Translations under genes and position numbers: made by a program
Notes under the pieces: generated by a model
Databases searched by the model: none
Seen by the model: only the letters and a program-made list of their open reading frames with translations
What the model was told of the DNA's origin: nothing
Part shown: in pieces, positions 1 to 64,000 of the stretch
How positions within the stretch are numbered: position 1 is the first letter of the stretch
Layout of the letters: each line of letters begins with the position of its first letter
NCBI GenBank assembly: GCA_902594675.1
Contig: CACJNE010000002.1
Span: 67,501-131,500 of the forward strand
Source of the DNA: an uncultured Pelagibacteraceae bacterium
GTDB lineage: Bacteria > Pseudomonadota > Alphaproteobacteria > Pelagibacterales > Pelagibacteraceae
DNA length: 64,000 nt
Direction of reading: 5' to 3'

Positions 1-703
1 TCAGCGTCAGTAATGATCCAGAAAGCTGCCTTCGCAATTGGTATTCTTTCTAATATCTACGAATTTCACCTCTACACTAGAAATTCTGCTTTCCTCTATC
101 ATACTCTAGCTAAAAAGTTTTGATGGCAGTTCCAGAGTTAAGCTCTGGGATTTCACCACCAACTTTTTTAACCACCTACGAACTCTTTAAGCCCAGTAAT
201 TCCGAACTACGCTAGGTCCCTTCGTATTACCGCGGCTGCTGGCACGAAGTTAGCCGGACCTTCTTATTCGGGTACAGTCATTTTCTTCCCCGACGAAAGA
301 GCTTTACAACCCAAAGGCCTTCTTCACTCACGCGGCATCGCTGCATCAGAGTTTCCTCCATTGTGCAATATTCCCTACTGCTGCCTCCCGTAGGAGTTTG
401 GGCCGTGTCTCAGTCCCAATGTGGCTGATCATCCTCTCAGATCAGCTATAGATCACAGTCTTGGTAGGCCATTACCCCACCAACAAACTAATCAAGTGCA
501 GGCTCATCCTTCGGCGCATAAAGCTTTCTCCGTGAAGACTTATGAGGTATTAGCACAAGTTTCCTCGTGTTATTCCTCACCAAAGGGAAGATACCTACAT
601 GTTACTCACCCGTCTGCCACTAAGTATTGCTACTTCGTTCGACTTGCATGTATAAGGCGTGCCGCCAGCGTACGTTCTGAGCCATGATCAAACTCTCAAG
701 TTT
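1..703 (-). rRNA. rrs: 16S ribosomal RNA, 5' portion (partial)
   Basis: On the minus strand the universal 5' segment (AGAGTTTGATCATGGC) lies at about 682-698, which puts the mature 5' end near 703. The 530-loop sequence (GTGCCAGCAGCCGCGGTAA) is at about 226-245, and the window edge cuts the gene near E. coli position 750. The V3-V4 sequence agrees with my memory of SAR11 16S, including the stretch following GGGACCTAGCGTAGTTCGG. The 3' half and the rest of the operon lie to the left, outside the window. An apparent ORF at 421-687 is inside the rRNA and is not a gene. Confidence 0.97.
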
Positions 704-725
704 AAAAACGGCGCACACTAGCTTC

Positions 726-755
726 TATACAAATACTAAGAATAATATTTGTATA
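726..755 (-). other. Hairpin in the rRNA leader (10-bp perfect stem)
   Basis: TATACAAATA at 726-735 and TATTTGTATA at 746-755 form a perfect 10-bp inverted repeat with a 10-nt loop, 23 nt upstream of the 16S 5' end on the transcribed strand. Flanking partly complementary segments (CACACT...CTTC on one side, GAAGTGTG on the other) could lengthen the stem. It is probably a leader structure that helps folding or processing of the pre-rRNA. No clear boxA antiterminator was seen. Confidence 0.6.
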
Positions 756-887
756 ATGATGAAGTGTGTACGACAAATTTTGGTAACCTTAACCGTCCAC
801 ACTTCTCTTCTTAAAATATAAACAATTTAAATAGCTAATTGGACTATTTAGCCCAATAAATAACATTTTTATATGTTGAGTGTGACG

Positions 888-915
888 CTTATATTGGAAA
901 TAATTTATAAATCAA
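888..915 (-). promoter_or_regulatory. Candidate rRNA operon promoter
   Basis: Reading the minus strand, TTGATT (910-915) and TATAAG (888-893) are separated by 16 nt. They resemble a sigma-70 -35/-10 pair about 185 nt upstream of the mature 16S end. The whole interval 704-984 has no gene; it holds this candidate promoter, the leader hairpin and otherwise AT-rich sequence. It must also carry whatever starts the divergent M23 peptidase gene. The assignment is inferred from motif match and position only. Confidence 0.4.
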
Positions 916-984
916 GTTTTTAGATGAACAAAAAATGTGCTAAAAAGTCATATATATCAACATTTTTAATCTATCGATATAATT

Positions 985-2280
985 GTGTTAACAAAAATAA
1001 AAAATAAAACTAAATCACTCTCTCATTTTATTTGGTTAATTTTATTAATTATAATTACTTTTTTAGTAACGTATTTTTATGACAACAAGATAAAAACTCA
1101 AAATGAAAACCTAAAAAAGACTCTAAGTAATGTTTATTTTCAAAAGGTAATTAATAAAATTACATCTAACCTAGTCAATCGATACAATGAATTTGAATAT
1201 ATAGTAAAAACAGGCGACACTTATGAAAGTATAATAAATACTTTAAAAATATCAAAAAACGAAAAGAAAATATTTTTAGAAACAATAAAAAAAAATAAGA
1301 AAATTAGAATATTAAGACCAAACCAAAAAATTTATTTTAAAATTGACATTAAAAATAAACCTATAATAACAGAATTTATTCTTGAGATTAGTAAAAAAAA
1401 AGAAATTTATTTTGTTAGAGATTTAGAGAATAAAAAGTTCAAATCAAAATTATTAGAAAAGAATTTAACAAAAGTAATTACCTACAAGGAAAGTAAAATT
1501 ACAAATAGCCTGTATCAATCTGCTATAAATTTAAAAATTAAACCGAATATTATTATTGAATTTGCAAGATTATATGGTTTTCAAGTAGATTTTCAAAGAG
1601 ATGTTTGGAAAAATGATAGCTTCCAAATAATTTATGAAGAATTCTTAAATGAAGATGGAAAAATTATAGAAACTGGAAATATAATTTTTGCAAACTTAAG
1701 TTTGCAAAATCAAGATTTAAAACTTTATAGACATGAATATAAAAAAAATAAAATTGATTACTTTGACGAAAATGGAAAAAGTATGAAAAAAACATTGATG
1801 AAAACTCCAATCAATGGTGCGAGATTATCCTCTTCATTTGGAAAGAGGAAACATCCTATTTTAGGTTTTACAAAAATGCATACAGGAACTGATTTTGCAG
1901 CCCCAACAGGTACACCAATTCTAGCGTCTGGAGATGGAATAGTTGTCAGAGCACAATGGTGTGGAGGCGGAGGAAATTGTGTAAAAATAAAACATAATAG
2001 AGTTTATCAAACTGTATATGCACATATGTCAAAGTTTGGGAGAGGTATAAAGAAAGGAGCAAGGGTTAAGCAAGGTCAAGTAATAGGCTATGTAGGATCT
2101 ACAGGTCTTTCTACAGGCCCACATTTGCACTATGAAGTAATTGAAAATGGAAAAAAAATAAATTCACAAAAACTCAAATTACCTTCTGGCAAAGTTCTTA
2201 AAGGAGATCAACGAAAAAATTTTGAAGTTAATAAGATTAAAATAGATGTGTTAAAGTCAAATCTTATATCTAAAATGTAA
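985..2280 (+). CDS. M23 family metallopeptidase (murein endopeptidase/LytM-type), membrane anchored
   Basis: 431 residues from a GTG start. Residues about 13-34 form one transmembrane anchor. Residues about 70-125 look like a LysM-like segment (VKTGDTYESI). The C-terminal third is a LytM/M23 domain with zinc and catalytic residues H299 and D303 (HTGTD), H347 (YAHM) and the HLH motif at 380-382. Such proteins cut peptide cross-links in periplasmic peptidoglycan or, when degenerate, activate amidases; here the catalytic set is complete, so activity is expected. It is transcribed away from the rRNA operon and ends 1 nt from the convergent DUF4167 gene. Confidence 0.9.
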   Translation: MLTKIKNKTKSLSHFIWLILLIIITFLVTYFYDNKIKTQNENLKKTLSNVYFQKVINKITSNLVNRYNEFEYIVKTGDTYESIINTLKISKNEKKIFLETIKKNKKIRILRPNQKIYFKIDIKNKPIITEFILEISKKKEIYFVRDLENKKFKSKLLEKNLTKVITYKESKITNSLYQSAINLKIKPNIIIEFARLYGFQVDFQRDVWKNDSFQIIYEEFLNEDGKIIETGNIIFANLSLQNQDLKLYRHEYKKNKIDYFDENGKSMKKTLMKTPINGARLSSSFGKRKHPILGFTKMHTGTDFAAPTGTPILASGDGIVVRAQWCGGGGNCVKIKHNRVYQTVYAHMSKFGRGIKKGARVKQGQVIGYVGSTGLSTGPHLHYEVIENGKKINSQKLKLPSGKVLKGDQRKNFEVNKIKIDVLKSNLISKM

Positions 2281-2281
2281 A

Positions 2282-2659
2282 TCACTTAGTTGAAGATTTC
2301 TCTTCTTTAATGTCAGTATCAACTTTAATCTGATTATTTACATTTGTATCAGTTATATTTTCAGATTGATTTTTTGAATTTTCTTGTGATATGAGAATTC
2401 TAGAGAAATGCTCTGAATGCTGCAAATAGTTTTCAGATAAAATCTTGTCCCCATTTGAAAGGGCTTCTCTTGCAAGATCGTTATATTTCTCAATTAGTTT
2501 TGCGGCATTTTGATTATTTTTTCCTGGATTTCTTCTTTTAAAAGTTGGACCGTTATTAAAATCTCCGTTACCTTTGTGTCCATTACCATTTCTTCTAAAA
2601 CCCCTATCATTATTTGATTTAAATCGACTTCTTCTATTATTATTTTTGAAATTATTCAT
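2282..2659 (-). CDS. DUF4167 domain-containing protein
   Basis: 125 residues. The first 50 residues are a low-complexity, Asn/Arg/Gly-rich basic stretch. A conserved helical segment follows at about 50-95 (AAKLIEKYNDLAREAL, then LSENYLQHSEHFSRIL), and the tail is acidic. This layout is that of the alphaproteobacterial DUF4167 family, which is usually found next to prmC and prfA as here. The basic, glycine-rich start suggests nucleic-acid binding, but no function is established. It is the last gene of the prfA-prmC block, starting 2 nt after prmC. Confidence 0.85.
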   Translation of the reverse strand: MNNFKNNNRRSRFKSNNDRGFRRNGNGHKGNGDFNNGPTFKRRNPGKNNQNAAKLIEKYNDLAREALSNGDKILSENYLQHSEHFSRILISQENSKNQSENITDTNVNNQIKVDTDIKEEKSSTK

Positions 2660-2661
2660 TA

Positions 2662-3504
2662 TTATAATTTAGTACTTATTACACATCTATCTCTACCTGA
2701 AAAATCTTTAGATATTTTGTTAACATAAAATCCATATTTATTTAATATTCTTATACATTGATACTTTTGTTTATATCCTATCTCAATTATCAATTTTCCA
2801 TTAAGTTTTAACAATTTTTTACTTTTAATAATTACTTTTGTTAAGTCTCTTAATCCGTCATGACCTCCTGATAATGCTACTTTAGGTTCATGAAATTTTA
2901 TATCATCCTCTAATCTATTTAATTCAATTTCGCTTATATAAGGAGGATTAGAAACGATTAAATCATAGTAATTTGATTTATATTTGTCAATATCGATATT
3001 AATAAAATTAATTTTATTTTCCAATTGATGTAATTTTGCATTAGTTTTTGCAACATTTATTGCTTTTTTAGATATATCGATAGCTGTAGCTGTACATTTT
3101 GGTCTTTCTTTCAACAAAGAAACCACTATGCAACCTGACCCAGTTCCAACATCTAAAATTCTCTTTGACTTATCTATTGGTAGATACTTTAAAGTTTCGT
3201 CAATTAATAGTTCTGTGTCTGGTCTAGGAATTAAAACAGACTTGTTAATTAAAAATTTATGTTTCCAGAAATATTTATAACCAAGAATATATGCTATCGG
3301 TTCTTTGCGATATCTTCTTATTAAATAATTTTGAAATTTTAATAGATCAATATTATTTAATTTATTATTAATATTTAATAAAATTTCTTCTCTTTCTCTA
3401 TTTATTACTTTTGATAAAATTAATTCAGTATCAAGATAAGGATTTTGAATATTTTTTTTTTTTAAAAAATTCTCGCCTTTTTTTAATATTTGTATATAAT
3501 TCAT
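2662..3504 (-). CDS. prmC: Peptide chain release factor N5-glutamine methyltransferase
   Basis: 280 residues, normal for the family. It has an N-terminal helical domain and a Rossmann-type methyltransferase domain with the SAM-binding motif DVGTGSG at 118-124 and the NPPY substrate-glutamine motif at 186-189. It methylates the glutamine of the GGQ motif in release factors, using S-adenosylmethionine, in the cytosol. It sits 2 nt downstream of its substrate gene prfA, the usual pairing. It is AT-rich like its neighbours and shows nothing unusual. Confidence 0.95.
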   Translation of the reverse strand: MNYIQILKKGENFLKKKNIQNPYLDTELILSKVINREREEILLNINNKLNNIDLLKFQNYLIRRYRKEPIAYILGYKYFWKHKFLINKSVLIPRPDTELLIDETLKYLPIDKSKRILDVGTGSGCIVVSLLKERPKCTATAIDISKKAINVAKTNAKLHQLENKINFINIDIDKYKSNYYDLIVSNPPYISEIELNRLEDDIKFHEPKVALSGGHDGLRDLTKVIIKSKKLLKLNGKLIIEIGYKQKYQCIRILNKYGFYVNKISKDFSGRDRCVISTKL

Positions 3505-3506
3505 AT

Positions 3507-4577
3507 TTAAATGTTACTGAGTTCGTTCTCTTGGGCTTGTATAACTAAACTTTCTATCATCTCATCAAAAATTTCTCCCTCCATGAATTCAGATAACTTA
3601 TGTAAGGTTAAATTAATCCTATGATCTGTAACTCTACCTTGAGGAAAATTATACGTTCTTATTCTCTCTGACCTATCCCCAGTACCTATTTTACTTTTTC
3701 TATCTTTAGACCTTTCCTCATCTCTTTTCTGACGCTCTAATTCATATATCCTTGATCTTAGAATTTTTAGACCTTTTTCTTTATTTCTTATTTGTGATTT
3801 TTCGTCTTGTTGACTAACAACTATTCCAGTTGGAATATGAGTAATTCGAACAGCAGAATCAGTTGTATTTACACTTTGACCACCCGGACCACTACTTCTG
3901 AATACGTCAATTCGAAGATCTTTATCTTCTATTTTAACGTCAACCTCTTCAGCTTCGGGCATTACCGCTACTGTAGCAGCAGATGTATGAACTCTTCCCT
4001 GGGTTTCAGTGTCTGGAACTCTCTGAACTCTATGAACACCACTTTCATATTTTAACGAAGAATAAATATTTTTACCCTTAATTGAGGCAATAACCTCTTT
4101 TAATCCTCCGGCATCACTTTTAGAAATCGAAATAACTTCTAGTAACCATTTTTTTTTGTGACTTACTTTTTCGTACATTTTAAATAAGTCAGATGCAAAT
4201 AAACTGGCCTCTAATCCTCCTGTTCCAGCTCTAATTTCAATCATTGCATTTTTTGCATCAGCTTCATCTTTAGGTAACAAAAATAGTTTTATCTTTTTTT
4301 CATTATTCTGATTATCATTTTTTAGTTCGTTTAATTCGATTAAAGCTAGGTCTTTTATTTCTTTATCTGAGTCATTATCATTAATTAATTTTTCTAGTTC
4401 TTCTTTATTTTTTTGGAAATTAAAATATGAAGTGGCTTCATTAATAATATCATTTAAATCAGAGTATTCTTTAGACTTTTCTGCAAACGTTTTTTTATCA
4501 ATTTCTTGGGATGATAGTTCTTTTTCTAATTTTGAGTGTTTTTCTATTATGTCCTGTACTTTTGATAAAGGTAACAT
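3507..4577 (-). CDS. prfA: Peptide chain release factor 1
   Basis: 356 residues, full length. The GGQ peptidyl-hydrolysis motif is at 232-234 ([10 protein letters not shown]). The stop-codon-reading tripeptide is of RF1 type, P-x-T with x = Asp ([10 protein letters not shown], about 187-196) rather than the common Ala or Val. That fits reading of UAA and UAG. It acts at the ribosomal A site. Its start codon shares a base with the end of ispG (4577), and it is followed by prmC, which modifies its GGQ glutamine. Confidence 0.97.
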
Positions 4578-5677
4578 TATTTTGCTTTTTCGATTTCTTC
4601 TGCTTTTTCTTCAACTAATCTTACAACTTTAGAAATCATCTCATCACTTGATATTTTTTCGGATTCAACTCCATTTAAATAAAGCATGTTATTTCCTTTT
4701 CCTCCTCCAGTTAAACCTATGTCAGTCTGTGCTGCTTCACCTGGTCCATTTACTACACATCCAATTATAGATAAAGAAATAGGAGTTTTTATATGAGATA
4801 GTTTTTCCTCCAACTTTTTAACAGTTTCTATCACATTAAAGGCTTGTCTAGCGCAAGAAGGGCATGAAATAATTTTTACCCCTCTATTTCGCAGATTGAG
4901 AGATTTAAGTATCTCATTTCCAACTTTTATCTCCTCTACCGGATCATCAGATAAAGACACTCTTATAGTGTCTCCAATACCACTCATAAGAAGTGAACCA
5001 AAACCAATAGACGACTTAATACTACCAGGTAAAAAAGTTCCAGCTTCTGTGATACCTAGATGTAGTGGATAATCAGTAACTCTGGAAAGCTGTCTGTAAG
5101 CCTCAATAGACAGAAATACATCAGAGGATTTAACGCTTACTTTAAATTGATAAAAATCAAATTCTTCAATAATATTAATATTCCTTAATGCACTCTCTAC
5201 TAGAGCCTCCGGACAAGGTTCTTTATATTTTTCTAATAAGTCTTTTTCTAAAGACCCAGCATTAACACCAATTCTAATTGAACAATTATTATTTTTTGCA
5301 GCAGAAATTACCTCTTTAATTTTTTTTTTATCACCAATATTTCCAGGGTTAATTCTAAGACAAGCCGCTCCACTCTCTGCTGCCTCTATTGCCCTTTTGT
5401 AATGAAAATGTATGTCGGCAACTATTGGTAGTGATGTATTTTTAACAATTTCTTTAAGTGCTCTTGTTGAGTCTTCATCTGGACATGATACTCTTACAAT
5501 ATCAGCTCCTGCTTCTTCAATTCTTTCGATTTGATTTATAGTCTCTTTTATATCTTTAGTTAAAGTATTAGTCATTGATTGGACAGAAATCGGATTATCT
5601 CCTCCAACTTTTACGTGTCCAACATTAATTTCTTTTGTTTTTCTTCTTTTTATTTCTCTAAATGGTCTTACATTCAT
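4577..5677 (-). CDS. ispG: 4-hydroxy-3-methylbut-2-en-1-yl diphosphate synthase (flavodoxin)
   Basis: 366 residues. It has the short bacterial GcpE/IspG layout: a TIM-barrel domain ([10 protein letters not shown] near the start, then VADIHFHY) and a C-terminal Fe-S domain. The cluster ligands are visible in ISCPSCAR (two Cys) and [10 protein letters not shown] (third Cys). It converts MEcPP to HMBPP in the MEP isoprenoid pathway, using a [4Fe-4S] cluster. It overlaps lysC by 4 nt (ATGA-type) and abuts prfA, so it is probably translationally coupled. Confidence 0.96.
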
Positions 5678-6888
5678 GAATTATTTAATTTAAATTCTTT
5701 ATGAAGAGAAGATATAGCTTTTCTTACGTTCTTTTTATCAATCAGCACAGAAATTTTAATTTCTGAGGTAGATATTACTTGAATATTTATTTTATTTTTA
5801 GCTAGTGTCTGAAACATTCTGTAAGTAACCCCAGGTGTAGTTACCATTCCAACTCCTATTATTGAGACTTTTGAGACATTTTTGTCAAATATTAAATCTC
5901 TAAAATTTATTTTTTTATTTTGAAAAATAATTTTTTTTGTTTTTGCTAAGTCGTCTGATTTTATTGTGAAAGTTAAATCAGTCTCTTTGCCATTGGCTGA
6001 AATATTCTGCACAACCATATCTACATTTATAGAATTATCAGATAAAGGTTTAAAAATTGATGCAGCAATTCCAGGTTTGTCTTTTACACCTAAAAGAGTT
6101 ACTTTAGCATCATTTGTTGTATTTGAAATACCAGTAATAATCTTGTTATTTACGATATTTTTTCTTTTAGTTATTAAAGTACCTTCATTATCCGTAAAAG
6201 AAGATCTCACCTCTATATCTACTCTATTCAACCTTGCATCTTGAATGGAGTGGGGCTGCATCACTTTAGCTCCTAGAGAGGCCATTTCTAACATTTCTTC
6301 ATAAGAAATAACCTTTATTTTTTTAGCTGATTTTAGTTTATTTGGATCTGTAGAATATACACCTTCCACATCAGTATATATTATACATTTTTCAGCATTG
6401 AAAAACTTTGCAAACATAATTGCACTCGCATCTGTTCCTCCTCTGCCTATAGTAGTAATTCTATTTTTATTATTAATACCCTGAAATCCAGTTACAATAG
6501 GAATTCCTCCTTTTTTTAAATAACTCATGATTTGACTTTTATTAATTTTATTTATTCTGGAAAATTTATACTTTCCCTCGGTTATAATTGGTATTTGCCA
6601 TGACACCCAAGATCTTGAATTAAAACCATTATTAATCAATTCTCCAGCAATTAACGCGCAAGATACTTGTTCTCCAGATGAAACTAAAACATCATACTCT
6701 GAGTCTGAAAAATCTTTACTGATTTTTTTGGATAAATTTATTAAATTATTAGTCACACCGCTCATTGCAGAGGAAAGTACAATAATACTGTATTTTTTTT
6801 TATATTTTGCAATGATCTTTGCGACTTTTTTAATTCTACTAGTTGAACCAACTGAAGTACCTCCAAATTTTAATACAATTATTTTCAT
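5674..6888 (-). CDS. lysC: Aspartate kinase
   Basis: 404 residues, with an amino-acid kinase domain (KFGGTSVGS at 7-15, and GRGGTD at the active site) followed by tandem ACT domains that normally bind lysine or threonine. It phosphorylates aspartate, the entry step to diaminopimelate, lysine, methionine and threonine. It is first in the minus-strand block lysC-ispG-prfA-prmC. A 69-bp gap separates its start from divergent ubiG and must contain both promoters. dapD and dapE of the same pathway lie near 54-56 kb. Confidence 0.96.
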
Positions 6889-6957
6889 TGATAATTTTTT
6901 TTAATACAAATTAAATTATATTGATAAAATACATCTTGATTGTAATGTCAATAAACA

Positions 6958-7686
6958 ATGAAAAATAACACAATAAATAAAAAAGAAATAGATAAATTTT
7001 CAAAAATAGCTGAGGAATGGTGGGATCCTGATGGAAAATTTAAGCCATTACATAAATTTAACCCTATCAGAATAAAATATATAAGAGATACAATTATAAA
7101 TGAGTTTAAAATAAAAAAAAAACATAAGCCATTTAAAGGTTTAAGCATTTTAGATATTGGATGTGGTGGAGGATTACTTGCAGAACCTATGGCGAAACTT
7201 GGAGCAGATGTTGTTGGAATAGATGCCTCTTATAAAAACATTCAGGTAGCTAACTATCATTTAAAAAAAAGTAAACTTAATATAAAGTATTATAATTCTT
7301 CTCCTGAAAATTTAAAAATCAAAAAAAGATTTGATATAATTTTGAATATGGAAATTGTTGAACACGTTGAAGATGTAGATTTTTTTATTAAAGAAAGTTC
7401 AAAATTTTTAAAAAAATCAGGTGTAATGTTTATAGCTACTTTGAATAAAACTTTAAAATCATATTTATTTGCGATTGTAGGCGCTGAGTATATTTTAAAA
7501 TGGCTACCAATAGGCACTCATGATTGGGAAAAATTTGTGAAACCAGAATATTTAACAAATATTTGCAAAAAAAATTCCTTAAAACTAAAAAAAATTGATG
7601 GAATGACATTTAATCCTATTTTGAATAAATGGTCTGTTACATCTGATAAATCTGTAAACTACATTTCAGAGTTTAAGAAGGTTTAA
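6958..7686 (+). CDS. ubiG: Ubiquinone biosynthesis O-methyltransferase
   Basis: 242 residues, class I SAM methyltransferase with motif I LDIGCGGGLL, motif post-I VGIDAS and the UbiG-typical start (FSKIAEEWWDPDGKFKPLH). It performs the two O-methylations of ubiquinone synthesis near the inner membrane. It is divergent from lysC and convergent with the DUF1178 gene, overlapping its end by 4 nt. Confidence 0.94.
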   Translation: MKNNTINKKEIDKFSKIAEEWWDPDGKFKPLHKFNPIRIKYIRDTIINEFKIKKKHKPFKGLSILDIGCGGGLLAEPMAKLGADVVGIDASYKNIQVANYHLKKSKLNIKYYNSSPENLKIKKRFDIILNMEIVEHVEDVDFFIKESSKFLKKSGVMFIATLNKTLKSYLFAIVGAEYILKWLPIGTHDWEKFVKPEYLTNICKKNSLKLKKIDGMTFNPILNKWSVTSDKSVNYISEFKKV

Positions 7687-8108
7687 TTTTTATCGTCTTC
7701 AATCCACGGGATAATATCAGTTTTTATCCCCTCTTCTCTTAATTCCTTAAGATCTTTAAGTGAAGCACTTCCATAAATCCCTTTTTTTAGTTTTTTTTTA
7801 TTATAATGAATGGATCTTGCTTTATAAGTAAAGTTTTCACCAACATAATCAAAATTTTCTTTTACAAATTTTTTGTAGTCATAAAGTTTTTTTCGCACCT
7901 CTTTATATTTTTTAATTTCTTTTAAGTTTTCTTTTTTCTTGGTGTTAAGTAAATTTGGAGCCATCAATGACTTTTCAATATTTAATGATTCACAGGATCG
8001 GCAATTTAAAAGTTTTAACTTTAGTAACCTGTCGTATTCATTAGAGTTGCTAAACCAGCTTTCAAATTCCTGATTACAATCTTTGCATTTAAGTAAATAT
8101 TTAATCAT
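7683..8108 (-). CDS. DUF1178 family zinc-ribbon-like protein
   Basis: 141 residues. The N-terminus has two CxxC pairs (CKDC at about 8-11 and CRSC at about 36-39) that look like a zinc ribbon, with the family signature FESWF between them. The central part is Lys-rich and helical. DUF1178 proteins are small, conserved in alpha- and betaproteobacteria, and without an established function. The 40-nt gap from argJ leaves it open whether the two genes share a transcript. Confidence 0.87.
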   Translation of the reverse strand: MIKYLLKCKDCNQEFESWFSNSNEYDRLLKLKLLNCRSCESLNIEKSLMAPNLLNTKKKENLKEIKKYKEVRKKLYDYKKFVKENFDYVGENFTYKARSIHYNKKKLKKGIYGSASLKDLKELREEGIKTDIIPWIEDDKN

Positions 8109-8148
8109 GCTTATTATTTAAATATTAATGCATAAAATTTCAACATGC

Positions 8149-9450
8149 CTAAGTCCTATAATCAGCATTAATTTCAATATATTTTTTTGTTAAATCCATA
8201 GTGTAAGATTTAAAATTTTTAACTCCCATGCCAATATCAACTTCTATTTCAATTGACTTACCCTTCATATATTCTATGATTTTTTTTTCGTCATAAGACT
8301 TGTATAAAGATCCTTTGTAAAAAATTTTGTGTGGTCCAAATGAAATAGATAACTTTTTTTCATTTATTTTGGTGTCACTATTTCCAATAGCCATAGCTAC
8401 TCTTCCCCAATTTGGATCCTCTCCTGCAATTGCAGTCTTTACTAATAATGAATTTGCGATTTTAAAAGATATATTTTTTGCATCTTTTTCATTTTTACAA
8501 TTAATGCAATTAATAGAAATAAATTTAGAAGCTCCTTCTCCATCTGAAACAACTTGTTTTGCTAAATTTAATAAAACACTATGGACCGCTTTATTAAAAT
8601 TTTTCAGTCTCATATCGTTATATTTTTTTATTTCTGGATTTTTTACTTTGCTTGTTGCAAATAGAGAAACCATATCATTAGTACTTGAGTCGCCATCACA
8701 CGATATTGCATTAAAAGTTGTTTTAATATTATTTTTTAAGATATCATTTAAAATTGATGAGGATAAGGTTGCATCGGTAAATATATAACACAATGTAGTT
8801 GCCATATTTGGATATATCATTCCTGAACCTTTTGCAATTCCATAAATTTTTATTTCAGATGAACCAATTTTTGTTTCAGCCATTGATACTTTTGGTTTTA
8901 AATCAGTTGTGATCATACCCATTGCAGCTTTCATCCAGACTAATTTGTTTTGAGTATATTTTATTTTTTTTACTAATTCTGGTAATGAAGCTTTAATTTT
9001 ATCAAATGGGAATTTTTCCCCTATTGTTCCAGTGCAACCAAACAGTATTTCACTAGAAGTAATTTGTTTTGGAACATCCTCATCTCTTTTTTGTATTTCT
9101 GACAATTTTGATGATAAGTCTAAAGATATTTTCTTTAAAGCATCATAGCCTTCGGGACCTGTTAATGCGTTCGCATTTCTAGTATTAACTAATAACGCAA
9201 ATATTTTTTTTTTTTTAATTTTTTTATTCCATTTTAGATTTTCTGATATTAGCTTTGATTGGGTATAAACAGATGCATAATTTGCACCTTCTCTAAAATA
9301 AAATAGGACTAATTCATCTCTTTTAAATTTGTATAAACCTGCACTGACTGCAGAAATTGATACTCCATCAATATGGTCTAAATCTTGAAAATCAACAATT
9401 TTGGAGCTTTGACTACTAATATTTAAAAAATTGTTAATGTTAAATTTCAT
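8149..9450 (-). CDS. argJ: Bifunctional ornithine acetyltransferase / N-acetylglutamate synthase
   Basis: 433 residues. It carries the self-cleavage segment KGSGMIYPNMATTL, in which the Ala-Thr bond is cut and the Thr becomes the nucleophile, plus conserved FGCTGTIGE and EDPNWGR segments. It recycles the acetyl group from N-acetylornithine to glutamate (cyclic arginine pathway) and may also use acetyl-CoA. Together with argB, argD and argF in this window it covers most of ornithine/citrulline synthesis. It shares a 58-bp intergenic region with divergent secA. Confidence 0.96.
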   Translation of the reverse strand: MKFNINNFLNISSQSSKIVDFQDLDHIDGVSISAVSAGLYKFKRDELVLFYFREGANYASVYTQSKLISENLKWNKKIKKKKIFALLVNTRNANALTGPEGYDALKKISLDLSSKLSEIQKRDEDVPKQITSSEILFGCTGTIGEKFPFDKIKASLPELVKKIKYTQNKLVWMKAAMGMITTDLKPKVSMAETKIGSSEIKIYGIAKGSGMIYPNMATTLCYIFTDATLSSSILNDILKNNIKTTFNAISCDGDSSTNDMVSLFATSKVKNPEIKKYNDMRLKNFNKAVHSVLLNLAKQVVSDGEGASKFISINCINCKNEKDAKNISFKIANSLLVKTAIAGEDPNWGRVAMAIGNSDTKINEKKLSISFGPHKIFYKGSLYKSYDEKKIIEYMKGKSIEIEVDIGMGVKNFKSYTMDLTKKYIEINADYRT

Positions 9451-9508
9451 GATATTTAAAATAATTAATTAATTATTATATAATTCTATTATTTTATTTT
9501 ATATCAAA

Positions 9509-12031
9509 ATGTTTAATCCACTAAATATATTTTCAAAGCTTATTAAAAGCGGAAATGAAAAGGAACTGGGCCGAATTCAACAAATAGTCAATAAAGTTAA
9601 TCTTCTAGAAAAAGAATTAGAAAATTTACCTGACGAAATATTCCCAAAAAAAACTGAGCAACTAATAGATGAAATAAAGAATGGTAAAAGTCTCAATGAT
9701 GTATTGCCTGAAGCTTTTTCAATGGTGAGAGAAGCTTCTAAAAGAATTAGAAATGAAAGACACTTTGATGTTCAGTTAATTGGTGGTGTTGTAATCCATG
9801 AAAACAAAATTGCAGAAATGAAAACAGGAGAAGGTAAAACATTAACTATAGCTCTTGCAGCTTTCTTAAACGCTCTTAAAAAAAAAGGCGTTCATATAGT
9901 AACTGTTAACGATTATCTGGCTAGGAGAGATAGCCAAAATATGGGTAAAATTTACGAATTTCTAGGTTTAACCTGTGGTTACATAAATTCTGGACAGGAT
10001 GACTCTGAGAGAAAAGAAAATTATAAAAAAGATATAACTTATTCTACTAATAGTGAATTGGGTTTTGATTATCTAAGAGATAATATGAAATTTTCAAAAG
10101 AGACTAAAGTTCAGAGAGAATATAATTATGCTATAGTTGACGAAATTGACTCATGTTTAATTGATGAGGCTAGAACTCCTCTGATAATTTCAGGGGCAAC
10201 AGAAGATAAGACCAACCAATATATTGCAGTCGATAAATTAGTAAAAAATTTAAAAAATGAGGATTTTGAGGTAGATGAAAAAGATAAAAATATTTTATTA
10301 ACTAATAAAGGTGTGGATAATGTTGAAAGTATATTTTCAAATGCTGGTATTCTTAAAAATAAAAATTTTTATGATCCAGAAAACCTTCATATTGTTCATT
10401 TAGTTAATCAATCTTTGCGTGCAAATCATCTTTTTCAAAATGGTAGAGATTACATTGTAAAAGATGGACAAATAATAATAATTGATGAACAAACAGGAAG
10501 ACAATTACCAGGAAGAAGGTTTGGCGATGGTCTTCATCAGAGTCTGGAGGCAAAAGAAAATTTAACAATTAATGCTGAAAATCAAACTTTAGCGTCAATA
10601 ACCTACCAAAATTTCTTCAAACTTTATGAAAAAATAGCTGGATGTACTGGTACAGCATTAACAGAATCGGAGGAGTTTTTTGAAATTTATAATCTTCCAG
10701 TAGTGTCAATTCCTACTAATAAACAAATGATAAGAAAAGATTGGAATGATCAAATATTTAGAACAAGTAATGAAAAAGATGAAGCAATAATTAGCAAGAT
10801 TATTGAATGTAATGCAAAAGGACAGCCATTATTAGTTTTCACGTCAAGTATAAATAAATCTGAACACTACTCAAATCTACTAATTAAAAAAAATATTAAA
10901 CACACAGTTTTAAACGCTAAAAATCACGAGAGAGAAGCTGAAATTATTGCAGATGCAGGGAAAAAAAACTCAATAATAATTACAACAAGTATTTCAGGTA
11001 GAGGTGTTGATATTAAATTAGGGGGTCAAGATGAGAGGGACAGAGCTGAAATAAAAAAACTAGGTGGATTATTTGTTATTGGTACTGAAAGAATGGAAAG
11101 TAGGAGAGTAGATAATCAAGCTAGAGGAAGATCGGGAAGACAAGGTGATGAGGGAAGTTCAATATTCTATGTAAGTTTAGAAGATGATTTAATGAGAATT
11201 TTTGGGTCAGAATCTATGAATAATATACTTGAAAAACTTGGACTTAAAGATGGTGAAAGTATAGACCACCCTTGGATTAATAAAGCATTAGAGAGAGCAC
11301 AACAAAAAGTTGAAGCAAGAAATTTTGATATCAGAAAAACTCTTTTAAAGTTCGACAATGTTTTAAATGATCAAAGGCAAGTAATATTTTCACAAAGAAA
11401 CGAAGTAATTGAAAATAAAGATCCGAAAAAATATTCTGAAAGTTTCTTAGATGAAGTAATTGATGATTTGAAACTTAAAAAAACCAAAAGGTTAGCCAAT
11501 GCAGGATCAAATGAAATTAATATGCAATTAAAATTGCTATTTGGTAAATCATTTGAAGAAAATGAAATTATAGAATTAGTTAATCTAGAAAATAATTTGT
11601 TTGAAGAAAAAATAAAAAATAAATTTAAAAGTTCAAGAGAAGAAAGAATTAAAATTTTAAACGAAGAGCAATACAATGAAGTAGAAAAACGTATTTTTTT
11701 ACAGTTAATTGACCAGAATTGGAAATTACATATTCAATACCTTGAACAACTAAGGCAAGTAATTGGTTTAAGATCTTATGGACAAAGAGATCCTTTAGTA
11801 GAATATAAGAAAGAGGCATTTACACTCTTCGAAAATCTACTCGGTAAACTAAAGTATGATTTAATTAAAATTTTGTTTAATTTAAAACTTATAGAAAACA
11901 GCCAAGAAGAACAAAATAATGAAAATTTAAGTAAAAAATTTGACGAACTTTCAACAAAAAAAATTGGAAGAAACGAACCTTGTCCTTGTAATTCTGGAAA
12001 GAAATACAAACACTGTCATGGTGCTTTATAA
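9509..12031 (+). CDS. secA: Preprotein translocase ATPase SecA
   Basis: 840 residues. Walker A is [10 protein letters not shown] (about residue 105) and the DEAD-like Walker B is [15 protein letters not shown]. Helicase motifs of the second RecA fold follow ([25 protein letters not shown]). The C-terminus is a complete SEC-C zinc motif ([13 protein letters not shown]). It drives protein export through SecYEG at the inner membrane. Its stop lies inside the convergent end of accA (6-nt overlap), leaving no room for a terminator. Confidence 0.98.
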
Positions 12032-13132
12032 AACAATACTTAAAAACAATATTGATATAAACACTGCAGTTATACCATAATAAATTTTAGAATTCTTTTT
12101 TAAGTTTTGAGTAATATTTTCTATTATGCTTGCTTTGAAAGATAAATCACTACTGACATCTGATTGTGAATTAAATCCTTTATTTCTCCCAATAGATAAA
12201 AATTTATTTTTTCTGTGTGTAAGAATTTCATCTTTATCCATTGTTTCAAAAAAATCTAAATTTTTCTTTAATGAATTTCTTACATTGTCTAATATTAAAT
12301 CTTTGTCTCTGTGAGCGCCACCAACAGGCTCTGGAATAATCTCATCGATTATATTTAATTTTAAAAGGTCGCTAGATGACATTTTCATTGCAGTTGCGGC
12401 TTCTAAAGTTTTTTTTGGATCTCTCCATAAAATAGTAGCACATCCTTCTGGGGAAATGACTGAGTATATCGCATTTTGGAGCATGATTACTTTATTAGAT
12501 GATGCTAAAGCTATTGCTCCCCCAGATCCTCCTTCTCCAATTATTATTGCTATTGTAGGAACTGTTAACTTCATAGAACATTCAATTGATTTTGCTATCG
12601 CTTCAGCTTGGCCTCTTTCTTCTGCTCCTACTCCAGGATATGCCCCTGGAGTATCCACAATAGATATGATTGGAATTTTAAATTTATTAGCCAGCTCCAT
12701 AAGTCTGATTGTTTTTCTGTAACCCTCTGGTCTCATCATCCCAAAATTATGGTTTATTCTTTTTTTAAGATCTGATCCCTTCTCTTGGCCAATTACTAAA
12801 ACAGATTTACCATCAAATTTTGCAAATCCTGCTATAACAGCTTTATCCTCGCCATAAAATCTATCTCCTGAAAGCTGGATAAAATCGTCAAAGAGATTTT
12901 CAACAAAAAATTTAGCCTTAGGTCTATCTTCATGGCGTGCAACTAATGCTGTTTGCCATGGATCTAAATTAGAATAAATTTTTTCCAATTTTTCATTTAT
13001 TTCCTCCTCTACTTTGCTTATTTTTGCTGTATCAACTTCTGATAAACCCTCCTGATTATAAGGATCTTTTAGTTTATCTAATTCCTCTTCAAGATTTTTT
13101 ATATCGGTTTCAAAATTCAGGTAATTTTTCAT
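12026..13132 (-). CDS. accA: Acetyl-CoA carboxylase carboxyltransferase subunit alpha, with C-terminal hydrophobic tail
   Basis: 368 residues. Residues 1-315 align with canonical AccA, including [35 protein letters not shown] and [12 protein letters not shown]. With AccD (35.5 kb) it transfers the carboxyl group from biotin to acetyl-CoA in fatty-acid synthesis. About 50 further residues follow: a Ser/Lys-rich linker, then KKNSK and about 18 hydrophobic residues ([16 protein letters not shown]) ending exactly at the stop. This looks like a single tail-anchor helix, which ordinary AccA (about 320 residues) lacks. The extension overlaps the convergent end of secA. Confidence 0.95.
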
Positions 13133-13232
13133 TTAAGTTAGTATTATAAACAAAAAAGGCAACAAATTGTTAAAATAAAATCAGTAATTTTGATTGCGCA
13201 AAAATTAAAATTTAATATAAGATTTTCAATTT

Positions 13233-15383
13233 ATGAGAGAACAATTCATTAAAATCCACAACTTATCTGTTGCGAAAGATCTTGCAGAATTTGTCAAAAA
13301 TGAGCTTTTACTGGATACAAATCTTCATACTGATGAATTTTGGAAAGGGTTCGATAGAGTAGTGCATGAGTTAGCACCGAGAAATAAAAAATTACTCGAA
13401 ATTAGAGAAACATTGCAACAGGAAATAGATCTATGGCATAAAAAAAATAGAGGCCAAAAATTTGAATACAATGACTATAAAAGTTTTTTGGAAGATATAG
13501 GTTACTTAAAAAAAGAGGGTGAAGATTTTAAGATTACAACTAAAAATTTAGACAAAGAAATATCTTATATTGCAGGACCACAATTGGTTGTTCCAGTAAT
13601 GAACTCTAGGTATGCCTTAAACGCAGCTAATGCTAGGTGGGTAAGCTTATATGATAGTCTTTATGGATCCAATATCATAGAAACTGAAGAAAGTGGAAGT
13701 GAAAAATATGATCCTTTAAGAGGACAAGAAGTAATTAAATACACTAGAAACTTTTTGAATAAATATTTTCCAATCAATGATCTAGACTGGAAAGATATTA
13801 CAGGATTAGCAGTTAGTAATAAAAAACTAATAATTTATAAAGATAATAATAAATATAATTTATCAGATTTACAAAAGTTTGTAGGTCATAGAGGAGATGA
13901 AGATAAACCAAGCGCTATAATATTAAAAAATAATAATCTTCATCTTGAAATAATTATAAATCCTAGAGCATTTAGTGCAGCGAGAGATGCAGCTGGTATA
14001 AGTGATATTATAATTGAGTCAGCTATTTCAACTATTTGTGACCATGAAGACAGTGTTGCTGCAGTCGATGCTGAGGATAAAGTAACTTGTTATAGAAATT
14101 GGTTAGGATTGATGAAAGGAAATTTAAAATCAATTTTTGAAAAAAATGGTAAAGAATTGGAAAGAAAACTTAATCCAGACAGAAGTTATATTTCATTAAA
14201 TGGTGAAAAATTGAAGCTTCACGGAAGAAGTCTTTTACTTGTTAGAAATGTTGGGCACTTAATGACTAACCCTTCAATAATTCTTAAAGATGGGTCAGAA
14301 GTCCCCGAGGGGATAATGGATGCTTTCATGACTTCAGCAGCTTGTATTCATGATTTAAAAAAAAAAGGTAATTCTAGAGAAGGGTCAATTTACATCGTAA
14401 AACCAAAAATGCATGGACCAGAAGAGACAGAATTTACAAATTTAATTTTTACAAAAGTTGAAGAAGTTTTAAAATTGAAGAAAAACACTATTAAGTGTGG
14501 AATTATGGATGAAGAAAGAAGAACATCTGCAAATCTTAAAGAATGTATAAGAACGCTTAAGGAAAGAGTATTTTTTATCAACACTGGATTTTTAGATAGA
14601 ACTGGTGATGAAATGCACACCTCAATGGAGGCTGGACCAATGATTAAAAAGGGAGATATGAAAGAGTCTATATGGATTAAAACCTATGAGGATAATAATG
14701 TAGATATAGGCTTAAAATGTGGATTTTCTGGAGTGGCTCAAATAGGTAAAGGGATGTGGGCAATGCCTGACAAAATGAAAGAAATGATGAATCAAAAAAT
14801 TGGACATTTAAATGCAGGAGCAAATTGTGCTTGGGTTCCATCTCCTACTGCAGCTGCACTACATGTTATGCATTATCATGAAGTAAATGTTTTTGAGCAA
14901 CAAAAAGCAATATTAAAAAGAGAACCTTCAAAATTATCTGATCTTCTTACTATCCCTATAGCAGATCGTCCAAATTGGTCTGTTGATGAAATTAACACTG
15001 AAATTTCAAATTCTGCTCAAACTATTTTAGGTTATGTCGTTAGATGGATTGACCAAGGAATTGGCTGTTCAAAAGTTCCTGATATCAACGATATTGGATT
15101 AATGGAAGATAGAGCAACACTAAGAATTTCATCTCAGCATATCGCCAATTGGCTTCATCATGGATTGTGTTCGAATAGACAAGTTCTTGAAATTTTAAAA
15201 AAAATGGCAAAGGTTGTTGATAAACAAAATGAAGGCGATCCTCAATATGAGAGCATGTCACCAGATTATGATAAATCCATTGCTTTTAAGGCAGCTTGTG
15301 AATTAATATTTCATGGTAAATCTCAGCCCTCTGGTTATACAGAACCTCTTTTACATTTGAACAGATTAATTAAAAAAAGCTAA
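13233..15383 (+). CDS. glcB: Malate synthase G
   Basis: 716 residues, the length of the monomeric G isoform. Recognisable segments include the catalytic-region RTSANLKECIRT, DRTGDEMHTSMEAGP and NAGANCAWVPSPTAAALH. It condenses glyoxylate with acetyl-CoA to malate. In cultured SAR11 this gene is known to be controlled by a glycine riboswitch. The 100-nt leader here (13133-13232) shows no recognisable glycine aptamer, so control may differ. It abuts recR convergently with zero spacing. Confidence 0.97.
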   Translation: MREQFIKIHNLSVAKDLAEFVKNELLLDTNLHTDEFWKGFDRVVHELAPRNKKLLEIRETLQQEIDLWHKKNRGQKFEYNDYKSFLEDIGYLKKEGEDFKITTKNLDKEISYIAGPQLVVPVMNSRYALNAANARWVSLYDSLYGSNIIETEESGSEKYDPLRGQEVIKYTRNFLNKYFPINDLDWKDITGLAVSNKKLIIYKDNNKYNLSDLQKFVGHRGDEDKPSAIILKNNNLHLEIIINPRAFSAARDAAGISDIIIESAISTICDHEDSVAAVDAEDKVTCYRNWLGLMKGNLKSIFEKNGKELERKLNPDRSYISLNGEKLKLHGRSLLLVRNVGHLMTNPSIILKDGSEVPEGIMDAFMTSAACIHDLKKKGNSREGSIYIVKPKMHGPEETEFTNLIFTKVEEVLKLKKNTIKCGIMDEERRTSANLKECIRTLKERVFFINTGFLDRTGDEMHTSMEAGPMIKKGDMKESIWIKTYEDNNVDIGLKCGFSGVAQIGKGMWAMPDKMKEMMNQKIGHLNAGANCAWVPSPTAAALHVMHYHEVNVFEQQKAILKREPSKLSDLLTIPIADRPNWSVDEINTEISNSAQTILGYVVRWIDQGIGCSKVPDINDIGLMEDRATLRISSQHIANWLHHGLCSNRQVLEILKKMAKVVDKQNEGDPQYESMSPDYDKSIAFKAACELIFHGKSQPSGYTEPLLHLNRLIKKS

Positions 15384-15989
15384 TTAAAGCTCAATCTTTT
15401 TTCTATTTTTAAATGCAGATATAAGAGTGCCATCATCCAAATTTTCTATTTCTCCACCTACTGGTAGACCTTGAGCTAGTTTTGAAATTTTGATGTTCGT
15501 TTTTTTTAGAGTATCTTGAATATAAAATGCAGTGGTTTGACCTTCCACAGTTGCGCTTGTTGCTAAAATTACCTCATCTATATTATCCCTACTTATTCTT
15601 TCTACTAAAGAATTGATTAGTAAATCTTCCTTATTTTGAATATTATTATTTGAGAGTGTTCCCCCAAGTATATGAAAATAACCTTGAAATATTGATGAAT
15701 TTTCAATTGCCCATTGGTCTGAAATACTCTCTACAACACAAATTTTATTAAATTTTTTACTTTTAATTTCACAATTATCACACAGACTGTTATTTGATTT
15801 TAAAGTTCCACAAATTTTGCATCTGACGACATTTTTAAAAACCTCAGTCAAGTTCTGAGCCAGTGGCTTGAGTAATTCTTGACGATTATTAATCATTTTC
15901 AAAATCATTCTTTTTGCAGATTTAGGTCCTAACCCTGGTAATTTTGATATTAGTTTAATTAAATTTTCTATTTCAGGAATATTTTGCAT
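15384..15989 (-). CDS. recR: Recombination protein RecR
   Basis: 201 residues with a helix-hairpin-helix start (LPGLGPKSAKRM), a four-Cys zinc motif (CKIC...CDNC) at about 57-72 and a Toprim domain (CVVESISDQWAIE; ATSATVEGQTTAFYI). It acts with RecF/RecO to load RecA on gapped DNA. It follows ybaB by 5 nt in the conserved dnaX-ybaB-recR order. Confidence 0.96.
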   Translation of the reverse strand: MQNIPEIENLIKLISKLPGLGPKSAKRMILKMINNRQELLKPLAQNLTEVFKNVVRCKICGTLKSNNSLCDNCEIKSKKFNKICVVESISDQWAIENSSIFQGYFHILGGTLSNNNIQNKEDLLINSLVERISRDNIDEVILATSATVEGQTTAFYIQDTLKKTNIKISKLAQGLPVGGEIENLDDGTLISAFKNRKKIEL

Positions 15990-15994
15990 TTAAA

Positions 15995-16312
15995 TTATAA
16001 TGGCCACTTAAATCCAGGTATTCCAAAGTTTCCTGAAGCTTTAGAAATTTCCTCTGCTGTTTTTGATTTAAGTTGTGATTTTGCGTTATTATGAGCAGCA
16101 GTAATAAGATCTTCTAATATTACTTTTTCCTCTTTTAAAACATTTTCACTAAGTTTAATTGAAATCATAGTGCCCTCTCCATTTAAGGTAACTTTTACAT
16201 CATTAGCTCCAGAAACACCTTCAACCTCAATCTTTTTAATGTTCTCTTGGCTTTCTTTCATTTTGCTCTCAATTTCTTTAGCTTTTTCCATTAATTTTGA
16301 AAAATCAGTCAT
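15995..16312 (-). CDS. YbaB/EbfC family nucleoid-associated protein
   Basis: 105 residues. The family pattern is visible: an N-terminal helix with K/E repeats (LMEKAKEIESKMKESQ), the central strand VEGVSGANDVKVTLNGEG, and a C-terminal helix ending in G-x-P-G-F. These dimeric proteins bind DNA and often sit between dnaX and recR, as here, 1 nt after dnaX. Function beyond DNA binding is not defined. Confidence 0.93.
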   Translation of the reverse strand: MTDFSKLMEKAKEIESKMKESQENIKKIEVEGVSGANDVKVTLNGEGTMISIKLSENVLKEEKVILEDLITAAHNNAKSQLKSKTAEEISKASGNFGIPGFKWPL

Positions 16313-16313
16313 A

Positions 16314-17945
16314 TTAATCCTCTTTCAACTCAACATTTATTAATTCTGCATCAGAAAATGCTTCGATTACTTTTTTATATGCTTCAGACTTTTTAACATC
16401 ATCAAATATTTGTTTTTTATCAATTTTGTTTTTTTCTTTTATTGAAATTTGTCCTTGGTTTTTTGATAGAGAGATTATCCATCTCTTAGATGTCCATTCG
16501 TAAAGTTTATTAGATAGATTTTTAATAAAGTCTTTATCTAAGTTTTCATTAAAAGATATTTCTATTAAACCCTCAGAGAATGAAACTAAATTTGCATTAG
16601 TTTCAAGTTCATATTTAAGTTTAGCTTCCCTCTTTTCAGTACATAGGTTTATCAAACTCTCAAAGGACTCTATTTTAAGCTCGTTAATTACTTCATCTTT
16701 ATTTAAATTTGGGTCAATTTTTTCTTGTTGTGAAATATTTTTGATTTGATCTATTGTTTTATTTATAATTTTTTTTTCAGTTTCTTTAATTAAAGTATCA
16801 GATTTGTTTCCAGTAGAGGTTTCCTCAGCATCTTGCTTCTTAAACTCTTTTATTCTCATTAATCTGAAAAGGAACATTTCAACGGATAAATTTGGATTTG
16901 AAACAATGTTAATTTCCTCAATTGTATCAAGTGTAAATTGCCAAAAAAGAATTATGTCCTTTGAATCTAAATTTTCGGATATTGTGGAAAGATTACTAAA
17001 ATCTTGGTCATTTAAAGAAAAATTATTCCCGTCTAATTTTATAAAGTTAATATTTTTTAAGTAATATAAAACCTCAAGAAAATCATTCAAAAAAATTTTT
17101 GGATCTACACCAGAATCATAAATTTTTCTATACAACTCAAATACTTTTTTTTCATCACCAGTAAACAGATTTTTAATTAATTCTATCAGAGAACTTTTAT
17201 CAAAATACCCATAAATACTTTGTGCTTTATCTAAATTCAATTCCTCATTATTTTGATTAGCTACAAGTCCACGATCTAACAAAGATAATGCATCTCTAAC
17301 AGATCCTTCTGAAATTTTAACAATTAATTTTAAAGCTTCATCAGAAACTTTCCCACCTTCTTTGTCTTTAATCATTTTTATATAATTAAAAAGCTCTTCA
17401 GATTTTACTCTAGAGAGATCAAAACGTTGACATCTTGATATTACTGTTACAGGTATCTTTTTGATTTCGGTTGTTGCAAAAATAAATTTTAAATATTTTG
17501 GTGGTTCCTCAAGAGTTTTTAAAAGCGCATTAAATGCTTGCTTACTTAACATATGAACTTCGTCAATAATAAATATTTTATATTTAGCAGTTGTTGGTCC
17601 ATATCTTGAAAATTCAATAAGCTCTCTTACATCATCAACACCAGTCTTGCTTGCAGCATCCATTTCTAAAACATCAATATGATTTGAGTTTGCAATTGAA
17701 TCACAGTTACTACATTTATTCTTACACATGTTTTCAATTCCATGCTCACAATTTAATGACTTTGCAACTATTCTTGCAAATGTTGTTTTTCCTACTCCTC
17801 TTATACCTGTAAACAAAAATGCATTAGGTGACTTATCTGAAATTATTGAATTTTTAATCGTTTCGGCAATTACTTCTTGTCCTATTAAATCCTCAAATAC
17901 TTGAGGTCTATATTTTAAAGCTAGTACTTTTGAATTTTCTGTCAT
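16314..17945 (-). CDS. dnaX: DNA polymerase III subunit gamma/tau
   Basis: About 543 residues. Near the N-terminus are the AAA+ Walker A GIRGVGKTTFAR, a zinc-binding Cys cluster (CEHGIENMCKNKCSNC), the Walker B IDEVHML and the arginine-finger region SRCQRF. It is the clamp-loader motor and scaffold of the replicase. An upstream in-frame ATG at 17960 exists but lies within the 3' arm of the SRP RNA, so I prefer the ATG at 17945 (MTENSK). It heads dnaX-ybaB-recR. Its mRNA leader appears to be the SRP RNA itself, ending about 5-6 nt before the start codon. Confidence 0.95.
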   Translation of the reverse strand: MTENSKVLALKYRPQVFEDLIGQEVIAETIKNSIISDKSPNAFLFTGIRGVGKTTFARIVAKSLNCEHGIENMCKNKCSNCDSIANSNHIDVLEMDAASKTGVDDVRELIEFSRYGPTTAKYKIFIIDEVHMLSKQAFNALLKTLEEPPKYLKFIFATTEIKKIPVTVISRCQRFDLSRVKSEELFNYIKMIKDKEGGKVSDEALKLIVKISEGSVRDALSLLDRGLVANQNNEELNLDKAQSIYGYFDKSSLIELIKNLFTGDEKKVFELYRKIYDSGVDPKIFLNDFLEVLYYLKNINFIKLDGNNFSLNDQDFSNLSTISENLDSKDIILFWQFTLDTIEEINIVSNPNLSVEMFLFRLMRIKEFKKQDAEETSTGNKSDTLIKETEKKIINKTIDQIKNISQQEKIDPNLNKDEVINELKIESFESLINLCTEKREAKLKYELETNANLVSFSEGLIEISFNENLDKDFIKNLSNKLYEWTSKRWIISLSKNQGQISIKEKNKIDKKQIFDDVKKSEAYKKVIEAFSDAELINVELKED

Positions 17946-17950
17946 TTCTA

Positions 17951-18039
17951 AGGAGACCAACCAACCTGGAAAATACTCACTACCCTTGCTATCTTTCGAT
18001 CCTGGGGGATTTGTGGTAACACCACCTGACTGGCCTCCA
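17951..18039 (-). ncRNA. ffs: Signal recognition particle RNA (small bacterial 4.5S type)
   Basis: About 89 nt on the minus strand. The 5' arm (GGAGGCCAGTCAGG, starting near 18038) pairs with the 3' arm (CCAGGTTGGTTGGTCTCC, ending 17952). The apical hairpin has the domain IV signature: AGG, a short AUC/GAU stem closed by a GAAA tetraloop, then AGCA, flanked by CCCCC and GGG. This is where Ffh binds. ffs beside dnaX is an arrangement seen in Alphaproteobacteria. The 3' end sits 5-6 nt before the dnaX start codon. Confidence 0.93.
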
Positions 18040-18044
18040 ACTTT

Positions 18045-18074
18045 ATTATATCAATAAAAATTTCTATTCTACAA
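18045..18074 (-). promoter_or_regulatory. Promoter of SRP RNA (and probably dnaX)
   Basis: On the minus strand TTGTAG (18069-18074) and a perfect TATAAT (18045-18050) are spaced by 18 nt. The inferred start, 6-7 nt after the -10 box, coincides with the first paired G of the SRP RNA. This is the clearest sigma-70-like promoter in the window. No separate promoter can fit between SRP RNA and dnaX, so it probably drives both. Confidence 0.65.
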
Positions 18075-18087
18075 GAAAGTTATAAAT

Positions 18088-18915
18088 TTATTTTTCTCTA
18101 AATTTATCAGATTTATAAACACCTAGAACGTGCATATCTTGGCAATGCAGCCCTAATTCCTCAAGTGAGTTTTTAATTTTTGCAGATTCTAAATGTCCAT
18201 CAATATCACAAAGAAAAAAATATGATGAAAAAGAGTTCTTTTCAGGAAAACTTTGAAGTTTACTCATATTTACACCATTAATTGCGAAACCAGACAATGC
18301 AGAATAAAGAGCTGCAGGTTTGCTTTTCAATTTGAATAATATCGATGTTATATAACTTTCATTACTAAAATCTGGTTGAAATATATCCTTTCCCAATAAC
18401 AAAAATCTAGTAACGTTATCTTTATCATCCTGAACATTTTCTTGTAATATTTTTAGACCATATATTTCAGCACTTAAGCTAGATGCAATTGCACCCTTAG
18501 TTTTATCATTAGCTTCAGATACAAATTTTGCTGATCCTGCAGTATCGGCTCGAACATTTTCTATTAATTTTTTTTTCTTTATAAAACTCGAAGATTGGCT
18601 GAGAGCTTGGGCGTGGGAATATACATCTTTAATCTCACTTAATTTTGACCCTTTAATTCCCAAAAGATTATGCTTAATTGGAAAAAAATGTTCTGCATAA
18701 ATATTCAATCTATATTTAAAAATTAAATATTCGACACCAATATTTCCTGTTGTTTTATTTGATTCTGGAATTAAAGATTTTACTGAACTATCCTTACTAG
18801 ATCTTTCAAAACATTCATCAAAAGTTTTACAAGGTATTGTTTCGCAACCTGGATACATTTTTTTGGCACAACTCTCACTATAACTACCTGCAACACCTTG
18901 ATAAGCAATTTTCAT
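18088..18915 (-). CDS. pheA: Prephenate dehydratase
   Basis: 275 residues. It has the N-terminal YQGVAGSYSE, the catalytic-region segment IPESNKTTGNIG, the key TRF motif (NVTRFLLLG, about 165-173) and a C-terminal ACT domain (KLQSFPEKN, the equivalent of ESRP). There is no chorismate mutase domain. It makes phenylpyruvate from prephenate and is usually feedback-inhibited by phenylalanine. It follows kdsB by 3 nt and is followed by the SRP RNA gene. Confidence 0.94.
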   Translation of the reverse strand: MKIAYQGVAGSYSESCAKKMYPGCETIPCKTFDECFERSSKDSSVKSLIPESNKTTGNIGVEYLIFKYRLNIYAEHFFPIKHNLLGIKGSKLSEIKDVYSHAQALSQSSSFIKKKKLIENVRADTAGSAKFVSEANDKTKGAIASSLSAEIYGLKILQENVQDDKDNVTRFLLLGKDIFQPDFSNESYITSILFKLKSKPAALYSALSGFAINGVNMSKLQSFPEKNSFSSYFFLCDIDGHLESAKIKNSLEELGLHCQDMHVLGVYKSDKFREK

Positions 18916-18918
18916 AAT

Positions 18919-19656
18919 TTAATTTTTATATTCCATTATTTTTTTTAATTCCAGATAATCTTCATGTGTATCAACACCTATTGGTTTAGTTTTTGCTAAA
19001 CCAACATCTATACTGATTTTATTATCAATCAATCTTAATTGTTCTAAGTTTTGTGATTTTTCGTTTTGTGTTTGATCAAATTGTACAAATTTTTTTAAAT
19101 AGGTCACATTATAAATATAAATCCCAATATGATGATAAATATTTTGTTTAGTTTTACTTACCTCCCTAACAAATGACGTAGCAGTTGATAATTTACCCTC
19201 TACAAGTTTCTCATTTGTGGTTACTTTAACAATATTTTTTTTTGACAAAATTTCTTCACTCTCTATTTCACAAGCTAATGTTGAAACTTTTGATTTTTTT
19301 TCTATTGTTTTTTCAAGAAGATTATTTACATCTTGAATATCAAGCATAGGTTCGTCTCCTTGAAGGTTAATTACATACTCAATATTATCATTTTCTATTT
19401 TTTGAAAAGCCTCAAAAATTCTATCAGTTCCAGTTTTATGATCACTTTGGGTTAAAATACATTTTCCTCCATATTTGGTCACCTCATCAAATATTTCCTT
19501 ATCACCAGTTGCGACATAACTTTGACCAACTATTGAGGAATTTGCAATTTTATAGACATGATTAATTATTGAAATGTTATTAATTTTTAACAATGGTTTT
19601 TTTGGAAGCCTTGTTGCTGCCAATCTTGACGGGATTAAAATTACTGCGTTGTTCAT
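18919..19656 (-). CDS. kdsB: 3-deoxy-manno-octulosonate cytidylyltransferase (CMP-KDO synthetase)
   Basis: 245 residues with the nucleotidyltransferase start IPSRLAATRLPKKPL, the substrate segment QSDHKTGTDR and the metal-binding NLQGDEPML. It activates KDO as CMP-KDO for lipid A/inner-core assembly. kdsD (25.6 kb) supplies the same pathway. It heads the kdsB-pheA pair, divergent from a cytochrome c gene across a 98-bp spacer with a small hairpin. Confidence 0.95.
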   Translation of the reverse strand: MNNAVILIPSRLAATRLPKKPLLKINNISIINHVYKIANSSIVGQSYVATGDKEIFDEVTKYGGKCILTQSDHKTGTDRIFEAFQKIENDNIEYVINLQGDEPMLDIQDVNNLLEKTIEKKSKVSTLACEIESEEILSKKNIVKVTTNEKLVEGKLSTATSFVREVSKTKQNIYHHIGIYIYNVTYLKKFVQFDQTQNEKSQNLEQLRLIDNKISIDVGLAKTKPIGVDTHEDYLELKKIMEYKN

Positions 19657-19671
19657 AAAAATTAAGTATTA

Positions 19672-19688
19672 TGCGTCTTTCAGACGCA
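19672..19688. repeat. GC-rich perfect hairpin in the kdsB / cytochrome c divergent spacer
   Basis: TGCGTCT (19672-19678) and AGACGCA (19682-19688) are perfect complements around a 3-nt loop. The 7-bp stem stands out because the surrounding spacer is almost pure A/T. It lies 15 nt upstream of the kdsB start codon and could be an operator shared by the two genes or a leader hairpin of kdsB. No protein or factor is assigned. Confidence 0.5.
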
Positions 19689-19754
19689 ATAATTAAAATT
19701 AAATTTAGTATTTTTTTTGTTTAACATGTTATACGAGGTTAATAATTAAAAATC

Positions 19755-20282
19755 ATGGACTCATTTGAAATTAATAAAATTATTGCTGCAGTATTAGTTA
19801 TTTTTATAGTTATTTTTGGTATTACTAAAATCTCAGACTATATATATTACGTGGAGAAACCAGCTCAATCTGCTTATAAAGTGGAATTTGCTGAAACAGA
19901 TACTAAAAAATCCTCTTCTACCCAAGAGGTGGACATAGCTGCTTTATTAGCAATGGGAAGTGTTGAGCATGGTAAAACAGTTTTCAAAAAGTGTAGCGCA
20001 TGTCATTCTATCAAGAAAGGCGGAAGAAATAATATAGGGCCTGCTCTTTATAACGTCTTAGGCAGAAATATGGGTGCATTAGAAGATTATAAATATTCAA
20101 AAGCTTTGATGGCATTTGGGAAAGATTGGACTTTTGAAGAAATGAATAGTTTTTTGATTAAACCCGCAACTTACATCAAGGGAACTAAGATGGCTTTTGC
20201 GGGGTTAAAAAAAGAAAAAGATAGAGCATCAGTTATACTATATATGAATGCAAATGCTGACACTCCTTTAGAATTACCTTAA
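19755..20282 (+). CDS. Membrane-anchored class I cytochrome c (CycM type)
   Basis: 175 residues. An uncleaved N-terminal helix at about 8-28 anchors the protein. A flexible linker follows, then a cytochrome c domain with the haem motif CSACH (about 81-85), a GPAL segment and a C-terminal Met ligand candidate in KGTKMAFAG. It would carry electrons from the bc1 complex to the terminal oxidase in the periplasm. The order with kdsB and pheA is conserved in Alphaproteobacteria. Its end overlaps argF by 9 nt, tail to tail. Confidence 0.93.
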   Translation: MDSFEINKIIAAVLVIFIVIFGITKISDYIYYVEKPAQSAYKVEFAETDTKKSSSTQEVDIAALLAMGSVEHGKTVFKKCSACHSIKKGGRNNIGPALYNVLGRNMGALEDYKYSKALMAFGKDWTFEEMNSFLIKPATYIKGTKMAFAGLKKEKDRASVILYMNANADTPLELP

Positions 20283-21206
20283 TTTATCAAAACAATACAA
20301 CAAGATACTTTTTTGGACATAAACTCTATTAAGTGCCTGATGCCAAACTTTTGATTGCTTCCCTAAAAAAACTTCGTCCGTGACCTCACCACCTCTCGGA
20401 AGACAATGTAAAAATATCGCATCTTTCTTTGCAAAACTCATAGTTTTGATATCAACTTTAAAATTTTTAAATGACTTTAATTTCTTTTTCTTATTTACTC
20501 TATCATTCAATGAAATTATCTTATCGGTCATAACTACATCACAATTTTTAACTGCTAATTCTTTTTTATTAAAAATTTTTACTTTTCCTTTCTTCTTTTT
20601 AATCCATGAGATAAGTGCTTTATTTGGTTGATAGTCTTTTGGACAGGCAATATTTAAAGATATCGAAAATTTTATGCATGCTTCTATGAGACTGTTCATC
20701 ATATTATTACTGGCATCTCCAATCCAACATAACTTTAGTTTAGAGACATTTTTGTTTTTAATTTCCTCAATTGTAAAAATATCTGACAAAACTTGAGTTG
20801 GGTGCGATGACGGACTTAATCCATTTATAATAGGTATTTTGGAATATTTTTTGAATTCATTTAATTTTTTATCAGAGTCAGTTCTTAACATAAAAGCATT
20901 GCCATATGTTGATAAGATTTTTGATGTATCTTCAATACTTTCTCCTCCAATTCCTAGATGTAATTCCTCTGGTCTCAAAGTTAATGATCCTCCTCCTAGT
21001 TGTTTAATTGCTAAATAAAAACTAAGTCTTGTTCTTAAACTAGATTTTTCAAACATTTGTAAGAGAATTTTTCCTTTTAAAGGAATATCTTTATCTGGAT
21101 CAAGAGTATTTAATTTTTTTCTTTTAAATTTTCTTTTTTTTGCATCAGAAAGAATTTTCTTTAAGTCTTGAACTGGAATATCCCTAATATGAAGAAAGTT
21201 TTTCAT
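20274..21206 (-). CDS. argF: Ornithine carbamoyltransferase
   Basis: 310 residues. The carbamoyl-phosphate loop reads SLRTR (in FEKSSLRTRLSF) where the family has STRTR. HPTQ (SSHPTQVLSD) and the ornithine-side HCLPRG are present, while the usual SMG loop is SLN. It converts ornithine to citrulline. It overlaps argD by 4 nt, giving an argD-argF pair. Despite the loop changes the overall fold segments match, so the assignment is firm. Confidence 0.92.
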   Translation of the reverse strand: MKNFLHIRDIPVQDLKKILSDAKKRKFKRKKLNTLDPDKDIPLKGKILLQMFEKSSLRTRLSFYLAIKQLGGGSLTLRPEELHLGIGGESIEDTSKILSTYGNAFMLRTDSDKKLNEFKKYSKIPIINGLSPSSHPTQVLSDIFTIEEIKNKNVSKLKLCWIGDASNNMMNSLIEACIKFSISLNIACPKDYQPNKALISWIKKKKGKVKIFNKKELAVKNCDVVMTDKIISLNDRVNKKKKLKSFKNFKVDIKTMSFAKKDAIFLHCLPRGGEVTDEVFLGKQSKVWHQALNRVYVQKSILLYCFDKLR

Positions 21207-22375
21207 AAATTTTTATAGTCACTACAAACTTTTGTAATAATTTTCAAAGCCATATTAATTTCATTTTTAGTTACATTCAGAGGAGGTAAAATTCTAATTA
21301 CATTCTCTGCTGCTCTAATTGTTAACAATTTATTTTTTAATAGACTTTCTATAAATTTTGATTGATCTTTATAAAGTTGAATCCCTAAGATTAAGCCTAC
21401 ACCTCTTATCTCTTTGATGATTTTTGGAAATTTATTTTTAATTTTATTTAATTCTGAAATAAAATATTTTGAATTACTTTTAACCTTTGATAAAAAACCC
21501 TTTTTAAATATTTCATTCATAACAGCATTGCCTACTGACATTGCCAATGGATTTCCACCAAAAGTAGATCCATGTGTACCAGGCACCATAGCTTTTGCAA
21601 CTTTTTTTGTCATCAAAACAGCTCCAATAGGAAATCCACCACCAATTCCTTTAGCTATCGGAACTATATCAGGTTTTATATTTGCATATTCATATGAAAA
21701 AAACCTACCAGTTCTGCCTATTCCACATTGAACCTCATCCAAAATTAAAAGAATTTTTTTCTTGTTACAAATCTTTCTTATTTCTTTTAAACACCACGTG
21801 GGTATCACTTTTATTCCACCCTCTCCCATTATCGGTTCAATCATTATAGCAGCTGTTTTATTTGTTATTTTTTTTTTAAGTTCCTTATGGTTTCCAAATT
21901 TAAAATGGTCAAATCCTCCTACTTTTGGACCAAATCCCTCAATCATTTTTTTTGATCCACTTGCATTTATTGCTGCAATTGTTCTTCCGTGAAAAGAATT
22001 TTTTATACATAAAATTCTATTTTTTTTAGGCTTTCCAATTGAATAAAAATATCTTCTTGCAACTTTTATAGCAGCCTCAGTGGCTTCAGCTCCACTATTT
22101 TGGAAAATAACTGCATCAGCAAATGTTTTATTTGTCAATTTTTTAGCTAACTCTTCTCCTTCAGGAATTTTAAATGAATTTGAAACATGCCAGAGTTTTT
22201 GTGATTGCTTTTTTATTGCTTTGACTAAAACTGGATTTGTGTGACCTAACGAATTTACAGCAATACCTTGAACAAAATCTAAAAATTTAACTCCATTATA
22301 AGTATAAAGGAAAGATCCTTTTCCTTTTCTAAAAGACAAGTTTCTTCTTTTATAATTTTTTGCTAGCGAACTCAT
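21203..22375 (-). CDS. argD: Acetylornithine aminotransferase
   Basis: 390 residues, class III PLP aminotransferase. Visible are FQNSGAEATEAAIKVAR, NSFHGRTIAA, LILDEVQCGIGRTG and the PLP lysine in PIAKGIGGGFPIG. It makes N-acetylornithine from the semialdehyde using glutamate, and family members also serve in the diaminopimelate pathway, where dapD and dapE are present but no dapC was seen. The downstream gene argF overlaps by 4 nt. Confidence 0.95.
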   Translation of the reverse strand: MSSLAKNYKRRNLSFRKGKGSFLYTYNGVKFLDFVQGIAVNSLGHTNPVLVKAIKKQSQKLWHVSNSFKIPEGEELAKKLTNKTFADAVIFQNSGAEATEAAIKVARRYFYSIGKPKKNRILCIKNSFHGRTIAAINASGSKKMIEGFGPKVGGFDHFKFGNHKELKKKITNKTAAIMIEPIMGEGGIKVIPTWCLKEIRKICNKKKILLILDEVQCGIGRTGRFFSYEYANIKPDIVPIAKGIGGGFPIGAVLMTKKVAKAMVPGTHGSTFGGNPLAMSVGNAVMNEIFKKGFLSKVKSNSKYFISELNKIKNKFPKIIKEIRGVGLILGIQLYKDQSKFIESLLKNKLLTIRAAENVIRILPPLNVTKNEINMALKIITKVCSDYKNL

Positions 22376-22381
22376 TTTAAA

Positions 22382-23194
22382 TTAAGATTTAATTTTATAA
22401 CCTTTATGAACTAAAAAGTAGGCTAAATATGTAATTAATAAACTTAAAAAAGTTAACAAAGTAATGCCAAATAATACTGAACCATCTAATTGACCAATGA
22501 ATGAATATCTAAATCCATCAATCATATGAAAGAATGGATTGTAATTGCTTAACACTCTTAAAAAATCAGGCAATTTGTCTATACTATAAAAAGTACCACT
22601 TAAAAAACTTAAGGGTACAATTATAAAGTTAGTAACAGTGCTCATCTGATCAAATTTATCCGCATATAATCCTACAATTAATCCTAGCGATCCCATAAAT
22701 ATTCCTCCCAAAAACAAATAAACAAACCACAAGAGAAAATTTTGTACCGATAAATCTATAAAAATTACAAAAATTAATGTAGAAACTATCGCTATTAATA
22801 CACCTCTTGCAGCTGAAGCTAATGTTATTGCAAATACTACTTCTGATGAAGATAAAGGGCTATGAACAACATCTGTAATTGTACCCATCATTTTTCCCAT
22901 CATTAAAGAAGAGCTAGAATGAGCAAAACTTTGTTGAATTACTTGCATCATAATCAAACCACTTGCTAAAAATTTTATGTAAGATACCCCTAATACATCT
23001 GATCTTTGGTCTCCAATAGCTAAAGAGATAACAGTTAGAAATAATATACTAGTTAATATTGGACCAAGCAAAGTTTGGCCAGAAACAGTTAAAAATCTAA
23101 GAACTTCTTTTTTAAATAAAGAATAAGTTCCTACCCAATTAACAAGCCCAAATCTTCTTGTGCCGATTTGATATTTTTTATGTAATTCAACCAT
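22382..23194 (-). CDS. ABC-2 type transporter permease
   Basis: 270 residues with about six hydrophobic segments typical of ABC2_membrane proteins (for example TSILFLTVISLAIG and GGIFMGSLGLIVGLYADKF) and the family segment FLSGTFYSIDKLP. It would be the membrane half of an exporter. No ATPase partner is adjacent; the nearest ABC ATPase in the window is lptB, which has its own partners. It starts the argD-argF block on the minus strand, 6 nt before argD. Substrate unknown. Confidence 0.88.
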   Translation of the reverse strand: MVELHKKYQIGTRRFGLVNWVGTYSLFKKEVLRFLTVSGQTLLGPILTSILFLTVISLAIGDQRSDVLGVSYIKFLASGLIMMQVIQQSFAHSSSSLMMGKMMGTITDVVHSPLSSSEVVFAITLASAARGVLIAIVSTLIFVIFIDLSVQNFLLWFVYLFLGGIFMGSLGLIVGLYADKFDQMSTVTNFIIVPLSFLSGTFYSIDKLPDFLRVLSNYNPFFHMIDGFRYSFIGQLDGSVLFGITLLTFLSLLITYLAYFLVHKGYKIKS

Positions 23195-23321
23195 AAGTAT
23201 TTATTAATAAACTTTTTTTTTGATAATTGTTAAAAAACAAAAAAAAAAGCTTGTTATAATTTTATAATTATGATTTCTAGATTATGTTATAAATAAGATA
23301 TTATATACTAAATATAGTAAT

Positions 23322-23819
23322 ATGAGCTGGACAGATGATAAAGTAAACAAATTAAAAGAACTTTGGGGAAAGGGCCAAACGGCAAGTCAAATAGCTGAAA
23401 TAATTGGCGGTGTAAGCCGTAACGCAGTAATCGGTAAAGCTCATAGACTTAATTTATCAGCTAAAATCAAAACAAGATCCTCAATTTCACAAAATAATGC
23501 AGGTAATTTATCGCCAAAAAATCACAGCATAAAAAAAGGAAGCAGAAAACATAAATTTAGATCACTCATCTTAGATAAAAATTTTGAACCAGCTAAAAAT
23601 CTTCAACTTGAGGAATTAAATGAGGATACTTGCAAATATATGGAGGGTCACCCAGATGAAAAGGAATCATCATTCTGTGGCAGAAAAACTATTGAAAAAT
23701 TTTCCTATTGCCCATTACATATAATGATTGTTTTCCAGCCGAAGGGCAAAAAAGATGACGTAGTTGACAAAGATGATGATGTTCCAAAGTTTATCGAGAA
23801 AAAAGTAAAGTCTGCATAA
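23322..23819 (+). CDS. gcrA: GcrA family cell cycle regulator
   Basis: 165 residues. The N-terminal helix-turn-helix region is diagnostic (MSWTDDKVNKLKELW, then GVSRNAVIGKAHRLNL). The C-terminal half has the GcrA segment CKYMEGHP plus conserved FCGRKT and YCPLH. GcrA binds sigma-70 RNA polymerase and, in Caulobacter, responds to CcrM (GANTC) methylation. Whether that link exists here cannot be seen. A 127-bp AT-rich spacer separates it from the divergent permease. It ends 1 nt from the convergent SHOCT gene. Confidence 0.93.
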   Translation: MSWTDDKVNKLKELWGKGQTASQIAEIIGGVSRNAVIGKAHRLNLSAKIKTRSSISQNNAGNLSPKNHSIKKGSRKHKFRSLILDKNFEPAKNLQLEELNEDTCKYMEGHPDEKESSFCGRKTIEKFSYCPLHIMIVFQPKGKKDDVVDKDDDVPKFIEKKVKSA

Positions 23820-23820
23820 T

Positions 23821-24075
23821 TTATTTTAATATTTTATCTTTTGCTTTTTTAAATTCATCTTCATTGAGAATTCCTTTATCATGAAGCTCTTTTAATTCCT
23901 TAATCTGATTTATAACTTCTAAATTATAATTTTCATTATTTTTATTATTATCAAAATTTTTTTCATCCTTCAAAATTTGTTTTGCTTCAACTCCTCTAGT
24001 TATTGCTTTGACAGCAATAGATAAAACAAATGCAAGAATTAAAAATACAACAAGATAGATTATATTAGCTAACAT
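23821..24075 (-). CDS. Small membrane protein with SHOCT domain
   Basis: 84 residues: one N-terminal transmembrane helix (residues about 3-25), a short charged linker, and a C-terminal SHOCT-type motif (LKELHDKGILNEDEFKKAKDKIL). SHOCT modules are short helical hairpins thought to mediate oligomerisation. Its start shares a base with the stop of the upstream NDUFA9-like gene (24075), so translation is probably coupled. Function unknown. Confidence 0.82.
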   Translation of the reverse strand: MLANIIYLVVFLILAFVLSIAVKAITRGVEAKQILKDEKNFDNNKNNENYNLEVINQIKELKELHDKGILNEDEFKKAKDKILK

Positions 24076-25040
24076 TATTTATCTCCATTATCTTTTTTTT
24101 TAGAGAATTGTCCTCCATTTGTCCAATTAAAACTATACAAATTTATTTCATCATCAAATTTTTTATTTGCCATCATTTTTAAGTCAAAATTTGTCTTATA
24201 CTTATTAGATATTACGTTATCATATTTTAACAATATAAGTTGATCCATAGTCAAAAGTGGCTTAGGCATCAATTCAAACAACTTTGCATTAATTTTAGCC
24301 AAAAATAAAGGTAAGGAAAATAGTAGCCTTTTTTTGTTAATAGACTTTAAAATTTTTAAAATTATTTCTTTAAATGTAATAACTTCAGGTCCAATACACT
24401 CAATGGTTTCACTACTAATTTTTTTTTCAACAATTCTAAATATTATATTTGCAAGATCTGAAACATGTATTGGAGTGAATTTAGTTTTACCTGAATAGTA
24501 CAATGGCATAACAGGAAGTATACTCAATAAACTCATAAAATTTGTAGTAAAATTATCATCAACAGAATAGACAAGTGAAGGTTTTAAAATTACAGAGCTA
24601 GGAAAATTTTGTCTTACTTTTTTTTCTCCATTTATTTTACTTGTGGCATACTTGCTATCAGTTGCTGACTCAATACCTAAAGCAGACAGGTGTATGAATT
24701 GCTTGAGAGAATTTTTAGAAGCAACTTTTGAAAGTAAAGAAGGCAAATCTGTATGTATTAAATTAAAGTGATTATTTTTTTTCTCATAAAGAATTCCAAT
24801 CAAATTGATGCAAATAGATGATTTTTCCATAAGTTTAGAAATACTTTCTTCAGTAAATGACTTAATCTCCTCAAGTTCTAAATAGCCATAATTAGATTGG
24901 GTTTTAATCTGATAACCTTTTCTATGTATACTCCTAGTAACTGCAATAACTTTATAGTTGTTTTTAGTAAACTTTCTAATTAGCGATTTACCTATTTGCC
25001 CAGACGAGCCAAATATTAAAATTGAATCCTGATTTTTCAT
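24075..25040 (-). CDS. NAD(P)-binding protein of the complex I NDUFA9 family (atypical SDR)
   Basis: 321 residues. It opens with a Rossmann dinucleotide motif (IFGSSGQIGKSLIRKF, GxxGxxG). The middle has INLIGILYE and HLSALGIE, and a GPEVITFKEI segment typical of NDUFA9-like/extended SDR proteins follows. Such proteins accompany respiratory complex I or quinone chemistry, but catalytic activity is not assured; the usual YxxxK is replaced by KYATSKINGE, which does contain a Y-x-x-x-K. Its start is only 17 bp from the divergent rnd start. Confidence 0.82.
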   Translation of the reverse strand: MKNQDSILIFGSSGQIGKSLIRKFTKNNYKVIAVTRSIHRKGYQIKTQSNYGYLELEEIKSFTEESISKLMEKSSICINLIGILYEKKNNHFNLIHTDLPSLLSKVASKNSLKQFIHLSALGIESATDSKYATSKINGEKKVRQNFPSSVILKPSLVYSVDDNFTTNFMSLLSILPVMPLYYSGKTKFTPIHVSDLANIIFRIVEKKISSETIECIGPEVITFKEIILKILKSINKKRLLFSLPLFLAKINAKLFELMPKPLLTMDQLILLKYDNVISNKYKTNFDLKMMANKKFDDEINLYSFNWTNGGQFSKKKDNGDK

Positions 25041-25057
25041 ATATATAAATCTACTTA

Positions 25058-25669
25058 ATGAATTTAGATATTAAATTACATAAAAAAGATTTACCAGATG
25101 AAATTAAGTTCAGTGACAAGATAGCAATAGATTGTGAATTTACCGGACTTAATATTGAAAGAGATAGACTTTGTTTAATCCAAGTATCCTCAGGTAATGA
25201 TGATGCTCATATCATTCAATTAGACAGTGATAGTTATGATGCACCTAACATAAAAAAAATTTTAAAGGATAGTTCTATTAATAAATTATTCCATTTCGCT
25301 AGAGCAGATCTACTATTCATAAAGAAATTTTTGGGGGTAGAGGTTCAAAATATCAACTGCACAAAAATTATGAGTAAAATTGCAAGAAGTTACTCGGATA
25401 AACATGGATTAAAAGAATTAATTAAGGAATTTATTGGTGTAGATATAAATAAACAACTACAGACATCTTACTTTGGTGCTGAACTTACAGATAAACAACT
25501 TAAATATTGTGCACAAGATGTAATTTATTTACACAAAATATATAATTCGCTTAATAATATATTAATAAGAGAAAAAAGAATTAATCTTTACGAAAAAACT
25601 ATAAAATTTATTAATACGAGAGTTGAGTTAGATTTAGCATCTTATAAGGAAGATGTCTGGTCACACTAA
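25058..25669 (+). CDS. rnd: Ribonuclease D-type 3'-5' exonuclease
   Basis: 203 residues, just the DEDDy exonuclease domain: IDCEFTG supplies D and E, FHFARADLLFI carries a middle D, and YCAQDVIYLHKIY the terminal D and Tyr. The C-terminal HRDC domains of longer RNase D are absent, as in many alphaproteobacterial homologs. It trims structured RNAs such as tRNA precursors. It is the first gene of a fourteen-gene plus-strand run and its start is 17 bp from the divergent neighbour. Confidence 0.92.
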   Translation: MNLDIKLHKKDLPDEIKFSDKIAIDCEFTGLNIERDRLCLIQVSSGNDDAHIIQLDSDSYDAPNIKKILKDSSINKLFHFARADLLFIKKFLGVEVQNINCTKIMSKIARSYSDKHGLKELIKEFIGVDINKQLQTSYFGAELTDKQLKYCAQDVIYLHKIYNSLNNILIREKRINLYEKTIKFINTRVELDLASYKEDVWSH

Positions 25670-26651
25670 AATGAAGCAAAACAAATTGTTAAAAATTGCA
25701 AAAGAAGTAGTTAAATTAGAAATAGAGTCGCTCAAAAAATTACAGTCAAGTTTTGGTAACTCTTTTGAAAAATTAATTAAAACAATAGTAAATAGAAAAA
25801 ACGGTAAAATTATAATATCTGGAGTTGGTAAAAGTGGTATAATAGGAAAAAAATGGGCAGCTACACTATCTTCTACTGGTACACCATCTTTTTTCTTAGA
25901 TGCATCAAATGCCAGTCACGGAGATATGGGGCAAATAACATCCAATGATATTGTTATTTTAATAAGTTTAAGTGGTCAGAGTGATGAACTTAAAAATATA
26001 ATTCAGTATACTTCACGTAATAGAAATATAAAACTAATAGGTATCACCTCGAAAAAGGACTCTATTCTTTATAAAAATGCTGATGTAAATTTTCTTTTAC
26101 CAAATGTTAAGGAGGCAGGACCAGGTGGATTTGTTCCAACATCATCTACAACTGTTCAGATTGCGCTAGGTGATGCAATTTCAATTGTATGTATGAATTA
26201 TAAAAAATTTGGTAGGTTAGATTTCAAAAAATTTCACCCAAGTGGGACACTTTCTATTAAATTAAAAACTGTTGCAGATTTAATGATGGTAAAAAACAAA
26301 ATACCATTTGCTTCAGAAAATATAAATGTCAAAAATGCAGTTTCAAATATTGCTAAAAAGGGACTTGGAGCAATAGTTTTGAGAAATAATATTAAAGCAA
26401 CGACAGGTATTTTAACAGATGGAGATTTAAAGAGATTATCTGATAAACTTCATAATTTTAAAAATATTAAAGTTAAAAATGTGATGAAAAAAAACCCAAT
26501 AAGTGTAGACAAAAATATGTTAGCTGCACAAGCTCTTTCATTAATGAATATGAAAAAAATTACTAGTCTGTGCGTGCATGAAAATAATAAAAAGAAAAAA
26601 ACAATTGGATTTATTCATATCCATAATATCTTAGATGCGAATATAACTTAG
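25653..26651 (+). CDS. kdsD: Arabinose-5-phosphate isomerase (KpsF/GutQ family)
   Basis: 332 residues: a SIS sugar-isomerase domain (SGVGKSGIIGKKWAATLSS; ISLSGQSDEL) and two C-terminal CBS repeats. It converts ribulose-5-phosphate to arabinose-5-phosphate, the first KDO step. The start at 25653 overlaps rnd by 17 nt; a second ATG at 25671 would avoid the overlap. No kdsC phosphatase gene lies next to it, although lptC-like and lptB genes follow. Confidence 0.94.
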   Translation: MSGHTKMKQNKLLKIAKEVVKLEIESLKKLQSSFGNSFEKLIKTIVNRKNGKIIISGVGKSGIIGKKWAATLSSTGTPSFFLDASNASHGDMGQITSNDIVILISLSGQSDELKNIIQYTSRNRNIKLIGITSKKDSILYKNADVNFLLPNVKEAGPGGFVPTSSTTVQIALGDAISIVCMNYKKFGRLDFKKFHPSGTLSIKLKTVADLMMVKNKIPFASENINVKNAVSNIAKKGLGAIVLRNNIKATTGILTDGDLKRLSDKLHNFKNIKVKNVMKKNPISVDKNMLAAQALSLMNMKKITSLCVHENNKKKKTIGFIHIHNILDANIT

Positions 26652-27449
26652 ATGTCAATTAAGTCATTAATTCAAATTTTAATAACTTTTTTAATTTTAT
26701 TTATAATTGTAGCTGTCTACTATGAATATTTTAATATAAATAAAAAAAGTATCCAAGAAGTTGACAATTTAAGCATAAATACCCAAGAACAATTTAATAA
26801 TTTAGAAAAAAAAATAATTGATTTAGAATTAAAGAATAAAGAATTAACGGCAAAAATAAATGAAAATAAAGAAAATATAAAAGAAGAAGTTCCAAAAATA
26901 CTAGACAGTAATGAGACTTCAAGTAATCAATTAAAAACAACAAAAGAAGATAAAAAAAGAAAAGATAATGAATTATCAAAAACTTCAAATTTAAGCGTTA
27001 TAAAGAAAAAGGACACTAAAAATCTTGTAAAAGATGTTGAATATACCTCTGTAGACGAAAAGGGAAACAGGTTTTATCTATTAGCAAATTCTGGAAAATC
27101 AAATGTCAACGACAATAATATTCTTGATCTAGATAATGTGAGAGGCAAAATAACCTCTGATTATAGAGATACTATTTATATTGTTTCTGATTTTGCACAA
27201 TATAATTCAATGAATTTAAATTCAAAATTTTATCAAAATGTAATAATAGATTATCAAGATAAAAGAATTACATGTGTTAATTTTGATATTAATATGGAAA
27301 CTAATATGGCTATAGCCTATAATGATGTTGTAATTACAGATCCTAAGTCTGTTATGAAAGCAGGAATTGTTGAGTTTGATTTAAAAACTAAAGATATAGA
27401 AATAAAACCTGAGAGTGAAACTAAAGAAATTGAAGTTGTGACAAACTAA
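26652..27449 (+). CDS. LptC-like LPS export protein with coiled-coil insertion
   Basis: 265 residues. One transmembrane helix (about 5-25) is followed by a predicted coiled coil (about 35-75) and a Lys/Glu/Asn-rich linker. The LptC/OstA-like beta domain lies at about 130-255 (VDEKGNRFYLLANSG; RGKITSDYRDTIYIVSDFA). Position between kdsD and lptB supports a role in carrying LPS from the inner membrane. LptC is normally about 190 residues, so the linker is extra. No separate lptA was found beside it. It starts directly after the kdsD stop. Confidence 0.75.
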   Translation: MSIKSLIQILITFLILFIIVAVYYEYFNINKKSIQEVDNLSINTQEQFNNLEKKIIDLELKNKELTAKINENKENIKEEVPKILDSNETSSNQLKTTKEDKKRKDNELSKTSNLSVIKKKDTKNLVKDVEYTSVDEKGNRFYLLANSGKSNVNDNNILDLDNVRGKITSDYRDTIYIVSDFAQYNSMNLNSKFYQNVIIDYQDKRITCVNFDINMETNMAIAYNDVVITDPKSVMKAGIVEFDLKTKDIEIKPESETKEIEVVTN

Positions 27450-28225
27450 TGGCACTAATTAAAAAGTTTAGAATTAAAAGTTTTAAAGAAAAGGAGGTAA
27501 TAGTTAAACTAGATAAGGTATCTATGTTTTATAACCAAAGACAAATTTTAAATAATTTAAATTTAGAAATAAACAAACAGGAAGTATTAGGAATGCTAGG
27601 GCCAAATGGAGTTGGAAAGTCTACAATTTTTCATATCATTACTGGTTTAAAAAACTCAACATATGGTAAGGTTTTTATAAATAATGTTGAATGTACAAAT
27701 ATTCCTATTTATGAGAGAGCATCAAGATTTAAACTTGGCTATGTCCCACAATATGGTGGATTTATACAAGATTTAAGTCTATTAGATAATCTAAAACTTG
27801 TTGCTGAAATTCACATAAAAGAAAAAGATACAAGGAAAGCTAAGATTGAAAAGATTATTTCTCAATTTGAATTTGATCCTCTGTTAAAAATAAAGGCAAA
27901 GCACTTATCTGGAGGACAAAAAAAAAAATTAGTTATATCAATGGCCTTGATAAACGATCCGAATATTCTTTTATTAGATGAGCCATTCGCTGCTCTAGAT
28001 ATCCTCACGATAAAAATGCTTCAGGAAATAATTGTGAACTTGCAAGCTTTAGAAAAAATTACAATTGTTGTATGTGACCATCAAGCCCGAGATTTATTAA
28101 GTTGTGTGGATAGAGCAATAGTATTATCTAATGGAAAAATTATTGCCTCTGGTAGTCCTAATGAAATTATAAAAGACTCAACTGCCAGATCTGCATATTT
28201 TGGGGATGAATTCAAAATCAATTAG
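27449..28225 (+). CDS. lptB: LPS export ABC transporter ATP-binding protein
   Basis: 258 residues. Walker A is GPNGVGKST, the Q-loop is YVPQYGG, the ABC signature is LSGGQKKK, Walker B is ILLLDEPFAALD and the H-switch is in VCDHQARD. The LptB-specific segment after the signature is present. It powers LptFG extraction of LPS. It shares one base with the stop of the LptC-like gene. A 15-20 residue N-terminal extension precedes the core. Confidence 0.93.
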   Translation: MALIKKFRIKSFKEKEVIVKLDKVSMFYNQRQILNNLNLEINKQEVLGMLGPNGVGKSTIFHIITGLKNSTYGKVFINNVECTNIPIYERASRFKLGYVPQYGGFIQDLSLLDNLKLVAEIHIKEKDTRKAKIEKIISQFEFDPLLKIKAKHLSGGQKKKLVISMALINDPNILLLDEPFAALDILTIKMLQEIIVNLQALEKITIVVCDHQARDLLSCVDRAIVLSNGKIIASGSPNEIIKDSTARSAYFGDEFKIN

Positions 28226-28232
28226 TTCACTC

Positions 28233-29558
28233 ATGCCTAATCACATTATAATAAAAAACAAAATTAAAAGCTTTGATAAAAAAATTGGTATTAGCCCAGA
28301 TAAAAGTATTTCAATAAGGTCCATACTTCTTGCCTCACAAGCTGTGGGTGTTTCTAAAATTTCAAATCTTTTGGAATCTGAAGATGTTTTAAATACTCTT
28401 AAAACTATAAAAAAACTTGGAATAAATTTCACAAAAAAAGGTGGGGTGTATAAAATTCAGGGCTTTGGTGTAAATGGTTTTAATATATCTAAAAATACGA
28501 CGATAAATGCTGGTAATTCTGGAACTTTAGCAAGACTGGTTCTTGGTTTATTGGTTAAGACAAAATTTAAAGTAAAAATAATTGGTGACAAAAGTTTATC
28601 CAAACGAGATTTTTCAAGAGTTATAAAACCACTAAAAATTATGGGAGCTCACATAAAAAGCAAAGATAACCTTTTGCCTATTGAAATATCAGGTACAAGA
28701 TTTTTAAGACCGATAGAATACAATGAAAATATAGGTAGCGCTCAAGTGAAGTCTTGCATAATTCTGAGTGCATTAAATACTCCAGGCATAACTATTATTA
28801 ATTCTAAAGTTTCAAGAAATCATACCGAATTGTTGTTAAAATTTTTAAAATATCCAATCAAAATTCAAAAAAAAAAGAATATTGAAAGGATTTCTATTCA
28901 AGGTTTAAATCAATTTAAAGCCTTTGATTATACCGTACCTGGAGATATAAGCTCAGCAGCTTTTTTCATTGTTTTGACTATCCTTTCAGAAAATTCTCGT
29001 ATGGTTATTAAAAATGTAAATATAAATAAAAGTAGAATTGGAATAATTACAATTTTAAATAAAATGGGTGGAAAAATTAAACTTAAAAAAATAAAAAATT
29101 ATAACGGAGAAAAAATTGCTGACATTTATGTTAAAAGTAGAAAAATTCTAAAATCTATAAATTGTCCTCCATCGCTTAATAGTTCTGCTATTGATGAATT
29201 TTTAATTATTTTTTTAGCTGCAGCTAAGGCTGAAGGCATTTCAAAATTTAAAGACCTAGGTGAATTGAACAAAAAAGAATCTAAAAGACTAGATTTAGCT
29301 GTTCAATTTCTGAAATTAATTGGAATTAAAGTAAAAAGGTTTAAAAATAATATAAGTATAACAGGGAACCCAAAATTAAAATTGTCAGGTAATTTTGTAA
29401 TGAAAGATTTTTTAAAAGATCATAGAATTTTTTTTTTATCATGCATTACGGCACTTACATTAGGAGGGAAATGGAAAATTAACGACAGGGACTCTATTAA
29501 AAGCTCGTTTCCAAATTTTTTAAATATATTAAAAATTTTAGGAGCTAAAATTAATTGA
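28233..29558 (+). CDS. aroA: 3-phosphoshikimate 1-carboxyvinyltransferase (EPSP synthase)
   Basis: About 441 residues from the ATG at 28233 (MPNHIII). An upstream in-frame ATG at 28200 would overlap lptB by 26 nt; the later start gives the family's usual distance to the first active-site lysine. Visible are DKSISIRS (usually DKSISHRS), AGNSGTLARL, the DISSAAFF segment and DEFLIIFLAAA. It joins PEP to shikimate-3-phosphate. aroK and aroB are at 61.7-63.3 kb. Confidence 0.93.
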   Translation: MPNHIIIKNKIKSFDKKIGISPDKSISIRSILLASQAVGVSKISNLLESEDVLNTLKTIKKLGINFTKKGGVYKIQGFGVNGFNISKNTTINAGNSGTLARLVLGLLVKTKFKVKIIGDKSLSKRDFSRVIKPLKIMGAHIKSKDNLLPIEISGTRFLRPIEYNENIGSAQVKSCIILSALNTPGITIINSKVSRNHTELLLKFLKYPIKIQKKKNIERISIQGLNQFKAFDYTVPGDISSAAFFIVLTILSENSRMVIKNVNINKSRIGIITILNKMGGKIKLKKIKNYNGEKIADIYVKSRKILKSINCPPSLNSSAIDEFLIIFLAAAKAEGISKFKDLGELNKKESKRLDLAVQFLKLIGIKVKRFKNNISITGNPKLKLSGNFVMKDFLKDHRIFFLSCITALTLGGKWKINDRDSIKSSFPNFLNILKILGAKIN

Positions 29559-30211
29559 TAAAGAGAAGAAATATTATTACTGTTGCAATTGACTCGCCAG
29601 CCGCAGCTGGAGCTGGCACACAAGCAAAATTAATTTCAAAACACTATAACTTATTTTATTTAGATACTGGGAAAATTTATAGATATATTGGAAAACTGAA
29701 ATTAGCAAATGAGAAAAAGTTCACATATAACCTTGTAAAAAGAAAAATTAGTAATTTAAAATTTAGTTATCTTAACGATAAAAAATTATTATCAAACGAA
29801 ATTGCAATATCTGCATCACAGGTAGCAAAAGACAAAAAAATTCGATATATTGTTCATAAATTTCAACAAAAATGCGCATACCAACCTCCAAAAAAATTTA
29901 AGGGATCTGTGTTAGATGGAAGAGATATAATTACTATTCAAGTTAAAGATGCGATGTTTAAATTTTATATCACTGCTAATTTAAAAATAAGAGCTCTAAG
30001 AAGATTTAACGAGTATAAAAATTTAAATAAAAAAATGACATATGATGAAGTCCTTAAAAGCCTGAAATTAAGGGATAAATCCGATAAAGAGCGCAAATAT
30101 GGACCACTGAAAAAAACAAAAGATTCTATCTTGATTAATACCACTAAATTAAGTAAGAAGTCGTGCTTTAAAAAAATTAAATCTATTATGGATAAAAAAT
30201 TAAATAATTAA
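29555..30211 (+). CDS. cmk: Cytidylate kinase-like protein lacking the Walker A lysine
   Basis: 218 residues from a TTG start overlapping the aroA stop. The fold segments of CMP kinase are present: IDSPAAAGAGT at the P-loop, FYLDTGKIYRYIG, LDGRDI and a C-terminal RDKSDKER lid-like segment. The P-loop, normally GPAGSGKGT, has Ala in place of the catalytic lysine (codon GCT at about 29612-29614, next to intact GGA and GGC). The position before rpsA is the classic cmk-rpsA order. It is either a divergent active enzyme or a degenerate one; no other cmk is in the window. Confidence 0.85.
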   Translation: MIKRRNIITVAIDSPAAAGAGTQAKLISKHYNLFYLDTGKIYRYIGKLKLANEKKFTYNLVKRKISNLKFSYLNDKKLLSNEIAISASQVAKDKKIRYIVHKFQQKCAYQPPKKFKGSVLDGRDIITIQVKDAMFKFYITANLKIRALRRFNEYKNLNKKMTYDEVLKSLKLRDKSDKERKYGPLKKTKDSILINTTKLSKKSCFKKIKSIMDKKLNN

Positions 30212-31956
30212 TGGAAATTTATAAAAAAGACTTATCATCACCAGCTAGCCAGCAATTTGAAAAATTATTAAACAGCCAACTATCAAAAAATAAAATTGAA
30301 GAAGGTAAAATAATAGAGGGCAAAGTTACAAAAATAACAAATAAATATATATTTCTATTTATACCTGGTTTAAAGAGCGAGCCTGTAATTGATGTTAATG
30401 AGATAAAAATGATAGGGATGTCAAATGAAGTAAAGGAAGGTGCAACTATTTCTGTTCTCTTGGAGAAAATAGAAGATAAAAATGGAGATGTTATTGTATC
30501 AGCGCAAAAAGCACAAAAAATAAAAGGTTGGAACGAGTTGGTTAAATGTTACGAAAATAAAGAGTTAATCAATGGAAAAATTATTCAAAAAACAAAGGGC
30601 GGAGTAATAGTAGAACATATAGAAACTGGTTCTTTAATGTTTTGTCCGGGTTCACAAATTTCAGATAAACCAATAAAAAATATTGATAATCTTATTGGAG
30701 TTGAACAGAAATTCGCCTTAATTAAACTTGATATGGTTAGAGGTAATAGTGTTGTTTCAAGAAGACAGGTAGTATCATCAAATAAAAAAGAAGATAAAGC
30801 TAAACTAATAGAACAATTTAAAATAGGAGATGTTATTAAAGATGCAGTAGTGAAAGGATATTCTTCTTTTGGTTGCTTTTTCGAGATCACTACACCCGAA
30901 GGGACACTAGACACATTATGCCATCTTCAAGAAATTAGCTATAGTAGAGTTAATCATCCTGATGAAATTTTTAATATTGGTGAGCGTCATGATTTGAAAG
31001 TAATTTCTATTGATATGGAAAAATTGCAGGTTGGATGCTCAATAAAACAGTTATCTCCTGATCCATTTGAACATATTTCAAACTATCAGGTAGGTAATGA
31101 GTATACAGTAAAAGTTGTAAAAATTACTGACTATGGTTGTTTTTGTGAGCTAGAAGCAGGTCTTAGTTCACTTTTGCATAATTCAGAGATTTCATGGACA
31201 AAAAAAAATATTTCTCCTAAAAAAATGTTCAATGTAGGTGACACAATTCAATGTGTAATAACTGAGATTGATAAAGAAAAGAGGAGAGTGGCTATCTCAC
31301 ATAGATTAACACAGGAAAATCCATATTCTAAACTTGAAAATAACTATCCAGTTGGTTCTGAAATTGATGGTGTAGTAGAAAATCTTAATGAATATGCAAT
31401 TTATTTAAAACTTGCAGATTTTGATATTAGCGGATTTTTGCACTCAAATGATCTCTCCTACACAGAAAATCCTGAGGAAGAATTAAAAAAATATAAAAAA
31501 GGTGATAAAATTAAAGTAAAGATTTTAGAAATTAAAAAAAATGAACAAAAAGTAAGAGTTGGCTTAAAACAACTATCTAAGGATCCTTTTGATTGGTTTA
31601 AAGACAAAAAGATAAAAGATATAGTTACTGTAAAAGTTACCTCATCTGATAACAAAGGTTTATTTGTTAAACCAGAAGGTTGTGATGTTCAAATACTTAT
31701 AAAGAAATCACAAATTGCTATGAGCGCATCTGATGCAAGACCGTCTAGGTTCGTGGGTGGAGAAAGAATTGATGCAGCTATTTCTGAGCTTAATTTTGAA
31801 AAACGTAAAGTATCACTTAGTATTAAATTGCTAGAGGAAATAATGAATGCAAAGGCTATAAAAGAGCATTCAAGTCCATTAAGTGGAAAAAATCTACCTT
31901 TTTCTTCGCTTTCAGAACAATTAGATGATAAAAAAAATAAAAAGGATAAAGAATAA
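30211..31956 (+). CDS. rpsA: 30S ribosomal protein S1
   Basis: 581 residues with six S1/OB repeats, starting at about residues 26, 110, 200, 290, 375 and 465. Typical cores are GLKSEP, GYSSFGCFFEI, KITDYGCFCELEAGL and HNSEISW. S1 binds mRNA upstream of start codons and helps load weakly structured, poorly Shine-Dalgarno-bearing messages, apt in this AT-rich genome with close-packed genes. It starts on the last base of cmk and is followed 3 nt later by the IHF/HU-like gene. Confidence 0.96.
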   Translation: MEIYKKDLSSPASQQFEKLLNSQLSKNKIEEGKIIEGKVTKITNKYIFLFIPGLKSEPVIDVNEIKMIGMSNEVKEGATISVLLEKIEDKNGDVIVSAQKAQKIKGWNELVKCYENKELINGKIIQKTKGGVIVEHIETGSLMFCPGSQISDKPIKNIDNLIGVEQKFALIKLDMVRGNSVVSRRQVVSSNKKEDKAKLIEQFKIGDVIKDAVVKGYSSFGCFFEITTPEGTLDTLCHLQEISYSRVNHPDEIFNIGERHDLKVISIDMEKLQVGCSIKQLSPDPFEHISNYQVGNEYTVKVVKITDYGCFCELEAGLSSLLHNSEISWTKKNISPKKMFNVGDTIQCVITEIDKEKRRVAISHRLTQENPYSKLENNYPVGSEIDGVVENLNEYAIYLKLADFDISGFLHSNDLSYTENPEEELKKYKKGDKIKVKILEIKKNEQKVRVGLKQLSKDPFDWFKDKKIKDIVTVKVTSSDNKGLFVKPEGCDVQILIKKSQIAMSASDARPSRFVGGERIDAAISELNFEKRKVSLSIKLLEEIMNAKAIKEHSSPLSGKNLPFSSLSEQLDDKKNKKDKE

Positions 31957-31959
31957 AAA

Positions 31960-32250
31960 TTGTCAGTTGTAAAATCAGGCTTAATAAAACAATTAGCAGA
32001 TAATTATCCAAGTTTTCTAAAAAAAGATTTAAATAAATTGTTTGATATAGCAATTTATGAAATGAAAGAAGCTTTAAAAAGGAATGAAAGGGTAGAATTG
32101 AGAGATGTGTTTTCAATGGAACCCAGAATACAAAAAGCAAGAGTGTCGAGAAATCCTAAGACTAATGAGAAAGTGAATACGCCTGAAAAAAAAACAGTAC
32201 TATTTAAGAGTTCAAAGGAATGGGTAAACAAAATTAATGAAAAAGAATAA
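31960..32250 (+). CDS. IHF-beta/HU family DNA-binding protein (divergent)
   Basis: 96 residues from a TTG start. Position after rpsA is where ihfB normally lies. The beta-arm region keeps SRNPKTNEKV (family GRNPxTGE) but the hinge normally RGFGSF reads RDVFSM and FKPGK reads FKSSK. It is probably the IHF beta-like subunit bending DNA with a partner encoded elsewhere; the lost glycines make ordinary IHF behaviour uncertain. It overlaps pyrF by 14 nt. Confidence 0.85.
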   Translation: MSVVKSGLIKQLADNYPSFLKKDLNKLFDIAIYEMKEALKRNERVELRDVFSMEPRIQKARVSRNPKTNEKVNTPEKKTVLFKSSKEWVNKINEKE

Positions 32251-32908
32251 AGTATTTATTGCTTGTGACAGTAGTAATATAAGTAAAGTTAAAGAAATAA
32301 TAGCAAAAACTCAAAATACAAAATTACAAATTGGTTACAAATTTGGATTAGAGTTTTTAAATTCAAAAAAAGGTCGAAATTTTGTATCAAGACTTAAAAA
32401 CAAGATTACATTTGGAGACTATAAATTTGCAGATATACCAAATACTTGTTCTTCAGCGATTAAAGCTGTCAGGGATTTAAAATTTAATTATATAACAATA
32501 CACATCAGTTCTGGGTTGGATGCATTAAAAGCAGCAAAAAAAGTTTCTGGTTCAACAAAATTAATTGGGGTTACTATTCTCACTTCTCTTGATAATAAAT
32601 CACTTAAAGAAATTGGATATGATCAGAATGTAAAAAAAATTGTATTAAAGCAGGCAAAGTTAGCAAAAAAGGCAAATTTAGATGCCATAGTATGTAGCCC
32701 AATAGAAGTTAATGTAGTTAGGAAAGTATTTAAAAGAGAGATAATAACACCAGGAATACGATTTAATTTTAAAACAGACGATCAAAAAAGAGCTTTAACC
32801 CCAAAGCAAGCATATAAAAATGGAAGCGATTGGCTGGTAATTGGAAGACCAATTACTAGAGGAAATATAGAAAATAACCTTCAAAATTTAATCAATCATT
32901 TACAATAA
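32237..32908 (+). CDS. pyrF: Orotidine 5'-phosphate decarboxylase
   Basis: 223 residues. The catalytic D-x-K-x-x-D is present in GDYKFADIPNT, the phosphate-binding end in TPGIRF and VIGRPIT, and VCSPIE in the middle. It makes UMP from OMP. The pyrF-trpF-trpB-trpA order occurs in other Alphaproteobacteria. It shares one base with the trpF start. Confidence 0.92.
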   Translation: MKKNKVFIACDSSNISKVKEIIAKTQNTKLQIGYKFGLEFLNSKKGRNFVSRLKNKITFGDYKFADIPNTCSSAIKAVRDLKFNYITIHISSGLDALKAAKKVSGSTKLIGVTILTSLDNKSLKEIGYDQNVKKIVLKQAKLAKKANLDAIVCSPIEVNVVRKVFKREIITPGIRFNFKTDDQKRALTPKQAYKNGSDWLVIGRPITRGNIENNLQNLINHLQ

Positions 32909-33525
32909 TGATAAAAGGAATAAAAATTTGTGGGATCTCAGATCTTGAGACTTTAAACTATATTTTAAATCATCAATCGCCTCCTAAATTTATAGGTTTT
33001 ATTACTAATTATAAAAAAAGTAGAAGATATGTTGAATATAACAAATTAAAAAAATTGATAAATGTTGAAAAAAAACATACAAATTTTGTATCTGTCCTTG
33101 TCAGTCCAGATGATGGAATATTAGAAAATATTAAAGAATTAAATTTTGATTTTTATCAACTGTATGATGTAAGTCCCAAAAGGACAAAAGCAATAAAAGA
33201 AAAATATAATATAAAAATTATTACGGCTCTGACAATTAGTAATCAAAAAGATGTTGATAAATATAAGGATTATAACGAAGTTTCAGATATAATTCTGTTT
33301 GATGGAAAAGGTTATCACAAGTCAATTGGATTTGATCATAAATTATTAAATTCTATACCTAATTCAGTAAATAAAATGATTGCTGGAAATATAAAAATAG
33401 AAGATATTCCTAATTTTAAAAATAAAGATTACTTCATTGATTTAAGTGGTTCTTTAGAAAATGAAGAAGGTAAAAAAGATTTAAATAAAATTAATAAGCT
33501 ATTAAATTTTTGTAATTATAAATGA
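32908..33525 (+). CDS. trpF: Phosphoribosylanthranilate isomerase (divergent)
   Basis: 205 residues. IKICGIS holds the catalytic Cys, and the catalytic Asp is in ILFDGKG. The usual GGTG after it is replaced by KSIG, and LAGGL by IAGNI. FIDLSGSLEN replaces the common DVSSGVE. It catalyses the Amadori step of tryptophan synthesis. Both catalytic residues persist, so function is likely. It overlaps trpB by 4 nt. Confidence 0.88.
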   Translation: MIKGIKICGISDLETLNYILNHQSPPKFIGFITNYKKSRRYVEYNKLKKLINVEKKHTNFVSVLVSPDDGILENIKELNFDFYQLYDVSPKRTKAIKEKYNIKIITALTISNQKDVDKYKDYNEVSDIILFDGKGYHKSIGFDHKLLNSIPNSVNKMIAGNIKIEDIPNFKNKDYFIDLSGSLENEEGKKDLNKINKLLNFCNYK

Positions 33526-34766
33526 AACTTAAAAAAGGAATTCCAGTTATAGATCAAGGAAATAGACTTGGGTTCTGGGGTGGCAAATTTGGTGGTAATT
33601 TCGTTCCTGAAACATTAAAAAAACCTATAGAAGATTTGGAGATACTTTTTAACAAATTAAAGAATAATAGTTCCTTTATTAAGGAAAGAGATGCATATTT
33701 TAAAAATTGGATAGGGGTACCTACAAGATTTATTAAATTAAATAATTTAACGAAATATGTTGGTGGAGCACAGATTTGGTCAAAAGTTGTATCTGATGCC
33801 AACGGAGGTGCTCATAAGATATATAACGCTACTGTTCATTGTTTGTTGGCAAAGAGATCAGGGAAAAAAGTTATTATAGGAGATACAGGAGCTGGGTATG
33901 CAGGTAAGATGTTGAGTATGGCTGCTAAAAAATTTGGATTAAAATGTAAAATTTTTATGGGAGCAAAAGATATTAAAAGACAACAACCAAATGTCAATGC
34001 AATGAAAAAAAATGGTGCAGAAGTAATTCCTGTATATTCAGGAAGTCAAACTCTTGTAGATGCTGTATCTGAATGCATGAGATATTGGGTTGCAAATTGT
34101 GATACCACAGCTATGTGTGTTGGTAGCACAGTTGGTCCTGCAATTTTTGTTCGAATATGCGGATGGAGCACTAGTCAAATTTCTAGAGAACTTAAGTTGC
34201 AATTAATAAATGAGTTCGGCACTGTTCCAAAAAAACTTAAATTATATAATTGTGTAGGTGGAGGCTCCTCAAGCTTTGGATTCTGGAACGAATTTATGGA
34301 CTATGATAAAAAACAAGTTGAGTTTATCGGTGTTGAGGCTGGAGGTCCATCCAAGAGCCAGAAACACGCTGCTCCTTTAACTTATGGTTCTAAAATTGGT
34401 ATACTTCATGGAGCTGCCCAATATGTAAATCAAAATAGTGATGGTCAAATTGAAGAAACAGAATCTATTTCTGCAGGTCTTGATTACCCTGGAATTTCTC
34501 CATTACATTGTTTTTTAAAAGATACTAAAAGGGCAAGGTATACAGCTGCTAGTGATGAAGAAGCATTAAAAGCTTATCAAATAGTTACAAAATATGAAGA
34601 TTTAAGACCATCACTTGAGCCGAGCCATGCATTCTCAGTAGCAATTAAAGAAGCGAAAAAACTAAGTAAAGATACGATTGTAGTTATCAACAGTTGTGGC
34701 GATGCTTACAAAGATAAAAAAATTTTGGAAAAAAAATTAGGAAAAAAATATGTTAAATCCAATTAG
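33522..34766 (+). CDS. trpB: Tryptophan synthase beta chain (active-site variant)
   Basis: 414 residues. The PLP lysine is kept in GGAHKIYN and the COMM Asp in SISAGLDYPG. By alignment to E. coli TrpB numbering, E109 is Asp and QHG at 114-116 is YAG (GDTGAGYAG for AETGAGQHG). K167 is Val (TLVDA), N236 is Ser (GGGSSSFG), S377 is Cys (NSCGD) and the KREDLNHTG loop is SKVVSDANG. Context trpF-trpB-trpA is classic. It still looks PLP-binding; kinetics or substrate range may differ. It overlaps trpA by 17 nt. Confidence 0.88.
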   Translation: MKLKKGIPVIDQGNRLGFWGGKFGGNFVPETLKKPIEDLEILFNKLKNNSSFIKERDAYFKNWIGVPTRFIKLNNLTKYVGGAQIWSKVVSDANGGAHKIYNATVHCLLAKRSGKKVIIGDTGAGYAGKMLSMAAKKFGLKCKIFMGAKDIKRQQPNVNAMKKNGAEVIPVYSGSQTLVDAVSECMRYWVANCDTTAMCVGSTVGPAIFVRICGWSTSQISRELKLQLINEFGTVPKKLKLYNCVGGGSSSFGFWNEFMDYDKKQVEFIGVEAGGPSKSQKHAAPLTYGSKIGILHGAAQYVNQNSDGQIEETESISAGLDYPGISPLHCFLKDTKRARYTAASDEEALKAYQIVTKYEDLRPSLEPSHAFSVAIKEAKKLSKDTIVVINSCGDAYKDKKILEKKLGKKYVKSN

Positions 34767-35550
34767 CCTCGCATTTAAAAAAGCTAAAAATGAGAGAAGA
34801 CCAGCATTACTTACTTATACTGTTGCTGGTGATAGTTCAAAAAAACAATCTTTAGAAATACTTAAATCTATATCAAAATATGCAGACTTATTAGAGATTG
34901 GTGTTCCTCATAATACACCAGTTGCAGATGGTGGGCAAATACAAACTAGTTCTTACAGAGCAATCAAAAATGGTATCAAAATGAAGGATATATTTAAAAT
35001 CGTAAAAGATTTTAAAAAAAGTAAATATTCTAAACCAATAATACTTATGGGTTACTATAATATGATTTATCAATTTGGAGAAAACAACTTTTTAAAAGAG
35101 TCTAAAAAGTCTGGGGTAAATGGATTGATAGTTGTCGATCTACCTTGGCCAGAAAATAGAATGTTTTCAAAAAAATGTAAAAAAAATTCAATTAACTTTA
35201 TTCAATTACTATCTCCCACAACTTCAAATAAAAGATTAAAAAGTATAACAAAAGACTCTCATGATATGATTTATTACATTAGCATGTTATCTACTACAGG
35301 AGGTAAACTAAAAGTTTCTCCAAAAAGAATATTACAAAATTATAATAAAATTAAAATTATTAGCCCAAGGAAAAATTGTGTAATTGGATTTGGAATAACT
35401 GAAAAAACTATTTCAAAGTTTAAAAGCGCAGATGGGCTAGTTGTTGGAAGTCAAATTTGTAAGGAAATTACTAGAAGTTTAAACAATAGACAAAATCCTG
35501 TCATAAATGTAAGTAAGATGGTTAATAAATTAAAAAATAAAATATCATGA
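34750..35550 (+). CDS. trpA: Tryptophan synthase alpha chain (interface variant)
   Basis: 266 residues, TIM barrel. Catalytic Glu49 and Asp60 equivalents are in LEIGVPHNTPVADGG. Between them the conserved PFSDP is PHNTP, so the interface residue D56 is Thr. Loop 6, usually GVTG, is STTG; phosphate-binding GFGI and VVGSQI are present. It splits indole-glycerol phosphate to indole for TrpB. It overlaps accD by 4 nt. The D56 change pairs with the loss of K167 in TrpB. Confidence 0.9.
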   Translation: MLNPISLAFKKAKNERRPALLTYTVAGDSSKKQSLEILKSISKYADLLEIGVPHNTPVADGGQIQTSSYRAIKNGIKMKDIFKIVKDFKKSKYSKPIILMGYYNMIYQFGENNFLKESKKSGVNGLIVVDLPWPENRMFSKKCKKNSINFIQLLSPTTSNKRLKSITKDSHDMIYYISMLSTTGGKLKVSPKRILQNYNKIKIISPRKNCVIGFGITEKTISKFKSADGLVVGSQICKEITRSLNNRQNPVINVSKMVNKLKNKIS

Positions 35551-36482
35551 ATTGGTTAACAAGAGCAATAAGTTTTGGAGAGAAAATAAAGAAGGTTCTT
35601 AAAAAAAGACCTTCTAAACAAGAACAGGCTGACTCAAAGTGGATATCTTGCTGTGGAACAGGACCCCAATTAAAATCAACAATATTTAATAATGAGCAAC
35701 TTAATACTTGTCCTAATTGTAATAAACATTATCCATTTACCCCTAGGGAAAGATTCGATCATTTTTTTGGAAAAAATAATTATGAGATAATTAAAACACC
35801 TGAGCTTACTGAGAACCCACTAAATTTTCCAGGTTATAAAGAAAAGCTCGAAAGAGGTAGAAAGATTACAGGCCACCATTGTGCTGTAATGGTTGCTCAA
35901 GGTATAAAAGATGGAATTAAAGTAAGTTCATTTGCCATTGACAGCCGCTTTAATGGTGGATCGATAAATGCGTCAGCTGGAGAAGCAATAGTTTATTGTT
36001 TTCAAAAAGCAATCGATGATCTTACACCAGTTGTAGCTTGGAGCGAAGGCGGCGGCCAAGCCATGCAAGAGTCAAACATAGCTTTGCATTATATGGTGAA
36101 AACTGTTTTGGCTGCGAATACTTTTAAGGACTCAACTAAGTTACCATTCATAAATATATATACTAATAAATGCTATGGAGGAATTACTGCAAGTTTTGCA
36201 GCTCCATCGATAGCAGATATTTGTTTTGCAGAGCCGTCTATGGTTGGATTTGCTGGTCAACATATTGTGAAAAATCAGACAAGAGAGGATTTGCCTGAGG
36301 GGTTTCAGTCTAGCCATGTTCTAGTTGAAAAAGGCATGTGTGATGGGGTTTTCAACAGAAAAGAAATTAACGATAAAATTATTGGAATTTTAAAAATATT
36401 GCTTAAGAAAAATTCTGAAGTAAATTCAGAAAGTTTAAATGAAACTTCAGAAACTTATATCCAAACTAGAGAAGCATCATAA
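35547..36482 (+). CDS. accD: Acetyl-CoA carboxylase carboxyltransferase subunit beta (zinc-ribbon variant)
   Basis: 311 residues. The order trpA-accD-folC and the carboxyltransferase core (FNGGSINAS, WSEGGGQAMQES, YGGITASFAAP, GFAGQHIVKNQTREDLPEGFQ) identify AccD. The zinc ribbon, normally CxxC...CxxC, reads CCGTG...CPNC, so one ligand Cys is replaced by Gly and an extra Cys sits beside the first. It partners AccA (12 kb), which here has a hydrophobic tail. Its end overlaps folC by 44 nt. Confidence 0.9.
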   Translation: MNWLTRAISFGEKIKKVLKKRPSKQEQADSKWISCCGTGPQLKSTIFNNEQLNTCPNCNKHYPFTPRERFDHFFGKNNYEIIKTPELTENPLNFPGYKEKLERGRKITGHHCAVMVAQGIKDGIKVSSFAIDSRFNGGSINASAGEAIVYCFQKAIDDLTPVVAWSEGGGQAMQESNIALHYMVKTVLAANTFKDSTKLPFINIYTNKCYGGITASFAAPSIADICFAEPSMVGFAGQHIVKNQTREDLPEGFQSSHVLVEKGMCDGVFNRKEINDKIIGILKILLKKNSEVNSESLNETSETYIQTREAS

Positions 36483-37704
36483 AAAAAAGCTAGATTTATC
36501 TTTAAGAAGAACTTTTAATCTATTAAAAAAACTTGGAAATCCACAAGATAAATTAAAAAACGTCATCACAGTTGTTGGAACTAATGCTAAAGCAAGTATG
36601 TGCTGTAGCCTTAAGTCAATACTAAACCAAGGTGGGTACAAAATTAATCTTTATACTTCTCCCCACCTACTATCTTATACAGAAAGATACGTTTTTGAAG
36701 ATAAGGAAATCGATGAAGAAGATTTAATAGAATTATTGACAGATGTTGAAAAAACTTTAGGAGATGACAATGCAACATTATTTGAAATTTTAACATGTGC
36801 ATTTATAAAACATGCTGAAAATTTTAAGGATAATATAAATATAATAGAAGCGGGATTATTTCATCAATTTGATAGTACTAATGTATTTAAGGAAAATCTA
36901 ATGACACTTATAGGTGTCATTCATAATGATCATTATCAATGGCTTGAAAATAAATCAATTGAAGGGGTAATATATGAAAAAACAGCTAAGCTTTTAAACT
37001 CAAATATATTTATTAATAAACAAGTAAATAATGAAATAAGAGATAAAATAGAAAAAGCATTGGAAAAAAATACCTCAAATAAATATTTTTTTGGTAAAGA
37101 TTTTCATATTTCAAAGTCCGAAAATGGATTTATCCAATATCAAGATCAGTTAGGAGAATTAGAATTACCTGAGCCAAGTATTCTTGGAGATCATCAGCTT
37201 TATAATATTAGTACCTCAATTGCTGCATCAAGAAAAATTTTTAATATTAAAGATGAACATGTTGCAAATGGTATCAAAAATATTTCATTAAGAGCAAGAC
37301 TTGAGGAAATCAAATCTGGTAAATTAAAAGCTATTGCTGGCAATAACAGACTTTTTGTTGATGGTGGTCATAACATCAGCGCAAGTCACTCAATCGCAAA
37401 GTGGGTTAAAAATCAAAATGAAGAAGTGAATCTTATTGTAGGCATGATGATAGATAAAGAGCACATTGAATTTATAAAAGCATTTAGAAATAATGTAAAT
37501 TCTATTACTTTAATTGATATTCCTCATCAGGAGGGTTCAATATCAAAAGAAGATTTAAAGAAAAAATTAGATAATTTAAAATTAAATTTGAAACTTTGTA
37601 ATGGTATCAAAGAAAGTATAAAATCATTATCTGAAAATCAAAATACCATTATACTTTGTGTAGGTTCACTTTATCTAGCTGGGGAAATTTTAAGTTTAAA
37701 TTAG
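36439..37704 (+). CDS. folC: Folylpolyglutamate/dihydrofolate synthase (P-loop variant)
   Basis: 421 residues of the Mur-ligase fold. YTSPHLLSYTER, the downstream NDHYQWL, EKTAKL (lysine kept) and VDGGHNISAS match FolC. The P-loop GTNGKGST reads GTNAKASM, both glycines next to the lysine being Ala, and GLGGRLDATN reads GLFHQFDSTN. It adds glutamates to (dihydro)folate. The start at 36439 lies 44 nt inside accD, the deepest overlap in this run. It is the last gene of the fourteen-gene block and convergent with trxA by a 4-nt overlap. Confidence 0.88.
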   Translation: MKLQKLISKLEKHHKKKLDLSLRRTFNLLKKLGNPQDKLKNVITVVGTNAKASMCCSLKSILNQGGYKINLYTSPHLLSYTERYVFEDKEIDEEDLIELLTDVEKTLGDDNATLFEILTCAFIKHAENFKDNINIIEAGLFHQFDSTNVFKENLMTLIGVIHNDHYQWLENKSIEGVIYEKTAKLLNSNIFINKQVNNEIRDKIEKALEKNTSNKYFFGKDFHISKSENGFIQYQDQLGELELPEPSILGDHQLYNISTSIAASRKIFNIKDEHVANGIKNISLRARLEEIKSGKLKAIAGNNRLFVDGGHNISASHSIAKWVKNQNEEVNLIVGMMIDKEHIEFIKAFRNNVNSITLIDIPHQEGSISKEDLKKKLDNLKLNLKLCNGIKESIKSLSENQNTIILCVGSLYLAGEILSLN

Positions 37705-38018
37705 ATATTTTCTTTTATCCAAGAAACAATTTCACTCTTAGGAACTGCTCCAACTTTTGTAGAAACATGATTTCCATCTTTCATTAAAATCATCGTTGGA
37801 ATTCCACGAACTCCATATTTTGTTGGAGTATTTGGCTCCTCATCTATGTTATGTTTTGCAATTGATAATTGGTCAGACATTTCATTTGAAATTTCCTCCA
37901 AGCTGGGAGCTACCATATGGCAAGGTTTGCACCAATCTGCCCAGAAATCACATATAAGTATTTTATTATCTTTAACTAACTGATCAAAACTCTCGTCTGT
38001 AGATTTAACTGTCGCCAT
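37701..38018 (-). CDS. trxA: Thioredoxin with CKPC active site
   Basis: 105 residues, single thioredoxin domain. The active site is WCKPC (about 30-34) rather than WCGPC, and the cis-proline segment is GVRGIPTM. It has no signal peptide, so it is cytosolic. folC followed by a thioredoxin gene is a common alphaproteobacterial neighbourhood, although here the gene points the other way. A Lys in the redox dipeptide changes the cysteine pKa and redox potential, so partner specificity may differ. Confidence 0.9.
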   Translation of the reverse strand: MATVKSTDESFDQLVKDNKILICDFWADWCKPCHMVAPSLEEISNEMSDQLSIAKHNIDEEPNTPTKYGVRGIPTMILMKDGNHVSTKVGAVPKSEIVSWIKENI

Positions 38019-38084
38019 AAATGTCTTATATAAATATATTTTATTTATTCAATAGTTAAAAATATGTAAATTAAATATTATACA

Positions 38085-39518
38085 TTAAACATTTTCGTAC
38101 TTTTTTTGAATGGACATAGCATAATTATTAAACTCATCCAAAAGAGCTAGTTTTTCATTATCATTTTCATTTGTATATTTTTCTCTTAAAGTATCAATTT
38201 CGTTATATAAAGTTGGAATAGTCCACCATTTTTCTTTTTTTTCACTTAATATTCTTTTAGCTATATCTCTTCTTATAGACTTATACATAGAATCTGGAAG
38301 GATCTCTGGAGCTTCTTGGAAAATGATTTTTTTACCAAAACTAACCAATCTATCATCATCAAACTTATCTAATAAATTTAATTTCTCTTTCCATGGTGCT
38401 TCATGCCAACTTGGGAACAAAGCAGTATCTTTATTTGATGTAAATTTTGTATAAATACTTTCCTCTGCATATATATCCTCTTGAGATTTTGATTGTTCTT
38501 TTTCTTCTGCAACTTCACGAAGTGCAGTTAAAATATTTTGAGAAAACTGTTCGTTATTTTGAACAAACTCTGCTCTTTTTTTAATAACGTTTTTATCTAG
38601 TTTATTATATGGCTCAATATTAAAACCATATTTTGCATCAATTATTATTGGAGCTTTATTTGATCTAACTGTTCGCAGAAATTTAGGTGTTTTTTTCATC
38701 TCGGTTTTTAATTCATTTATAGATTTATTAATCAATGGTTGAATTTCTGTTCTAAGATCTATTGTGTAATACCATCCTTGATAAACAGGATGCATACAAT
38801 ATTTTGCATGCAACGGTACAACTAAATGAAGTCTGGACTTTCCATAATAATATTCATTTAAAGTTATAATTTCTCCTTTTTTTATTATTGTTTCGGTATT
38901 AGATTTATTTGCAGTTTTTAAAAAAGATTCCCAAGTATGTTCCTGTTTTTCTTTAACAATTTTCAAAACTTTTGCGGTAAGTTCTGCATCAGCTAGAGCT
39001 GAGTGTGCATCACTTGCATCTATACCTTGCATTTGAGCAAGAGATGCTAATTTAAACACAGGATTATTTTTTTCATTAATTTCAGTCTCTAAAACTGTTG
39101 GATCTACTGCATAAGCAGCTCTTGCAATATTTATTCCATCATGTCTGGTATTTGGAGCAGAATTTGTCAAATAAGGATACCTTATACTTTTGAAAAATTC
39201 TTTTCTTATCATCTCTTCGTCAAAATTTAGCGAACTCCAACCCAAGAAAATAGCAGGGCTCCATTTCTTAAAAATTTTTTCAACTTGCCCAAGCATTTGA
39301 TAATGACTTAGATTTGTTTGAGTAAGTTGTTTAATTGATGTCTTATTAACTATTAATGCTGCTGCTTGGAAAATCTCAGTTTCATGAAGTCTACATCGAA
39401 GATTAAATCTATCTTTTTCCTTAAAATTCTCATCAAATAGTATTCCGCCAATTTCTATGATGCTACCAAAGTCAGTGCTAGCACTTGAAGATTCTATATC
39501 CCAGATTGCTAAATTCAT
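38085..39518 (-). CDS. sbcB: Exodeoxyribonuclease I-like DEDDh exonuclease
   Basis: 477 residues, the length of ExoI. N-terminal exonuclease residues are visible: D and E in WDIESSS, a middle D in LNFDEEMIRKEF, and H and D in DAHSALADAELT. The C-terminal half resembles the ExoI SH3-like and helical regions. ExoI degrades single-stranded DNA 3'-5' and works in repair. It overlaps rmuC by 4 nt, so the two are translationally coupled. A more remote DEDD exonuclease is the alternative. Confidence 0.82.
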   Translation of the reverse strand: MNLAIWDIESSSASTDFGSIIEIGGILFDENFKEKDRFNLRCRLHETEIFQAAALIVNKTSIKQLTQTNLSHYQMLGQVEKIFKKWSPAIFLGWSSLNFDEEMIRKEFFKSIRYPYLTNSAPNTRHDGINIARAAYAVDPTVLETEINEKNNPVFKLASLAQMQGIDASDAHSALADAELTAKVLKIVKEKQEHTWESFLKTANKSNTETIIKKGEIITLNEYYYGKSRLHLVVPLHAKYCMHPVYQGWYYTIDLRTEIQPLINKSINELKTEMKKTPKFLRTVRSNKAPIIIDAKYGFNIEPYNKLDKNVIKKRAEFVQNNEQFSQNILTALREVAEEKEQSKSQEDIYAEESIYTKFTSNKDTALFPSWHEAPWKEKLNLLDKFDDDRLVSFGKKIIFQEAPEILPDSMYKSIRRDIAKRILSEKKEKWWTIPTLYNEIDTLREKYTNENDNEKLALLDEFNNYAMSIQKKYENV

Positions 39519-40582
39519 TGATTTATTAGGTCTTTTTTATCAAATTCTAAATCTTTAACTCTTTTAGCCCTATTAGTAATTGCATCTACCGATATTTGAA
39601 GTTTTCTAAAATCTTCTGTCAATTGTGTATTTCTCTTATCAATATTGCTAAATCTTTCAGAAAATCTAGTGATGTCTTCAAATATTTTGCTAAATTCTTT
39701 TTGAATAATATCGGCTTTTTCACTCATTTCCTTGTTGTCAATAAATAGTCTGTATGTCTTTAAAAAACCAAAAATAGTATTAGGCGATACAATTATAACA
39801 TTTTTAGTTCTTGCTTCTTCTGAAAAATTTCCTTTTGCCTCCATTATGGCATTATAAACACCTTCGGATGCAACATACATAATTGCAAATGGAGCTGTCT
39901 CATTTTCTATAATATATTTTTCTGAAATATCCTTAATATGTTTTTTTATATCATCAGAAAATAATTTTGCGTAATTTTTTTTTTGTTGTTCATCTTTCTC
40001 GGTAATTAATTTTGTATAATTTTCCCAAGCAAATTTAGAGTCTATTGGAACACATTCATGAGGTTCTCCAAGATGTAAAAAACAGTCAACTCTTTTTCCA
40101 TTTGATAAAGTATATTCCATATCGAAATACTTTTTGCTTAAAACATCAGAGACAATTGTTTTTAAGGAATCATTTCCTAACCTCCCTCTAGTACCTTGAT
40201 TGTTAAAAAGATTTTTAAAATCAATTACACTAGTTTTTATCTCATTAATTTCTTCCTGTGCCTTATCAATCCTAGCCAATCTTTCATTTAAACCGCTTAC
40301 TATCGACCTAATTTCTTTATCTGACTCACTTTGTTTTTGTGTAATTTTTTCTGATAAATCACTTTGTTTTTGCGTAATTTTTTCTGATAAATCACTTTGT
40401 TTTTCAGTGATTTTTTCAGTTAAAAAAGAATTATTTTCAGCATTTTTTTCAATTAATTTTTCTATTTTTTCAGAAAGATTTTCATTACTTTGATTTTTTT
40501 TAGCATGGTCAAGCTTCTTAATTACCAAAAGAATTAGCACAACTAAGACAGCAATAAATATTAATATAATATACTCCAACAT
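39515..40582 (-). CDS. rmuC: DNA recombination protein RmuC
   Basis: 355 residues. An N-terminal transmembrane helix (about 3-22) is followed by a long coiled coil (about 25-120) and the RmuC domain, with GTRGRLGND, ECVPIDSKFAWENY and the segment FAIMYVASEGVYNAI. RmuC limits inversions and recombination at repeats; its domain is related to restriction nucleases. The coiled coil contains a tandem 11-residue repeat. It is coupled to the ExoI-like gene downstream. Confidence 0.92.
   Translation of the reverse strand: MLEYIILIFIAVLVVLILLVIKKLDHAKKNQSNENLSEKIEKLIEKNAENNSFLTEKITEKQSDLSEKITQKQSDLSEKITQKQSESDKEIRSIVSGLNERLARIDKAQEEINEIKTSVIDFKNLFNNQGTRGRLGNDSLKTIVSDVLSKKYFDMEYTLSNGKRVDCFLHLGEPHECVPIDSKFAWENYTKLITEKDEQQKKNYAKLFSDDIKKHIKDISEKYIIENETAPFAIMYVASEGVYNAIMEAKGNFSEEARTKNVIIVSPNTIFGFLKTYRLFIDNKEMSEKADIIQKEFSKIFEDITRFSERFSNIDKRNTQLTEDFRKLQISVDAITNRAKRVKDLEFDKKDLINQ
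40327..40416. repeat. 33-bp tandem repeat inside rmuC
   Basis: A 33-nt unit starting CTGATAAATCACTTTG recurs at 40351 and 40384, with a diverged partial copy before it. It encodes repeated 11-residue blocks (SEKITQKQSDL) in the RmuC coiled coil. The period of 11 residues matches three helical turns, so copy-number change would lengthen the coil without breaking the frame. Confidence 0.85.
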
Positions 40583-40706
40583 ATTTCTTTCTTAAGAATT
40601 GTTTTGATGGAGTTTTTAGAATTGATTTTTATCAGGAACTAAACACTTCGCATCTAAACAAGTAGCTTAATGTAATTTTCTTTTTATATTTATTAATTTA
40701 GATTAG

Positions 40707-41393
40707 TCAAGAAATATTATTAAGTTCATAAAATTTTTTTACTCTTCCCATGAACAAATTTTGATACATTTCAAGTTCAGCCCCTTCTATTTTAAATTCT
40801 TGAAACAATATATCTTGAGTACATAAAAGAATTATACCAGCTTTCATCTTAGTGCCATGAACAACATCATGACCCAATGTGTAAGCGCCAAGTTGCAAAA
40901 AATAATCTTGTATAAAATCTGATTTCTTTGGCTTATTAGCTTGCTTAAAATCTATACAAACGTCTACACCATTCATTTTAGCTAATAAATCTGCTGTGCC
41001 CGCGTACTGATCTGGATAGTAAATAGTTTCCTCAATTCCATATATTTCCTCTAGCCTACCATTTAGTCCTTTATCAATAATTTCTTTTGCCATTATTTTA
41101 TATTGCTCATTGGTCTCAAAAAAACTCTCATTTACTCTACCTCTAAGGAAATCCTCTATATATGAGTGCATTAACGTTCCTCTAGTAGAAGCCTCCGTTT
41201 TAATTCTGTTGGCTTCTTTTAAGCCTACTCTTTCTCTCCAATTTGCTAAAGCTGCTTTTTCTTCTATTGATTTAGTTAGAGAAAGTATACTTGTTACCGA
41301 CGGAAGTTTAGTCTCACCCAAAGAGTATTTTCTGTATCCATCTTCAATAGATCTTGTTGACTTAGGATAATTAAATTTATTATTCCAACGCAT
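40707..41393 (-). CDS. PD-(D/E)XK superfamily exonuclease, MGME1-like
   Basis: 228 residues. The motifs follow the RecB/lambda-exonuclease-type order: LPSVTSILSLT near the start, GTLMHSYIEDFL (motif with His), YAGTADLLAK (Asp), DVCIDFKQ (D-x-K) and QLGAYTLGH (Q-x-x-x-Y). This resembles mitochondrial genome maintenance exonuclease 1 and phage-encoded relatives. It would cut single-stranded DNA ends. It begins 1 nt after hisG, so it is probably on the his transcript, and is followed 124 nt later by rmuC and sbcB. Exact subfamily is inferred from motif pattern only. Confidence 0.75.
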   Translation of the reverse strand: MRWNNKFNYPKSTRSIEDGYRKYSLGETKLPSVTSILSLTKSIEEKAALANWRERVGLKEANRIKTEASTRGTLMHSYIEDFLRGRVNESFFETNEQYKIMAKEIIDKGLNGRLEEIYGIEETIYYPDQYAGTADLLAKMNGVDVCIDFKQANKPKKSDFIQDYFLQLGAYTLGHDVVHGTKMKAGIILLCTQDILFQEFKIEGAELEMYQNLFMGRVKKFYELNNIS

Positions 41394-41394
41394 T

Positions 41395-42072
41395 TTATTT
41401 ACTTAATAATTTTATAATATTTTGAATATTTTTTTTTTTAGATATTTTTTTTGAAGACATCAAACAGGCTTGTGATAGAAGTATTTCTCCATCCTTTAAA
41501 ATTCTTAAATTGTTAGCTTTTAAAGTCTCTCCTGTACTGGTTATATCAGTTAAAATCTCAGATGAACCAGTAAATGGGTATATCTCAGTTGCTCCAAGGG
41601 AAGGTACTAATTTAAATTGAGTCACTCCTCTTGAAAATAGAAATTCTTTGGTCAAATTTGGATATTTTGTTGCAACTCTTAATCTACTTTTCTTATTATC
41701 TTTAAAATCAAAAGATATTTCTTCTAAATCAGCAAGTGTTTGGACATCTATCCACTCGTCAGGAACAGCTACAACTAGAGTTGCATTTCCATAATCGAGT
41801 TTTTTATTAATAATAACTTTATTTTGAATATTTAATTCAGACTCTTTTAATAGATCATAACCTGAAAAACCTATATCTAATGATCCATCTCCTAATCTTT
41901 CAATAATTTCTCTTGCATGGAGATATACTATTTTTATTTTTTTATTTCCTTTTATATATCCAAAAAGATCTCTTTCTCCTCTTTCTGATAAAATTTTAAG
42001 ATTTTTATTTTTAAAGATACTTAAAGTGTCTTTTCTAAGTCTACCTTTGCTAGGAATGCCAATTTTAATCAT
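41395..42072 (-). CDS. hisG: ATP phosphoribosyltransferase, short form catalytic subunit
   Basis: 225 residues, the short HisG_S type that needs HisZ, encoded immediately upstream (8-nt overlap). Visible are GIPSKGRLRKDTL, the DIGFSGYDLL segment and GATEIYPFTGSSEILTDITS. It starts histidine synthesis by joining ATP and PRPP. The C-terminal regulatory domain of long HisG is absent; feedback sensing is expected through HisZ. Confidence 0.94.
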   Translation of the reverse strand: MIKIGIPSKGRLRKDTLSIFKNKNLKILSERGERDLFGYIKGNKKIKIVYLHAREIIERLGDGSLDIGFSGYDLLKESELNIQNKVIINKKLDYGNATLVVAVPDEWIDVQTLADLEEISFDFKDNKKSRLRVATKYPNLTKEFLFSRGVTQFKLVPSLGATEIYPFTGSSEILTDITSTGETLKANNLRILKDGEILLSQACLMSSKKISKKKNIQNIIKLLSK

Positions 42073-43114
42073 TTAAATTTATTGCACCTCCAACAGCTGG
42101 AACCTTTGTTTTAGAACCTAAATCACTAATAAGATTGTCATAACGGCCACCATTTACCTCAATTTTTCTTGATTTTACCTTTGTTTGAATTTTAAAAACC
42201 ATACCTGTGTAATATTCCAAATGTCTACCGAATGAAGATGAAAAATTTGCATTTAACTTTGAAACTTTATTTTTTGTTATTGGAAAATAATTATTTCCAA
42301 CACTAAGATTGATTTTATTTCGTTTAAAAAAAGTATTTAGAGTAGCTGCTGCTTTGCTCATAGGGCAACTAATTTTTAAATAATCTCTAATAATTTTTAC
42401 AACATTTTGGCCTTTTATTTGCCTTCTAGGATCTTTAATTTTATTATCAAACCTTAATAAAATTTCGTTTAAAGTACGACCCGCAATATTTCTATCTTGA
42501 TTTTGTTTAAACATTTTCAAATATCTTTTTTTATCCAATTCAACTACTGTTTCATCTACATCTGAGTTTGTCTCTAAACGTTTCAACAATTCGTTAAAAT
42601 AATTTTCTCTCCAAAAATGTCTTTGTAATCGAAGTCTCCATCTTTTTGGGATATCTAATTTATTTATTAATAAGTGAAAAATTTCAACATTCCCAACTGT
42701 AATACTTCCAGTTTTGTATCTAAATTTATTTATAACTTTAATACTTGTATTAATTATTTTTTTATCATCCCTTTTCTCATCTTTTGATCCTAAAATCTCA
42801 AAACCTATTTGATCTCTAATAATTTTGTCAGTTTTTTTCTGAACTTTTCTAAATGCTTGTCCACTGTAAAAAACTTTTGAAGATTTCTTATTTTTTTGAT
42901 TAAGATACTTAATACAAGACGCAACAGTTAAATCTGGTCTTAAACAAATTTCTTTTCCATTCTGGTCAACAAATGAAAAAATTAAACTTCTAAATGACTC
43001 TCCAGATCTTTCAAGAATTAAATTGGTGGGTATGACTGTATCTAAATCGATATAATCAAATCCACTTGATTTCAAAGATTTAAGAATATTCTCAGATAAG
43101 TTTTTTGACTTCAT
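42065..43114 (-). CDS. hisZ: ATP phosphoribosyltransferase regulatory subunit
   Basis: 349 residues, a class II aminoacyl-tRNA-synthetase-like fold without tRNA-binding parts. Motif 2-like FRSLIFSFVDQNGKEICLRP and the HisZ-type end (YYTGMVFKIQ; NGGRYDNLISDLG) are visible. It forms an octameric complex with HisG_S and senses histidine. It overlaps hisS by 23 nt and hisG by 8 nt, forming the hisS-hisZ-hisG cluster. Confidence 0.92.
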   Translation of the reverse strand: MKSKNLSENILKSLKSSGFDYIDLDTVIPTNLILERSGESFRSLIFSFVDQNGKEICLRPDLTVASCIKYLNQKNKKSSKVFYSGQAFRKVQKKTDKIIRDQIGFEILGSKDEKRDDKKIINTSIKVINKFRYKTGSITVGNVEIFHLLINKLDIPKRWRLRLQRHFWRENYFNELLKRLETNSDVDETVVELDKKRYLKMFKQNQDRNIAGRTLNEILLRFDNKIKDPRRQIKGQNVVKIIRDYLKISCPMSKAAATLNTFFKRNKINLSVGNNYFPITKNKVSKLNANFSSSFGRHLEYYTGMVFKIQTKVKSRKIEVNGGRYDNLISDLGSKTKVPAVGGAINLND

Positions 43115-44486
43115 TAATTAAATCTTTCTTTGAAAAAGTTTTATTATTCTCTCCCTTAACACCTTTTAAATTTTTAATTGTCACTGTATTATCTTTAAAC
43201 TCATTTTCTCCACAGATAATGGCAACTGGCAATTGGCGTTTATTTGCAAAAGTAAGCTGTTTACCAAGATTTTTTTTAGAATCTAAAAATATTTCAGCAT
43301 TAATATTGTTTTGTCTTAAGAGATCTAAAATTTCGTAGTATTTTTTTAAATATTTTTGGTCCATTACACATACCAAAACTGGTTTTTGTTCATCTAATTG
43401 AATTTGATCTAATTGCATTAAAGCAAATAAAAGTCTGTCTACGCCAAAACTAATGCCTGTCCCAGGAATATCTACGCCTTTAAATCTAGATATGAGCTTT
43501 GCGTAAGCTCCTCCTGAGCAAATGCTACCGATATCTACTTCTTTGCCTTTGTTATTTGTAACTTTAAAATTTAGATTAGTTTCTACAATAAAATCGGAAT
43601 AATAAGCTAATCCTCTCACAATTGTGAAATTAGTTTTTACTTGATCTAAACTTGATCCATACCCAAGAACCTCAAAAAATTCTTCCAACTCGTTTATTCC
43701 TTCTTGTGACAATGGATTTTTTAAGCTTTGTTTCAGCTCTTTTAAATCTTTTATTTTTAGATATTTTAATATTTGGTCAACCTGCTCATCATTTAAATCT
43801 GCACCTTTTGTGATAGCTCCACTAGTATCTTTTCTTTCTTTTCTTAAGAGATCTTCTACACCTTTTAACCCAAAACCAGGTTTATCAAGTTTATCAATTG
43901 CTCTAATAACTTTTAATTGCTTTTCATTAGATATTTTCAAATCATCTAACAATCCCTGAACTATTTTTCTATTACTTACATTTATTGTAAATTGATCTTT
44001 CTTTAATCCGCATTCAATTAATGCTGCTGAAATTAAGTTGCAAAGCTCTGCATTAGCCTGTGATGAATTAACATTTCCCACAATATCAAAATCTGCTTGT
44101 AGAAATTCTCTATATCTTCCATTACCTGCCTTTTCATTACGGAAAACATTTTGGATGGCATATCTTTTATAAATTGATGGTAAATCTTGATTATTTTGAG
44201 CAACAAATCTTGCTAAGGGGCTTGATAAATCGTATCTAAGAGTAATATTTTTATCTCCATCTTTAAAAGAAAATACATCAGACATAGGGTTAGTTTCATC
44301 CTCTGCCAAAAATGATCCAATATTTTCACTGATCTCAAACGATGGGGTTTCTAATGGCTCAGCACCAAACTTAATAAAAACATTCTCAATTGCTGATAAA
44401 AGCTTTTTTTTGAGAAAGAGTTTTTTATCCCAACGATCTTCAAACCCTGAAGGTAACCCAGGTATTAATTTATTTTCTTTCTTCAT
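43092..44486 (-). CDS. hisS: Histidyl-tRNA synthetase
   Basis: 464 residues, longer than the usual 420-430 of bacterial HisRS. Class II motif 2 is in RNEKAGNGRYREFLQADFD and the His-A-like motif in RGLAYYSDFIVET; motif 3 is in PGTGISFGVDRLLFAL. It charges tRNA-His. The gene for its own substrate ends 4 nt upstream of its ATG, on the same strand. That tRNA lacks G-1, so this HisRS is probably of the variant alphaproteobacterial type that does not read G-1:C73. Confidence 0.95.
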   Translation of the reverse strand: MKKENKLIPGLPSGFEDRWDKKLFLKKKLLSAIENVFIKFGAEPLETPSFEISENIGSFLAEDETNPMSDVFSFKDGDKNITLRYDLSSPLARFVAQNNQDLPSIYKRYAIQNVFRNEKAGNGRYREFLQADFDIVGNVNSSQANAELCNLISAALIECGLKKDQFTINVSNRKIVQGLLDDLKISNEKQLKVIRAIDKLDKPGFGLKGVEDLLRKERKDTSGAITKGADLNDEQVDQILKYLKIKDLKELKQSLKNPLSQEGINELEEFFEVLGYGSSLDQVKTNFTIVRGLAYYSDFIVETNLNFKVTNNKGKEVDIGSICSGGAYAKLISRFKGVDIPGTGISFGVDRLLFALMQLDQIQLDEQKPVLVCVMDQKYLKKYYEILDLLRQNNINAEIFLDSKKNLGKQLTFANKRQLPVAIICGENEFKDNTVTIKNLKGVKGENNKTFSKKDLINEVKKLI

Positions 44487-44490
44487 TTTT

Positions 44491-44565
44491 TGGTACCCTG
44501 GCTTGGGATCGAACCAAAAATTTCAGTTCCACAAACTGACGTGATAACCATTTCACCACCAGGGC
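44491..44565 (-). tRNA. tRNA-His (GTG), without G-1, CCA encoded
   Basis: Minus-strand cloverleaf. The acceptor GCCCTGG (44559-44565) pairs with CCAGGGT (44495-44501), so position 1 is G and position 72 is U. The discriminator is A and CCA is encoded. The anticodon stem is TCAGT/ACTGA around TTGTGGA, giving anticodon GTG. The genomic base before G1 is A, so no G-1 is encoded and A73 cannot pair with one. Both differ from the standard bacterial G-1:C73. The gene ends 4 nt before the hisS start codon. Confidence 0.97.
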
Positions 44566-44700
44566 TTATTGTTGTTTTATACTAATTAGAGTTAAATTTA
44601 AATTTATAAATAGTTAAATAGCTAGCTGCAAGCCAGCATGAAAATGATGTCTTTTGTGAGATACAAGGATGTAACTATTTAAAATCATGGGAGTTAAATA

Positions 44701-44720
44701 GCATTTTAAACTTAAAATGC
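44701..44720. repeat. Near-perfect 20-bp palindrome
   Basis: GCATTTTAA (44701-44709) and TTAAAATGC (44712-44720) are perfect complements around a 2-nt centre. As DNA it could be a dimeric protein site; as RNA it would be a weak AU-rich hairpin. It lies 10 nt from the larger hairpin at 44730-44774. Confidence 0.6.
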
Positions 44721-44729
44721 AAGTATGTA

Positions 44730-44774
44730 TTGTATAGGAATATTTATAGGCTTACCCACTATATTCCTATACAA
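44730..44774 (-). terminator. 14-bp perfect hairpin downstream of cspA
   Basis: TTGTATAGGAATAT (44730-44743) and ATATTCCTATACAA (44761-44774) form a perfect 14-bp stem with a 17-nt loop, starting 20 nt after the cspA stop. Position suggests a 3'-end structure for cspA. It lacks a clean U-tract on the minus strand, so it may be a stabilising or processing hairpin rather than a classic intrinsic terminator. Confidence 0.5.
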
Positions 44775-44794
44775 AATTTTAAATGAAATAAATT

Positions 44795-45007
44795 TTAAGA
44801 TGTTTTCTTTAAATTTACAGCGCTAGGACCTTTGTCTCCATCCTGAATTTCAAATTCTACAGCGTCGTTCTCATTCAAAAAACGAAGTCCTGCTTCACGA
44901 ACTGCGCTTGCATGAACGAAACAATCTTTTTCTCCGTCTTCTCTTTCTATAAATCCGTAGCCCTTCTTACCGTTGAACCACTTTACTTTACCTTTTAATG
45001 TACTCAT
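44795..45007 (-). CDS. Cold shock domain protein
   Basis: 70 residues, one cold shock domain. RNP1 is KGYGFIERE and RNP2 is DCFVHAS. It binds single-stranded RNA/DNA and melts mRNA structure. It lies 117 nt downstream of tRNA-Phe on the same strand; that stretch could be its 5' leader. A 14-bp hairpin follows its stop. Family CspA-like; which paralog cannot be said. Confidence 0.95.
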
Positions 45008-45124
45008 ACTTTTTGTTTACTCTTTCTTTATTGTATTAAACTTAGCTAAACTTCAGCTAGCGGGATAATTATTAGATTTTAAATTTGAATGCAAGCTTTA
45101 ATCAAGCGCACTTTTAACAGTTTG

Positions 45125-45200
45125 TGGTGGCTTCGGCGGGACTCGAACCAGCGACACAAGCCTTTTCAGGGCTCTGCTCTACCAACTGAGCTACGAAGCC
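45125..45200 (-). tRNA. tRNA-Phe (GAA), CCA encoded
   Basis: Minus-strand cloverleaf of 76 nt. The acceptor GGCTTCG pairs with CGAAGCC, discriminator A, CCA encoded at 45125-45127. The anticodon stem GAGCC/GGCTT surrounds CTGAAAA, anticodon GAA. The D-arm TAGCTCAGTTGGTAGAGCA and T-arm GTTCGAGTC are standard. The 5' end is 5 nt after the infA stop, so the tRNA is probably cut out of the infA transcript. An apparent plus-strand ORF across it is an artefact. Confidence 0.98.
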
Positions 45201-45205
45201 AAAGT

Positions 45206-45424
45206 TTAAAATCTAAAAATAATTCGTCCCTTAGAGAGGTCGTAAGGACTGATCTCAACAGTAACATTATCACCTTGCAAAACTCGAATTCTATTTTTTC
45301 TTAACTTCCCAGCAGTATGTGCAGTAACAATTTGTTTATTTTCATCTAATTGTACTCTGAACATTGCATTAGGAAGGAGATCAATTACTTTTCCTTTGAA
45401 CTCTAACAAGTCTTGTTTTGCCAA
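45206..45424 (-). CDS. infA: Translation initiation factor IF-1
   Basis: 72 residues, single OB fold, with the family segments [36 protein letters not shown] and [10 protein letters not shown]. It binds the ribosomal A site during initiation. It lies 2 nt downstream of hisD and 5 nt upstream of tRNA-Phe, all on the minus strand. Confidence 0.97.
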
Positions 45425-45426
45425 TA

Positions 45427-46692
45427 TTACTTTCTCCTTATTCTAGATTTTATACTTAAAGCATGACCTTTTAATTCTTCATACTCAGCGAGATGTTTAG
45501 CGTATTCTCCTATTTTCTCAACACCTTTTTTTGAGAGTGTTATTAGGCTGATTTTTTTATAAAATTCATTAAGACTTAATCCTGAAGAAAATTTAGCTGA
45601 TGCATTTGTAGGTAATACGTGGTTTGTACCAACAGCATAATCACTTAATGCCATAGGAGAGTACTTGCCTATACAAATACTTCCCGCATTAAATATTTTA
45701 TCTTTATATTTTTTGTAGTTGCTTACATTTAACTCTAAATGTTCAGGAGCTATTTCATTAATTACATTTATAATTTGCTTATCATTATTTACTTTTAGGA
45801 TCAGTCCATTATTTTTGATGCTTTTTGTAGCAATTCTTTTTCTTGGTATTTTTTTTAATTTTGAAATCAAATCTTTTTTAAATCTTTTTATTAAATTTAT
45901 ATCTTTTGTAATTAAAATACACTGCGAGTTTACATCATGCTCTGCTTGCCCAATCATAGATGTCGTGACCTCATTCAAATTAGTTTTGCTATCTGCTAAT
46001 ATTGTTATTTCTGAGGGGCCTGCAATCATACCTTCAATACCTACGTCTCCAAAAACTTGTCTTTTGGCACCAGCAACAAAAATATTCCCTGGACCAACAA
46101 TTTTATTTACTTTTTGGATATAAGCCAAACTTCCAATTGCTTGCGCTCCTCCCATAGAATAAATTTCATTTATACCTACTTTTTTTGCTGCATATAAAAC
46201 TGCTGGATTAAGTTTTCCATTATTTTTTGGATTTGCTAATACAATTCTTTTTACACCCGCAATTTTTGCAGGAATTGCATTCATCAATAATGTAGATGGC
46301 AAGTTAGCTGGAACATATATTCCCACCGATTGGATTGGAACATATTTATATTCTATTTTATTATTTAAACTATCTTTATATAAAATATTCTTGTTTTTTT
46401 GTTTAATATGAAAATTGAATATTCTCTTCAATGCAAAATCAATTGCTCTTTTAATCTTAGGATCCAGAAATTTAATTGCATTATTTATTTCTTTAATACT
46501 CGGCTTAATTTGATTATTTTTACTAAATTTTTTTTCATATTTTATAAGTGATTTATTTTTATTTTTCTTAATATCGCTAAGGATCTTGGATATAATTTTA
46601 TTTTCAGGTTTTTTTGAGGACCTTCTAACGTCTAGGAATTTTGTTAAATTATCTAAATAGTTTTTTTTATTACAATTTATCTGTTTTATCAT
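45427..46692 (-). CDS. hisD: Histidinol dehydrogenase
   Basis: 421 residues. [41 protein letters not shown] and the metal/substrate region [13 protein letters not shown] and PEHLEL are visible. It does the last two oxidations to histidine, with zinc and NAD. The order DUF2948-hisD is typical of Alphaproteobacteria; the two overlap by 23 nt. hisG and hisZ lie 3-5 kb away in another cluster. Confidence 0.96.
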
Positions 46693-47086
46693 TTTCTAAT
46701 TTTTGATCCTCTAGTGTAACTTCAATTACCTCAGCGGAAAGAGTTATAATTCTATTTTTCGAAAATAACATAATTATTTCGAAGTTTTGTTCTTTCTTAA
46801 AAATATCAATAGTTAAGAGTTCTAATGAAAGATTCGGGTCTTTTTGGTCTATATTCTTTGATTTAGAAGAATTTATAAATTCAAATTTAATAATACTGTT
46901 TATTAGCTTATTTTTATTTTCCTCCTCTTTACTAAGTCTTAATATAGACATTAAGAAAATCTTATTTGAAGCTAAATACTTAACATCTTTTATATTTACC
47001 GTCCCTTCAGAACAGCAAGCTGAAATGACATTTAGATCCTCGGGGGATTGCGCAATTATCTTTTTTAAGTATTGATTTTCCATCAA
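46670..47086 (-). CDS. DUF2948 family protein
   Basis: 138 residues. It matches the DUF2948 pattern: IAQSPEDLNVISACCSEGTV near the start, YLASNKIFLMSILRL, a middle strand FEFINSSKSKNIDQK, LSLELLTIDIF, and the end IITLSAEVIEVTLED. Members occur between murA and hisD in Alphaproteobacteria, as here. No function is known. It overlaps both neighbours (4 nt with murA, 23 nt with hisD). Confidence 0.85.
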   Translation of the reverse strand: MMENQYLKKIIAQSPEDLNVISACCSEGTVNIKDVKYLASNKIFLMSILRLSKEEENKNKLINSIIKFEFINSSKSKNIDQKDPNLSLELLTIDIFKKEQNFEIIMLFSKNRIITLSAEVIEVTLEDQKLENDKTDKL

Positions 47087-48345
47087 CTTATACGTCTTAT
47101 ATTTACACCTACTTTTCTGAGTTTATTCTCTATATTTTCATATCCTCTATCTAAGTGGTAAATTCTATTAATAGTAGATGTCCCTTTGGCAACCATTGCA
47201 GCTAGAACTAATGCAACTGAGGCTCTTAGGTCACTAGACATTAATTCTGCAGCCTTAAAATTTGTGCTGCCTAAAATTAAAGCCTTGTTTTTTTTTATTA
47301 TGATTTCAGCACCTAATCTTCTTAATTCAGCAACATGCATAAATCTATTCTCAAAAATACTCTCCGTTATTAAGCTTTTTCCTTTTGCCTTGCATAAAAG
47401 AACCATGAATTGTGCTTGCAAATCTGTTGGAAAATTTGGGTACTCTTTTGTAACTAAATTAGTGATATTTTTGATTTTTTTTGGACCTAGTATATGAATT
47501 TGATTTTTACTTGTTTTAATTTTAGCTCCAACCTTCCTTAGTAAAGATAGTTCTACTTTAATAATTTTTGGATCAAAGTTATTTATCTTTAAATTACCAC
47601 CAGTCAAACATGCTGCCACACAAAAGGTCCCGGTTTCAATTCTGTCTGACATAACTGAGTAAATAGTGCTTTTTAAATTTTTTATTCCTTCAATCCTCAA
47701 AGTCCGCTTGCCAATAAATTTTATTTTAGCACCACCTGATTTTAAAAAATTTATTAAATCGATTATTTCTGGTTCAATTGCGCAATTTCTAAGAATTGTA
47801 ATTCCTTTTGCTAAGCATGCTGCTATAATTGTATTTTCAGTTGCTCCAACACTGATTTTTGAAAATCTAATTTTCGCACCTTCTAATTTTCCTTTGGTAT
47901 TTGCATGTATATAACCTTTTTTGATTTCATATTTCATTCCAAGTTTTTTAAGTGCATTTAAATGATAATTTACAGGTCTTGCTCCAATTAAGCAGCCTCC
48001 AGGTAAAGAAATAATAGATTTTTGATACTTAGCAACTAGTGCACCTAGAACTAAAATTCCAGCCCTCATTGTTCTAACAAGAGAATATGAAGCAAAAAGT
48101 TTATGTTTTTTTTTCTTTGTTATTTTTACAGTTTTCCTATCTTTGCTAAATTTTACAACAGACCCAAGAGATATTAAAAGATTAATCATTGTATCTATAT
48201 CTTTCACTCTTGGTAAATTTTTAATCACAACTTCATTTTCAAATAAAATTGTTGATGCTAATATTGGTAAGGCAGCATTTTTAGAGCCTGAAATTGCGAT
48301 CTCTCCCTTTAATTTACTAGGGCCTTTAACAATAAATTTGTCCAT
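47083..48345 (-). CDS. murA: UDP-N-acetylglucosamine 1-carboxyvinyltransferase
   Basis: 420 residues, EPSP-synthase-type fold. ISGSKNAALPILAST near the start and the catalytic Cys in GGCLIGARPVNYHL are intact (Cys, so fosfomycin-sensitive type). DLRASVALVLAAMVAKG is near the end. It commits UDP-GlcNAc to peptidoglycan synthesis. It follows dcd by 2 nt. Confidence 0.96.
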   Translation of the reverse strand: MDKFIVKGPSKLKGEIAISGSKNAALPILASTILFENEVVIKNLPRVKDIDTMINLLISLGSVVKFSKDRKTVKITKKKKHKLFASYSLVRTMRAGILVLGALVAKYQKSIISLPGGCLIGARPVNYHLNALKKLGMKYEIKKGYIHANTKGKLEGAKIRFSKISVGATENTIIAACLAKGITILRNCAIEPEIIDLINFLKSGGAKIKFIGKRTLRIEGIKNLKSTIYSVMSDRIETGTFCVAACLTGGNLKINNFDPKIIKVELSLLRKVGAKIKTSKNQIHILGPKKIKNITNLVTKEYPNFPTDLQAQFMVLLCKAKGKSLITESIFENRFMHVAELRRLGAEIIIKKNKALILGSTNFKAAELMSSDLRASVALVLAAMVAKGTSTINRIYHLDRGYENIENKLRKVGVNIRRIS

Positions 48346-48347
48346 TA

Positions 48348-48902
48348 TTATATTTTTGGAAGTGTAACTCCCTTTTGGCCCTGATATTTGCCATTTCTGT
48401 CTGCATATGAAACTGATGGGTCTTCATTACCTTTGATGAATACAAATTGTGCAACACCTTCGTTAGCATAAATTTTTGCTGGAAGTGGGGTTGTATTTGA
48501 AAATTCTAAAGTTACATGACCCTCCCACCCTGGCTCTAGTGGTGTAACATTAACAATTATTCCACATCTTGCATATGTTGATTTTCCTAAACATATGACT
48601 AAAACATTTTTTGGAATTTTAAAATATTCTACTGTTCTTGCTAATACAAATGAGTTTGGTGGTATAATACACTCAGATGAATTTTTTGTAATAAAATTTG
48701 ATGATTTAAAATTTTTTGGATCCACAATTTCAGAATTGACATTAGTAAAAATTTTAAATTCGTCAGAAACTCTTGCGTCATAACCATAAGATGATACACC
48801 AAATGATATTTTATCACCTCGAACTTGTTTATCTTCAAATGGGGAAATCATATTATAATCTCTAGCCATTTGAATAATCCACTTATCAGATTGAACTGAC
48901 AT
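48348..48902 (-). CDS. dcd: dCTP deaminase
   Basis: 184 residues with [18 protein letters not shown], the catalytic-region [15 protein letters not shown] and the nucleotide-binding end [17 protein letters not shown]. It deaminates dCTP to dUTP for thymidylate synthesis. Its ATG shares a base with the stop codon of the 34-residue gene upstream (TAATG arrangement), suggesting coupled translation. Confidence 0.95.
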
Positions 48903-49006
48903 TATTTATTTTTTTTCTTTGTTTTCTTTTGGAATTCTTTTCTTTTTCTTAAATTTTTTCTTAAAGCAAGTTCAAGTTTGCTCAAATTATTTTTTTTTGA
49001 ACTCAT
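48902..49006 (-). CDS. Small basic protein (34 residues), alphaproteobacterial type
   Basis: ATG at 49006, stop at 48902-48904. The product begins [19 protein letters not shown] and continues with [13 protein letters not shown]. It resembles the tiny Arg/Lys-rich proteins with an LRxNLRRRK core found in many Alphaproteobacteria. The stop overlaps the dcd ATG and the start is 3 nt from the stop of the 65-residue gene upstream, so it fits the operon exactly. Function unknown. Confidence 0.7.
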
Positions 49007-49009
49007 AAT

Positions 49010-49207
49010 TTATTTTTTATTAGGATTTGTAAGATGATCTAGAGTGATAACTTGATCAATAGGAATTGTTTTGTCATCTTCTATTTTTTCTGGTCCAGCT
49101 TTGATTTGCCTTTTAGCTCTTTTTTCTGCAAGTTTTTTTTCTCTTTTTGCTTTTTTTTCCATAAGCTTTGCATTTTTATTAGCCCCATATGTGTAGTGAA
49201 TTCCCAT
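49010..49207 (-). CDS. Small highly charged hypothetical protein (65 residues)
   Basis: Residues 12-37 are almost all Lys/Arg/Glu/Ala (KKAKREKKLAEKRAKRQIKA), a single charged helix. The tail is IDQVITLDHLTNPNKK. I do not recognise a family. The start may be at 49207 or at the internal Met 16. It is the first gene of the run leading to dcd, murA, DUF2948, hisD and infA. A nucleic-acid or ribosome contact is possible but is inference from charge alone. Confidence 0.6.
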   Translation of the reverse strand: MGIHYTYGANKNAKLMEKKAKREKKLAEKRAKRQIKAGPEKIEDDKTIPIDQVITLDHLTNPNKK

Positions 49208-49302
49208 AACATTTTCCTCAATTAGATATAACTTATTTTGAAAAAAAATTAAGGCAATAATTTGAAAAAGTTAAATTTATACACTAATTTAAGTTAAATA
49301 TT

Positions 49303-49376
49303 GCCCTTATAGTTAAATGGTATAACACATCCATGGTAAGGATGAGTTTCCAGTTCAATTCTGGGTGAGGGCACCA
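49303..49376 (+). tRNA. tRNA-Thr (GGT), CCA encoded
   Basis: Plus-strand cloverleaf. The acceptor GCCCTTA pairs with TGAGGGC (two G-U/A-U relaxed pairs), discriminator A, CCA at 49374-49376. The anticodon stem CATCC/GGATG surrounds ATGGTAA, anticodon GGT. The D-arm is short and AT-rich (AGTTAAATGGTATAAC). It ends 3 nt from the convergent stop of the VTT-family gene. Confidence 0.95.
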
Positions 49377-49379
49377 GTT

Positions 49380-50099
49380 TTATTTTGTGTAAAATTTTTT
49401 TTTAAATACAAATCCAATTAAAACTAAAATAAGAATGCCAAGAATTGGCAAATAAATATCTGGAGTAAAAATTAGTTCAAGAATAGTTGGAACCTCAGAA
49501 TTTTCTTCTAAAATCTTACTCAAACCAGCTCCGAGAGATGCTCCAACAAATAATTGTGGAGTCATTCCAATTATTGACCCCAAAAAAAAGTTTGAGACTT
49601 TAACATTAAAAATTGTTGGTAAAATGTTTGAAATAAAAAAAGGAATACCACCAATAAATCTATAAATTAAAAAAAAAACAAATTCATTCTTTTTAAAATT
49701 TTCAGTCAAATTACTAAAACGTGATGAGAATTTTTCTTCAACTAAATCTTTTAAAAAGTAATTAGCGAATAAATATAAAAGCGTTGCACCAATAGATAAT
49801 CCAAATACTATTAGTAAAGTTCCTAACCACTTACCAAAGATAAAACCACCGACTAAAAATACAGGTGATCCGAAACCCAATAAAAGAACCCATACTATAG
49901 TTCCTAATAAAAAAATAACACTTGAAATAAAAATATTACTGTTTTTAATTTCTTCCAAAGCAATTCTATTTTCTCTGATTAATTCATAACTTGAAAAATC
50001 CTGAAATGAAAACATGTTAAAAAAAAACAATAAAAAAACAAATATTATCAAAATGTAAGCAGAGCCTAAAAATACTTTAATTTTTTTTTCTCTATTCAT
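49380..50099 (-). CDS. VTT domain (TVP38/TMEM64, DedA-like) membrane protein
   Basis: 239 residues with about five hydrophobic segments. The SNARE-associated/VTT core is recognisable: the GSPVFLVGGFIFGKWLGT re-entrant-loop region and the conserved FLIYRFIGGIPFFISN followed by SNFFLGSIIGMTPQL. VTT proteins include lipid scramblases and undecaprenyl-phosphate flippases; the substrate here is unknown. It is divergent from rpmH across 83 bp. Confidence 0.88.
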   Translation of the reverse strand: MNREKKIKVFLGSAYILIIFVFLLFFFNMFSFQDFSSYELIRENRIALEEIKNSNIFISSVIFLLGTIVWVLLLGFGSPVFLVGGFIFGKWLGTLLIVFGLSIGATLLYLFANYFLKDLVEEKFSSRFSNLTENFKKNEFVFFLIYRFIGGIPFFISNILPTIFNVKVSNFFLGSIIGMTPQLFVGASLGAGLSKILEENSEVPTILELIFTPDIYLPILGILILVLIGFVFKKKFYTK

Positions 50100-50182
50100 T
50101 GATTTTTTAACTTATTAAAAATCACTGTACTTATATACATTTATTTGTATAACTACCGAAATTTAACAATAAATTAACAACA

Positions 50183-50320
50183 ATGAAACGTACATATCAA
50201 CCAAGTAATAGAAAAAGAAAAAAAGCTGTTGGTTTTAGAGCTAAAAGAAAAACTAAGGGTGGAAGAAAAGTATTAAAAAGAAGAAGGGCTAAAGGAAGAA
50301 AAAAATTAACAAACGCTTAA
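50183..50320 (+). CDS. rpmH: 50S ribosomal protein L34
   Basis: 45 residues, start ATG at 50183, stop at 50318-50320. It begins [20 protein letters not shown] and has the signature [19 protein letters not shown]. It is a structural protein of the large subunit. Its stop overlaps the rnpA ATG (TAATG), the conserved rpmH-rnpA arrangement. The 83-bp upstream spacer must carry the operon promoter. Confidence 0.98.
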
Positions 50321-50661
50321 TGAAAAAAAAGATTGTTAGCCTTTCTAAAAATGAAGACTTTAAGTCAATTCTTAGTGGAAAAAAGATTTCAAACAAGTAT
50401 TTAACAGTTTTCTTTAAAAAACTTTCACATAAAAATACTAGCAGATTAAATATTAGCTTTGTAGCCAAAAAAAAAATAGGAAATGCCGTTATTAGAAATA
50501 GAATTAAAAGAAGATTAAGAAATATAATGAATGACGCTTTAAAAACAATTAATATTAATCTAAATTATTGCTATTTATTAATAGCAAGAATATCTGTTAA
50601 CAATGATCCCTATGAGAAAATAAAAATGGTAACACTTGAGGATTTAAAAAAAATTAAATGA
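50320..50661 (+). CDS. rnpA: Ribonuclease P protein component
   Basis: 113 residues. The RNR-type motif is present in IGNAVIRNRIKRRLR (about 50-64) after an N-terminal FVAKKK strand. It helps RNase P RNA remove 5' leaders from pre-tRNAs, which here includes tRNAs embedded in mRNAs (tRNA-Phe after infA). It overlaps yidD by 4 nt. Confidence 0.95.
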   Translation: MKKKIVSLSKNEDFKSILSGKKISNKYLTVFFKKLSHKNTSRLNISFVAKKKIGNAVIRNRIKRRLRNIMNDALKTININLNYCYLLIARISVNNDPYEKIKMVTLEDLKKIK

Positions 50662-50900
50662 ACAAACTTATAAAATATTTAATGATCAAAACTATAAAAT
50701 TATACCAAATAGTGATATCTCCATTTTTAGGAAACAACTGTAGATATCTTCCGACATGTTCAGATTATTTTATAGAAAATTTAAAAGAGTATGGAATTTT
50801 TAAAGGAAGTATTAATGGATTTAAAAGAATTTTAAGTTGTCACCCTGTAAAATTTTTAGGTGGCGGTGAGGGATTTGATCCAGTCAAAAAGAAAAAGTAG
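50658..50900 (+). CDS. yidD: Membrane protein insertion efficiency factor YidD
   Basis: 80 residues. The family pattern is clear: IKLYQIVISPFLGNNCRYLP, then TCSDYFIENL and GFKRILSCHP. It is a small inner-membrane-associated protein that assists YidC insertion. It overlaps rnpA by 4 nt and is 3 nt from yidC. Confidence 0.95.
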   Translation: MNKLIKYLMIKTIKLYQIVISPFLGNNCRYLPTCSDYFIENLKEYGIFKGSINGFKRILSCHPVKFLGGGEGFDPVKKKK

Positions 50901-50903
50901 TTT

Positions 50904-52586
50904 ATGGATACAAAAAATGTAATTGCTGCGATATCTTTAAGTGCAGCTGTCATAATACTCTACAGTTTATTTTTTGCTCCTCCTGTAGTGGATCAAAAAA
51001 ATATCTCAAGTGATAAAAACACTTCTGGTCAAAATTCTTCATCAGATGCACCTTCATTAGTTCAAGATGAGAAAATAATCAAGATTTCAAGAGATGAAGC
51101 TTTGAAGGAGAATAAAAGAATTTTATTCGAAAATGATAAAATTAAAGGCTCAATTTCATTGCAAGGTTCATCTATTGACGACTTAACCTTTAAGAACTAC
51201 ACAAACACTCTAAATGGAGATGATAATGTTGTATTGTTAAATCCTAAACAATCTGAAAATGGATACTATGTAGAAACTGGTTGGGCAACAACTAATAAAA
51301 ATATTGATCTACCAAATTCAAAAACATTGTGGAAGATTGAAGGAAATAGGAAACTTACACCAAATTCATCTATAAAATTAAGTTGGAAAAATAATCAGAA
51401 TATCAAATTTATAAAAGAAATAAGTATTGATAATCAATATCTTTTCGACATTAAACAAACTATAGAAAATAATTCTGATAAAACTTATAATTTTTATCCT
51501 TACGGTCAAATCATAAGAAATATTGCTCCAGAAGTAACAAATTTTTATATTTTGCATGAAGGACTAATTGGCGTTTTTGACGATCAATTAGTTGAAGAGG
51601 ATTATGATGATATAGAGGAAAAAAAATACTCTATAAATGCGAATACTGGATGGCTGGGTATTACTGATAAATATTGGATTGCTAGTCTTATCCCGGAAAA
51701 TGGGAAGAGTTTCAGGTCTGATTTTGATTATAAAAATAAATTTAGAGCAAATTTCATAGAGACAGAAGCAACTGAAATTGGTGCTAATGAAATAAAAACT
51801 AATTCTATCAGAGCAATAGTGGCGGCAAAAGAAGTAAACGTTATTGATGGCTATGCCGAAACTGAAAATATTAGTAAGTTTGATTTAGCTATAGATTGGG
51901 GATGGTTCTACTTTATAGTGAAACCTTTATTTTTTGCAATTCAATATTTCTTTAATCTTGCTGGTAATTTTGGAATAGCAATTATTATGATTACTGCTTG
52001 TATTAGATTAGTATTTTTTCCACTTGCTAATTACTCATTTAAATCAATGGCTAAAATGAAAGTTCTCCAACCAGAAATGACAAGGCTAAAAGAGTTGCAT
52101 AAAGAGGATAAAATGAAACTTCAACAAGAAATGATGGCATTGTACAAAAGAGAGAAAGTTAATCCAATCAGCGGGTGCCTTCCAATTTTCATACAAATTC
52201 CATTTTTCTTTGCCATCTATAAGGTTTTATTTGTAACTATTGAAATGAGACATCAGCCATTTTTTGGTTGGATAAAAGATTTAAGTGAAAGGGATCCTAC
52301 TTCTATATTTAATTTGTTTGGTTTAATTCCATGGGATCCTCCTTCTTTTTTACTTATTGGTGTTTGGCCGTGTTTAATGGGTGTTTCAATGTGGATGCAA
52401 CAAAAACTAAATCCAACACCTCCTGATCCTGTACAAGCAAAAATATTTATGTTTTTCCCTTTATTTTTAACAGTGATATTAGCTCCTTTTCCAGCTGGAC
52501 TAGTCATTTACTGGACTATAAATAACATATTAACAATGGCTCAACAGTACATCATCATTAAGAGAACGACTGTCAAAACCGTTTAA
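50904..52586 (+). CDS. yidC: Membrane protein insertase YidC
   Basis: 560 residues. The N-terminal helix (about 5-24) is followed by a large periplasmic beta domain (about 60-330) and the five-helix 60KD_IMP core with FGIAIIMITACIRLVFFPL, the cytoplasmic hairpin and CLPIFIQIPFFFAIYKVL. It inserts proteins alone or with SecYEG/SRP. It is followed by argB after 2 nt; the engB gene often found here is not present. Confidence 0.96.
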   Translation: MDTKNVIAAISLSAAVIILYSLFFAPPVVDQKNISSDKNTSGQNSSSDAPSLVQDEKIIKISRDEALKENKRILFENDKIKGSISLQGSSIDDLTFKNYTNTLNGDDNVVLLNPKQSENGYYVETGWATTNKNIDLPNSKTLWKIEGNRKLTPNSSIKLSWKNNQNIKFIKEISIDNQYLFDIKQTIENNSDKTYNFYPYGQIIRNIAPEVTNFYILHEGLIGVFDDQLVEEDYDDIEEKKYSINANTGWLGITDKYWIASLIPENGKSFRSDFDYKNKFRANFIETEATEIGANEIKTNSIRAIVAAKEVNVIDGYAETENISKFDLAIDWGWFYFIVKPLFFAIQYFFNLAGNFGIAIIMITACIRLVFFPLANYSFKSMAKMKVLQPEMTRLKELHKEDKMKLQQEMMALYKREKVNPISGCLPIFIQIPFFFAIYKVLFVTIEMRHQPFFGWIKDLSERDPTSIFNLFGLIPWDPPSFLLIGVWPCLMGVSMWMQQKLNPTPPDPVQAKIFMFFPLFLTVILAPFPAGLVIYWTINNILTMAQQYIIIKRTTVKTV

Positions 52587-52588
52587 AA

Positions 52589-53437
52589 ATGGAAATAGAG
52601 AAAATTGTACCCAAAGACGGTCCTACAATCGATGAATTTAAAAAATATATAGATAAATATAAAGATCAGTTAATTGTAATTAAATATGGGGGGAATGTTT
52701 TTATCGATAGGGATATCTTTAATAATTTTATTTCAGATATTAGTATTTTAAATAAATTAGGACTTTCTATAATTATAGTTCATGGAGGCGGGCCTAGAAT
52801 TAAAAGAGAGTTAGATAAATCGAATATTCAATCAAAATTTATAAGAGGATTAAGAGTTACAGATGAAAAAATTATTAACATAGTTGAAAATGTCCTTATC
52901 GACTTTAATGAGGATATTGTAAATTCTTTAGTCGAAAAAGGTGCATATGCAGTTTCCCTAAATACAAAGAAAAACAACGCTATAGAAGTAATTCCAGAGG
53001 CAGAAGAACTAGGATTTGTTGGTATTCCAAATAAAATAAATGTGGACATAATAAAAGACATAATCAAAATAAATGCAGTACCAATTATTTCTCCTTTAGG
53101 TCTGGGAAAAAATAATCAAACTTATAATATTAATGGAGATACAGCTGCGGGAGCTATAGCAAAATCATTAAAATGTAGAAGATTATTATTAATGACCAAT
53201 GTGGAAGGAGTTTTAAATAAAGAAAAAAAGCTTATCGAAGAGATAAGCTCTTCTGAAATTTTAGAAATGATTAATAATGAAACAATCACAGAGGGCATGA
53301 TACCCAAAATAAATACATGCCTTGATGCGGTAATGAACGGGGTCACAGGAGTAGGAATCATAGATGGAAGAAAAAAACATTCAATTTTGTTCGAATTATT
53401 TTCAGATAAAGGTGCAGGAACATTAATAAGAAGATGA
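52589..53437 (+). CDS. argB: Acetylglutamate kinase
   Basis: 282 residues, amino-acid kinase fold. IKYGGNVF and VHGGGPRIKREL bind ATP and substrate, and NINGDTAAGAIAKSL and GMIPKINTCLDAV follow. The N-terminal extension helix of arginine-inhibited (hexameric) enzymes is present, so arginine feedback is likely. It overlaps the HAD gene by 4 nt. Confidence 0.95.
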   Translation: MEIEKIVPKDGPTIDEFKKYIDKYKDQLIVIKYGGNVFIDRDIFNNFISDISILNKLGLSIIIVHGGGPRIKRELDKSNIQSKFIRGLRVTDEKIINIVENVLIDFNEDIVNSLVEKGAYAVSLNTKKNNAIEVIPEAEELGFVGIPNKINVDIIKDIIKINAVPIISPLGLGKNNQTYNINGDTAAGAIAKSLKCRRLLLMTNVEGVLNKEKKLIEEISSSEILEMINNETITEGMIPKINTCLDAVMNGVTGVGIIDGRKKHSILFELFSDKGAGTLIRR

Positions 53438-54096
53438 AGCATATAAAAAATATCTTATTCGATTGTGACGGTGTTCTTTATCAAGATCTAGAGACAGTAT
53501 TTGGTCAAGTAAGCAAAAGAATGACTCGGTATATTTCAAAAAAATTAAAGATTGATTTAAAAGAGGCAAAAGAGCTACAAACCAATTATTTTCACAAATA
53601 CAACACAAGTCTGAACGGATTAATGATACACCATGATATTCCCCCAACAGAATTTTTACAATTTGTTCATGATATTGATCTATCTTTCATGGAGAAAGAC
53701 ATTGTTTTAAGAGAAGAAATAAAAAAATTAGATCTAAGAAAATTTGTTTTTACTAATGGAAGCAAGGAACATGTTAAAAATATTACTACACACTTAGGTA
53801 TAGATGACTTATTTGATGATGTATTTGATATTGTAGATGCTGATTATCATCCAAAACCAGCCGCAAAAGCATTCGATTTAATGCTTAAGAAATTTGATAT
53901 TAATCCAAAAGAGACGATTTATATTGAAGATATTGCAAAAAATTTGTCAATTGGAAAAGAAAGAGGAGCTACAACAGTTTGGCTAATCAATAACGAGTAT
54001 TGGGGAAAAAAGGAATCTAACAAAGAATATATTGACTACAAAATAGAAAATCTCTCTTTATTTTTAAAAGAAATAAGGTTATTAAAAAACTCATAA
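53434..54096 (+). CDS. HAD superfamily pyrimidine 5'-nucleotidase
   Basis: 220 residues. HAD motif I is FDCDGVLY (D-x-D), motif II is in FVFTNGS, a lysine is in HPKPAAKAF and motif IV is YIEDIAKN. An alpha-helical cap (SDT1/Phm8-like, with [12 protein letters not shown]) lies between motif I and II. It would dephosphorylate pyrimidine nucleotides. The argB-HAD-dapD order is typical of Alphaproteobacteria. Confidence 0.88.
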
Positions 54097-54100
54097 AATT

Positions 54101-54928
54101 ATGAGTATAGAAAATATTATAAATGATGCTTGGGAAAATAGAGATCAAGTAAACCCGTCATCTGAACAGTCTCTTAAAGATACAATAAATCAAGTTATCA
54201 ATGATTTAGATAGTGGTAGATCGAGAGTGGCTGAGAAAATAAATGGTGAATGGGTAACTCATCAACATTTAAAAAAAGCAATCATGTTAAGTTTCAGATT
54301 GTATCCTATGGAAAATTTGAATGGTCCTTACAGTAGTTGGTATGATAAATCGCATTTACTTAAAGGTAAAACTGCAGGATGGACAAAAGAAGATCATGAA
54401 AATGCTGGTTTTAGAATGGTACCCAACTCTCCAGTAAGGAAAGGAAGTTTTGTAGGCAAAAATGCAGTTTTAATGCCATGCTACGTTAATATCGGCGCAT
54501 ATATTGATGAAGGTACAATGATTGATACATTTGCAAGAGCAGGAAGCTGCAGCCAAATAGGAAAAAATTGTCATATCTCTGCAGGATCAGGTGTGGGTGG
54601 TGTATTAGAACCTGCACAAGCACTTCCGACAATTATAGAAGATAATGTTTTTTTGGGTGCAATGTCTGAAGTTGTAGAGGGTGTAATAGTAGGAGAAGGA
54701 TCAGTTCTAAGTATGGGAATGTACATTGGACAATCTACAAAAATTGTTAATAGAAAAACTGGTGAAATTACTTACGGAAAAATTCCTCCTTATTCAGTTG
54801 TTGTTCCAGGTTCACTTCCAGATAAAAATAATTCATCTGCACCCTCTCTGTATTGTGCAGTAATAATCAAACAAGTTGATGAGAAAACCAGATCAAAAAC
54901 TTCTATTAACGATCTCTTGAGAGAATAA
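54101..54928 (+). CDS. dapD: Tetrahydrodipicolinate N-succinyltransferase
   Basis: 275 residues with a left-handed beta-helix of hexapeptide repeats (about 100-220; for example [18 protein letters not shown]) and the family segment [12 protein letters not shown]. It succinylates tetrahydrodipicolinate, so lysine/DAP here goes through the succinylase branch. It precedes dapE by 5 nt. Confidence 0.95.
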
Positions 54929-54933
54929 TTTAA

Positions 54934-56091
54934 ATGGCAATTATAAATGAATTACAATTAGCAAAGGAGCTAATTAGATTTCCAACCGTAACTCCTAAAG
55001 ATGCAGGAGTTATGAAATTTCTGGAAAAAAAACTAAAAAAAATTGGGTTTAAAACTAAAATTCTTGAGTTTAAAGAAAAAGGAAGTGAACCAGTTAAAAA
55101 CCTATATGCAAGATTGGGAAATAAAGGTCCTAATTTTTGTTATGCAGGACATCTAGATGTTGTCCCTGCTGGAAATTTAAATGATTGGACGGTAAACCCA
55201 TTTAAACCATCAATTAAGAAAGGTCATTTAATTGGTAGAGGAGCAAATGATATGAAAAGCTCAATTGCTGCATTTGTGTCTGCTGTTAGTATTTTTACTC
55301 AAAAAAATAGAGGGTTTAAGGGATCTGTAAGTCTTTTGATTACCGGAGACGAGGAAGGTGTTGCGATTAATGGAACTAAAAAAGTTGTTGATTACTTAAA
55401 AAAGAGAAAAGAAAAAATAGATTTTTGCATAGTTGGAGAGCCAACAAATCCAAATAAATTAGGAGAAATGATAAAAATTGGGCGAAGAGGTAGCATGACT
55501 GGTCGATTAACAATTACCGGTATACAAGGGCATGTAGCTTATCCTCATAGAGCAAATAACCCTTCTACAACCATTATAAAAATACTAAATGAACTTAAAG
55601 ATATAAAATTTGATAAAGGTACAAAAGATTTTCAACCTACAAACCTGGAAATTACAAAGATTAATATACATAATATGGCTGATAATGTTATTCCTGGCAT
55701 TGCTTATGCTACATTTAATATAAGATTTAATAATAAGCATACTTCAAATTCAATCAAAAATAAGATCGAAAAGATTTTGAAAAAAGTTTGCAATAAAACT
55801 AAATCTAAATATAAAATTGATTATGCTGTTTCAGGAGAGGCTTTTCTCACAAAGCCAAATCATACGACTTTTATGATACAAAAAATTATAAAAGAAATTA
55901 CCAAGATAAAACCAAAACTGTCAACAACTGGGGGTACCTCAGATGCTAGATTTATAAGAAAAATTGCCCCATGTTTAGAATTTGGCTTAGTTGGAAAAAC
56001 AATGCATAAAGTTGATGAAGCAGTTTCATTGACTGATTTGAAAAAATTAAGCTCAATTTATTTAAATATTTTAAAACAATATTTTAAGTGA
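54934..56091 (+). CDS. dapE: Succinyl-diaminopimelate desuccinylase
   Basis: 385 residues, M20 di-zinc family: the metal-binding HLDVVPAG, GRGANDMKSSIAAF, the catalytic GDEEG and VGEPTNP, a dimerisation domain, and the C-terminal zinc His in MHKVDE. It releases LL-diaminopimelate. Its TGA stop overlaps the GTG start of the deacetylase-fold gene by 4 nt, so that gene is attached to the dap operon. Confidence 0.95.
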   Translation: MAIINELQLAKELIRFPTVTPKDAGVMKFLEKKLKKIGFKTKILEFKEKGSEPVKNLYARLGNKGPNFCYAGHLDVVPAGNLNDWTVNPFKPSIKKGHLIGRGANDMKSSIAAFVSAVSIFTQKNRGFKGSVSLLITGDEEGVAINGTKKVVDYLKKRKEKIDFCIVGEPTNPNKLGEMIKIGRRGSMTGRLTITGIQGHVAYPHRANNPSTTIIKILNELKDIKFDKGTKDFQPTNLEITKINIHNMADNVIPGIAYATFNIRFNNKHTSNSIKNKIEKILKKVCNKTKSKYKIDYAVSGEAFLTKPNHTTFMIQKIIKEITKIKPKLSTTGGTSDARFIRKIAPCLEFGLVGKTMHKVDEAVSLTDLKKLSSIYLNILKQYFK

Positions 56092-57017
56092 AGACTGGCC
56101 TTATAATATCAGATACCTATAAAAATCATGACACTGGAAATGGTCATCCAGAAAAAATTGATAGAGTTACTGCGGTAATTGAGAATTTTAAGAAAATAGA
56201 TGACAAAAATCTTATATGGAAAAAACCAGCAAAATTTAATTTATCCCTTATTAGTAAAACTCATTCTGAGGATTATGTTAATCAAGTACAAAAGTCATTT
56301 CCTAAAAAAGGTTTAGTATTTTTAGACGGAGACACAATCATTTCTCCTGGAAGTAAAGATGCAACAAAAGATGCAGTAGGCTCAATAATTGCAGCAATAG
56401 ATGGGGTAGAAAGTAAAGAATTTAATAATGCATTTTGTGCTGTCAGACCACCTGGTCATCATGCTGAAAAAGATAAAGCTATGGGATTTTGTATTTATAA
56501 TAATGTAGCTGTTGGTGCTCATTATTTAATTGAAAAATATAAATACAATAAAATTGCTATAATTGATTTCGATGTTCACCATGGTAATGGAACACAAAAT
56601 ATTTTCTATGATAACAAAAAAGTTTTATATATTTCAACTCACCAATATCCATACTACCCAGGTTCAGGGTCGGAAAAAGAAAAGGGAAATTATGATAATG
56701 TTTTGAATATTCCATTAAAGGCTGGGACAACCTCAGAAGAATATTTAAATGCCTACGAAATAGTTTTAAATAAATTAAAGACATTCAAACCAGAATTTCT
56801 ATTGTTTTCTGCGGGTTTTGATGCACATATTGATGATCCTTTAGCGCAACTTATGCTAAGTTCGGAAGATTTTTACAAAATTACTAAGAGAACCTTGGAG
56901 TGTTCAGAGTCTTTTTGTAAAGGTAGGGTAGTTTCAATTCTTGAAGGAGGCTACGATTTAAGAGCACTTCAAAAAAGTACTAAACGACATGTTGATGCAT
57001 TGAGAGAATTTAATTGA
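56088..57017 (+). CDS. Histone deacetylase family (class II-like) deacetylase
   Basis: 309 residues from GTG. All zinc-deacetylase elements are visible: RPPGHHAEKDKAMGFC (tandem His), IDFDVHHGNGTQ (zinc Asp/His), SAGFDAHIDDPL (zinc Asp) and the GGYD end. Bacterial members deacetylate polyamines, acetoin-related or lysine substrates; the true substrate is unknown. It is translationally coupled to dapE and followed 32 nt later by a SET-domain gene. Confidence 0.93.
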   Translation: MKTGLIISDTYKNHDTGNGHPEKIDRVTAVIENFKKIDDKNLIWKKPAKFNLSLISKTHSEDYVNQVQKSFPKKGLVFLDGDTIISPGSKDATKDAVGSIIAAIDGVESKEFNNAFCAVRPPGHHAEKDKAMGFCIYNNVAVGAHYLIEKYKYNKIAIIDFDVHHGNGTQNIFYDNKKVLYISTHQYPYYPGSGSEKEKGNYDNVLNIPLKAGTTSEEYLNAYEIVLNKLKTFKPEFLLFSAGFDAHIDDPLAQLMLSSEDFYKITKRTLECSESFCKGRVVSILEGGYDLRALQKSTKRHVDALREFN

Positions 57018-57049
57018 TAAATTTTTTCTAAATAATTAAGTAAAGAAAT

Positions 57050-57541
57050 ATGAAACCATACAAAATTAAAAAGTCAGATATAGATAAAAAAGGTAAGGGA
57101 CTTTACGCTACACGGGATATAAAAGAGGGTGAGAAGATAATAGATTATATTGGAAAATTAATTACAAAGAAACAAACAGAAGAATCCGATAAATACGATA
57201 ATAGTAAACCAATATATTTATTTACTGTAAATAAAAAATATGATCTTGATGGAGACTTTCCATGGAATACAGCTGGATTAATAAATCATTCTTGTGAAAA
57301 TAATTGCGATTATGATGGTAAAGGACTTAAGATATGGGTTAAAGCAATTAAAAATATTAAAAAAGGTGAGGAACTAACTTGTGACTATGGTTTTGGCTAT
57401 GATAAAGATTACAAACAATTTCCTTGTAAATGTAAATCAAAAAATTGTTGTGGCTATATTGTAAGAGCAGAGTCTAGGTGGAGAATTAACAAAAAATTCG
57501 CAATGAGTAATAAAAAAAAATTAGTATTTAACTTTAACTAA
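57050..57541 (+). CDS. SET domain protein with post-SET cysteine cluster
   Basis: 163 residues. The SET core is complete: GKGLYATRDIKEGEKIIDYI (SAM-binding start), INHSCENNC (NHSCxPN-like pseudoknot) and GEELTCDYGFGY. A post-SET CKCKSKNC cluster follows, as in eukaryotic lysine methyltransferases, and a basic tail ends the protein. It probably methylates lysines on some protein. No histone or H1-like target is in the window. It overlaps the convergent truA by 21 nt. Confidence 0.9.
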   Translation: MKPYKIKKSDIDKKGKGLYATRDIKEGEKIIDYIGKLITKKQTEESDKYDNSKPIYLFTVNKKYDLDGDFPWNTAGLINHSCENNCDYDGKGLKIWVKAIKNIKKGEELTCDYGFGYDKDYKQFPCKCKSKNCCGYIVRAESRWRINKKFAMSNKKKLVFNFN

Positions 57542-58261
57542 ATACAATCCCTCGGCAGGCGCAGGAGGCGCACATAGTTTTCGATTCTTTGACTTTATAA
57601 CATTCACTAATTTTTTTATTGACCATTTTTTTTCTCCGATAAATTTCAAACAACCTACCATTGACCTTACTTGCTGTTTTAAAAATGATTGTGATCTAAA
57701 TTCAAATTCAATTTTACTTTTGAATTTTTTTATTTTTACTAATTTCATTAATTTAATAGGACTTTTTGCATTACATCCCGAAGCTCTAAATGATGAAAAA
57801 TCATGAGTTCCAATTAATTTTTTTGCTCCCATTTTCATACTCTCAAAATCAAGTTTTTTTATAACAAACCATCCTCTATTATTTTGAATAATAGGCTTGG
57901 TTGATTGGTTATAAATAACATACTTATATACTCTTTCTTTTGCTGAAAAGCGTGCGTGAAAATTTAAACTTTGTTTTTTAATTTTCAAAATGGCTATTTC
58001 ATTTTTATTAAGAAAATAATTTATAGAATATAAAAACTTTTCCAGATTTTTAATTTTATTCATACAGTCAAAATGTGCTGATTGTTCAATAGCATGAACG
58101 CCAGCATCTGTTCTTCCTGAACCAGTAACAATTATTTTTTCATTCAGAAGTTTTGAAATCTTTTTTTGAATTAATCCTTGAATGGTTTTGCCTTTTTTTT
58201 GAACTTGCCATCCTATAAAAGAGCTACCAACATACTCAATTAAAATTTGATAACGAAACAT
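57521..58261 (-). CDS. truA: tRNA pseudouridine synthase A
   Basis: 246 residues. The catalytic Asp is in GSGRTDAGVHA, with IGWQVQ near the start and the C-terminal LKQQVRSMVG and CAPPAPAEGLYL. It makes pseudouridine at tRNA positions 38-40. It is last in def-fmt-truA, 2 nt after fmt. Confidence 0.95.
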   Translation of the reverse strand: MFRYQILIEYVGSSFIGWQVQKKGKTIQGLIQKKISKLLNEKIIVTGSGRTDAGVHAIEQSAHFDCMNKIKNLEKFLYSINYFLNKNEIAILKIKKQSLNFHARFSAKERVYKYVIYNQSTKPIIQNNRGWFVIKKLDFESMKMGAKKLIGTHDFSSFRASGCNAKSPIKLMKLVKIKKFKSKIEFEFRSQSFLKQQVRSMVGCLKFIGEKKWSIKKLVNVIKSKNRKLCAPPAPAEGLYLVKVKY

Positions 58262-58263
58262 AT

Positions 58264-59184
58264 CTAATTCAAACTGGTACCCTTCTTAATTTGACTACCT
58301 AGCAAAAACTCCCCAGTTTTTTGGACTTTTTTTCCTTGTCTTTGAATTTCAATAATTTTAATAGAATTTTCACCACAACCAATTTCTAAGTTATCTGACA
58401 AAACGTAGCCTGCTTTTCCTTTGTTAACTGATAATTCAGCTTTATGGATTTTATATCTTTCTCCTTGAAATTCAAACCATCCACCTGGATTGGGATATAA
58501 ACCATTTATTTTTCCTATAATCTTTTTATTGCTTTCTTGCCAAATTATTTTTCCTTCTTCTTTTTTTATTTTTTTTGCATATGAAAATTGACTATGATCT
58601 TGATCTTTAAATAAAGCTCTATTTTCTAAAATATTATCAATATTTTCTAAAATCTTTTCAGAAGCTAAATTGCTCAATCTTTTAGACAAATCCTCACTAT
58701 TTTCATTATCTAATATATTTATTGGATATTGATTACAAATTGGACCTGTGTCTAAACCCTCATCCATCTTCATAATTGAAATCCCCGTTATATTCTCATT
58801 ATTCATAATGGCCCTTTGGATTGGAGCTGCGCCTCGCAATTTTGGTAGAAGTGAATAATGAATGTTTATCCATCCAAATTTTGGTAGTGCTAAGATATCT
58901 TTTTTTAAAATTTGGCCATATGCAACAACTATACCTAAATCAATATTTTTACTTTTTATAAATTTTTTTTCCTCAAGATTATCTAATTTTACTGGAGTTC
59001 TAACTGGAATATTCAATATTTCAGCCATGATATGAACAGGAGATTTATTTAATTTATGTCCTCTATTTGATGCAACAGGTGGCTGAGTATATACAATTTC
59101 AATGTTAAAACCGTTTTGGTACAATGATTTTAATATCTGACCCGAAATACTGGGTGTGCCTAAAAAAGCAATTTTTTTGCTCAT
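58264..59184 (-). CDS. fmt: Methionyl-tRNA formyltransferase
   Basis: 306 residues. The formyl-folate domain shows FLGTPSISGQ, NIHYSLLPKLRGAAPIQRAI (catalytic Asn and His) and MDEGLDTGPI. The C-terminal OB-like domain follows. It formylates initiator Met-tRNA. It shares its first base with the stop of def, the common def-fmt pair. Confidence 0.96.
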   Translation of the reverse strand: MSKKIAFLGTPSISGQILKSLYQNGFNIEIVYTQPPVASNRGHKLNKSPVHIMAEILNIPVRTPVKLDNLEEKKFIKSKNIDLGIVVAYGQILKKDILALPKFGWINIHYSLLPKLRGAAPIQRAIMNNENITGISIMKMDEGLDTGPICNQYPINILDNENSEDLSKRLSNLASEKILENIDNILENRALFKDQDHSQFSYAKKIKKEEGKIIWQESNKKIIGKINGLYPNPGGWFEFQGERYKIHKAELSVNKGKAGYVLSDNLEIGCGENSIKIIEIQRQGKKVQKTGEFLLGSQIKKGTSLN

Positions 59185-59705
59185 TAAACAATTATACGAT
59201 CAGGATTATTTTTTTTCTTTGATAGTTTTTTGACAATCATTGTTTTTTTTAATTTTGATAAATAATCTATGAAAAGTATTCCTTCAAGATGATCCATTTC
59301 GTGTTGTATACAAGTTGCAAGAAGTCCATCAGCTTTTAAAACTTTATTTTCTCCGCTATAATCTAAATATTCTACTTCACAATATTTAGGTCTATCAACT
59401 TCAGCAAAGTAATTAGGTACGGACAAACACCCTTCTTCATATGTTGTTTTTTCTTTGTCTTTATTTTTTATTATTGGATTAACAAAAAACAGTGGATTTT
59501 TTTTACCATCCTTTGAAATATCCATAACTATTATTCTCTTTGGAATTCCTATTTGGATTGCTGCTAAACCAATGCCATTTGCTGCATACATTGTTTGCAA
59601 CATATCATCCATCAACTTTCTTTCTTCATTACCAACTTTAAGCACTGGTTTTGAAACTTGTCTTAAAATCTCGTTTGGTTCCGTTATAATAGTTCTTATT
59701 GCCAT
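59184..59705 (-). CDS. def: Peptide deformylase
   Basis: 173 residues with all three motifs: GIGLAAIQIG, EGCLSVP (metal Cys) and QHEMDHLEG (HExxH). It removes the formyl group from nascent proteins. It lies 15 nt downstream of the large exported protein gene and upstream of fmt. Confidence 0.97.
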   Translation of the reverse strand: MAIRTIITEPNEILRQVSKPVLKVGNEERKLMDDMLQTMYAANGIGLAAIQIGIPKRIIVMDISKDGKKNPLFFVNPIIKNKDKEKTTYEEGCLSVPNYFAEVDRPKYCEVEYLDYSGENKVLKADGLLATCIQHEMDHLEGILFIDYLSKLKKTMIVKKLSKKKNNPDRIIV

Positions 59706-59720
59706 GATTTAAAAAGCACT

Positions 59721-61457
59721 TTAAACTTTTAGTGGAAGAATTTCCATTAATAGTTCGTTTCTTAAACTAATTAATTTTGTTCTATTCATAATTTCGATTA
59801 CAAAATTCAATGATCGACTATTTAATTCATCTAATTCTTTTTCGCCAATAATTTCAACTAGTTTTAATAATATCATGCCCGACTCATTATTGTCGATCAT
59901 TTTATCTAATTCAGGATTTAAGTCAGGTTTATATTGAGAGAGTTCATCGATTTCACCTATTTTAATTCCATCTGATCTAAGAGATTGCAATAAAACTATA
60001 TCCTTAAAGTCAAAAGAATAGTCTTTATCGTTTTTCATTTTTGACAATAAATTGTCAGTCAGTTTTTGGGTTTTAGTTAAGCTATTCTTGTTCAAAAAAT
60101 AATTTAACACTTTTGATTGATGAAAAACTTCATCATTAAACTTAATTTTATTTTTTTTGTTTGCATCAGTAATTAAATTATTTCGGTAAAAAGACGAAAA
60201 TTTTGAGGGTATTTCCTCTTTATCCATTTTCTTTAACAATTTAGATAATTCATCATCAAATGATTTTTTGAGGTTTGATTTTTCAAAAGAACTATTCAAT
60301 TTCGATAACAATAAAAGTTTTTTTTCAACATTATCCGTAAGTAAAAACCTCTGATAAAGTAGAGCTCTTTCCTCATAATCAGATAAATTTTTGGATGCTT
60401 TCTCATAATTAATTAAGTCGTCAATCTCAAATTGAAATTTTTTATACAAATTTAATAAATTTATTTCTTCAAAAATATCTTCGCTAGTTGCTTTTTCTAA
60501 AAATTTTACCTGGTCAATGTCACTAAGATTAAAATCATTTAAATTTTTAATTAAATTCGAATTTGATAAATATTTCCAAATAAATTCTTTGGACTCTACA
60601 GACGGATAATATATTAACCTTTCATCTGTTTTGTGAGATAGATGAAAAAAAAGAACATTTTCATCAGACAATATATAATTTCCATCCTCATATCCCATTA
60701 GTACTTCAAACTTTTGAACAAAAAAATTATTCAAATTGTCTACCTCAGAGTTAAGGTCAAACAACAATTGTGCCTCATTTTTTTTATCCTGAGTAATTAA
60801 ACAGTAAATTTTGTAATACGTTAAATATTCATCTGTAATCATGCCTAAACTGTCAATGGCTGAGCAAGAATTTTCTATTTTGTTTAAAGACAAGTAGTAA
60901 TCAGCAATATGTTTTATAAGTCTTTCTTTTTCTTTTATTGATGAATTTTTTTGTATGAACTGCTCGACTAAATTAAAATCTTTTTTTTTAATTAGATGAT
61001 CAATGGTATAACTTTCGAATTCGTCCTGAGAGAAATTTTGATTTGGAATATACGAGTTTGTTAATAATGCTACATCCATCAATCTCTCAGAAAAACTAGA
61101 CAAATTTATAGATTGTATTATTTCAAGCTGCTTTTTTATTACTGCTCCATCTGTTTTTGACCACATATCAAGTTTCAAATCGTTGTCATCAGGGTCAAAT
61201 AATCCAGACAACAAACTATTAGAGTTATCTAAATTTTGATCTACTAGAATATTTTCATCAGAAAGTTTTACTTTAACGCCTTCAACTTGATTTACGACAT
61301 TTGTGCTATCATCATTATTTTCTGAATCATTATTGGAGATATTTTTTTTTTCTATCTCAGACCAAATCTCTTTTATTTCCTGGGCCTTAGCGGATTGAAC
61401 TAATAAAATAAAAAATGTAAAAATTAAAATCTTACTTAATTGTTTTGAAATTTTCAT
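59721..61457 (-). CDS. Large exported protein of unknown function
   Basis: About 578 residues from the ATG at 61457; an in-frame ATG at 61475 is also possible. A signal peptide is plain (ILIFTFFILLVQSAKA, then QE). The rest is Asp/Asn/Ser-rich and mostly helical, with many Leu-x-x-Leu segments, as in helical-repeat (TPR/SEL-like) periplasmic proteins, and ends LRNELLMEILPLKV. I do not recognise a family. It overlaps a small membrane protein gene upstream and precedes def. Confidence 0.75.
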   Translation of the reverse strand: MKISKQLSKILIFTFFILLVQSAKAQEIKEIWSEIEKKNISNNDSENNDDSTNVVNQVEGVKVKLSDENILVDQNLDNSNSLLSGLFDPDDNDLKLDMWSKTDGAVIKKQLEIIQSINLSSFSERLMDVALLTNSYIPNQNFSQDEFESYTIDHLIKKKDFNLVEQFIQKNSSIKEKERLIKHIADYYLSLNKIENSCSAIDSLGMITDEYLTYYKIYCLITQDKKNEAQLLFDLNSEVDNLNNFFVQKFEVLMGYEDGNYILSDENVLFFHLSHKTDERLIYYPSVESKEFIWKYLSNSNLIKNLNDFNLSDIDQVKFLEKATSEDIFEEINLLNLYKKFQFEIDDLINYEKASKNLSDYEERALLYQRFLLTDNVEKKLLLLSKLNSSFEKSNLKKSFDDELSKLLKKMDKEEIPSKFSSFYRNNLITDANKKNKIKFNDEVFHQSKVLNYFLNKNSLTKTQKLTDNLLSKMKNDKDYSFDFKDIVLLQSLRSDGIKIGEIDELSQYKPDLNPELDKMIDNNESGMILLKLVEIIGEKELDELNSRSLNFVIEIMNRTKLISLRNELLMEILPLKV

Positions 61458-61614
61458 TTGGTAAGATTTTTTCAATTTGTTTAACTGGTGCAGGCAAATT
61501 AATCTGATTAATTAAAATAAAGCCAAATATAATTATAAAAATGGCAATTAAAATTTTCGAAACAAAGCCTAAGCTTAAGAATTTACCTTTACTTGTATTT
61601 TTTGTAAATTGCAT
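61432..61614 (-). CDS. Small single-pass membrane protein (60 residues)
   Basis: ATG at 61614 gives MQFTKNTSKGKFLSLGF, then a hydrophobic helix (ILIAIFIIIFGFILINQI) and a short tail LPAPVKQIEKILP. The frame stays open up to 61761, but that part lies in antisense to aroK and is not needed. The last 26-44 nt overlap the exported-protein gene, which suggests coupling and a joint role in the envelope. Divergent from aroK by 55 bp. Family unknown. Confidence 0.6.
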   Translation of the reverse strand: MQFTKNTSKGKFLSLGFVSKILIAIFIIIFGFILINQINLPAPVKQIEKILPNENFKTIK

Positions 61615-61669
61615 ATAATTTAATAATTTCAAAATAAGACATATTTGTGTTTTTTCAATATAGAAACTC

Positions 61670-62182
61670 ATGAAATCAAAAAAAAATATTGTGTTAATTG
61701 GAATGATGGGATCTGGAAAATCCTCTATAGGTAAAATTTTATCAAAAAAATTAAATATCAATTTTATAGATATTGATCGAAAGATAGAGGAAGTTGAGTC
61801 ATTAAGTATTTCAGATATTTTTAAAAAAAACGGAGAAAACTATTTTAGAAAAATTGAAGAAAAAATTTCTCAAAAATATATAAAATCTGAAAATAACGTA
61901 ATTTCTTTAGGGGGTGGAGGATTTATTAATTCTTCGATAAGAAAATTCTGTCAAAAAACATCCTTATCTTTTTGGCTTAATTGGAAAAATGAAACAATTA
62001 TAAAAAGAATATACAAAAGTAAAAAAAGACCAGTGGTGATGAACCTCACTAAGGATAAAATAAATAGTTTAATAAAAGAAAGATCAAAATTTTACGAATT
62101 GTCGGACTATAAAATAAATTGTGATAAATTAGACAAAGCTCAAATTATAAATAAGATATTAGATATTTATGAAAATAAGTAA
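61670..62182 (+). CDS. aroK: Shikimate kinase
   Basis: 170 residues. Walker A is intact (GMMGSGKSSIG), followed by shikimate-binding FIDIDRKIEE, the SLGGGGFIN segment and the lid arginines in KKRPVVM. It phosphorylates shikimate. It overlaps aroB by 14 nt. The intact P-loop contrasts with that of CMK and FolC in the same window. Confidence 0.95.
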   Translation: MKSKKNIVLIGMMGSGKSSIGKILSKKLNINFIDIDRKIEEVESLSISDIFKKNGENYFRKIEEKISQKYIKSENNVISLGGGGFINSSIRKFCQKTSLSFWLNWKNETIIKRIYKSKKRPVVMNLTKDKINSLIKERSKFYELSDYKINCDKLDKAQIINKILDIYENK

Positions 62183-63272
62183 AATAAACATAAGAACGAA
62201 TACAAAAAATTACTCAATTCATATTGGAAGAAACTTAATAAACAAAATAGATAAAATTTTAAAAGATAGTAATATAACTTTTGAAAAGTGCTTAGTTGTT
62301 ATTGATAAAAATATTCCAAGCAAGTTTAAAAAAACTTTATTTAGAAAACTCAAATCTAAAAAAATATACAAAATTGAATTAGTGCCATCGGAAAAAATTA
62401 AAAATGATATAACAATTCAAAAGATTCATAAAATTTTATTTGAAAAAAGATTTAACAGATCAGATTGTGTTATTTCTTTTGGTGGAGGAATAATTGGAGA
62501 CATTGTTGGATTTGCATCAAGTACTTTTAAAAGAGGTTTAAAATTTTTAAATATTCCAACAACTTTACTTTCGCAAGTAGACTCATCAATAGGTGGTAAA
62601 ACTGGCATTAATAATAAATATGGAAAAAATTTGGTTGGTAGTTTTTATCAACCAGACTTAGTTGTATCAGATATTAACATTTTAAATTCTTTACCTAAAA
62701 GAGAAATTATTTGTGGATATGCTGAAATACTAAAAAGTAGCATTATAGATAGTTATAAAAGTTTTGTATATATAGATAAAAACTTAGAAAAAATTTTAAA
62801 ATTAAAATCACCTTTTATTGAAAACTCAATTTTAAAAGCTTGTAATTTAAAGAAAATTGTAGTGGAAAAAGACGTAAATGAGAAAAATTTTAGGAAAGTA
62901 TTAAATTTGGGTCACACTTTTGCACATGCTTATGAGTCAACGTTAGGTTTTTCTAAAAAATTAAATCATGGAGAAGCCGTTATTTTAGGTATAAAAAATG
63001 CAGCAGAATTTAGTCTTCAAAGTGGTGCTCTATCAAAAAATAAATTAAATATTATTATGAACCATATAAATAGAATTGGTATGAAAGTAAAAATAAATAA
63101 TTTTTTTAAAAAAAAAGATACTGATACGATTTTAAATTTTATGAAAAGTGATAAAAAAAATAATTCTGAGAAAATTAATTTAATACTAATAAAGAATTTT
63201 GGTAAAATAAAAATAGACTTTCAGATCAATCCTTTAATTTTAAAGAGATATATTTTAAACAGTTTAAATTAA
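62169..63272 (+). CDS. aroB: 3-dehydroquinate synthase
   Basis: 367 residues. The NAD-binding ISFGGGIIGDIVGFASS, IPTTLLSQVDSSIGGKTGIN, the zinc ligands in EILKSSII and LNLGHTFAHAYE, and NHGEAV are all present. It makes 3-dehydroquinate from DAHP. The end overlaps convergent bolA by 9 nt. Confidence 0.95.
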   Translation: MKISKINIRTNTKNYSIHIGRNLINKIDKILKDSNITFEKCLVVIDKNIPSKFKKTLFRKLKSKKIYKIELVPSEKIKNDITIQKIHKILFEKRFNRSDCVISFGGGIIGDIVGFASSTFKRGLKFLNIPTTLLSQVDSSIGGKTGINNKYGKNLVGSFYQPDLVVSDINILNSLPKREIICGYAEILKSSIIDSYKSFVYIDKNLEKILKLKSPFIENSILKACNLKKIVVEKDVNEKNFRKVLNLGHTFAHAYESTLGFSKKLNHGEAVILGIKNAAEFSLQSGALSKNKLNIIMNHINRIGMKVKINNFFKKKDTDTILNFMKSDKKNNSEKINLILIKNFGKIKIDFQINPLILKRYILNSLN

Positions 63273-63524
63273 TTTTATTTGTAAAGAGTGAATATTATTT
63301 TTTAATTCATTATCTAAAATTTTGTAGATAAATCTTGTTGAATATAATTTATTCTTTTCTTTTAATTCAGCAGATTCAATTAAGAGCAAAATATGAAATT
63401 TTCCTTTTTCATTCGATTTATGATTTTTATGCAAAAATGACTTATCTTCTATCTTTACCTTTGTAATACAATCCTGCGACAAAATTTTTTTTTCAATAAT
63501 TTTTATAAGTTCACTAATTTTCAT
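63264..63524 (-). CDS. BolA family protein
   Basis: 86 residues with BolA features: an N-terminal helix (ISELIKIIEKKI), the central F-H motif (GKFHILLLIES) and a C-terminal helix (STRFIYKILDNEL) before a short strand. BolA proteins work with monothiol glutaredoxins in Fe-S handling; some bind DNA. The conserved C-terminal HAL segment reads IHSLQIKL. Its start is 20 bp from the divergent J-domain gene. Confidence 0.88.
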   Translation of the reverse strand: MKISELIKIIEKKILSQDCITKVKIEDKSFLHKNHKSNEKGKFHILLLIESAELKEKNKLYSTRFIYKILDNELKNNIHSLQIKLI

Positions 63525-63547
63525 AGTATAAAGTATTATATACTATG
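63522..63547. repeat. Palindrome holding both divergent start codons
   Basis: CATAGTATA (63522-63530) and TATACTATG (63539-63547) are perfect complements separated by 8 nt. The outer triplets are the start codons of bolA (minus) and the J-domain gene (plus). It could be an operator, or a shared -10-like element (TATACT/AGTATA) serving leaderless transcripts. Confidence 0.75.
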
Positions 63548-64000
63548 AAAAATATTTGTGATTGGAATAATTGTACTGCCGAAGGCTTGTATAAAGCACC
63601 TAAAGAAAGAGATAATAGTAAAGATTACAGATTATTATGTTTAAATCATATAAAAGAATTTAATAAAAACTGGAACTATTTCAGAGGTATGAGTGATCAA
63701 CAAATAGTTGAATTTTTACGTTCAGACATGACGTGGCATAAACCAACACAAAGCTTTGGTTCCTCTGACAATTTTTTTAAAGTTTTGTGGAGTAATGCTT
63801 TAAAAGATGAAATGGACAAGTTTAAATTCAATAATGATTTTAATAACATGAACAAATTTAAATTTAACAACAATGATATAAAAGCCTTTAATATATTAGG
63901 AATAAGTGTCGGATTAAAATGGGAGAAAGTACAAGAAAAATTTAAAAAACTTGTCAAAAAATTTCACCCTGATATGAATGCTGGAAATAAAAAATTTGAA
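63545..64000 (+). CDS. J-domain (DnaJ-like) protein, partial at window end
   Basis: 152 codons are visible from ATG 63545 with no stop before the edge. The N-terminus has Cys/His pairs (CDWNNC and CLNH) that may form a small zinc site, then WNYFRGMSD. The J-domain begins near residue 117 (FNILGISVGLKWEKVQEKFK) and reaches the HPD motif (KFHPDMNAG). It would stimulate DnaK ATPase. A bolA / J-domain divergent pair is typical of Alphaproteobacteria. Confidence 0.88.
   Translation, partial: MKNICDWNNCTAEGLYKAPKERDNSKDYRLLCLNHIKEFNKNWNYFRGMSDQQIVEFLRSDMTWHKPTQSFGSSDNFFKVLWSNALKDEMDKFKFNNDFNNMNKFKFNNNDIKAFNILGISVGLKWEKVQEKFKKLVKKFHPDMNAGNKKFE

What the first reader, a model, noticed from the sequence alone, without database searches (positions are those of the whole stretch)
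33522..35550. TrpA and TrpB have both lost the inter-subunit salt-bridge residues
By motif alignment with E. coli numbering, TrpA D56 is Thr (PHNTP for PFSDP) and TrpB K167 is Val (TLVDA for TLKDA). These two residues form the known alpha-D56/beta-K167 contact that links the active sites. TrpB also has E109 changed to Asp, QHG at 114-116 changed to YAG, N236 to Ser and S377 to Cys. The catalytic lysine and TrpA Glu/Asp remain. Paired loss in both subunits suggests a rewired complex rather than random decay.
Basis: partly seen in the sequence, partly recalled or inferred. Interest (0 to 1): 0.7.

Follow-up and report, generated by a model that had tools for sequence, protein, structure and literature searches.

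The report
SAR11's remodelled tryptophan synthase
The enzyme that makes tryptophan in SAR11, a very abundant group of ocean bacteria, has lost a paired contact and several active-site residues that stay the same in related bacteria, yet both its genes are under strong selection, so nature seems to have rebuilt a textbook enzyme.

Summary
The window's trpB (33522-34766) and trpA (34750-35550) carry betaK167V and alphaD56T (E. coli numbering), plus E109D, Q114Y, H115A, N236S and R379D. S377C is ordinary in this class.

It is not decay. The pattern (D109 with V/I167) is in 149 fetched Pelagibacterales loci (141 distinct TrpBs); all 147 aligned TrpA partners lack the acid at 56. betaK87 and alphaE49 are kept throughout. 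Median dN/dS is 0.04 (trpB) and 0.08 (trpA). The own assembly has no second trpBA.

TrpB lost 40 of 129 columns that are near-invariant in other Alphaproteobacteria; four neighbouring genes together lost 10 of 187. alpha56 and beta167 change together (acid with K/R, neutral with V/L/I) in 188 of 189 distinct pairs; the exception is a paralogue without the catalytic lysine.

Some Pelagibacterales carry other, deeply different trpBA pairs at the same locus; the three non-canonical kinds have each lost some closed-state salt-bridge residues.

Most likely it is a working tryptophan synthase with a remodelled beta active site and a neutral inter-subunit contact. A distinct SAR11 trpB cluster was published in 2008; my searches found no report of the residue changes. 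Nothing was assayed.

The parts
32908..33525 (+). trpF, phosphoribosylanthranilate isomerase; overlaps the trpB start by 4 bases
   Evidence: PF00697 74 bits, cut-off 22.7; ORF
33522..34766 (+). trpB, tryptophan synthase beta subunit, SAR11 main type (414 aa, 38% identical to E. coli TrpB)
   Evidence: TIGR00263 379.7 bits against cut-off 392.45; AF2 model pLDDT 93.4; Foldseek top hits P. furiosus TrpB, TM 0.90; identity
34750..35550 (+). trpA, tryptophan synthase alpha subunit (266 aa, 24% identical to E. coli TrpA); overlaps the trpB end by 17 bases
   Evidence: TIGR00262 201.1 bits against cut-off 102.35; AF2 model pLDDT 94.1; Foldseek top hit LBCATS alpha; identity
33816..33818 (+). codon of the PLP lysine, betaK87 (K99 here), kept
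   Evidence: 149 of 149 main-type loci; codon read
33882..33884 (+). codon of betaE109 -> D121
33897..33902 (+). codons of betaQ114 H115 -> Y126 A127
33978..33980 (+). codon of betaR141 (R153), kept
   Evidence: 149 of 149 main-type loci
34056..34058 (+). codon of betaK167 -> V179
34269..34271 (+). codon of betaN236 -> S250
34482..34484 (+). codon of betaD305 (D321), kept
   Evidence: 149 of 149 main-type loci
34701..34703 (+). codon of betaR379 -> D394
34894..34896 (+). codon of catalytic alphaE49, kept
   Evidence: 147 of 147
34915..34917 (+). codon of alphaD56 -> T56
34927..34929 (+). codon of catalytic alphaD60, kept
   Evidence: 146 of 147, the other one Glu
35547..36482 (+). accD, the gene after trpA; with trpF it brackets trpBA
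   Evidence: TIGR00515 178.7 bits; flank identities

Best explanation
It is the working, only tryptophan synthase of the cell: TrpA cleaves indole-3-glycerol phosphate (E49 and D60 kept) and TrpB joins indole to a serine-derived aminoacrylate on PLP (K87 kept, E109 replaced by the shorter acid Asp). In an ancestor of most Pelagibacterales the pair went through a burst of change: the carboxylate-binding loop, the PLP surroundings and the 190-215 segment of TrpB were rebuilt, and the acid-base contact alphaD56/betaK167 was replaced by a neutral one (Thr/Ala/Cys against Val/Ile). The betaR141-betaD305 lock and alphaD60-alphaT183 were kept, so closing of each subunit probably still works, with coupling carried by other interface contacts. 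Shown here: the changes, their fixation in the loci fetched, co-variation, purifying selection, and the presence of normal TrpC and TrpD in relatives. Inferred: catalysis, complex formation and the altered coupling.
For: Pattern in 149 loci, 141 distinct TrpBs, all with K87, R141, D305; 147 of 147 aligned TrpAs with E49 and without an acid at 56. alpha56/beta167 over 213 loci: T/V 129, D/K 56, A/V 10, C/V 7, E/K 6, T/L 2, E/R 1, T/I 1, D/L 1; over 189 distinct pairs: T/V 121, D/K 40, the rest unchanged. Main type plus second-family type form one clade in both subunit trees with long stems (TrpB 0.71, TrpA 0.97, support 1.0). Median dN/dS 0.037 and 0.077. TrpD over its cut-off in 12 of 13 chosen genomes, the miss being the own assembly; TrpC over its cut-off in 57 of 81 genomes, many incomplete. 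PMC5764234 (passage) says P. [quoted passage not shown] PMC2395257 (section 10) says it has one trpB that must work; PMC6775983 (passages) says axenic SAR11 (HTCC7211 in that study) came from AMS1 medium with pyruvate, glycine and methionine added. High-confidence TrpB and TrpA folds.
Against: No assay exists. E109 is described as essential for activating indole, and mutating Q114, R141 or D305 impairs or alters the Salmonella enzyme (PMC9512447 passages); E109 and Q114 are changed here. Losses are not enriched in the COMM domain (8 of 35, p = 0.85), so the salt bridge may be a bystander of an active-site change. The contact is not seen in every canonical structure either: PMC6608616 (passages) does not observe it in the Francisella complex. 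The co-variation rests on few independent events, perhaps two or three. The own assembly lacks trpC and trpD, which I put down to its 89.6% completeness.
Confidence: 0.6

Rival explanations
1. Relaxed coupling: in slow, streamlined cells the two subunits no longer need tight mutual activation, so TrpB works largely on its own and indole partly diffuses; the contact was lost, not replaced.
For: Both partners became small neutral residues; alpha56 then varies between T, C and A. betaR148, part of the closed-state Q114-N145-R148 network (PMC9512447 passages), is lost in most rows too. PDB titles list Salmonella betaK167T tryptophan synthase with its alpha chain (6duc, 7ki7, 7lt4), so that loss need not break the complex. 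Ser190 and Ala282 seem to match stand-alone ancestral TrpB at two of the six positions of PMC11917138 (passages); the correspondence was worked out by eye with an assumed shift of two in numbering, and Ser190 also occurs in 7 of 44 canonical rows.
Against: TrpA and TrpB types match at each locus, which suggests that the two still need each other; alphaT183, alphaD60, R141 and D305 are kept; trpA and trpB stay adjacent.
Confidence: 0.25
2. Changed substrate: the rebuilt carboxylate loop and PLP surroundings serve another amino acid donor or acceptor, and tryptophan is only one product.
For: Losses cluster at 77-101 (7 of 12) and 190-215 (9 of 13); E109 is the residue that activates indole (PMC9512447 passages).
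Against: trpF-trpB-trpA operon and normal TrpC/TrpD in relatives; one full TrpB in each of the 12 genomes that have any; P. ubique reported to make all amino acids (PMC5764234 passage).
Confidence: 0.12
3. Decay or pseudogene.
For: Many conserved residues lost.
Against: Median dN/dS 0.037 and 0.077; residues fixed over 141 distinct sequences; 64.9% mean identity between the two families, close to the 65.8% among other Alphaproteobacteria.
Confidence: 0.01
4. Misalignment, or a canonical second copy elsewhere.
For: None found; the assembly is 89.6% complete, so an unseen copy is not strictly excluded.
Against: Local blocks have no gap in the window row against E. coli around 109-116, 141, 167 and alpha 49-60; no second TrpA or full TrpB.
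Confidence: 0.02

Closest known systems
Canonical tryptophan synthase TrpA/TrpB1 (Salmonella, E. coli; TIGR00262/TIGR00263)
   Same: Fold; betaK87, R141, D305; alphaE49, D60, T183; the gene order trpF-trpB-trpA-accD-folC is shared with many of the other Alphaproteobacteria fetched
   Different: alphaD56/betaK167 pair, E109, Q114, H115, N236, R379 lost; 34 of 121 near-invariant TrpB columns lost in main plus second-family rows; TIGR00263 score under the cut-off
The SAR11-like trpB cluster of the Sargasso Sea metagenome (PMC2395257, 2008)
   Same: The same genes: the paper reports a distinct trpB_1 cluster with P. ubique HTCC1062 and the same operon order
   Different: In the passages and section 10 that I read there is no residue-level analysis, TrpA partner or allele exchange
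Eudicot TSB-like pseudoenzyme (PMC12727527, passages)
   Same: A natural TrpB relative with changes at the indole-activating Glu and in the closing apparatus
   Different: TSB-like is an extra paralogue without tryptophan activity, mostly Ala for that Glu and Glu for the closing Asp; SAR11 TrpB is the only copy found and has Asp at both places
Pelodictyon luteolum stand-alone TrpB (PMC11917138, passages)
   Same: A natural TrpB with altered dependence on TrpA
   Different: That protein carries all six ancestral 'Res6' residues; SAR11 TrpB matches only some, and its changes hit the active site itself
TrpB2 / TrpB-like (TIGR01415)
   Same: Same PLP superfamily
   Different: 99.3 bits against a cut-off of 518.85

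Membership tests
TrpB1 (TIGR00263) | Score over the curated cut-off | tested here: not met
   379.7 against 392.45 bits; 44 of 118 genomes of the order pass, among them canonical and other types
TrpB1 (TIGR00263) | PLP lysine 87 | tested here: met
   149 of 149
TrpB1 (TIGR00263) | Glu109, Gln114, His115 | tested here: not met
   Asp, Tyr, Ala in the window; Glu, Gln, His in 44 of 44 canonical rows
TrpB1 (TIGR00263) | Closed-state pair Arg141/Asp305 | tested here: met
   149 of 149
TrpB1 (TIGR00263) | Makes tryptophan from serine and indole | not testable with these tools
   No assay; literature argument only
TrpA (TIGR00262) | Score over the curated cut-off | tested here: met
   201.1 against 102.35 bits
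TrpA (TIGR00262) | Catalytic Glu49 and Asp60 | tested here: met
   147 and 146 of 147
Canonical allosteric alpha2beta2 complex | alphaD56/betaK167 contact residues | tested here: not met
   T56 and V167
Canonical allosteric alpha2beta2 complex | Physical complex with an indole channel | not tested
TrpB2 / TrpB-like (TIGR01415) | Score over the curated cut-off | tested here: not met
   99.3 against 518.85 bits
TSB-like pseudoenzyme | Extra paralogue with Ala for the indole-activating Glu (T. maritima E105) and Glu for the closing Asp (T. maritima D300), as in PMC12727527 passages; that these are E. coli 109 and 305 is my inference | tested here: not met
   Asp at 109 and at 305, one copy found

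The most novel reading that the evidence does not exclude
In Pelagibacterales trpBA is an exchangeable two-gene cassette between trpF and accD with at least four deeply different types, and the non-canonical types took apart the closed-state salt bridges in different ways (main: alpha56/beta167 lost, R141/D305 kept; HIMB5-like type: D305 lost, alphaE56/betaK167 kept; the related G062 genome: R141 and D305 both lost; a further type, L117/L176: 56/167 lost and R141K). Tryptophan synthase would thus have been freed repeatedly from its textbook allosteric lock in these bacteria.
Probability: 0.35. Interest if true: 0.75.

Novelty: new variant of a known kind. Interest (0 to 1): 0.6.

Why it matters
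Tryptophan synthase is a standard model for allostery and substrate channelling, studied mostly in a few enzymes that share these residues. A natural version spread over an order, lacking the inter-subunit pair and several active-site residues, in very abundant bacteria, is a ready experiment on which residues are really needed. It also shows that the curated trpB model misses many of these genes: 44 of 118 genomes of the order pass its cut-off.

Tried and rejected
Viral origin: a scan of viral contigs gave one pattern match and no relative. Donor outside the order: among 398 Pseudomonadota genomes at E 1e-95 (a sample; the own genome is one of them), the only other hits were one Pelagibacteraceae genome and one genome at 45% identity, whose TrpB is close to canonical with E109, H115, K167, R379 and M114. 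Other phyla were not searched. Decay: rejected by dN/dS; its controls were accD 0.028, pyrF 0.106, folC 0.116, trpF 0.183, with synonymous distances near 0.5 to 1.2, so the ratios are rough. S377C as a signature: rejected. The idea that the losses centre on the COMM domain: not supported. A general acceleration of the operon: rejected by the neighbour control. The structure models confirm the folds but gave no coordinates, so the 56-167 distance was not measured, and no complex could be modelled. Searches of an open-paper library for SAR11 or Pelagibacter tryptophan synthase and for natural loss of the K167/D56 pair listed no report of it; I saw listings and the passages named in this report.

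Rows dropped before counts: L001 (same gene as L002); L187 (a paralogue, left out of the canonical set but kept in the pair counts as the exception); truncated TrpA or TrpB. The residue table and trees used a chosen part of the fetched loci (102 TrpB and 100 TrpA rows in the trees). The 44 canonical rows hold three genomes twice (L145/L203, L147/L205, L161/L206), and the 56 D/K loci hold further doubles; one search gives the count over distinct sequence pairs. The near-invariant totals of TrpB differ by set: 129 with the 30 long alphaproteobacterial loci, 121 with 45 rows including E. coli; the region counts add to 122, because gap columns were not excluded there, and one search used 121.
Full report
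What is there. The window holds pyrF, trpF, trpB, trpA, accD and folC in one direction, with trpF/trpB, trpB/trpA and trpA/accD overlapping by 4, 17 and 4 bases. The titles of the 80 closest public contigs name Pelagibacteraceae or Pelagibacterales. The genome has one TrpA and one TrpB; the second TrpB hit, on contig 9, is a weak match (29 and 34 bits). The proteins are 38% and 24% identical to E. coli TrpB and TrpA. TrpA passes its curated cut-off (201.1 against 102.35 bits); TrpB falls just short (379.7 against 392.45). Single-chain AlphaFold models are confident (pLDDT 93.4 and 94.1), and their best solved matches are P. furiosus TrpB and the alpha subunit of LBCATS.

The positions. S377C is normal in the class (22 of 30). 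R379D, R148A, N171S, Y186M, H195A, P196I, alphaE134P and alphaG181S also depart from residues that are constant or nearly so in other Alphaproteobacteria. Kept are K87, R141, D305, E350, alphaE49, D60, T183, S235. In 44 canonical alphaproteobacterial rows (three genomes twice) K87, E109, Q114, H115, K167, D305 and R379 are each 44 of 44, R141 is 43 of 44, and alphaD56 is 42 of the 42 that have a TrpA.

How wide. Loci with D109 and V or I at 167: 149, with 141 distinct TrpB proteins; all keep K87, R141 and D305, all lack H115 and R379; 147 have an aligned TrpA, all 147 with E49 and none with an acid at 56. In the genus, 61 of 64 genomes (the own one and others at least 93% complete) have a match, 57 of them close to the window's protein and four at E 1e-44 to 1e-63. 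The other three (G251, G263, G265) show only weak PLP-fold hits; whether they lost trpB or only miss it I cannot tell. In the order, 114 of 118 genomes, from nine genera, have a TrpB of some type at E 1e-50. In a sample of 398 Pseudomonadota genomes the type was seen in the own genome and one other Pelagibacteraceae only. In the class, 102 of 142 sampled genomes pass the TrpB cut-off, one of them a Pelagibacteraceae; 30 have no match.

Burst, then hold. Columns near-invariant in other Alphaproteobacteria and lost in the main SAR11 type: TrpB 40 of 129, TrpA 9 of 43, accD 1 of 63, folC 3 of 50, pyrF 2 of 43, trpF 4 of 31; in the second family 36, 11, 2, 2, 2 and 0. The main type is on average 40% identical to other Alphaproteobacteria in TrpB, where these are 66% among themselves; yet the two Pelagibacterales families are 65% identical to each other. 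Both trees put main and second-family sequences in one clade with a long stem and support 1.0. Within close relatives median dN/dS is 0.037 for trpB and 0.077 for trpA (17 loci each), against 0.028 for accD, 0.106 pyrF, 0.116 folC and 0.183 trpF (8 to 16 loci). So a burst before the families split, then normal constraint; spread of the type between families by transfer is not excluded.

Where the losses lie. Of 34 TrpB columns lost in main plus second-family rows, 7 of 12 near-invariant columns at 77-101 and 9 of 13 at 190-215 are hit (p = 0.02 and 0.001), but only 8 of 35 in the COMM domain 102-189 (p = 0.85). This speaks against a change of inter-subunit signalling alone. PMC9512447 (passages) describes E109 as the residue that activates indole, Q114 as part of a closed-state network with N145 and R148, and R141-D305 as the closed-state salt bridge. 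PMC6608616 (passages) describes the mycobacterial counterpart of alphaD56 contacting a COMM-domain lysine that by its numbering is beta167, says that changing alphaD56 lowers TrpA activity notably only in the complex, and does not see the contact in the Francisella structure.

The pair. Over 213 loci alpha56/beta167 is T/V 129, D/K 56, A/V 10, C/V 7, E/K 6, T/L 2, E/R 1, T/I 1, D/L 1; over 189 distinct sequence pairs T/V 121, D/K 40 and the rest as before. The exception D/L is a second, odd pair in an alphaproteobacterium whose TrpB-like protein lacks K87 (L187). Related sequences are counted many times; the independent changes may be two or three.

Other types at the same place. Six fetched Pelagibacter loci (L113 to L116, L174, L175; the finished genome of 1,343,202 bp is by recalled length HIMB5) carry another TrpBA, in L113 37% (TrpB) and 26% (TrpA) identical to the main type. 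Upstream they stay Pelagibacter-like against the window (trpF 57 to 64% in six, pyrF 48 to 73% in the five that have it), accD is 36 to 57%, but folC is 25 to 27% in four of the six, so there the exchange or divergence may reach further; low folC is also seen in a main-type locus of the genus (L180, 28%). This type keeps E109 and Q114, has H115, and betaK/R167 with alphaE56, but has Q or T at 305 (6 of 6) and alphaD60E (6 of 6). Two other loci (L117, L176) have alphaT56, betaL167, R141K, D305. Two genomes of one genus of the second family differ: G051 is canonical, G062 has alphaE56, betaK167, R141L, D305N, although their pyrF, trpF, accD and folC are 67, 65, 78 and 66% identical; TrpB is 51% and TrpA 41%. 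So trpBA looks like a pair that is replaced as a unit; fast change in place is not excluded for each case.

Does it work? TrpC is over its cut-off in 57 of 81 relatives, many of them incomplete, and TrpD in 12 of 13 chosen genomes; both are missing from the own assembly, which is 89.6% complete. Two single-contig genomes that I take by recalled length to be HTCC1062 and HTCC7211 have the main type as their only full TrpB. PMC2395257 (section 10) reports a distinct SAR11 trpB cluster and one trpB in HTCC1062, and argues it must function; PMC5764234 (passage) says P. [quoted passage not shown] The medium paper itself (Carini et al. 2013) was not held. I therefore think it makes tryptophan; how it couples its two sites is open.

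Noticed in passing
L187:4289-6794: A second, adjacent trpA-like/trpB-like pair in an alphaproteobacterium that also has a canonical-scoring trpB; the TrpB-like protein lacks the PLP lysine (Asn) and 69 of 121 near-invariant columns, the TrpA-like one has a long acidic tail: perhaps a pseudoenzyme pair.
   Followed up: partly
G251, G263, G265 (95-96% complete Pelagibacter genomes): No full TrpB of any type found, only weak PLP-fold hits; loss or assembly gap not decided.
   Followed up: partly
window 35547-36482: accD scores 178.7 bits against a TIGR00515 cut-off of 317.45, but main-type loci lost only 1 of 63 near-invariant accD columns: general divergence rather than remodelling.
   Followed up: partly
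G020, G023, G024, G038, G057 (5 of 81 genomes): These Pelagibacterales genomes have a longer TrpB-like gene (454-475 aa open frame, 140-148 bits to TIGR00263), perhaps of the TrpB2 kind.
   Followed up: no
L115, L116, L174, L175, L176, L180: folC after accD is only 25-28% identical to the window's in these Pelagibacter loci, while in the other loci of the genus listed it is 43-74%: folC too seems to come in deeply different types.
   Followed up: no
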